DNA of 32,012 nucleotides, from contig JAPNUP010000059.1 in assembly GCA_026627345.1 (NCBI GenBank), forward strand, positions 1 to 32,012, in the 5' to 3' direction. Position numbers and translations under genes: made by a program. This document shows positions 1-32,012 of this stretch, piece after piece (position 1 is the first letter of the stretch; each line of letters begins with the position of its first letter). This stretch comes from Bacillota bacterium. GTDB taxonomy: Bacteria; Bacillota; Bacilli; Alicyclobacillales; SLC66. The notes under the pieces were generated by a model. The model did not search any database, was not told where the DNA came from, and worked only from the letters and a program-made list of their open reading frames with translations.

Positions 1-93
1 TCCGCCACTGACACCCGAAGGTGTCCGTGCGACTTGCATGTATTAGGCACGCCGCCAGCGTTCGTCCTGAGCCAGGATCAAACTCTCGAATCA
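1..93 (-). rRNA. rrs: 16S ribosomal RNA, 5' end (partial)
   Basis: The reverse complement carries the near-universal start of bacterial 16S rRNA: AGAGTTTGATCCTGGCTCAG read from position 86 downward, followed by the conserved stretch that ends in GCCTAATACATGCAAGTCG. Aligning AGAGTTTGATC to E. coli position 8 puts the mature 5' end at about position 93. Only the first ~93 nt are inside the window and the gene runs off the left edge. An rrn operon downstream of gyrA is the same arrangement as rrnO in B. subtilis. Confidence 0.97.
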
Positions 94-311
94 TGACAGT
101 GACCGAAGTCACTCTCTTATTCGGCGGTGTCCACCAAAGTGGACACTTGCCTTACTCGCGTGGTTGTTGCACTATGATCGCTCATAGCGACTTGGATACG
201 TGTTTAGTTTTCAAGGATCCACACTGCTTTTCCCGACTCTCCGCTTCAACTTCGAAGGGCTTGTCGTGCCGCTCTGTGCTTGGGTTTTCTCGGCCCGTGC
301 TCGCGGCGACA
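94..311 (-). ncRNA. Pre-16S leader with three short hairpins
   Basis: This is the transcribed leader between the rrn promoter and mature 16S. Read on the minus strand it has three perfect hairpins: 187-172 (6-bp stem, GCGA loop, GNRA type), 146-127 (8-bp stem GTGTCCAC/GTGGACAC, TTTG loop) and 113-98 (6-bp stem closed by C(UUCG)G, an exceptionally stable tetraloop). The last ends 5 nt before the mature 16S end. The stretch CCTTGAAAACTAAACA (about 216-201) resembles the TTGAAAACTGAACA motif common in Bacillota rRNA leaders and spacers. Roles in antitermination or 16S maturation are inferred. No gene is seen here; the plus-strand reading frame across it is a shadow. Confidence 0.7.
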
Positions 312-317
312 AGTAGT

Positions 318-347
318 AATATAGCACGCCTGCCTACACCGTGTCAA
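318..347 (-). promoter_or_regulatory. rrn promoter (sigma-A type)
   Basis: On the minus strand TTGACA (347-342) is followed by an 18-nt spacer and TATATT (323-318). Transcription would start near 311 and run toward the 16S gene about 220 nt away. A consensus -35 box is expected for an rRNA promoter. A second rrn promoter further upstream was not found. Confidence 0.75.
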
Positions 348-376
348 CTACAAATGCGATTTATTTTACAGATTCC

Positions 377-481
377 TTAGTGCAAGTTCTTCGGGAGAAA
401 AAGATGGAGTAGCACGGACAGCAACATCAGCAAAATCGCCAGTGCCAAAAACATAGCGCCTTGCTCCACGACGAATCCCAT
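377..481 (-). CDS. Small single-span membrane peptide (34 aa), unknown
   Basis: Minus-strand ORF of 35 codons starting at ATG (481-479) and ending TAA (379-377). A purine-rich Shine-Dalgarno run (GAGGGGGTG) lies about 7 nt upstream of the ATG. The peptide begins MGFVVEQGAM, then has a hydrophobic helix (about residues 9-29, rich in Leu, Ala, Ile and Met), and ends LFLPKNLH. It would sit in the membrane as a one-pass peptide. It lies just after the gyrA terminator and just before the rrn promoter, on the same strand. No family is recognised. Small one-helix peptides of this kind are common in sporulation and stress responses of Bacillota, but no such role is shown here. A non-coding alternative remains possible. 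Confidence 0.5.
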   Translation of the reverse strand: MGFVVEQGAMFLALAILLMLLSVLLHLFLPKNLH

Positions 482-515
482 AGGGACACCCCCTCATCCT
501 CAGTATGCCATACCG

Positions 516-551
516 GAAAGAAAAAAGCACCGGAGAGTCGCACTCTCCGGT
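516..551 (-). terminator. Rho-independent terminator of gyrA
   Basis: Perfect 10-bp stem (529-538 with 542-551) and a CGC loop. On the minus strand it is followed by a run of six T (526-521). It begins 19 nt after the gyrA stop codon and closes the dnaA-to-gyrA gene series. Confidence 0.9.
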
Positions 552-569
552 CGCTCACTGTATCTGGCG

Positions 570-3017
570 TTATTCTGTTTCGTTATCTTCTTCGGAAGCC
601 GCGATTTTGGCAACCATACTGACTTCAGCATCTCCGACGTTAATGAGTTTCACGCCTTGGGTATTTCGACCGAGCGTGGAGATCCCGTCCATGTGGATGC
701 GAATCGCTACACCGGTATTGGTGATGATCATCAGATCCTCATTGTCATAAACCATTTTCAGACCTACTACTGGTCCATTTTTGTTCGTGACATTAAGTGT
801 CTTGATACCTTTGCCACCGCGGGTCTGTACGCGATAGTCGTCAATAGACGTGCGTTTGCCATAGCCTTTACTGGTGACAACGAGCACCGTGGTATCTGGC
901 TGCACCACGTCCATGTCGATCACTTCATCGCGGGCGTCGAGCGAGATGCCTTTGACGCCGGCCGCATTTCGACCCATGGGCCGCACATCGGACTCAGGGA
1001 AGCGAATCGACATCCCATGCTTCGTGCCAATGATGATATCCTGATGACCGTCCGTCAAACGGACGCTGATCAGTTCATCATCTTCACGCAAGCCAAGCGC
1101 GATGAGACCGCCTTTGCGAATGTTCGCGAAATTGCTAAGCGGTGACTTCTTGACGATCCCGTGGCGCGTTCCTGTGAAGAGGAAATAGTCTTCCCCTTCG
1201 AGATCTGAATTGCTGACAGGAATGACCGACGAGATTTTCTCGCCCTGTTCAATGTTGATCAAATTGATAATCGGCGTACCTTTCGCTGTGCGACCGGCTT
1301 CCGGAAGCTCGTAGGCCATCAATTTGTACACTTTCGCCTTGTTGGTGAAAATGAGCAAATTGTTGTGAGAAGACGTGATAAAGAGATGCTCCACGAAATC
1401 TTCTTCTTTGGTGCCCATCGCCGTCACGCCTCTACCACCGCGGCGCTGACTGCGATAAGTCGTCACTGGTGCGCGCTTGATATAGCCGGTGTGCGTGATC
1501 GTAATCACGACTTCTTGCTCTTGAATCAGATCCGCTTCATCCACGTCACCTTGCGCTGCGATAATGCGCGTGCGCCGATCATCTCCGTACTTGTCGCGAA
1601 TGTCCGTGATTTCCTTGCGTACGATCTCGAGTACCAGTTTCTCGTCTGCCAAGATCGCACGATACTCCGTAATCAATCTTTGCAATTCGCGATACTCATT
1701 GTCGATACGTTCACGCTCAAGGCCTGTCAAGCGCTGCAGACGCATATCAAGAATCGCTTGCGCCTGTTCTTCACTGAGGCCAAAAGTCGTCATTAATCCG
1801 ATTCGCGCCTCTTCAGGGTTGGCAGAAGCGCGAATCAGCGCGATCACTTGATCGAGATGATCGAGGGCTATCAGCAGTCCTTCCAAGATATGCGCGCGGG
1901 CCTCGGCTTTTCGCAGATCAAATTTGGTACGGCGAACAATGACCTCTTTTTGATGCTCGAGATAGTGATAGATAAGGGCACGCAAGTTCAACACCTTAGG
2001 CTGCCCATCGACCAACGCGAGCGAGTTGACGCCAAAAGTAGATTGCATAGCCGTGTATTTAAACAAATTATTCAAGACAATCTGTGGCCGTACGTCGCGG
2101 CGCAGTTCAATGACGATGCGCATGCCTGTACGGTCACTCTCATCGCGCAGATCTGTGATGCCATCAAGCTTCTTATCGCGCGCCAGCTCAGCGATCTTCT
2201 CGATCAACCGCGCTTTATTGACTTGATAGGGAAGCTCAGTGACGACAATGCGCATCTTGCCGTTATTGATCTCTTCAATCGTGGTGACGGCACGCATGAT
2301 GATGCTGCCGTGTCCCGTCTCATAGGCTTTACGGATGCCATCGCGTCCTAGAATCACACCGGCTGTCGGAAAATCTGGACCTTTGATCGCGCCCATCAGT
2401 TCTTCCACCGTCACAGCTGGGTTTTCGATCATCATTATCACACCATCGATGACTTCGCGCAGGTTGTGTGGCGGTATATTGGTTGCCATTCCGACGGCGA
2501 TCCCCGTCGACCCGTTAACGAGCAGATTAGGAAACCGCGATGTAAGCACACTCGGTTGCATCTCGCTGCCGTCGTAGTTCGGGATAAATTCAACCGTCTC
2601 TTTGTTAATATCGCGTACAAGCTCCATCGCAAGCGGCGCCATACGCGACTCGGTGTACCGCATGGCAGCGGCGGAGTCACCGTCGACACTACCGAAGTTG
2701 CCGTGACCATCCACCAACAAGTAACGAATCGTGAAGTCTTGCGCCAGGCGAACTAAGGCATCATAGACAGCCGTATCTCCGTGCGGATGGTATTTGGCGA
2801 GCACATCACCGACAATCCGCGCAGATTTTTTGTACGGTTTATCCGGCGTCATGCCAAGTTCCAGCATGGCGTAGATAATGCGACGCTGCACAGGCTTTAA
2901 CCCGTCGCGTACATCAGGCAGTGCGCGACTGACGATAACGCTCATCGCGTAATCGATAAAAGATGTCCGCAATTCTGCACTGATGTCAATCGGTAGTACC
3001 TTACTTTCCTCAGCCAA
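570..3017 (-). CDS. gyrA: DNA gyrase subunit A
   Basis: Breakage-reunion subunit of the type IIA topoisomerase that introduces negative supercoils; works as A2B2 with GyrB. The 815-residue length is normal. The winged-helix core carries the motif [16 protein letters not shown] (about residues 75-90) and the catalytic tyrosine is Tyr121 in AMRYTESR. The position equivalent to E. coli Ser83 is Thr here. The C-terminal beta-pinwheel contains the GyrA box QRRGGRG (near residue 530), which separates gyrase from topoisomerase IV ParC. The start codon is TTG (3017-3015), preceded by AAGGGGGAT at good spacing. It lies 39 nt downstream of gyrB and is probably co-transcribed with it. Confidence 0.97.
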
Positions 3018-3056
3018 CTCGTAAATCCCCCTTACTTCATCGCTCGCCGGTGATCG

Positions 3057-4988
<1,932 letters not shown>

Positions 4989-4989
4989 T

Positions 4990-5125
4990 CAGCATAACGG
5001 CGTAGCCACTTATGCTTCCCATAGACGGTGGTGCGACAGCACCATGTTCACCGTCTTTCAGCATAACGGCGCAGCCGCTTATGCTTCCCATAGACGGTGG
5101 TGCGACAGCACCATGTTCACCGTCT
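4990..5125 (-). repeat. Two tandem copies of a 69-bp hairpin element
   Basis: Copy A spans 4990-5056 and copy B 5059-5125, at a 69-bp period with two mismatches over about 67 bp. On the minus strand (the recF-to-gyrB transcript) each unit folds into two hairpins. One has a 7-bp outer stem AGACGGT/ACCGTCT with an inner GGTGC/GCACC stem. The other has AGCATAA/TTATGCT with an inner 4-bp stem and a 3-nt loop. The two differences keep the fold: one turns a C-G pair into U-G and the other lies in the 3-nt loop. The element starts at the last base of the recF stop codon. A 46-codon frame (5091-4951) runs through both copies and overlaps the gyrB start by 11 nt, but has no Shine-Dalgarno sequence. 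Confidence 0.85.
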
Positions 5126-6204
5126 CACGTCATTTCTTGCATTATACCATGAGTGACACGAAAGGCCTTTGTCGCTCTAGGCAAGGCATCTTGGGCGTGC
5201 GTGGCTGTGATCACCGTTTGCGTGCGCGTCAGCAGCGAAAGTAAGTGTTCTTGTCGAGACGCGTCAAGCTCTGAAAACACGTCATCGAGCAGCAAGATCG
5301 GGTAGACGCCAGTCTCCGAAACCATCATATCCACAACCGCCAGCTTGAGTGCCAGCACGATCGTTCGCTGCTGCCCTTGCGAGCTGTACCGGGCCGCGGA
5401 CTGATCCTCTAAGAGCAGTCTCAGATCGTCGCGGTGCGGGCCAACTGACGTGAAGCCACGTAAACTGTCGCGCTGCTCGGCGCGCACAAGCGCTTTTTGA
5501 AGCTGATCAGCAATGTCAGAGACGGCTTCGGCATCGGTCTCCGTCGCATAGTGAATCGTCAGCACTTCTGCCCCTTTGGACAAAGACGTGTACTGTGCGG
5601 CGCAATATTCGCTTAACTTCGCACAAAAGACTCGGCGTGCCGAAACGACCCGCGCTGCGACTTCGCACATCTGTGCATCCCATACCGGTAAAGCGTCTGT
5701 CTGTTTCGCCTTGAGCAGTTGGTTGCGTTTGTCAAGTAATTGGTTATACAGGTGCAGATCCTTGATGTATCCAGGAATATACTGCGCCATGCTCAAGTTC
5801 AAAAAGCGTCTACGCTGGTCTGGACCCTCCTTGACGATCGCCAGGTCGTCTGGTGTAAAAGTCACACAGTAGAGATGCCCGAGGAATTCGCTTAATGACT
5901 TTTTCGCCACGCGATTGACGGCCACCTGCTTGCCACGTTGTGTAATTTTGGCGCTGAGCTCAGTCGGTCTGCTCGCTTCTTCCAGTACGACGCGAAGTCT
6001 ACTCTCAGTCTGCCCAAATTGAATAACATCTTTATCCTGTGTCGCACGAAAAGATCGTCCGAACGCAAAAAAAGACAAAGCTTCAAGAATCGTTGTCTTA
6101 CCCGCTCCATTGTCACCGAAAATGACGTTGATCTCCGGCGAAAATTGGACTTGTCCATATTCGAATGTACGAAAGCTCTGAACGTCCAGTTGTTTGACGT
6201 ACAT
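5125..6204 (-). CDS. recF: DNA replication and repair protein RecF
   Basis: SMC-like ATPase that helps load RecA at single-strand gaps via RecFOR. From ATG 6204 the protein is 359 residues and begins MYVKQLDVQSFRTFEY, matching the family start. A frame open 12 codons further upstream is probably not used. Walker A is GDNGAGKT (30-37), the ABC signature region is SSQGQQRTIVLAL, and Walker B is ILLLDDVFSELD with Asp-Asp at about 307-308. The start codon lies 1 nt after the yaaA stop, so translation is probably coupled; no strong ribosome binding site of its own is seen. Confidence 0.95.
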   Translation of the reverse strand: MYVKQLDVQSFRTFEYGQVQFSPEINVIFGDNGAGKTTILEALSFFAFGRSFRATQDKDVIQFGQTESRLRVVLEEASRPTELSAKITQRGKQVAVNRVAKKSLSEFLGHLYCVTFTPDDLAIVKEGPDQRRRFLNLSMAQYIPGYIKDLHLYNQLLDKRNQLLKAKQTDALPVWDAQMCEVAARVVSARRVFCAKLSEYCAAQYTSLSKGAEVLTIHYATETDAEAVSDIADQLQKALVRAEQRDSLRGFTSVGPHRDDLRLLLEDQSAARYSSQGQQRTIVLALKLAVVDMMVSETGVYPILLLDDVFSELDASRQEHLLSLLTRTQTVITATHAQDALPRATKAFRVTHGIMQEMT

Positions 6205-6205
6205 A

Positions 6206-6439
6206 TCATTCTTCGCGATCGCGAGATGCGATCGCGACAACCCGGATGAGTTGTCCGCTGCAGTTCACCTGATCACCTTCGTACAATTTTCTGCCGCGTC
6301 TTTGTTCTCTTACGCCATTGACCAAAACAGACTCCTCTTGAAGCAACCATTTGGCGCTCCCGCCAGTCGGGATCAACCCTTCTGATTTGAGGAGATTTTG
6401 TAGTGTGATATATGGGCCAGTGAGTGGAACCTCGATCAT
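6206..6439 (-). CDS. yaaA: S4-domain protein YaaA (RlbA family)
   Basis: A 77-residue single-domain RNA-binding protein of the S4 fold, always found between dnaN and recF in Bacilli. The S4 core is visible as ITLQNLLKSEGLIPTGGSAKWLLQE followed by VLVNGVREQRRGRKLYEGD, the usual pattern in which a Gly-Asp closes the domain. It is thought to act in ribosome assembly; the evidence here is only family membership. ATG 6439 overlaps the dnaN stop in an ATGA arrangement, and the stop is 1 nt from the recF start, so the three genes form one translationally linked series. Confidence 0.9.
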   Translation of the reverse strand: MIEVPLTGPYITLQNLLKSEGLIPTGGSAKWLLQEESVLVNGVREQRRGRKLYEGDQVNCSGQLIRVVAIASRDREE

Positions 6440-7578
6440 ATATACACCTGACGTACAGGCTGCATCAGTTGGATATGCGTGCTCGTGGCTGTTGGCGTCA
6501 AGGTAAAAGCACTCCCTGGGCTCGTGAACTGAATGAGCACATCTTCTCCTGGAATCGCTCGAAGACCCTCTAACAGAAATTTAGCGTTGCACGCGAGGAC
6601 CATGTCTTCTCCCTCAAAAGTGTTTGGTTCGACCGACTCCACGATCTTCCCGATTTCCGGAGAATGAGATGAGATCTCTATTTCTGTGCGCCTTAGATGC
6701 AAGCGGATGATCTGGTTTTCAGTGTCACGAGCGAGAAGAGCTGCACGCTCCACACAATCTTGAAGACTTTTAATACCGATGGTGATCGAGGTTTTAAAAG
6801 CCTGTGGAATAATGCGCGACAGATCAGGATATCTGCCTTCAATCAACTGTGAGAAAAAGCGAATATTCGCAAATGAAACGAGCAGCTGTTTCTCCTCGAT
6901 CTGGATGTTCGCTAAGGTGTCGTCTGTCGGCAAGCTTTTCGCTAATTCCTGAAGACTTTTACCAGGGATAATCGATTCGATTAGCGCATAATCTCGTAAA
7001 GTCTCGACTTCCGTGCCTTGCGTAGCCATGCGGTGACTGTCTGTGGCGCTGAGCGTCAGAAGACCATTCTCGTACTTCCAAAGGACGCCCGTCAGTACTG
7101 GCCTACTTTCTGATGTGGACGTTGCGAATGCCGTGCGTTCCACCAATTCTCGCATTGTGGCGCAAGAGATGGCAAATCCACGGTCATCTGCAATCTCTTG
7201 CGTGGCAGGGTACTCGCGAGGATCGAGGCCGTTGAGTGTATAGGTGGCGTTGCCAGAACGAATGGTCGCCGTCAACTCTTGAGTGTCGATACGAACGAGT
7301 GTGTGCGGCAGTTTGCGAACGATATCGAGCAAATAACGTGCAGTAAGGACGATGGCTCCGGTTTCTTCGATTTGGATCATCGGCACATCCTGGTTGTCAG
7401 TGGCTGTCACGGTGACTTCAAATCCAAATTCAAGGTTGTATCCGGTTAAGATCAGTGATTCTGAAGTGGCTTCTATATGAATACCATAGAGTACAGGTTT
7501 TGTCGTTCGGCTAGGGACTGCTTTCGCAACCGTCTGTAATGCTTGTAAGAGAGTATTTTTTTGAACAACAATACGCAT
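6436..7578 (-). CDS. dnaN: DNA polymerase III beta subunit (sliding clamp)
   Basis: Ring-shaped processivity clamp that tethers DNA polymerase III to DNA and acts as a landing platform for repair and replication factors. The 380-residue length is normal for the three-domain monomer of the dimeric clamp. Family landmarks include the start MRIVVQKNTLLQALQTVAKA, the middle-domain stretch SRPVLTGVLWKYENGLLTLSATDSHRMA (split here as two overlapping motifs), and the C-terminal LMQPVRQVYI, where B. subtilis and E. coli clamps have a similar M-P-[VM]-R ending. ATG 7578 is preceded by GAGGAG at 8-nt spacing. The gene follows dnaA across a 148-nt gap containing DnaA boxes. Confidence 0.96.
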   Translation of the reverse strand: MRIVVQKNTLLQALQTVAKAVPSRTTKPVLYGIHIEATSESLILTGYNLEFGFEVTVTATDNQDVPMIQIEETGAIVLTARYLLDIVRKLPHTLVRIDTQELTATIRSGNATYTLNGLDPREYPATQEIADDRGFAISCATMRELVERTAFATSTSESRPVLTGVLWKYENGLLTLSATDSHRMATQGTEVETLRDYALIESIIPGKSLQELAKSLPTDDTLANIQIEEKQLLVSFANIRFFSQLIEGRYPDLSRIIPQAFKTSITIGIKSLQDCVERAALLARDTENQIIRLHLRRTEIEISSHSPEIGKIVESVEPNTFEGEDMVLACNAKFLLEGLRAIPGEDVLIQFTSPGSAFTLTPTATSTHIQLMQPVRQVYI

Positions 7579-7726
7579 GTGAAGGCTCCTCGTCTGCTGT
7601 AATAGCTTTATTGCTTTAAAGATAAATATTAATACTATAGGCTGTGGATACTGTGGATAAAGGCACTTTAGCCTTATTTCACAGCTTTTTGGCTGTGGAT
7701 GAAGTTTGCAAAAGTGCCCGACTTAT
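7579..7726. other. dnaA-dnaN intergenic part of oriC
   Basis: DnaA-box-like sequences occur at 7652-7660 (TGTGGATAA, perfect), 7643-7651 (TGTGGATAC) and 7694-7702 (TGTGGATGA), all in one orientation. Next to them is an A+T-rich stretch (about 7603-7640) that could be the DNA unwinding element. In B. subtilis the second half of the bipartite origin, with the unwinding site, lies in this same place. A 6-bp hairpin (7680-7697) is also visible. Function is inferred from position and boxes. Confidence 0.75.
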
Positions 7727-9055
7727 TCAAGTATAATCGGCCAAGAGATCGTCGCGCAATCTTTTAAGGGTCAGCGCGAGTTGTGTGTCGGTTTGCATTT
7801 CGCGAGTGACCTTGTCGTACGCATGCAAAACGGTTGTATGATCGCGATTCCCAAACTCGACACCGATTTTTGGGAGGGATAAGCCGGTAATGTCTCTCGC
7901 CAAGTACATGGCGATCTGGCGCGGGTAAGAAATATCCTTTTGGCGCGATCGTCCGAGCAGGTCTTCGAGCTTCACATGATAATGCGCGCACACTGCCTTT
8001 TGAACATCGGTAGCGGTAAGTCGCCTCTTGGCGCCGTTCGACAAAAGGCCCTGTAGTGCTTCTTCTGTGAGATCCTCATTGATGTCTCGATTCATCATAG
8101 AGGAAAAAGCCATCACACGAATGAGTGCGCCTTCGAGTTCGCGAACGTTGGTTTCTACTCTAGACGCGATCAGATATAGGGCCTCTTCTGGGATGTCTAG
8201 TCCTTCGGCACGCGCTTTTTTGCGTAAAATGGCCACTCGCGTCTCAAATTCCGGCGGCTTAATATCGTAGATCAGTCCGCCTGCAAAACGCGAACGGAGG
8301 CGTTCCGCTAAGACAGGGATGTCGCGCGGAGGTCGATCACTCGTAATGACAATCTGTTTTCGTTCCGAGTATAGTTCGTTGAACGTGTGGAAAAACTCCT
8401 CTTGCGTACCGTCTTTTCCGGAGATGAACTGAATATCGTCGATAAGCAAAATATCTACGTGCCGATACCTTCTTTGAAAGTCCTCCAGGCTGTTGGTCAT
8501 GACAGCTGATACGTATTCGCGTACAAACGTTTCACATGTGATATAAAACACCCGTAATTCTGGGTTTATCGCTAATGCGCGTTGGCCAATGGCGTGCATC
8601 AAATGCGTTTTGCCAAGCCCTACTCCGCCATATAAGAAGAACGGATTGTATTCTGCGGCCGGTTTTTCAGCGATTGCGAGACTCGCCGCATGGGCAAGCC
8701 GGTTGCCGTCTCCGATGACGAATGTATCGAACGTGTACTTGCTATTGAAGCGAATCTCCGGCGTCTCGACTTCTTCTTCGGCAGATAGCTTCACACCACG
8801 TGCTCGAATCTCGGCAGTAAAGGCAATCTCGATGGGATGGGGTTGCAAAAAAGACGCCGCACGTGCGATCTCGTCATGAAAAGTGCGTGCCATGTGTTCG
8901 GCTGCTTCGTTGCTCGGCACTTGGAGCACAAGCTTGGTCCCATTAAAAGAATGAACGGAAGTCGTGGAGAACCAGGTTTGCATGGAAATGGGGTCGAGTT
9001 TTTTGCCCAATATGGAGACGATGTCTGCCCAGAGGGTTTCTCCGGAATCGGTCAC
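7727..9055 (-). CDS. dnaA: Chromosomal replication initiator DnaA
   Basis: AAA+ ATPase that binds DnaA boxes at oriC, melts the origin and recruits helicase. It has 442 residues in the usual four domains: the N-terminal interaction domain (about 1-80), a short linker, the AAA+ core with Walker A GGVGLGKT (143-150) and Walker B LLIDD (203-207), and the C-terminal helix-turn-helix with the family signature GNRDHTTVLHA (402-412). The start is GTG 9055 with AGGAGG about 11 nt upstream, slightly long. It is the first gene of the leftward series. DnaA boxes on both sides suggest the usual autoregulation. Confidence 0.97.
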   Translation of the reverse strand: MTDSGETLWADIVSILGKKLDPISMQTWFSTTSVHSFNGTKLVLQVPSNEAAEHMARTFHDEIARAASFLQPHPIEIAFTAEIRARGVKLSAEEEVETPEIRFNSKYTFDTFVIGDGNRLAHAASLAIAEKPAAEYNPFFLYGGVGLGKTHLMHAIGQRALAINPELRVFYITCETFVREYVSAVMTNSLEDFQRRYRHVDILLIDDIQFISGKDGTQEEFFHTFNELYSERKQIVITSDRPPRDIPVLAERLRSRFAGGLIYDIKPPEFETRVAILRKKARAEGLDIPEEALYLIASRVETNVRELEGALIRVMAFSSMMNRDINEDLTEEALQGLLSNGAKRRLTATDVQKAVCAHYHVKLEDLLGRSRQKDISYPRQIAMYLARDITGLSLPKIGVEFGNRDHTTVLHAYDKVTREMQTDTQLALTLKRLRDDLLADYT

Positions 9056-9398
9056 GATACGTAAAACCTCCTAAAATGGGAGCGATAATACCCTTATCTG
9101 TGCATAAGTAAGGCGTGGAGTAACGGTTTATAAACAGAGGGTTTACGCTGTTGGCAAGTTATCAACATCTGTGCACAGCCTGTGGATAACGTGAAGCGGC
9201 GTATGTAAGGCTGTCCCATCATAGCAAATAAACCGCGAATCGACAATAACCAACATCGTTCTACAAGATTCGCGAAGGTTGTGGACAGGTGTGTGGAAAT
9301 CCTTTGGACAGTGGATAACCTAAACGCCGATATACACGGATTTCGTGCACATGTGGACAAAGTGCTGTGGACAAGCCTTCTTGGTGTTGTCGGTTGGC
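9056..9398. other. oriC: Replication origin (oriC), upstream DnaA-box cluster
   Basis: This gene-free stretch upstream of dnaA holds a dense group of DnaA boxes: 9181-9189 (TGTGGATAA, perfect), 9099-9107 (TGTGCATAA), 9159-9167 (TTATCAACA, opposite orientation), 9310-9318 (AGTGGATAA), 9352-9360 and 9366-9374 (both TGTGGACAA). Apart from the perfect box each differs from consensus at one base. Genes to the left run leftward and genes to the right run rightward, the expected polarity around the origin. Together with the dnaA-dnaN gap this makes a bipartite, Bacillus-type origin. Confidence 0.9.
9129..9157 (-). promoter_or_regulatory. Candidate dnaA promoter
   Basis: On the minus strand TTGCCA (9157-9152), a 17-nt spacer, then TTTATA (9134-9129). 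Transcription would start about 65-70 nt upstream of the dnaA GTG. A DnaA box (9159-9167) abuts the -35 element, which would fit autorepression. The hexamers are imperfect and another promoter is possible. Confidence 0.4.
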
Positions 9399-9427
9399 TT
9401 GACTTTCCCGGCTCTGGTACCTATAAT
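9399..9427 (+). promoter_or_regulatory. rpmH promoter (sigma-A type)
   Basis: TTGACT (9399-9404), a 17-nt spacer and a perfect TATAAT (9422-9427). It lies 32 nt upstream of the rpmH start and probably drives rpmH, with partial read-through into rnpA. Confidence 0.85.
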
Positions 9428-9458
9428 GACTGAGTGTTTCTGTCAGGAGGTGTGTGGG

Positions 9459-9593
9459 ATGAAACCTACCTTTAACCCTAATGTTCGCAAACGTAAAAAA
9501 AATCACGGGTTCCGTAAACGGATGGCGACCAAGAATGGCCGTCGGGTACTAGCAGCTCGTCGACGTAGAGGAAGAAAAGTGCTATCCGCGTAA
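9459..9593 (+). CDS. rpmH: Ribosomal protein L34
   Basis: Very basic 44-residue protein of the large ribosomal subunit. It carries the family pattern [18 protein letters not shown] followed by [22 protein letters not shown]. Initiation is at ATG 9459, preceded by CAGGAGGTGTG about 8 nt upstream, an excellent ribosome binding site. The rpmH-rnpA-yidC order is among the most conserved gene orders in bacteria. It is followed by a hairpin terminator before rnpA, which would set a high L34 to RnpA ratio. Confidence 0.97.
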
Positions 9594-9616
9594 GGAAGTT
9601 TGCTGATTTGTCGTGC

Positions 9617-9641
9617 AGGCCACTTTATGTGGTCTTTTTTT
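9617..9641 (+). terminator. Terminator or attenuator between rpmH and rnpA
   Basis: A 7-bp stem (AGGCCAC, 9617-9623, with GTGGTCT, 9629-9635, one G-U pair), a TTTAT loop and a run of eight T. It falls 24 nt after rpmH and 28 nt before rnpA, so it probably lets only part of the transcription through. Confidence 0.8.
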
Positions 9642-9668
9642 AGGTATATCATTTGAAGGGGTTGCGAT

Positions 9669-10052
9669 GTGGATTCAGGGCGGCTTACCTTACCTGATCC
9701 GCTTGGAACAGGGCGAGCGACTTTAAAGGGACACAGACTACGGCGAAATAAAGATTTTCGAGTAGTGTTTCATAGAGGACAATCGGTTGCTAATCGCTAC
9801 TTTGTGCTATATGTTAGTAAAAAAGAGAATGCGGTCACGAGAGCCGGCTTTTCGGTCAGCAAGAAAGTCGGCAATGCAGTGGTACGCAACCGGATCAAGC
9901 GCTTGTTGCGCGAAGTTTTACGTAAACAGATCAACCAGTTTGGTACAGGCTATGACCTGATTGTCATTGCACGCAAGGAAGCGTACGGGTTGACGTATGT
10001 AGATGTGGAGAGACAAGTTCAGCAACTCTTGCGGAGGTCGAAACTGCTGTGA
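9669..10052 (+). CDS. rnpA: Ribonuclease P protein component
   Basis: Basic protein subunit of RNase P, which assists the RNA subunit in maturing tRNA 5' ends. It is 127 residues. The core motif is GFSVSKKVGNAVVRNRIKRLLREV, containing the RNR signature that binds the catalytic RNA, and the N-terminal LRRNKDFRVVFHRG matches the family. The start is GTG 9669 with AAGGGG about 7 nt upstream; this gives roughly 20 residues before the conserved LKGHRLRRNKDF. The stop overlaps the start of yidD. Confidence 0.95.
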   Translation: MDSGRLTLPDPLGTGRATLKGHRLRRNKDFRVVFHRGQSVANRYFVLYVSKKENAVTRAGFSVSKKVGNAVVRNRIKRLLREVLRKQINQFGTGYDLIVIARKEAYGLTYVDVERQVQQLLRRSKLL

Positions 10053-10279
10053 TGAAAAAGGTGATGATTGCGCTTATTCGCGGTTATCAGTGGGGCATTT
10101 CACCGTTGTTGCCAGCGACCTGTCGCTTCTATCCTACTTGTTCGCAGTATGCCGTTGAAGCGTACAGCAAGCACTCGCTTGGACGCGCCACGTGGTTGAC
10201 GATTCGACGGGTGTCGCGTTGCGGTCCGTGGTGTGAAGGTGGATTTGATCCTGTACCGGATCACACCCACCACGACTGA
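10049..10279 (+). CDS. yidD: Membrane protein insertion efficiency factor YidD
   Basis: Small protein (75-76 residues) that assists YidC in membrane protein insertion; it is peripheral and membrane-associated through a basic amphipathic start. The family motif is clear: GYQWGISPLLPATCRFYPTCSQYA with three conserved Cys/Tyr elements, and CGPWCEGGFDPVP near the end. Either GTG 10049, spaced 9-10 nt after GGAGGT, or ATG 10052 could be the start. Both overlap the rnpA stop. Its place between rnpA and yidC is the common one in bacteria, though not in B. subtilis itself. Confidence 0.94.
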   Translation: MMKKVMIALIRGYQWGISPLLPATCRFYPTCSQYAVEAYSKHSLGRATWLTIRRVSRCGPWCEGGFDPVPDHTHHD

Positions 10280-10331
10280 GCGTGGTGAAGGCGCCTCTTG
10301 GCGCAAAGGTCTTTTCTGGAGGTTGGTGCTG

Positions 10332-11090
10332 GTGCGGTCAAGCAAGGCGAGATGGACGATGATCGGGATGACTTCGATCATCTGGACGGTGATGGCGGGT
10401 GTGGCGTTGGCGGCGGATAAGGCTGCGGCGACGACAGTGGCAGCGAAACCCTCTGGAATAGCTGCTGTGTGGGATCAGGCGATTAACAGTATCAGTTTGC
10501 TGATCAACTGGGTCGCTAACTGGGCGGGTCACGATTACGGATTAGCGTTGATCATCGTCACGGTCTTTATTCGTTTACTCACGATGCCACTGATGCTAAA
10601 GAGCTTGCGCAACACTAAGAAGATGCAGACGCTTCAGCCGCGAATGGCAGAGCTCAAGGCTCAGTATGGCAAGGAGCCGCAGCAGTATCAGCAGCAAGTG
10701 ATGGCGCTTTACAAGAGTGAGAACGTAAATCCATTTGCTGGTTGTATGCCGATGATCATTCAGATGGTTGTACTGATGATTCTGTACCGCGGCATTTATA
10801 CCGATCAAGCCATGCTGCATTCGAGCTTCCTCATTTGGAAGCTTGGCGTCCCCGATCCGACTTACATCTTGCCGGTGCTCGCAGGCGCTACGAGTTTCTT
10901 ACAGCAGAAGGTGTCAATGGTACAGACGGATCCAAGTCAAAAGTTGATCATGTACATTTTTCCCGTGATGATCTTCTTCCTCGCGCTGCACTACTTGGCA
11001 GCCCTGGCTCTGTACTGGGTCTTTAGCAACTTGTTTACGATTGTACAGATGTACTTCATTCGTAGACCTGCAAAAACTGCTGGAGCGTGA
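10332..11090 (+). CDS. yidC: Membrane protein insertase YidC/OxaI (SpoIIIJ family)
   Basis: Insertase for membrane proteins, alone or with Sec; paralogues support sporulation in Bacillus. I chose GTG 10332, 9 nt after GGAGG (10318-10322), giving 252 residues. An N-terminal signal sequence (about 9-27) with ALA-AD as a type I signal peptidase site is followed by the YidC core: the conserved hydrophilic-groove arginine Arg81 in VTVFIRLLTMPLM, the charged hairpin KSLRNTKKMQTLQPRM, and later helices around PFAGCMPMIIQM and ALYWVFSNLFTIVQM. There is no lipobox cysteine, unlike B. subtilis SpoIIIJ. The frame is open further upstream, overlapping yidD, but lacks a ribosome binding site there. Confidence 0.94.
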   Translation: MRSSKARWTMIGMTSIIWTVMAGVALAADKAAATTVAAKPSGIAAVWDQAINSISLLINWVANWAGHDYGLALIIVTVFIRLLTMPLMLKSLRNTKKMQTLQPRMAELKAQYGKEPQQYQQQVMALYKSENVNPFAGCMPMIIQMVVLMILYRGIYTDQAMLHSSFLIWKLGVPDPTYILPVLAGATSFLQQKVSMVQTDPSQKLIMYIFPVMIFFLALHYLAALALYWVFSNLFTIVQMYFIRRPAKTAGA

Positions 11091-11096
11091 TGGTAG

Positions 11097-11762
11097 GTGC
11101 GCAAAGTAGCGGTAGTGGCGAAGACAGTTGAACTGGCGATCGCGGATGCACTGAGCCAATTGCAAGTCGGACGCGATCGTATCGAAGTGACGGTCAAGTC
11201 TGCGCCGACGCGTGGCTTCCTTGGTTTTGGCGCGAAAGACGCAGAGGTTGAAGTCCGCGTGATCGAAGATCCGGTCGCAGACGCCGAGCGGTTCTTGCGC
11301 GAGATGTTTGTGACCATGCGGCTGGCCATCAAAGTGACGACAGAGGTGCGCGGCGATGAGGTGATCTTTCACTTCACAGGTGATAAAGTCGCGATTCTCA
11401 TCGGCAAGCACGGGCAAACGCTCGATGCGATTCAGACGCTCGTACAAGCAGTGGGCAACAAGTATGCAGACCAGCATCTGCAGTTCACTGTAGATGCTGA
11501 AGGCTATCGGGAGCGTCGTCGTCAGCAGCTGATCTACGCGGCGAACAAAGCAGCGCAAAGGGCGCTTACACTCGGTAAGGAAGTGCCACTGGAGCCGATG
11601 AATGCGCAAGAGCGCAAAGTCATACACATCGCCCTTCAGAATCGTCAGGACGTGCGCACAGAGAGTCGCGGGCAAGATCCGGGGCGGGCGATCGTTGTGA
11701 TTCCTGCAGCAGCCAAGCGGTCTGTAGGCGTTGGAACACCTAGGAAGATGAGTGTCCAGTAA
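11097..11762 (+). CDS. jag: RNA-binding protein Jag (KhpB/EloR)
   Basis: Cytoplasmic RNA-binding protein, partner of KhpA, linked to cell elongation and division. It is 221 residues with three domains in the family order: Jag_N (about 1-50, motif TRGFLGFGAKDAEVEV), a KH domain with the GxxG loop GKHG (103-106) in AILIGKHGQTLDAIQ, and an R3H domain (about 150-205) with ERKVIHIAL and GRAIVVIP. The start is GTG 11097, 7 nt after the yidC stop. The last ~20 residues are low in similarity to anything I recognise. Confidence 0.93.
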   Translation: MRKVAVVAKTVELAIADALSQLQVGRDRIEVTVKSAPTRGFLGFGAKDAEVEVRVIEDPVADAERFLREMFVTMRLAIKVTTEVRGDEVIFHFTGDKVAILIGKHGQTLDAIQTLVQAVGNKYADQHLQFTVDAEGYRERRRQQLIYAANKAAQRALTLGKEVPLEPMNAQERKVIHIALQNRQDVRTESRGQDPGRAIVVIPAAAKRSVGVGTPRKMSVQ

Positions 11763-11811
11763 TAGTCATGGTTCTTTTCAAGAAATCTATAAGTTGGCGT
11801 TTATAAGTGAG

Positions 11812-11850
11812 AAGTTGGCGAGCCAAACGACTGTTGGCGCCAACTTTTCT
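11812..11850 (+). terminator. Terminator between jag and mnmE
   Basis: A 9-bp perfect stem AAGTTGGCG (11812-11820) with CGCCAACTT (11838-11846), a 17-nt loop and a short T tract. A second copy of AAGTTGGCG lies at 11791-11799 and could pair with the same 3' arm, so alternative folds exist. The mnmE start is 23 nt downstream. Confidence 0.65.
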
Positions 11851-11872
11851 TTGGCATAAGGGGTGAGCATGC

Positions 11873-13252
11873 GTGTCTGAAGATACCATTGCAGCGATTG
11901 CCACAGCGCTCGGTGAGGCTAGTATCGCGGTGATTCGCGTGAGTGGCGCGCAGGCGATCGCCACTGTCGATCGGATTTTCTCAGGGCGACAACGACTCGC
12001 AGAAATGGCCTCGCACACTGTACAGTACGGACGTATGCGTTCGCTGCGCAACAGGACGGTGCTCGATGAGGTGCTCATTACCGTGATGCATGCGCCGCAC
12101 ACGTATACGACGGAGGATGTCGTGGAGATCAGTACGCACGGAGGCATCCAAAGTGTGCAGGCGGTGCTGACAGAGGTGCTGCGAGCCGGGGCGCGCATGG
12201 CAGAGCCCGGTGAATTCACGAAGCGAGCCTTTCTCGGCGGACGTATCGATTTGGCCCAGGCTGAGGGCGTGATGGAGTTGATTCGAGCCGAGTCTACGGC
12301 GGCGCGAAGTGCGGCGCTGCGGCAGGTGGAAGGCAGTCTCACGGCACGAGTAAAAGCGGTGAGACAGGATTTGCTGAGTCTCATGGCGCATATCGAAGTG
12401 ACACTGGATTACCCTGAACACGACGAAGAAGAGGCGACGGCCAGGCTGACTGCACAGCGTGCTACGGCCGTGGAAGCGGAAATTTCGACGCTGTTGCAGA
12501 TGGCGCGTGGTGGACGCATTCTTCGCGAAGGGCTGCGTACCGTGATCGCTGGTAAACCGAACGTGGGCAAGTCGTCTTTGCTTAACCAATTGGCGATGAT
12601 GGATCGTGCCATTGTGACGGATGTGCCAGGCACGACGCGCGATGTGATCGAAGAATGGTTGAGTGTCGGTGGTGTGGCACTGCGTGTGTCGGACACAGCA
12701 GGCCTGCGAGAGACAGACGACGTCGTGGAACGCCTCGGAGTGGGGCGCAGTCGTGCGGCCATCGAAAGTGCGCAGTTGTTGCTCATCGTGCTGGATGCCA
12801 GTCGTCCGCTAGATGATCAGGACCGGGCGCTGCTGACGGAGACGCCCGCTGATGCACGCATTGTGTTGTTGAACAAAGCCGACTTGCCAGCAGTGGTGAC
12901 GATGCAGGAGGTAGAGAGACTCGTCGATCCGGGTACTGCGGTGATTGTCTACTCGGCTGTGACGGATGAAGGCCGCGCGGCTCTTGAACAGGCGATTGTG
13001 CATGCGGCTTTTGGCGGCGACATACAGCCGCAAGATGCGACGTTTGTGGCCAATGCACGGCATATCGCGCTCTTTGAGCAGTGTCGCGAGTCCCTGCTGC
13101 GGGCGATCGAAGATGCGCAAAGCGGCGCCACGATCGATCTGGTAGCGGCGGATGTGCGCGAAGCGTGGGTGACACTCGGTGAAGTGATCGGTGAAACACC
13201 GGGTGAAGATTTGCTGGATCAGATCTTTACCCAATTTTGTCTCGGAAAATGA
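11873..13252 (+). CDS. mnmE: tRNA uridine-34 modification GTPase MnmE
   Basis: With MnmG it installs the (carboxymethyl)aminomethyl group at U34 of several tRNAs using a folate donor. The protein is 459 residues. The N-terminal folate-binding domain shows GEFTKRAFLGGRIDLAQAEG (113-132). The inserted GTPase domain has GKPNVGKS (227-234), the switch region DVPGTTRD (250-257), DTAG (274-277) and NKAD (334-337). The C-terminal helical domain ends FCLGK with the conserved Cys456. Initiation is at GTG 11873 after AAGGGGTGA. It lies 15 nt upstream of mnmG, its functional partner. Confidence 0.97.
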   Translation: MSEDTIAAIATALGEASIAVIRVSGAQAIATVDRIFSGRQRLAEMASHTVQYGRMRSLRNRTVLDEVLITVMHAPHTYTTEDVVEISTHGGIQSVQAVLTEVLRAGARMAEPGEFTKRAFLGGRIDLAQAEGVMELIRAESTAARSAALRQVEGSLTARVKAVRQDLLSLMAHIEVTLDYPEHDEEEATARLTAQRATAVEAEISTLLQMARGGRILREGLRTVIAGKPNVGKSSLLNQLAMMDRAIVTDVPGTTRDVIEEWLSVGGVALRVSDTAGLRETDDVVERLGVGRSRAAIESAQLLLIVLDASRPLDDQDRALLTETPADARIVLLNKADLPAVVTMQEVERLVDPGTAVIVYSAVTDEGRAALEQAIVHAAFGGDIQPQDATFVANARHIALFEQCRESLLRAIEDAQSGATIDLVAADVREAWVTLGEVIGETPGEDLLDQIFTQFCLGK

Positions 13253-13267
13253 CTGGAGGTGGAAGCA

Positions 13268-15157
13268 ATGACGTATATCGCAGGCCATTTTGATGTGATC
13301 GTCATCGGCGCGGGTCATGCCGGATGTGAAGCAGCTCTTGCTTCGGCTCGTATGGGGTGCAAGACGCTGCTGCTGACGATCAATCTCGATACCATCGCTT
13401 TTATGCCTTGTAATCCGTCGATCGGGGGCCCTGCCAAAGGCACGGTGGTGCGCGAAATCGATGCTCTCGGTGGTCAGATGGGGCGTACCACGGATGCAAC
13501 CTATATTCAGATGCGGATGCTAAACACAGGGAAAGGACCCGCTGTGCAGGCGCTCCGGGCGCAGTCTGACAAGGCGCAGTATGGTCTGTCGATGAAACAT
13601 GTGATCGAGCATCAGGATAATCTGGTGCTTCGCCAAGGCATGGTGGAGCAAATTCTGACCGCAGGTGGATCTGCATCTGGGGTTCGGACACAAACAGGAG
13701 CTGAGTATTTTGCGCGCGCGGTGGTGCTGACGACCGGAACTTATCTGCGCGGTCGTATCATCATAGGCGATGTTTCTTACCAAAGTGGGCCGAATGGCCA
13801 ACTGCCTTCGCTGAAGCTCACAGATAGTCTGGTGGATCTCGGCTTTGAGCTCGTGCGCTTCAAGACAGGGACGCCGCCGCGGGTCAATCGCAACTCGATC
13901 GATTTCTCTCACCTGGCGATTCAGCCGGGAGACGAGGATCCGCAGCACTTTTCATTTGCAGATGACGTGCCGGTACGTGAGCAAGTCGCTTGCTGGCTGA
14001 CGTATACATCTGCAGATACTCATGAAATCATTGGAGAGAATTTGCATCGCGCGCCTATGTTTTCCGGGGAAATAGAAGGGCGAGGCCCCCGTTATTGCCC
14101 TAGCATCGAAGATAAGGTTGTGCGTTTTAAGGATCGTCCGTCACATCAAGTGTTTTTGGAGCCAGAGGGAAAAGATACGGCAGAGTGGTATGTGCAAGGC
14201 ATGTCTACAAGTCTGCCTGAAGACGTGCAGGTGCGGATGCTGCGCACCATTCCAGGGCTTGAAAAGGTGGAGATGCTGCGTCCAGGGTATGCGATCGAAT
14301 ATGACGCGATGCTACCGACTCAGCTCTGGCCTACGCTGGAATCTAAGGGCGTTCCCGGTTTATTTACGGCAGGTCAGATCAACGGAACGTCTGGCTATGA
14401 AGAAGCGGCTGGTCAAGGGATTATGGCGGGGATCAATGCGGCGCTGAAGGCGCAAAATCGCGAGCCGGTCGTTCTCAGTCGCGCCGACGGGTACATTGGT
14501 GTCATGATCGATGACTTGGTGACGAAAGGTGTGACCGAGCCTTACCGGTTGCTCACATCGCGTGCGGAGCACCGGTTGCTGCTGCGCCATGACAATGCGG
14601 ATCTGCGCTTGATGGATATCGGTCATCAGGTAGGTTTGGTGCCGGACGCGCGGATGGAGCGACTGTTGGCCAAGCGTGAAGGCGTGGAGCGGGAGAAGAC
14701 GAGGCTTCGCAGTACGCGTGTACAGCCCGAGCAAGTCGCGTCGGTGGTAGCAGGGCATGGCATCGAAACACCAAGCACAGTGGTGAGTCTCGAGCAGCTG
14801 TTACGCCGCCCAGAGCTTAGCTATGAGGTGATCACAGAGATCGCACCGCCGGCCGAGCCGGTAAGCGCAGAAGTGGCGCAACAAGTGGAGATCGATACCA
14901 AGTATCAAGGCTATGTGATGCGTCAGCAGCAAGAGATCGACCGTCAGAAGCGTTTAGAAGAAAAGCGGCTACCGCCAGATCTCGATTATCAGCGCGTATC
15001 AGGGTTGTCGAATGAAGCCAAGGAACAGTTACGCACGGTGCGACCGATCAGTATTGGACAGGCTTCGCGGGTGGCAGGCGTATCTCCAGCTGATATATCG
15101 ATCCTGTTGATCTGGCTGGAGGCGGGTGACAAGCGGCGTGAGATCGTCAATGGGTGA
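13268..15157 (+). CDS. mnmG: tRNA uridine-34 modification enzyme MnmG (GidA)
   Basis: FAD-dependent partner of MnmE. ATG 13268 has GGAGGT 7 nt upstream and gives 629 residues; a GTG at 13259 in the same frame overlaps that ribosome binding site and is unlikely. The Rossmann FAD motif is GAGHAG (14-19), and the family signature [12 protein letters not shown] follows at about residues 44-55. The C-terminal helical region, which docks on MnmE and tRNA, is present (ending [20 protein letters not shown]). The gene overlaps the start of rsmG by 8 nt. Confidence 0.97.
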
Positions 15158-15887
15158 GCTGTCTAAGGAGATCGAAGACGAGTTTCAGGCGGGCTGTGCG
15201 GTGCTGTTTGGCCTGAGGCTGACAGAGCAGCAGATGGCTCAGTTTCGCATGTATCAAAGACTGCTGATCAGCGGCAACGAGCGGTTGAATCTGACGGCTA
15301 TCATAGAACCGGTGGACATCTATCGCAAGCACTTTCTCGATTCTGCCTCGTTGGCTACAGTCATTGGTGCGGATGATACAGCCCGTCTGCTCGACGTCGG
15401 AAGTGGGGCCGGACTGCCAGGCGTGGCGCTCAAAATCCTTCTTCCCGACTTGGATGTGACACTTTGTGATGCGCTGCAAAAGCGCGTGCATTTTCTGCAG
15501 TCTGTTATTGCAGAGCTGGATCTTCAGGGGATTCGAGCGATTCACGGTAGAGCTGAAGACTTATCTCATGATACCGGGCATCGCGACCGCTATGATTGGG
15601 TGACGGCGAGGGCAGTGGCGCAACTCGCTACGTTGGTGGAATGGTGTCTGCCGTTTGTGAAACCAGGTGGACGCTTTATTGCCATGAAAGGGCCTGACGT
15701 GTCGGAAGAGGTAGCGCAAGCGAGTGCGGCGATGGCTGCGCTACGGGCGCAGTGTACGGGTGTCTCGCCTTATGAGCTGACTGGTGGTGCAGGCAATCGG
15801 AGTCTTGTGGTGTGCGAGAAGCTGGGCGCGACGCCTCGCCGTTTTCCGCGAAAACCAGGCGTTGCCAAACGTGCGCCTTTGTCGTAG
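15150..15887 (+). CDS. rsmG: 16S rRNA (guanine-527-N7) methyltransferase RsmG
   Basis: S-adenosylmethionine-dependent methyltransferase that modifies G527 (E. coli numbering) of 16S rRNA. Starting at ATG 15150, which lies 8 nt inside mnmG, the protein is 245 residues. The SAM-binding motif is [12 protein letters not shown] (80-91). An upstream conserved block NLTAI (47-51) and the sequence [17 protein letters not shown] also fit the family. The Arg/Pro/Lys-rich tail (RRFPRKPG) is typical. The ribosome binding site is weak, consistent with coupling to mnmG translation. Confidence 0.95.
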
Positions 15888-16011
15888 CGCGCTGAGGGTT
15901 GGTACAAAAGTTGTCGAACACTCACTAGTCTTGTCGATTGCGGCATAGGCAGAAGGAGTTTGACGAATCTTGGAGAACGTATACATGGAGTGGATGTCAG
16001 GTAGGTGATCA

Positions 16012-16848
16012 GTGTTGAGAGAGACATGGTCGAAAGTCCTCGGATTGAATGAGCGTGAGGCGACCTCAGAGTCGGAAGTGATGCAGATTCCAGTCGAGAT
16101 GATTCGACCGAATCGCTATCAGCCGCGCTCTGTTTTTGATGACGCTAAGTTAGACGAGCTTGCGATGACGATCCGCACGCATGGCGTGATTCAGCCTATT
16201 TTGGTGCGCAAGCTGGATACAGGCTATGAGTTGGTTGCAGGTGAGCGCAGATGGCGTGCGGCGCAGAAGATCGGAATGGACTACATACCTGCGATCGTGC
16301 GCGCATTGTCTGATGCGCAGGCGGCGTCAATGGCTTTGATAGAGAATCTACAGCGAGAAGGCCTGACCGCGATCGAAGAGGCGGCGGCCTATCAACAACT
16401 CATAGAGCTACATCATTTGACACAGGAGAGCCTTGCACAGCGGCTGGGCAAGGGGCAATCTACGGTTGCGAACAAACTGCGGTTGCTACATTTGTCGGCT
16501 GCCGTACAAGAGGCTATTCGCGAGCGTAAGGTGACGGAACGACATGCGCGAGCTTTACTGCCGCTCACGGCAGAGCTGCAGGAAAAGGTGCTTGAGGAGA
16601 TTGTTGTTCGCGAGTTGAATGTGAAACAGACGGAGCAGCGCGTCGCGGCGCTCATGACTGTCGAGGTGGCGCCGAAGAAGGTCCGCAAAGTGATGATTTC
16701 CCGCGATTCCCGTCTGGCGATCAACACGATTCGCGAATCTCTCAAGTTGATTGGAGAGACTGGATTACAGGTGGAGGCGGACGAAGAAGACCGCGATGAG
16801 TTCATTGTGTTCACGATTCGCGTGCCCAAACGACCGGCGCAGAAATAA
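16012..16848 (+). CDS. noc: Nucleoid occlusion protein Noc
   Basis: ParB-like CTP-dependent DNA-binding protein that keeps FtsZ from assembling over the chromosome. It is 278 residues. The amphipathic N-terminal segment WSKVLGLNE (6-14), which in B. subtilis Noc tethers DNA to the membrane, is followed by the CTP-binding motifs GERRWR (77-82) and ENLQRE (111-116), then a helix-turn-helix (137-160) with LAQRLGKGQSTVANKLRLL. That recognition segment, and SRDSRLAINTIRESL near the end, match Noc rather than ParB. The start is GTG 16012 or TTG 16015. The 124 nt upstream hold an SD-like AGGTGA and no clear promoter. Confidence 0.95.
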   Translation: MLRETWSKVLGLNEREATSESEVMQIPVEMIRPNRYQPRSVFDDAKLDELAMTIRTHGVIQPILVRKLDTGYELVAGERRWRAAQKIGMDYIPAIVRALSDAQAASMALIENLQREGLTAIEEAAAYQQLIELHHLTQESLAQRLGKGQSTVANKLRLLHLSAAVQEAIRERKVTERHARALLPLTAELQEKVLEEIVVRELNVKQTEQRVAALMTVEVAPKKVRKVMISRDSRLAINTIRESLKLIGETGLQVEADEEDRDEFIVFTIRVPKRPAQK

Positions 16849-16971
16849 TTGGCCGTTTCTGCGCATGGTATCTACCTCTGGTTTCTAGTAGAATGAAGGT
16901 ATGCATGGCGCTGTCGCGCCACTGCTGTTATTTAGGTAGTAAAGTAGGTAATCGCCGTAGACCAGCACGTT

Positions 16972-16999
16972 TTGGCAGAGTGACTTGGGCGATTATAGT
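16972..16999 (+). promoter_or_regulatory. Candidate parA-parB promoter
   Basis: TTGGCA (16972-16977), a 16-nt spacer and TATAGT (16994-16999), 61 nt upstream of the parA start. The rest of the 211-nt noc-parA gap holds a small 6-bp hairpin (16906-16921) without a T tract, and no gene that I trust. Confidence 0.5.
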
Positions 17000-17059
17000 A
17001 ACGTTATGTGTAGGTGCACGGGATCGCTATGTTCACGGTATAGTGCGGAGGTCGTTCTT

Positions 17060-17818
17060 ATGGCAAGAGTAATGGCAGTCGCCAATCAAAAAGGCGGGGT
17101 AGGAAAGACTACGACCTCGGTCAATTTGGGGGCCTGCTTGGCTGAACTCGGAAAGAAAGTTTTGTTGATCGATATTGATCCCCAAGGCAATACGACATCT
17201 GGATTAGGGATTAATAAGGCAGATGTGCGTTACTGTATTTATGATGTATTGATTAATGAGATTAACGCGGTGGAGGCCGTTTTACCGACCAGCGTGCCGA
17301 ATTTGAGCATTATTCCAGCCACGATCCAACTGGCAGGCGCAGAGATTGAGCTTGTGCCGACCATTTCACGCGAAGTCCGGCTACGCAGAGCCATCATCTC
17401 TGTTCGGCAATCTTATGATTACATCCTGATGGACTGTCCGCCGTCATTAGGGCTGTTGACCATTAATGCGTTGACGAGCGCCGATTCTGTTGTGATCCCT
17501 ATTCAGTGCGAGTATTATGCCCTGGAAGGGTTGAGTCAGTTGCTTAGCACCATTCGATTGGTGCAAAAGCATTTGAACACAACCCTAGAGATCGAAGGGG
17601 TTGTTCTGACTATGTTGGATGCACGAACGAATTTGGGTATCCAAGTGATCGAAGACGTCAAGAAGTACTTTCGCGAGAAGGTTTATCAGACGATCATTCC
17701 GCGCAATGTCCGCCTCAGTGAGGCGCCTAGTCACGGGAAACCGATTATTCAGTACGATTCTCGATCTCGGGGAGCAGAAGTATACCTGGATCTGGCTAAG
17801 GAAGTGATCGGTTCATGA
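17060..17818 (+). CDS. parA: Chromosome partitioning ATPase ParA (Soj)
   Basis: Deviant-Walker ATPase that, with ParB and parS, separates origins and in B. subtilis regulates DnaA. The chosen start is ATG 17060, 8 nt after GGAGGT, giving 252 residues; the frame is open further upstream but without a ribosome binding site. The deviant Walker A KGGVGKTT occupies 11-18, LLIDIDPQGNTTSG follows, and DYILMDCPPSLGLLT is the Walker B region. The arginine-rich DNA-binding surface near the end (PRNVRLSEAPSHGKPI) is conserved. The stop overlaps the parB start as ATGA. Confidence 0.97.
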   Translation: MARVMAVANQKGGVGKTTTSVNLGACLAELGKKVLLIDIDPQGNTTSGLGINKADVRYCIYDVLINEINAVEAVLPTSVPNLSIIPATIQLAGAEIELVPTISREVRLRRAIISVRQSYDYILMDCPPSLGLLTINALTSADSVVIPIQCEYYALEGLSQLLSTIRLVQKHLNTTLEIEGVVLTMLDARTNLGIQVIEDVKKYFREKVYQTIIPRNVRLSEAPSHGKPIIQYDSRSRGAEVYLDLAKEVIGS

Positions 17819-18684
17819 AGGCCAAGACCGGTCTGGGAAGAGGACTAGAAGCTCTTTTGCCGCAGATGAGTACGGACTCTAGCGAAGAAATCGTACAAGT
17901 GGCTGTTGAACATCTGAGGCCCAATCCGTATCAACCCAGGCGTGTCATGGATGACGCCAAGCTCGAAGAACTAGCAGAATCCATTCGCGAGCATGGTGTA
18001 CTTCAACCTATCGTGGTTCGCCGGAGCTCGGTGCGCGGGTTTGAGATTATCGCTGGTGAGCGTCGCTTTAGGGCAGTGGCGAAGCTTGGTCAACCGACGA
18101 TTCCTGCGATCGTGCGCGATTTCACGGATCGTCAGGCGATGGAGATTGCGCTGATCGAGAATTTGCAACGAGAAGATCTGAATCCGATAGAGATTGCGGA
18201 AGCTTATTTGCGGATTATGGAGCATTTTTCGTTGACGCAGGAGGATTTGGCGCATCGCGTTGGTCAGAGCCGATCGCACGTGGCCAACCTTCTTCGGTTG
18301 CTCTCGCTGCCGAGTGATATTCGTCAGGCTGTTTCACGTGGAACATTATCGATGGGGCATGCGCGAGCATTGCTTTCCCTTTCAGATGTCCAATCTCAAC
18401 GCACACTCGCTCGCAAGGTCGAGGAGGAAGGCTTGAGCGTACGTGCGGTGGAACAGATGGTTCAGCGGATCTTACATGTTTCACGTGAAACAACCACCCG
18501 ACGCGATTCGCGCCGCGTCGATCTTCCGCCGGCCATCAGAGCCTACGAAGAAACGTTCCGCGAGTGTCTGGGTACTTCAGTACGTATTTTAGTAGGGAAG
18601 AACAGAGGGAAAATCGAGATCGACTATTTTTCTGACGATGATCTCGAACGCATCTACTCCCTTGTCGCTAGGCAAGATAAGTAA
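17815..18684 (+). CDS. parB: Chromosome partitioning protein ParB (Spo0J)
   Basis: CTPase clamp that loads at parS, spreads on DNA and recruits SMC; its N-terminus stimulates ParA. The protein has 289 residues. The N-terminal LGRGLEALLPQ (7-17) is the ParA-contact segment. CTP-binding motifs are GERRFR (81-86) and ENLQREDL (115-122), and the parS-reading helix-turn-helix is at about 140-160. The C-terminal dimerisation region ends near DDLERIYSLVARQ. ATG 17815 overlaps the parA stop by 4 nt, so both are made from one transcript. Two parS sites lie within the coding sequence. Confidence 0.97.
   Translation: MKAKTGLGRGLEALLPQMSTDSSEEIVQVAVEHLRPNPYQPRRVMDDAKLEELAESIREHGVLQPIVVRRSSVRGFEIIAGERRFRAVAKLGQPTIPAIVRDFTDRQAMEIALIENLQREDLNPIEIAEAYLRIMEHFSLTQEDLAHRVGQSRSHVANLLRLLSLPSDIRQAVSRGTLSMGHARALLSLSDVQSQRTLARKVEEEGLSVRAVEQMVQRILHVSRETTTRRDSRRVDLPPAIRAYEETFRECLGTSVRILVGKNRGKIEIDYFSDDDLERIYSLVARQDK
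18330..18345. promoter_or_regulatory. parS site 1 (15/16 match)
   Basis: TGTTTCACGTGGAACA differs from the consensus 16-bp palindrome TGTTTCACGTGAAACA at one base. It lies inside parB. Loading site for ParB clamps and, through them, SMC. Confidence 0.9.
18477..18492. promoter_or_regulatory. parS site 2 (perfect)
   Basis: TGTTTCACGTGAAACA is an exact match to the bacterial parS palindrome. It lies in parB, 147 bp from site 1 and about 9 kb from oriC. B. subtilis also has a parS site inside its parB gene. Confidence 0.96.
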
Positions 18685-18703
18685 GGTTCTCGGAGGCACA
18701 CAG

Positions 18704-19423
18704 GTGTTTTTACTTGGAACGCTCGTCAATACGGTATCCATCCTTCTTGGCACGACCATCGGCTCGCTTTTCTCATCCATCCCTGAACGGTTAAAGACTA
18801 CCGTTATGCAAGGGGTGGGTCTTTTTGTTGTTGCCCTCGGTCTGTCGATGGCCTTGTCGGGCATCAGTGACACACTGTACATCGTATTTGCCGTCGTGAT
18901 TGGGAGCATTCTCGGGGCCTGGTGGAACATAGAAGATGGGCTACAGCGGTTTGGAAAGTATGTGGAGAGCAAGATCGGAAAGACCAATGGCCAGATGGCA
19001 GAGGCTTTTGTCTTTGCCAGTCTGGTCTATTGCGTTGGATCTATGGCGGTGGTTGGGGCGATTCAAAGTGGTATGAATGGGCAAAATACCATTCTCTACA
19101 CAAAAAGCGTACTCGACGGCTTCTCGGCTATCGTGTTCACCTCGACCATGGGTATTGGTGTTGGACTCGCTGCCATACCGGTATTCTTGTATGAAGGGCT
19201 GATCGCGCTCTTAGCCTACTTGTTTGGATCAGCCCTACATTCAGAAATTCTCATTACCGATATGACCAGTGTCGGTGGTATATTGATTATGGCGATCGGG
19301 ATCAATGTACTGGAGATCAAAAAGCTGCAAGTTGGCAACATGCTTCCTGCCATGCTTGTAGTCGTTGTGCTCAGGTGGCTAGGGTTACACGGATCTGGAA
19401 TATGGCACGCCATCGCGCATTGA
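18704..19423 (+). CDS. DUF554 family membrane protein
   Basis: Integral membrane protein of the DUF554 (YdfK-like) family with no established function. The start is GTG 18704, 7 nt after GGAGG; the open frame further upstream overlaps parB and lacks a ribosome binding site. The product has 239 residues with about six to seven hydrophobic segments. The N-terminal FLLGTLVNTVSILLGTTIGSL and the segment GVGLFVVALGLSMAL are typical of the family, which has an internal Gly-rich pattern. It sits 19 nt downstream of parB and may be co-transcribed. No substrate can be named. Confidence 0.8.
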   Translation: MFLLGTLVNTVSILLGTTIGSLFSSIPERLKTTVMQGVGLFVVALGLSMALSGISDTLYIVFAVVIGSILGAWWNIEDGLQRFGKYVESKIGKTNGQMAEAFVFASLVYCVGSMAVVGAIQSGMNGQNTILYTKSVLDGFSAIVFTSTMGIGVGLAAIPVFLYEGLIALLAYLFGSALHSEILITDMTSVGGILIMAIGINVLEIKKLQVGNMLPAMLVVVVLRWLGLHGSGIWHAIAH

Positions 19424-19538
19424 GACTGAAGGTGGCAGCAATCCTGTCCGCAACGGCGCTGCTTGGGCGATCAGCATGAGCCTGTACATGAGGAAACTCA
19501 CCGCGCGTCGATTATCTCATTAGGGTAGAGGAGACACC

Positions 19539-20045
19539 ATGAACACAATCATATCACTGCTCACGACATCGAAATCGTTGCTCATTATCACCGCGGCCAG
19601 TCTGCTTCTTGCTATCATCTCGCTGATCATCGCCGCCGCCGCCGCTGGGTCTGTCGGTCGCCTGAGAAAGCGATACAAAGCGATGATGCGTACTGCGGAA
19701 GGGAAGGACCTAGAAACGCTGATATTCCAAGCGCATCAACAAGTCGATCAGCTTCTCGATCAGGTCGCGGAGCAAGAAGCTCGTCTGCGTAGGCAGGAGT
19801 CGCGTGTGTCCAATAAAGTACTCACGCCTGTGGTGACACGCTATAATGCCTTCGGTGAACCTGGTAACGACTTGAGTTTCTCAGTGTCGATCCTTGATGA
19901 GAGTAAGACGGGCGTCGTGTTAAGCAGTATATTCGGTCGCGAAGAGTCCAGAACCTACGCGAAGCCGGTGGCGAATGGTCGCTCCACGTACACGCTGACA
20001 CCTGAAGAACTGAAAGTCATCGAGGAGTCTGGGAAAGCAGACTAG
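19539..20045 (+). CDS. DUF4446 family protein, N-terminal membrane anchor
   Basis: A 168-residue protein with one hydrophobic helix (about 13-37, with five consecutive Ala encoded by a GCC run) and a positively charged follow-on RLRKRYKAMM, then a predicted coiled coil (about 55-95, rich in Gln, Glu and Leu) and a C-terminal globular part with VTRYNAFGEPGNDLSFSVSILD and YTLTPEE. This pattern fits the DUF4446 family, which lies near parB in many Bacillota. The function is unknown. ATG 19539 has AGAGGAGA a few nt upstream. The preceding 115 nt hold no recognisable element. Confidence 0.85.
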   Translation: MNTIISLLTTSKSLLIITAASLLLAIISLIIAAAAAGSVGRLRKRYKAMMRTAEGKDLETLIFQAHQQVDQLLDQVAEQEARLRRQESRVSNKVLTPVVTRYNAFGEPGNDLSFSVSILDESKTGVVLSSIFGREESRTYAKPVANGRSTYTLTPEELKVIEESGKAD

Positions 20046-20086
20046 ATTGTTGCCTGAGATGCTCGCTGCTCCGCGGGGGTTGCCCC

Positions 20087-20130
20087 AAAAGGGATGGATG
20101 TATCCAAGGGTGGATACATCCATCCCTTTT
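20087..20130. terminator. Bidirectional terminator, 20-bp perfect stem
   Basis: Arms 20087-20106 and 20111-20130 are perfectly complementary with a 4-nt AGGG loop. Each arm starts with AAAA or ends with TTTT, so it can terminate both the rightward DUF4446 transcript and the leftward yyaC transcript, which converge here. Confidence 0.95.
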
Positions 20131-20135
20131 GCTAT

Positions 20136-20792
20136 TTAAAAGCGTTGTCTGATGCGGTCACCGAATCGGTAAGGGCGGTTATCCATGCGCGGGGCCAGTG
20201 ACGACCCTGAATCGGTCGCTTGGGAAACAGGCGGTGCGACCGCAAGCGCTAGCGACTGCGCGATCACCTCGGACATCCGCACCACAATGTGTAGCCTCGT
20301 ATTTTGCAGCACAAAGTACTCCATAAACCCACCTACGTTAACGATCCCCGTGATGTGCACGTCGCCTACTGGCGGTAGTTTTTTGTGTACCCCCGCGCCC
20401 GGGCGAAGTGGGCCGTCGCCAAGCGTGATCTGGCCTACGGTGGAGAGCTGTCCTAAGCATGCATCTACTGCGATGACGAAGGGGTGCGGGACATCGGATT
20501 CTATACGCGCAAGCGTCTCGGACAGATTCACAGCATGAACAGGGTGTTCTAAAGTTCCGTATAAGCGGACGTCAGGTGCTTTTGTAGCCAAATAAGACCC
20601 CGTGAGTGGTCCTAAGGCATCCCCGGTCGAGCGATCCGTACCAATGCACACCACTACCAGTGACGAGTGGGCTGGACGATGCTCGAGCCTCTCTGAGATG
20701 GCAACCGCCAGCGAAGACTCAACGGCCTCGCTCGCATAATCGAATTTGGACGAACCTTTAGGTAGGATTCCCTTTAGTAACAGCTGGATCAC
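20136..20792 (-). CDS. yyaC: Sporulation protein YyaC (DUF1256, GPR-like fold)
   Basis: Member of the YyaC family, found in spore formers and related to the germination protease GPR. The core begins VVVCIGTDRSTGDALGPLTGSYL and includes the conserved FVIAVDACLGQLSTVGQITLGDGPLRPGAGV with PPVGDVHITGIVNVGGFMEYF. A start at GTG 20792 gives 218 residues, close to the B. subtilis length; the frame is open to ATG 20894 but that would leave little room for promoters of the divergent pair. Neither start has a strong ribosome binding site, so the N-terminus is uncertain. The gene is one of the few minus-strand genes in the right arm. Confidence 0.85.
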   Translation of the reverse strand: MIQLLLKGILPKGSSKFDYASEAVESSLAVAISERLEHRPAHSSLVVVCIGTDRSTGDALGPLTGSYLATKAPDVRLYGTLEHPVHAVNLSETLARIESDVPHPFVIAVDACLGQLSTVGQITLGDGPLRPGAGVHKKLPPVGDVHITGIVNVGGFMEYFVLQNTRLHIVVRMSEVIAQSLALAVAPPVSQATDSGSSLAPRMDNRPYRFGDRIRQRF

Positions 20793-20948
20793 ATCCCGAG
20801 AGAGGTTAATAGTACAGTATGTGACGGTAAATGCTGAAAATATACGCGTGCTGCGACACAAGACAGAAAATGCGTGGATCTCCCAGTCACCCATATCTGC
20901 GATGCAAAAGACATAGAATTAAGTAGGACAAACACCAGGAGGACCTCG

Positions 20949-21536
20949 ATGCTCGACATTGCCATTCTCTGCATCATCAGTTGGCTTGCCTGGACAGGTT
21001 ACCGACTGGGGGGCACTGCTGCACTGATTCAGCTGTCGGGAACCGTAGGCATGCTCTTCGTTCTCGAAAAGACCAGTCCCTGGATCCGACTGCTAGGGCA
21101 CGACGCCGGGCTCGAGGAAGCCTTGACCCGCTGGCTCATGCGCCTACTTGACCCGGTGCTGCCTGTGTGGAGAGCACTGAAAGGGGGCGTTGCCCCTGCG
21201 TCGACCGCACCAGGCCTGTCCGCTGCCAACGCCTTGGCACGCACCATTTATCTTGATGTCACTACAGGAGGATATGCCGTTGCGATCTACTTTGGGTTAC
21301 ATATGGCTTTAAAAAGCTTGGAAACCCTTTGGCCATACGGAGGTCTGAAGTACAAGCGACCGCTAGCAGGTGCCGTACTTGGCACAGCCGTCGGTGTATT
21401 TGCCAGTCTACGGGTATTACAAGTGCTCAGTCTTTGGATCTACCTTCATCACTTCGGGGCGGGGGAAGAACTCTTGTATCACTCTGCCTTTGTGCACGCA
21501 TGGACGGGATGGTTCACGCATGGTATAGTCGAGTGA
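20949..21536 (+). CDS. CvpA-like membrane protein
   Basis: A 195-residue integral membrane protein starting at ATG 20949, with AGGAGG 6 nt upstream. The N-terminal pattern (LDIAILCIISWLAWTGYRLG, then a second helix) recalls the CvpA/colicin V production family, in which the second segment follows a Gly-Tyr-Arg-Gly turn. Additional hydrophobic segments lie at about 115-135 and 147-175. Similarity is by pattern only and could be coincidental for a helical membrane protein. It is divergent from yyaC and 23 nt upstream of the DUF951 gene, with which it probably forms an operon. Confidence 0.55.
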   Translation: MLDIAILCIISWLAWTGYRLGGTAALIQLSGTVGMLFVLEKTSPWIRLLGHDAGLEEALTRWLMRLLDPVLPVWRALKGGVAPASTAPGLSAANALARTIYLDVTTGGYAVAIYFGLHMALKSLETLWPYGGLKYKRPLAGAVLGTAVGVFASLRVLQVLSLWIYLHHFGAGEELLYHSAFVHAWTGWFTHGIVE

Positions 21537-21559
21537 AATGACCTGCTACGGGGGTTCTT

Positions 21560-21787
21560 ATGGTAGACAAGCTTTTCGCTTTAGGCGATATCGTCACGAT
21601 GAAGAAACCACATCCATGCGGGTCCAATGAATGGGAGATTATTCGCATGGGAATGGACATTCGAATCAAGTGCGTGCAGTGTAAACGCAGTGTTCTCCTC
21701 ACTCGCCGTGATTTTGAACGATCGCTTAAAAAAGTGATACGCACTGCTCAGGATGCTCCTGCAGTGGACGCGCGCACAGATGAATAA
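21560..21787 (+). CDS. DUF951 family small protein (YyzM-like)
   Basis: A 75-residue protein. The family core is unmistakable: FALGDIVTMKKPHPCG, then WEIIRMGMDIRIKC and a short Cys-x2-Cys (C38, C41), which with C20 could bind a metal. The C-terminal tail (about 60-75) is a variable extension. B. subtilis has the homologue yyzM next to ychF. The start is ATG 21560 after GGGGG. The coding end overlaps the next gene by 8 nt. No biochemical role is established. Confidence 0.88.
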   Translation: MVDKLFALGDIVTMKKPHPCGSNEWEIIRMGMDIRIKCVQCKRSVLLTRRDFERSLKKVIRTAQDAPAVDARTDE

Positions 21788-23744
21788 GACAGTGCACACC
21801 GCATGCCCGCTCGATTGCTATGACGCCTGCACGATGATCGCGCATGTACAAGATGACGTTGTCGTGCGCGTCGAAGGCAGACCGGATCATCCCATCACCC
21901 GCGGACGACTTTGCACGCGTGGCTATCACCTTGTGAATCGAACGAATAGCCCACAGCGCGTCACAATGCCGCAAAAGCGGGTGGGAGAGACTTGGCAGAC
22001 GATTTCCTGGGAACAGGCGTATACGGAGATTGCCACAGAGATCAAACGAGCCCTTTCACGACACGGCCCCTATGCGATGATGAACAGTTATGATTATGGA
22101 TCGAGCGGCTTGATGAAGCTGGCCTGTGATCGCTTTTTTCATATGCTTGGCGGCTGTACCGAGACGGTCGGGAGTATCTGTTGGGCGGCTGGACTCGCGG
22201 CTCAGGAGTACGACTTTGGCCGTTCGGAATCACATGATCCGCAAGATATGGCCGACCACGCGCATGCGATTGTGGTGTGGGGGCGCAATCTCGCGGTGAC
22301 CAATGTACACCAGTTGCCCTTTTTGCAAGCGGCCAAACAGCGGGGAGCGAAGCTGATCGTCATCAACCCCTTGCCGACACCGCTCGACGCCATGGCAGAC
22401 GAGGTTATTTCACTCGAACCGGGGACAGACGGGCTGATGGCGCTCGCAGTCTGCAAAGAGCTGATCGCGCACGACTGGATCGATCGAGACTGGTTAGATG
22501 CTTCGGCGACAGGCTATGAAGAGTTGGTCGCTACGCTTGCAGACTACTCTGTGGCCGAAGCGGCGGCCGCTTGTGGTGTGGAGCAAAGCACGATCCGATC
22601 ATTGGCCGAGATCTATGCACATGGGCCGGTGGCGACGATCCTTGGCATTGGCTTACAGCGCCATGCGGGTGGAGGTAACACGATTCGCGCAATTGACGCC
22701 GTCGCCATGATTAGCGGCAACATCGGACGCCCCGGGTCCGGTGTCCACTATGCCAATCGACATGCGCTGCCTTATGTAGACTGGGACACGCTGCAAACGG
22801 CAGGAGATCCGCAGCCGCATCGTCAGTTCGCACGTACGACGCAGGCCCACGACATTTTGACGGCCGATCCGCCTGTTGAAGTCTTGTTTGTATCGCGAAC
22901 GAACCTCGTCGGGCAGTTGCCCGATACCGCGCAGACGATTCGTGCTTTGCAAAGTGTTCGGACGGTGGTGGTGATCGATCACTTTCACAACGCCACGTCC
23001 CAGTATGCAGACTATTTTCTGCCGGCGACCACAGTCTTTGAAGAAGAAGATGTCATGTTTACGACGATGTGGAACCCATATGTAGGCTACGCGCACCAAG
23101 CGGTTCCTGCGCGCGGGGAAAGTAGGCCGGATTGGGTGATCTTTCGGGACTTGGCGCGTGTACTTGGCTTAGGGTCAAGCTTGGAGATCGAGCCGAGAGC
23201 AGTGATTAGGCAGGCGCTCGCGCCGTGGCTCGCGCAAGATGAGGATTTCGAAGAACTGCTACGGGTAGGGTATAAGCGATTACCGCTGCCAGGCGTCGCA
23301 TATGCAAGCGGTGTATTCACCACATCGTCCGGAAAGGCAGAATTATATGCTGGCTCGGCTTTACGGGACGGGCAGCCCGCCGCTGCCTGTGCGGTGCCTA
23401 CACGGTATCCGTATCACTTACTCACGATTCACCCTAAGTGGCAAGAAAACTCGCAAGGGCAGGAGGCGCCGCGGGTACAAGAGACTGTGCAAATCGAGAT
23501 CGGCACTGAAATCGCGCGTTTCCACCACTTGCAAGACGGCGATAGGGTAACGGTGCGCACATCGACCGGGTGCCTGTCTTGCACGGTGAGTATCAACCAA
23601 AGGCTACGCGCTGATACTGTCAAAATGGAGCAAGGGTTTAGTAGAGGTTCTGACAGTGTGAACCTGCTCGTGCCGATGTTGACATCGGACCTTGGCCAAG
23701 GTAGTGCACAGTACGACACTTGGTGTAACATCGAGAAGGCTTGA
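21780..23744 (+). CDS. Molybdopterin oxidoreductase, YyaE-like
   Basis: Member of the DMSO reductase/formate dehydrogenase superfamily, 654 residues from ATG 21780. It begins with a [4Fe-4S] motif, Cys9-x3-Cys13-x3-Cys17 and Cys45 (CPLDCYDAC...GRLC). The molybdopterin domain contains VGSICWAAG (Cys134), IVVWGRNLAVTNVHQLPF, and DYFLPATTVFEEEDVMFT. The C-terminal dinucleotide-binding domain has LLTIHPKWQENSQG and RVTVRTSTGCLSCTV. There is no Tat signal, so it is probably cytoplasmic. The substrate is not evident. No partner subunit, FdhD or electron carrier lies nearby. In B. subtilis the homologue yyaE sits in the same gene neighbourhood. Confidence 0.9.
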   Translation: MNKTVHTACPLDCYDACTMIAHVQDDVVVRVEGRPDHPITRGRLCTRGYHLVNRTNSPQRVTMPQKRVGETWQTISWEQAYTEIATEIKRALSRHGPYAMMNSYDYGSSGLMKLACDRFFHMLGGCTETVGSICWAAGLAAQEYDFGRSESHDPQDMADHAHAIVVWGRNLAVTNVHQLPFLQAAKQRGAKLIVINPLPTPLDAMADEVISLEPGTDGLMALAVCKELIAHDWIDRDWLDASATGYEELVATLADYSVAEAAAACGVEQSTIRSLAEIYAHGPVATILGIGLQRHAGGGNTIRAIDAVAMISGNIGRPGSGVHYANRHALPYVDWDTLQTAGDPQPHRQFARTTQAHDILTADPPVEVLFVSRTNLVGQLPDTAQTIRALQSVRTVVVIDHFHNATSQYADYFLPATTVFEEEDVMFTTMWNPYVGYAHQAVPARGESRPDWVIFRDLARVLGLGSSLEIEPRAVIRQALAPWLAQDEDFEELLRVGYKRLPLPGVAYASGVFTTSSGKAELYAGSALRDGQPAAACAVPTRYPYHLLTIHPKWQENSQGQEAPRVQETVQIEIGTEIARFHHLQDGDRVTVRTSTGCLSCTVSINQRLRADTVKMEQGFSRGSDSVNLLVPMLTSDLGQGSAQYDTWCNIEKA

Positions 23745-23756
23745 CTCGTATCGACG

Positions 23757-23822
23757 TTAGACTGCCAAAGCCCGGCGGTTGCGGCGGATACGATCGCGCA
23801 GTCTGCGTAACGCTTTGCCCAT
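23757..23822 (-). CDS. Arg-rich 21-aa peptide, unknown
   Basis: Minus-strand ORF from ATG (23822-23820) to TAA (23759-23757), preceded by AAAAGGAGGTG, which matches the anti-Shine-Dalgarno sequence over at least ten bases at an 8-nt spacing after GGAGG. Eight of 21 residues are Arg. The sequence is MGKALRRLRDRIRRNRR followed by ALAV, an amphipathic, highly cationic helix. It could bind RNA, DNA or a membrane, or be a leader. It is convergent with the oxidoreductase (13 nt apart) and divergent from ychF. No minus-strand promoter stands out. I do not recognise a family. Confidence 0.55.
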   Translation of the reverse strand: MGKALRRLRDRIRRNRRALAV

Positions 23823-23952
23823 GGTGGGCACCTCCTTTTAAAGCTCGGAGGTAGTGTTACCCAGATCGCGTATATTATCCAAAAATATCGGGTACGCATA
23901 CTGCACATCATGGTCATTCGGACCAAATCATCTACAATATGAGGTGACATGC

Positions 23953-25050
23953 ATGTCGCTTAAAGCAGGAATCGTTGGATTGCCAAACGTAGGGAAGTCC
24001 ACGCTATTTAACGCGATCACGAAAGCGGGCGCGGAAGCGGCCAATTATCCTTTTTGTACGATTGAACCGAACGTCGGAGTCGTCGAGGTGCCAGATGAAC
24101 GCCTTCAAGGGCTCAGCGCCGTCGTATCTCCGCAAAAGACTATCCCCACGACGTTTGAATTCGTGGACATCGCAGGGCTTGTCAAAGGCGCGAGTCGGGG
24201 AGAAGGGCTCGGGAATAAATTTCTCGCCCATATTCGCGAGGTCGACGCGATCGTCCATGTTGTACGCTGCTTTGAAAACCCTGACGTCACCCATGTATCG
24301 GGTCGGGTGGACCCTGTGTCAGACATCGAGACGATCGATCTTGAGCTGATCTTCGCCGACATGGATACGGTCAATAAACGGTTGGACCGCATGCGTAAAC
24401 AGACGAAAAGCGGCGATGCCAAGGCTAAGGAAGAAGTGAGCCTGCTAGAGCGCATAGCAGAGGCGCTAGAGCAAGGGTTGCCCGTGCGGCGCTTAGGGCT
24501 CAGTCTCGAAGAGAAGCTGGCGATCCGCGATCTGCACTTGCTCACGGAAAAGCCGGTCTTGTATGCGGCTAACGTGCAAGAAAGCGAGGTTGCCGCACAG
24601 TCTACTGCGCTGGTGGACGTCGTGAGAGTCGTCGCCGCTGCAGAAAATGCCGAAGTGATTGTGATCAGCGCCCAGGTGGAAGCGGAACTCGCAGAACTCG
24701 ATCCAGAGGATCGTGTCGCGTTTTTAGAGGAGCTGCATCTGTCAGAGTCAGGACTCGATCGTTTGATCACAGCGGCTTACCGCTTGCTCGGTTTGATCAC
24801 GTACTTTACGGCCGGACCGCAAGAAGTCCGCGCCTGGACGATTCATCGCGGCACTAAGGCACCACAGGCGGCGGCCGTGATCCATACGGATTTCGAGAAA
24901 GGATTTATCCGGGCGGAGACCGTCGGCTATGAAGATTTGGTGCGCGCAGGAACGATGAATGCCGCTCGCGATGCAGGGCGACTTCGCCTGGAAGGAAAAG
25001 ATTATGTCGTGCAAGACGGTGACGTGATGCATTTTCGTTTCAATGTATGA
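23953..25050 (+). CDS. ychF: Ribosome-binding ATPase YchF
   Basis: Obg-type P-loop protein that binds ribosomes and prefers ATP. It is 365 residues from ATG 23953, which follows GAGGTG; the frame is open upstream but the homologous start is MSLKAGIVGLPN. The P-loop is GLPNVGKS (9-16). DIAGLVKGASRGEGLGNKFL is the G3 region. NVQE (in YAANVQESEV) is the altered G4 motif NxxE, known to shift nucleotide preference from GTP to ATP. The C-terminal TGS domain ends GKDYVVQDGDVMHFRFNV. Confidence 0.96.
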   Translation: MSLKAGIVGLPNVGKSTLFNAITKAGAEAANYPFCTIEPNVGVVEVPDERLQGLSAVVSPQKTIPTTFEFVDIAGLVKGASRGEGLGNKFLAHIREVDAIVHVVRCFENPDVTHVSGRVDPVSDIETIDLELIFADMDTVNKRLDRMRKQTKSGDAKAKEEVSLLERIAEALEQGLPVRRLGLSLEEKLAIRDLHLLTEKPVLYAANVQESEVAAQSTALVDVVRVVAAAENAEVIVISAQVEAELAELDPEDRVAFLEELHLSESGLDRLITAAYRLLGLITYFTAGPQEVRAWTIHRGTKAPQAAAVIHTDFEKGFIRAETVGYEDLVRAGTMNAARDAGRLRLEGKDYVVQDGDVMHFRFNV

Positions 25051-25056
25051 TATAAT
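25048..25056 (+). promoter_or_regulatory. rpsF operon promoter (extended -10)
   Basis: TGATATAAT (25048-25056) carries an extended TGn motif and a perfect TATAAT. It overlaps the ychF stop codon. No good -35 hexamer is present. Transcription would start near 25062, giving a ~70-nt leader for rpsF that contains a 6-bp hairpin (25090-25106). Confidence 0.65.
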
Positions 25057-25132
25057 GACCCGTCGGTAAGTAGGAGATCTGCCATCCTTGCCCTGCACGA
25101 CAGGGCCTTATGTCCACAAGGAGGTGAACTGG

Positions 25133-25429
25133 ATGCGCAAGTATGAAACGCTTTACGTGCTGCGTCCTGATTTGGAAGCGGAGAAAACGCAAGAACTGGT
25201 TGAGCGCTTTAAGGAAGTCGTGACGAGTCACGGCGGCGAACTCGACGAGGTCAATGAATGGGGTAAGCGCCGGCTGGCTTACGAGATAGACAAGTTGCGT
25301 GAAGGCTACTATGTCTTGATGAGGTACCACGCTGGAACTGACTTTACTAAAGAACTGGAACGCCTATTTAGAATCAGTGATGATGTCATGCGGTATATCA
25401 CGACCCGCGTCGACGAGGCGGCTGTCTAA
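25133..25429 (+). CDS. rpsF: Ribosomal protein S6
   Basis: Small-subunit protein that binds the central domain of 16S rRNA together with S18. From ATG 25133 the protein is 98 residues, starting MRKYETLYVLRPDL, the family start. AAGGAGGTG lies just upstream. The rest (EWGKRRLAYEIDKLREGYYVLMRY, RISDDVMRYITTR) is standard. An open frame 15 codons further upstream overlaps the ribosome binding site and is rejected. First gene of the rpsF-ssb-rpsR operon. Confidence 0.97.
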   Translation: MRKYETLYVLRPDLEAEKTQELVERFKEVVTSHGGELDEVNEWGKRRLAYEIDKLREGYYVLMRYHAGTDFTKELERLFRISDDVMRYITTRVDEAAV

Positions 25430-25469
25430 AGATTTGCTGTAACAACCGCTTCGGATTTTTGACGTCGGG

Positions 25470-25490
25470 CGGCTCCACCGCATAGAGCCG
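25470..25490 (+). promoter_or_regulatory. Hairpin at the ssb ribosome binding site
   Basis: CGGCTC (25470-25475) pairs with GAGCCG (25485-25490), with a 9-nt loop CACCGCATA. The 3' arm ends where the ssb ribosome binding site (GGGGGAGG) begins. The loop contains CCG, a feature of the hairpins that bind the S6:S18 complex in other bacteria. Such regulation here is a guess. Confidence 0.35.
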
Positions 25491-25504
25491 GGGGAGGATT
25501 CGCG

Positions 25505-25972
25505 ATGTTGAACCGGATCATTTTAATTGGACGATTGACGCAAGACCCTGAATTGCGCTATACCCAGTCAGGCACGGCTGTTGCCTCATTTTCTCTGGCA
25601 GTGGACAGGCCACGGGCTAACCAGTCAGGTGAGCGAGAAACCGATTTTATCAACATCGTAGTGTGGCAAAAGCTTGGTGAACTCTGCGCGCAGTATCTTC
25701 GCAAGGGAAGACTTGCGGCGGTCGAAGGGCGCTTGCAGATTCGCCAGTATGAGAATCGTGAAGGTCAGAAAGTCAGGGTTGCTGAAGTTGTGGCAGACAA
25801 TGTACGCTTCCTTGATCGTTCCGAGTCGGGACCGGGCTCTATGAACCCGGGCGCCGCCGAACGGCCTGCACCTGAGGCCCCAGGACGCGCTCCGGCTGCT
25901 AACCGGTACCAGGATGACCCATTTGCTGACGATGGTCGCCTTGACATCGTGGACGATGACCTCCCGTTCTAA
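25505..25972 (+). CDS. ssb: Single-stranded DNA-binding protein
   Basis: OB-fold protein that coats single-stranded DNA in replication and repair; functions as a tetramer. The 155-residue product has the OB fold at about 1-106 (LNRIILIGRLTQDPELRYTQ, TDFINIVVWQKLGELCAQYLRKGRLAAVEGRL) and a flexible Pro/Ala-rich linker ending in the acidic tip DDDLPF, which docks partner proteins. The ATG has GGGGGAGG about 7 nt upstream. It lies between the rpsF and rpsR genes, as in other Bacilli. Confidence 0.97.
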   Translation: MLNRIILIGRLTQDPELRYTQSGTAVASFSLAVDRPRANQSGERETDFINIVVWQKLGELCAQYLRKGRLAAVEGRLQIRQYENREGQKVRVAEVVADNVRFLDRSESGPGSMNPGAAERPAPEAPGRAPAANRYQDDPFADDGRLDIVDDDLPF

Positions 25973-25998
25973 ACTGATCGGGAAAGAGGTGTGACAGT

Positions 25999-26229
25999 AT
26001 GGCTCGCAAAGGACGCGGCGGTAAACGTAAACGCGTATGCCAATTCTGTGTAGATAAGATTGCGGTAGTGGATTATAAAGAAGCTAACCGCTTGACGAAG
26101 TATTTGACGGAGCGCGGTAAGATTCTTCCGCGCCGTATCTCTGGAAACTGCGCTGGTCACCAGCGTCAGGTAACAGTCGCGATCAAACGCGCACGGCAGA
26201 TCGCTTTAATGCCGTATAGCACTGAGTGA
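25999..26229 (+). CDS. rpsR: Ribosomal protein S18, zinc-motif (C+) type
   Basis: Small-subunit protein, partner of S6; 76 residues. The family core is [22 protein letters not shown] and [10 protein letters not shown]. It also carries Cys14-x2-Cys17 (VCQFC) and Cys51-x2-His54 (NCAGH), which together can hold a zinc ion. B. subtilis S18 lacks these residues, so this is the C+ version. ATG 25999 is preceded by AAAGAGGTG. It ends the rpsF operon and is followed by a hairpin terminator. Confidence 0.97.
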
Positions 26230-26250
26230 TTTGGTAGGGCCAGACGGTGA

Positions 26251-26286
26251 AAGAAGGGCTGCTCTTCATATGGAGCAGCCCTTCTT
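26251..26286 (+). terminator. Terminator of the rpsF-ssb-rpsR operon
   Basis: A perfect 14-bp stem (26251-26264 with 26273-26286), an 8-nt loop and a short T-rich tail, beginning 21 nt after the rpsR stop. Confidence 0.85.
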
Positions 26287-26301
26287 TCTACTCATCGCTG
26301 C

Positions 26302-26430
26302 CTATGCGCAGGTGCCACAGGTTAGGCGCGAGGTTGTCGAAGAAGGAATCTGACGCTTGTTGTAGAATACATTTCTTTAAGAACACTGCTTTTAGGGGCT
26401 GCGCATCAAGGTCTGCGCATAGACGTTTTT
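26302..26430 (+). promoter_or_regulatory. Possible attenuator upstream of yybS
   Basis: A terminator-like hairpin lies at 26408-26430: AAGGTCT with AGACGTT (one mismatch), loop GCGCAT, then five T. A 10-nt sequence CTATGCGCAG (26302-26311) is the exact complement of CTGCGCATAG (26413-26422), which overlaps the hairpin loop and 3' arm, so pairing the two would prevent the hairpin. A second partner, CTGCGCAT, is at 26399-26406. No promoter was found, so the element may act on read-through from rpsR. The functional claim is inference. Confidence 0.35.
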
Positions 26431-26458
26431 CACACACAGTGAGTATCGAGGTACTGAG

Positions 26459-27358
26459 ATGTCTACTTCCTTTCGCTTAGCTTGGGTTTTCATTCTACTG
26501 GTTGTTCTTGCCGCATACACGCCTTTTTCCAGCCTAGCTCTGCTCTTTTCCCCGATTCCGCTGATCTTGTTGTTTGCTCATGATGCAGGCGAGTGGAAGG
26601 TGGGGATCACGGCGCTCGGCGTTGGGCTCTTGCTGTTAGGGTTCACAGGCGCTTGGCTAGCGGTTGCGCTTTTGATGGTGACGATCGGCGGCTTCTCGTA
26701 TGTCCTGGGGCGCGGATTGAAGACGGGGCGGATGATGGAAGCGATCGTGCAAGCGACGCTCATCGTGATTACGCTTTACGTCATCGGCTTGGGTGAACTT
26801 CGTTTGACAGGGGTCTCGATAGGAAGTTACCTCGCGAAGCAAGCAGATCAGCTATTACAGAGCAGCGCGTCGAACAGTTTGCTTGGCACCACATCCTCCG
26901 CTTTGGCGAACGGCAACATCGCCGAGCAGATTACCTTGTACATGCCGGGGATCATCGTCGTGTTAGCACTCTTTATCACCTTGTTCGAGGTGGCGATCCT
27001 GCGTTTTGTTCGGCGCCGCGATCCAGAGGGTAAACCGATCTTGAGGCAACTGCGCGTTCCGCGTTTTGTGGTTCCCTTCTTCGCAATCAGTTTGCTTGCG
27101 ATGTTGTTTACGATCGGGAACAATATCCCCCTGCTATGGGAACTCCTAAACAATGTATGGATGATTACCACTTTCCTTCTGACGCTACAAGCGTTATCGT
27201 TAGTGTGGTGGTTACTCAAGTGCAGATTGCGCTATGTATGGGTGATTTGCGGTTTGATCGTTTTGCAAGCCATACCGGCCTTCAGCGAGTTGCTGGTCAT
27301 TGTGGGATTACTCGATATCCTGTTTGACATTCGCGCACGCAGGGCCAATCGTTTGTAA
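26459..27358 (+). CDS. yybS: DUF2232 membrane protein YybS
   Basis: Integral membrane protein of 299 residues with about seven to eight hydrophobic segments and short loops. The N-terminal half (FSPIPLILLFAHDAGEWKVG, then GRGLKTGRMMEA) and the C-terminal half (VPRFVVPFFAIS, QALSLVWWLLK, LLDILFDIR) match the DUF2232/YybS family found between rpsR and rplI in Bacilli. The function is unknown; ECF-transporter S-component-like folds have been suggested for relatives. ATG 26459 follows GAGGT. In B. subtilis yybT (gdpP) lies next, but here rplI follows at once. Confidence 0.85.
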   Translation: MSTSFRLAWVFILLVVLAAYTPFSSLALLFSPIPLILLFAHDAGEWKVGITALGVGLLLLGFTGAWLAVALLMVTIGGFSYVLGRGLKTGRMMEAIVQATLIVITLYVIGLGELRLTGVSIGSYLAKQADQLLQSSASNSLLGTTSSALANGNIAEQITLYMPGIIVVLALFITLFEVAILRFVRRRDPEGKPILRQLRVPRFVVPFFAISLLAMLFTIGNNIPLLWELLNNVWMITTFLLTLQALSLVWWLLKCRLRYVWVICGLIVLQAIPAFSELLVIVGLLDILFDIRARRANRL

Positions 27359-27396
27359 ATTTCGTGCCGTTGGATAGTGAGCAAGGAGGAATCGCC

Positions 27397-27846
27397 GTGA
27401 AAGTCGTATTGCTGCAAGACGTGCCTAGCCAAGGCAAGCAAGGCGAGGTCAAGAATGTTTCCGAAGGCTATGCACGTAACTTTCTATTTCCCCGGCAATT
27501 GGCCAAGCCTGCCACCCCTGAGGTGTTGAGAGAGCTGGCCGATCAGAAAGCGGCGCAAGATCGCAAAGAGCAACACGCGATCGCAGAAGCGCGAGAGATG
27601 GCGAAAAAGTTGGATGAACTGACGCTTGATCTACATGTGAAAGTCGGTGAAGGCGGTCGTGTATTTGGCGCTGTGACGTCCAAGCAGATCGCGGATGGCT
27701 TGACAGCTGCAGGATTTGCTATCGATAAGAAAAAGATTGTGTTACACGATGCGATTAAGACGCTCGGTACGACTGTCGTGCCAGTGAAACTGTATCACGA
27801 TGTGACAGCGAACGTACGGGTTCAGGTCAAGGAAGAGCGGACATGA
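27397..27846 (+). CDS. rplI: Ribosomal protein L9
   Basis: Elongated large-subunit protein of 149 residues, with the N-terminal RNA-binding domain KVVLLQDVPSQGKQGEVKNVSEGYARNFLFPR, a long connecting helix (about 45-78) and the C-terminal domain GGRVFGAVTSKQIAD. The start is GTG 27397, 6 nt after AAGGAGGA; an upstream in-frame GTG at 27364 has no ribosome binding site. Its stop overlaps the lonC start by 4 nt (ATGA). Confidence 0.96.
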   Translation: MKVVLLQDVPSQGKQGEVKNVSEGYARNFLFPRQLAKPATPEVLRELADQKAAQDRKEQHAIAEAREMAKKLDELTLDLHVKVGEGGRVFGAVTSKQIADGLTAAGFAIDKKKIVLHDAIKTLGTTVVPVKLYHDVTANVRVQVKEERT

Positions 27847-29702
27847 TCGCCAAGATTCGCCGACGGGTTGACCGGGCATCCGATCAGGATGCTCGGATCA
27901 CTCATTGGATTCATTCCCTTCGAAACGCATACAGTGACAAGGAGTGGCTGGCTTTTACAGACCACTACGATGCCACAGAGGACCTTAGCAGTGCGGATAC
28001 GACGGTGTGTCTGCGCGGACTATGTAAGTTGTTTGGGCTAGGGCCGTTGGACCATCCAAAGGAAGCGTATCGTGCGGTGGAACAACACGTGGTTCAACTC
28101 TTGGCGCGTCGCCAAGTAGAGATGCAAGTCGATCAGCTTGTCGCGACGGCTGTACAAGAGAGACAGCAGGCGTATTATGCGGAGATACGCCGTGAAGTGT
28201 TGCGACCGGCGTCTACTACTGAGAATGCCCAGACTTTGAAGAAATATGCGCAGCTCGAGAAGATCAGGAAGCGCAGTCTCGGAGAATCTTGTCAGTCAGT
28301 GCTGCGCCCCCGTGCGATCACCGATCTGATCGGACAGACAGAGGCTGTAGAATCGTTGGTAGCGAAATTGGCCTCTCCGTTTCCGCAACATATCTTGATC
28401 TATGGACCGCCTGGCGTGGGCAAAACCTCAGCTGCGCGATTGGCGCTTCAGCTAGCGGAACAGTATCGACGCAGTCGCTTTGGCGAAGGCGCGCCATTTG
28501 TAGAGGTCGATGCTACGAGTTTACGGCATGATCCTAGAGATATCGCCAACCCGCTGCTCGGTTCCGTGCATGATCCGATCTACCAAGGCGCACATAAAGC
28601 GCTTGCTGAACATGCTGTACCAGAGCCGAAGTTGGGGCTTGTCACGAATGCGCATGGCGGCGTTTTGTTTATCGATGAGATCGGTGAACTCGATCCGGCT
28701 ATTCAGGCGCAACTGCTTAAAGTGTTAGAAGACAAGCATGTATCCTTTCAATCCCCTTATTTTGACCCGCATGATGAACGGGTGCCGTTATATATAAAAG
28801 AGCTGTTTGAACGGGGGGCGCCTGCGGATTTCATCTTGATCGGCGCGACGACGCGCGACCCCTCAGAGATTGACCCAGCCTTGCGTTCGCGCTGTGCTGA
28901 GGTGTACTTTCGTCCGCTCGGCCCGACAGATGTAGCGCAGATCGTACGATCTACTGCAGAGCGTATGGGCACACAGATCCCGGAGGAAGCGGTAGCGGCG
29001 ATCTCGTGTCATGCTACGGACGGGAGAAAGGCAGTCGGTATCTTGAGCGATGCTTATGCGCGTGCCGCCATGGATGAGACGCATAAGGCAGAGGATGAGA
29101 TCGAAGTGTCTGTTCGTCACGTGCAAGAGGCGCTACGTGGCAATCGCTTGGTCCCTTCAACTGGCAGCCGTGTGGGTGCCAGTCTCGCAGTTGGGCGCGT
29201 CTTCGGGCTTGGTGTCAGTGGTTTCGTCGGACGCGTCATGGAGTTTGAAGCGGTGGCCTCTGCGGCGACCCATGCGGGGGAAGGCGGGATCCGTTTTAAC
29301 GAAAGCGCTGGGCAGATGACGAAAGACTCGGTCAGCAACGCCATCTCTATTTTGCGCCGCTATGCAGAGCTTGATTTGCGAGACTTCGATATTCATGTGA
29401 ACATCATTGGCGGTGGGCGTGTAGATGGACCATCGGCCGGCGTGGCCTTGTGTCTGGTCATGGCTAGTGCAGCTTTACAAGCGCCTTTACCGCAAAATAT
29501 CGCGTGTACAGGAGAGATCTCCTTGCAAGGCGAAGTACGCGCGGTAGGTGGTGTGGCAGAGAAGGTATACGCCGCTTTGTACGCAGGGATTCAAACCGTC
29601 TATATTCCGAAAGACAATCTCGGTGAGGTGCCCACTCACATCGGCAATCTCACAGTCTGTGGCATTTCTCATATCAAAGAGTTGTTGGCTGTATTGGAGT
29701 GA
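27843..29702 (+). CDS. lonC: ATP-dependent protease, LonC type
   Basis: A single-chain AAA+ and Ser-Lys protease of 619 residues. It has an N-terminal helical region (1-150) unlike LonA, then an AAA+ domain with Walker A GPPGVGKT (188-195), Walker B LFIDEI (275-280) and an arginine finger region DPALRSRCAE. The Lon protease domain carries catalytic Ser531 in RVDGPSAGVAL and Lys574 in GVAEKVYAA. No transmembrane helix is evident, which argues against membrane-bound LonB. Position between rplI and dnaB is known for this subtype in some Bacillota. ATG 27843 overlaps rplI and the stop overlaps dnaB (GTGA). Confidence 0.88.
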   Translation: MIAKIRRRVDRASDQDARITHWIHSLRNAYSDKEWLAFTDHYDATEDLSSADTTVCLRGLCKLFGLGPLDHPKEAYRAVEQHVVQLLARRQVEMQVDQLVATAVQERQQAYYAEIRREVLRPASTTENAQTLKKYAQLEKIRKRSLGESCQSVLRPRAITDLIGQTEAVESLVAKLASPFPQHILIYGPPGVGKTSAARLALQLAEQYRRSRFGEGAPFVEVDATSLRHDPRDIANPLLGSVHDPIYQGAHKALAEHAVPEPKLGLVTNAHGGVLFIDEIGELDPAIQAQLLKVLEDKHVSFQSPYFDPHDERVPLYIKELFERGAPADFILIGATTRDPSEIDPALRSRCAEVYFRPLGPTDVAQIVRSTAERMGTQIPEEAVAAISCHATDGRKAVGILSDAYARAAMDETHKAEDEIEVSVRHVQEALRGNRLVPSTGSRVGASLAVGRVFGLGVSGFVGRVMEFEAVASAATHAGEGGIRFNESAGQMTKDSVSNAISILRRYAELDLRDFDIHVNIIGGGRVDGPSAGVALCLVMASAALQAPLPQNIACTGEISLQGEVRAVGGVAEKVYAALYAGIQTVYIPKDNLGEVPTHIGNLTVCGISHIKELLAVLE

Positions 29703-31045
29703 TCGAAGTGGAGATTCCATTGGAACGTTTGCCGCCACAAAATGTGGAGGCAGAGCAAGCGGTACTGGGCGCCATGCTATTGGCGCCTGAGACGCTGGTG
29801 ACGCTCGCTGAAAAACTACGGCCCGATGACTTTTATCGCGGCGCCCATCAACTGATCTATGCAGCGGCGCTCGAGATCGCTGAAGCTGGTGAGCCAGTCG
29901 ACATGGTCACGCTCACCGCGCGGCTTCAAGGTCAACAGAAGCTCGACGAGGCAGGCGGCATCGAGTACATTATTGCGCTGTCCCGTTCGGTCCCAACCGC
30001 CGCTAACCTCGAATACCACGCGCAGATCGTCGCAGACCGCGCGATGCTGCGCCGTATCATCGGCGTCACCACCGAGATTGCGACGACGGGCTACGCGGGA
30101 ACGGATGACGTCGGCGAGCTGTTGGATCAAGCGGAGCGACGCATTCTGGCCTTGGCGCAAAGCCGGACCGAGCGTGGCTTTACCGCGATCAAAGACGTTT
30201 TGCTACAAGCGTATGAACGCGTCGAATTTCTCTACCACCACAAAGGCGGATTGACCGGCGTATCGTCAGGGTACATCGAACTCGATCGGATGACATCCGG
30301 TTTTCAGAAATCGGATCTCGTGATTATTGCAGCTCGTCCCTCAGTGGGGAAAACGGCGTTTGCGCTCAATATCGCCCAAAACGCCGCTGTCCGCTCCCAT
30401 GAGACTGTCGCGATTTTCAGCTTGGAGATGTCCAAAGAGCAACTGGTGCAGCGGATGATCTGCGCTGAAGCGCACATTGACGCACATGTGCTGAGAACGG
30501 GACAACTGGCGGATGACGATTGGACGAAGCTGGCCATGGGGATGGCTTCTCTTTCCGAAGCCCCCATCTACATCGATGATTCGCCGGGCGTGACGATTGC
30601 GGACATGCGGTCGCGCCTGCGACGCTTACAGATAGAGAGTGGGCTCGGCATGGTGGTCATCGATTACCTGCAACTCATTCATGGGCGAAACAGCCGATCG
30701 GATAACAGGCAGCAGGAGATTTCCGAGATCTCGCGTAGTCTTAAGGCGCTCGCACGCGAACTGCACGTACCCGTGATTGCCTTGTCACAGCTTAGCCGTT
30801 CTGTAGAGCAGCGACAGGACAAGCGTCCGATGCTCTCCGATATTCGCGAATCAGGCAGTATCGAGCAAGACGCCGATGTCGTCGCATTTTTGTACCGCGA
30901 CGATTACTATGACCCTGAGTCGGAAAAGAAGAATATCGTCGAAGTGATCATTGGTAAACAGCGTAATGGACCGACGGGGAAAGTGGAATTGGCGTTTCTC
31001 AAGAACTACAATAAATTTGTCTCACTAGAGAAGGCTGCTCGGTAA
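29699..31045 (+). CDS. dnaB: Replicative DNA helicase DnaB (DnaC in B. subtilis)
   Basis: Hexameric helicase that unwinds the fork on the lagging-strand template. It has 448 residues. The N-terminal domain begins LPPQNVEAEQAVLGAMLL and ends near residue 150. The RecA-like domain has Walker A ARPSVGKTAF, the region FSLEMSKEQLVQRM, Walker B-type MVVIDYLQLIHG, and VIALSQLSRSVEQRQDKRPMLSDIRESG. The GTG 29699 start overlaps the lonC stop by 4 nt and has no strong ribosome binding site, so it probably depends on lonC translation. Confidence 0.97.
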   Translation: MIEVEIPLERLPPQNVEAEQAVLGAMLLAPETLVTLAEKLRPDDFYRGAHQLIYAAALEIAEAGEPVDMVTLTARLQGQQKLDEAGGIEYIIALSRSVPTAANLEYHAQIVADRAMLRRIIGVTTEIATTGYAGTDDVGELLDQAERRILALAQSRTERGFTAIKDVLLQAYERVEFLYHHKGGLTGVSSGYIELDRMTSGFQKSDLVIIAARPSVGKTAFALNIAQNAAVRSHETVAIFSLEMSKEQLVQRMICAEAHIDAHVLRTGQLADDDWTKLAMGMASLSEAPIYIDDSPGVTIADMRSRLRRLQIESGLGMVVIDYLQLIHGRNSRSDNRQQEISEISRSLKALARELHVPVIALSQLSRSVEQRQDKRPMLSDIRESGSIEQDADVVAFLYRDDYYDPESEKKNIVEVIIGKQRNGPTGKVELAFLKNYNKFVSLEKAAR

Positions 31046-31069
31046 TCTGTAGAGGAACGGGATCTGGCT

Positions 31070-31648
31070 ATGGATGGCATGAACGGTTTGAATGAAGAGG
31101 TCAGCAGTGCAGTAGAGTTAAACTCGCGCCGCGTCGCCCATCCCAAGCCACGGTATAGACCGGTGGATGTAGCGAAATGGCTGATGCGCCCTTTTGAATT
31201 AGCGCCGCGATCGCGGCCTGGCGTCGAGGTCATCGAGAAAGCAGTGAGGCGGTACCGGACGCCGGCTGAGTGGCGAAAAAGTAGCCGCTTCGGAGCGCGC
31301 CGACGAGCCAGGCGGCTACGCTATAGGCGCAAACTGCGCACCATCTTGTGGACAAAGCGAATCAGCTACACGCTGGTGGCGGTCATCCTGATCTTGCTTG
31401 TGGCCTTCTGGGCCAAACTGGCTGTGGTCTATGGATTGCCCACGTATGTTCGGATCGGCAATTTGGCACATGCGAGGGCATATCTCGTCTGGAAATCCTG
31501 GTGGTTTGGCCCGACTAGCTTTAATCTCGCGGATTATACGGGCGTGGATCCACTGAATCCGATTCAGTCGCTGGCTCTGCAGCTCTCTGAATACAAGGAC
31601 ATCGTCACGAATCCGCAAGAAGTACTCTTTATTTTTACGAACAAATAA
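31070..31648 (+). CDS. Unknown basic single-pass membrane protein (192 aa)
   Basis: I do not recognise this protein. Residues 1-60 are hydrophilic with a Pro/Arg-rich part. Residues 61-98 are extremely basic (RRRARRLRYRRKLR in the middle). A hydrophobic helix follows (about 100-122, TLVAVILILLVAFWAKLAVV), and the rest (123-192) is a small globular region with many Trp and Tyr (YLVWKSWWFGPTS). The charge pattern suggests a cytoplasmic N-terminus. It sits 24 nt after dnaB on the same strand, where B. subtilis goes directly to purA. The start is ATG 31070, with a second ATG three codons later; the ribosome binding site is weak. Confidence 0.75.
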   Translation: MDGMNGLNEEVSSAVELNSRRVAHPKPRYRPVDVAKWLMRPFELAPRSRPGVEVIEKAVRRYRTPAEWRKSSRFGARRRARRLRYRRKLRTILWTKRISYTLVAVILILLVAFWAKLAVVYGLPTYVRIGNLAHARAYLVWKSWWFGPTSFNLADYTGVDPLNPIQSLALQLSEYKDIVTNPQEVLFIFTNK

Positions 31649-31673
31649 TGATTTCCTATCATAAAATGTTCGT
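31637..31673. promoter_or_regulatory. Inverted repeat upstream of purA
   Basis: ACGAACA (31637-31643) and TGTTCGT (31667-31673) are exact complements with further partial pairing inside (12 of 15 positions). It covers the stop codon of the preceding gene and lies 10 nt upstream of the purA -35 box. CGAA...TTCG arrangements are the core of PurR operators (PurBoxes) in B. subtilis, but the spacing here (27 nt) is larger than the usual 16-17. It may instead be a weak terminator. Confidence 0.4.
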
Positions 31674-31682
31674 GTTTGTACA

Positions 31683-31711
31683 TTGACAGATCGGAGGGGG
31701 GTTGGTACACT
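31683..31711 (+). promoter_or_regulatory. purA promoter (sigma-A type)
   Basis: TTGACA (31683-31688), a 17-nt spacer and TACACT (31706-31711), about 50 nt upstream of the purA start codon. Confidence 0.75.
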
Positions 31712-31762
31712 CACCCTTGGATTCTTGTTGTCTTTGGAGCTTGACTGAAGGAGCGATGAACT

Positions 31763-32012
31763 TTGGCGACAGTGGTAGTGGTGGGAACGCAGTGGGGCGA
31801 CGAAGGAAAAGGCAAGATTACAGATTACTTGGCCGAGCGCGCGCATGTGGTGGCCCGTTATCAAGGGGGCAACAATGCAGGGCATCAGATCAGGTTGGGT
31901 GACGTTAAGTTCGATCTTCATCTCTTGCCTTCAGGCGTGCTGTATCCGGACAAACGATGTGTGATGGGCAACGGCATGGTGATCGACCCGCGGGCGCTGC
32001 TCCAAGAGATCG
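31763..32012 (+). CDS. purA: Adenylosuccinate synthetase, N-terminal part
   Basis: GTP-dependent enzyme of the first committed step to AMP: IMP plus aspartate gives adenylosuccinate. The visible 83 residues include the family P-loop [16 protein letters not shown] (8-23), YQGGNNAGH (33-41), [11 protein letters not shown] and [10 protein letters not shown]. The start is TTG 31763 with GAAGGAG 9 nt upstream; an ATG at 31756 is out of frame. The gene runs off the right edge. In NNAGHQI a Gln replaces the common Thr. Confidence 0.95.

Follow-up and report, generated by a model that had tools for sequence, protein, structure and literature searches.

Does a minus-strand reading frame of only 22 codons, wedged between two larger genes, encode a peptide, and what would a cell use such a peptide for? 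The question is raised by a locus in the window, by which we mean the whole 32,012-nucleotide stretch of DNA analyzed here. An earlier note had proposed a small peptide gene at this place from the letters of the window; its coordinates, strand, frame, length (21 residues and a TAA stop) and count of eight arginines are all exact. The features of the locus are collected in Table 1.

Table 1. Features at and around the small ORF, in window positions
Feature	Position	Strand	Remarks
Small ORF	23757..23822	-	Product MGKALRRLRDRIRRNRRALAV, stop TAA; kept at ychF in 54/55 loci
Shine-Dalgarno (SD) sequence	23829-23838	-	AAAGGAGGTG; 10-nt exact match, ATG 6 nt downstream; SD-like sequence kept in relatives
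Predicted forespore-type promoter	23852..23880	-	GGATAATATACGCGATCTGGGTAACACTA; -35 GGATA, -10 AACACTA; SASP-matrix score 15.7
ychF	23953..25050	+	Divergent, constant partner of the small ORF; label from the earlier note, in agreement with search matches
Convergent gene 3' of the small ORF	21753..23744	+	Molybdopterin oxidoreductase by the label of the earlier note; differs among relatives
16S rRNA gene, 5' end	1-93	-	At the window edge

The small ORF and its surroundings

The SD sequence, which had been counted among the best of the window, in fact surpasses those of all other ORFs of 15-60 residues in the window in the length of its exact match to the anti-SD complement. The next-longest matches are GAGGTGATC, which lies at long spacing from a 37-residue GTG ORF, and AGGAGGTG, in front of a 44-residue ORF at 9459-9593 that we take to be rpmH. 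An in-frame GTG is located three codons upstream of the ATG. Because this GTG overlaps the SD sequence, the ATG is the likely start of the small ORF.

The genome (2.76 Mb) contains the exact string AAAGGAGGTGNNNACCATGGG a single time, and seven other places each show three mismatches to it. Rfam gave no match at the site of the small ORF. On the 3' side, a long opposite-strand frame of one of several kinds was found in the 21 loci checked; therefore, the small ORF seems to stand as a separate unit rather than to encode a leader peptide. Terminator candidates follow the stop at 8 of 54 loci, in a scan limited to hairpins of at most 40 nt.

Conservation and coding evidence

The window's order comprises the window's own family (f1) and another family (f2). 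Conservation was counted in the 55 of its 59 genomes with ychF, at one locus per genome (L025 stands for genome G010). At 54 of these 55 loci (f1, 13 of 14; f2, 41 of 41), a related ORF occupies the corresponding position and likewise points away from ychF. By the earlier note, the gene would be refuted if relatives lacked the ATG, the frame or the ribosome binding site; a start codon, the frame and an SD-like sequence are found at these 54 loci. The 55 chosen ORFs start with ATG (49), GTG (5) or TTG (1), a count that includes the unrelated best ORF of G016, the one exception discussed below. ychF itself was found in 14 of the 18 f1 genomes; the other four, with no match, have a completeness of 60-83%. 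Outside the order, no such ORF was seen at ychF in 30 genomes from other orders of the class, where the best profile score is 16, compared with at least 36 within the order. A ychF search of contigs yielded 80 loci, apparently all outside the order, and those that were read (L027-L030) carry no such ORF.

Because a plain protein search has too little to work with in so short a peptide, relatives are best located by position. The 21-residue query gave matches at E ≤ 10 in 3 of the 18 f1 genomes, namely itself and two weak ones. Both weak matches adjoin ychF, in G011 as judged by coordinates and in G010 as judged by reading L025. A first reading upstream of ychF in f1 found the ORF absent only at L019 (G016) and L023 (G010), and in G010 the peptide ORF turned up next to another ychF piece, at the end of a contig (L025). 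That genome has two ychF-like stretches (L023 and L025); of these, the one on C248 (71% identical) is preceded by different DNA and lacks the peptide gene.

Profile A2 (12 rows) recovered 13 of the order's 59 genomes at E ≤ 5.4e-6, all of them from its own family; the weaker rows (E ≥ 0.0128) look like chance, and the f2 products were discovered by position, not by this profile. Profile A3, searched against 398 genomes of the class, matched 32 at E ≤ 0.01, of which 30 belong to f2, and recovered none of the f1 members drawn into that search. Its matches in G186 and G404 were rejected, as neither has a short ORF with a fitting start. A profile-profile comparison of A2 with A3 gave a probability of 7%, which is not significant. 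The case for a common ancestry of the f1 and f2 products is built on their position and orientation, the promoter and their general make-up. In family f12, two loci (L268 and L272) carry an unrelated ORF of 49-50 residues (MANEYL.. / KPILLMAFE) at the same place, on the strand opposite to ychF and 135 nt upstream of it; it has a 9-nt SD match, and the one scanned gave no Pfam match.

The substitution pattern was evaluated over codons 2-20, in pairs that are not independent of one another. Pairs of f2 at 90% identity or more gave pS 0.075 and pN 0.009 (pN/pS 0.12, 25 pairs), and those at 80-90% identity gave pS 0.407 and pN 0.050 (pN/pS 0.12, 8 pairs). In f1, the ratios for the same two identity ranges were 0.11 (2 pairs) and 0.06 (2 pairs). 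The ratio rises to 0.36 (f2) and 0.51 (f1) in distant pairs, in which synonymous sites are saturated. At the invariant Leu5 and Leu9 of f2 all six leucine codons are used, and at Val11 all four valine codons. The comparison of synonymous with nonsynonymous changes suggested in the earlier note thus reveals mostly synonymous substitutions in close pairs.

A chance ORF is excluded because the frame is present at 54 of 55 loci in the order and at none of 30 outside it, and because substitutions are mostly synonymous. At the level of sequence, the comparisons demonstrate purifying selection on the small gene and its conservation at this site across the order. The small ORF is almost certainly a protein-coding gene, and the real peptide gene envisaged in the earlier note is strongly supported. 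A non-coding explanation, by a chance ORF in a conserved intergenic stretch or by an antisense RNA, might be suggested by the very short length of the ORF but is extremely improbable in view of a pN/pS near 0.1, the synonymous substitutions in codons for fixed Leu, Arg and Val residues, and a frame, start and SD sequence that are retained although the ORF begins anywhere between 121 and 298 nt from ychF. Products of about 20 residues, which fall below usual gene calling, can therefore be proved by gene position and codon evidence where protein search finds almost nothing.

A predicted forespore-type promoter

A role in sporulation, which the earlier note did not consider, is pointed to by the forespore-type promoter predicted upstream of the gene. 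SASP genes are classical forespore genes, and the window's own genome contains five SASP matches. A promoter matrix was built from 12 promoter-like sites of SASP genes of the same family and scored over the 110 nt before the ORF start, with levels taken from dinucleotide shuffles. The 95% shuffle level is exceeded at 33 of 54 loci, compared with 3 of 54 on the opposite strand, and the 99% level at 15 of 54, compared with none; the rows are related, so that these counts are not independent. The window promoter scores 15.7 against a 99% level of 13.1, and the upstream regions of 21 other ORFs in the window score from -2.2 to 9.6.

The common upstream pattern is GGATA-N17/18-CAnACTA or a close form of it. 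The plain pattern occurs at 35 of 54 loci; the opposite strand shows it at 1 of 54, and about 1% of shuffles contain it. A similar pattern was found at none of the 30 ychF loci outside the order. The remaining 21 of the 54 loci fall under the 95% matrix level. A convincing site is missing from the scored stretch at three loci of one genus (L158, L205 and L207) and at L206, and at L011 the likeliest site is about 130 nt upstream, outside that stretch. The -35 element also differs, with GGATA here and GCATA or GTATA at the SASP sites.

Passages of a study on C. difficile (PMC3789822) describe sigma-F promoters as keeping a G upstream of the -10 element, sigma-G promoters as keeping an A downstream of it, and promoters with both features as being read by both factors. 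Most of the peptide-gene sites have the G upstream of the -10 and end in A. We read the site as a putative forespore promoter and leave sigma-G and sigma-F undivided. Because the promoter resembles those of SASP genes, forespore expression of the peptide gene is probable, and a function in sporulation may follow from it. The match to SASP-type promoters would also speak for the forespore rather than the mother cell (sigma-E).

The gene has been lost at one locus of the 55, L019 in genome G016. The promoter and an SD-like AAGGAGG persist there; neither the start nor the frame survives, and the promoter is separated from the gene remains by some 200 additional bases with inverted ends (L019, about 1210-1400). 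Since G016 retains four SASP matches despite this loss, the peptide is dispensable in at least one lineage. The insert in G016, with the ends TTGTTCAAAAAGGGT ... ACCCTTTTTGAACA, resembles a small mobile element.

Conversely, genome G056 alone has a second copy (MLRRLLRRLHLRRVSGKALAAQVRDENDDQRPAACA; L250:509-619, minus strand), which has a good SD sequence and is divergent from a sigK-like gene. The first 131 codons of that gene match SigK models best; the match stays below the whole-protein cut-off because the gene is cut. The 140 nt upstream of the second copy contain no simple forespore pattern.

Possible function and comparison with known systems

The products in the order are 20-41 residues long, with a net charge of +6 to +11 (Arg + Lys minus Asp + Glu). 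They consist of a basic core of about 20 residues, predicted to be helical, and a variable tail. The consensus is MRxRLRxLRxRLRRxxxxLA in f1 and MLRRLLRRLRVRKLxTKALA in f2. AlphaFold2 was run on two longer relatives, of 35 (f1) and 39 residues (f2), the window peptide having fewer than 30. It predicted a helix at residues 2-23 of the f1 member and helices at 2-11 and 16-22 of the f2 member, with a mean pLDDT of 76-86 in the first 20 residues and a pLDDT of 52-57 in the tail. Arginine is fixed at position 7 (41 of 41) and position 12 (40 of 41) in f2, and at positions 6 and 13 (13 of 13) in f1; at neighboring positions, arginine and lysine exchange freely.

We propose that this single-gene unit, transcribed divergently from ychF, encodes a cationic micropeptide of the forespore. 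RNA polymerase with a forespore sigma factor, sigma-G and perhaps sigma-F too, would transcribe the gene within the developing spore, and the strong ribosome site would yield many peptide copies. An arginine-rich helix, formed by the core of about 20 residues, would then dock to an anionic target inside the spore core and would help to condition the spore for dormancy. The likeliest target would be nucleic acid, in the form of the chromosome, RNA or the ribosome. A docking helix is suggested by the composition and by the positions restricted to arginine, and such position-bound arginines would favor a specific partner over mere adsorption. This is the best explanation we can offer as a whole, and it is a tentative one. 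Nucleic acid as the target, given forespore expression, is a guess that falls somewhat short of an even chance; judged by composition, the basis on which the earlier note suggested both, a helical Arg-rich core may be compatible with nucleic-acid and membrane binding alike. The fixed leucine positions do not fit pure phosphate binding, and the conserved leucines would suit docking to a membrane or a protein at least as well as to nucleic acid.

It is possible, but unlikely, that the peptide acts instead at the spore membrane, as a helix lying along its anionic inner face, in analogy to SpoVM, which lies on the forespore surface from the mother-cell side. The hydrophobic residues of f1 cluster on one side: the moment of the window peptide (residues 2-14) is reached by 2.4% of shuffles, with an f1 median of 7%. 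Leucine is also exchanged for Trp, Ile and Met at fixed places, and the f2 start, MLRRLLRRLR, resembles membrane-active Leu/Arg helices. However, f2 shows no excess hydrophobic moment at 100 degrees (median 51% of shuffles), so that the moment supports an amphipathic helix in f1 and not in f2. The strict preference for arginine over lysine would also be unexpected for a simple membrane binder. We consider it similarly doubtful that the peptide is a forespore regulator binding one protein, such as a protease adaptor, a sigma factor or a ribosome factor, along the lines of MciZ or CmpA. Sporulation is rich in small regulators, and the conservation of arginine and leucine is position-specific; however, nothing points to a partner, and the peptide combines a variable tail with a core of low complexity.

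A vegetative peptide tied to ychF, as a translation or redox factor or as a cis regulator of ychF, could account for a linkage kept at 54 of 55 loci while the gene on the other side varies. This is nevertheless very improbable, as the promoter is SASP-like and not of a housekeeping type, a sigma-A-like site of its own precedes ychF at 23911-23938, and the 30 genomes of other orders have ychF and no peptide ORF.

Library searches gave no relatives. Pfam returned no family for the window peptide and four relatives, SASP (PF00269) included, and Pfam and NCBIfam together held no fitting model, with one chance-level row (E 0.054) far below the cut-off. SpoVM, whose model is presumably present in these libraries, was not matched in either at E ≤ 10. 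Among PDB sequences, A6 gave no matches and A5 one at chance level (E 0.7), and a literature search, mostly at abstract level, found no publication naming this peptide. Most of what is known about spore-core proteins comes from Bacillus and Clostridium. An order-wide peptide of 20-40 residues with a forespore-type promoter and no relatives in the family libraries searched is a lead on the protection or silencing of spore nucleic acid. A more specific picture is rather unlikely: an undescribed order-wide forespore micropeptide, different in kind from SASPs, would condition the spore core as a helix that acts like a protamine or coats ribosomes.

Several known systems can be set beside the forespore micropeptide proposed here. 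MciZ and CmpA are very small sporulation regulators, from which the peptide differs in sequence and in having no family match. SpoVM of B. subtilis (26 residues) is a sporulation micropeptide with a basic helix, as is predicted for our peptide. However, SpoVM is a mother-cell (sigma-E) product, whereas the peptide has no family match in Pfam or NCBIfam and its promoter is forespore-like. By eye, the predicted core resembles the short Arg-rich helices of lambda N and HIV Rev, which are alpha-helical arginine-rich motifs, and of ribosomal eL41; it differs in having no sequence relative in the PDB and in adding fixed leucine positions. From SASPs, the peptide is set apart by the lack of a Pfam-level sequence relation or SASP motif, by its strongly basic character and by a length of 20-41 residues compared with about 70. 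Conversely, it would share with them a small product, a forespore-type promoter that is built alike and occurs in the same genomes, and possibly the binding of nucleic acid in the spore core, for which the peptide is a candidate.
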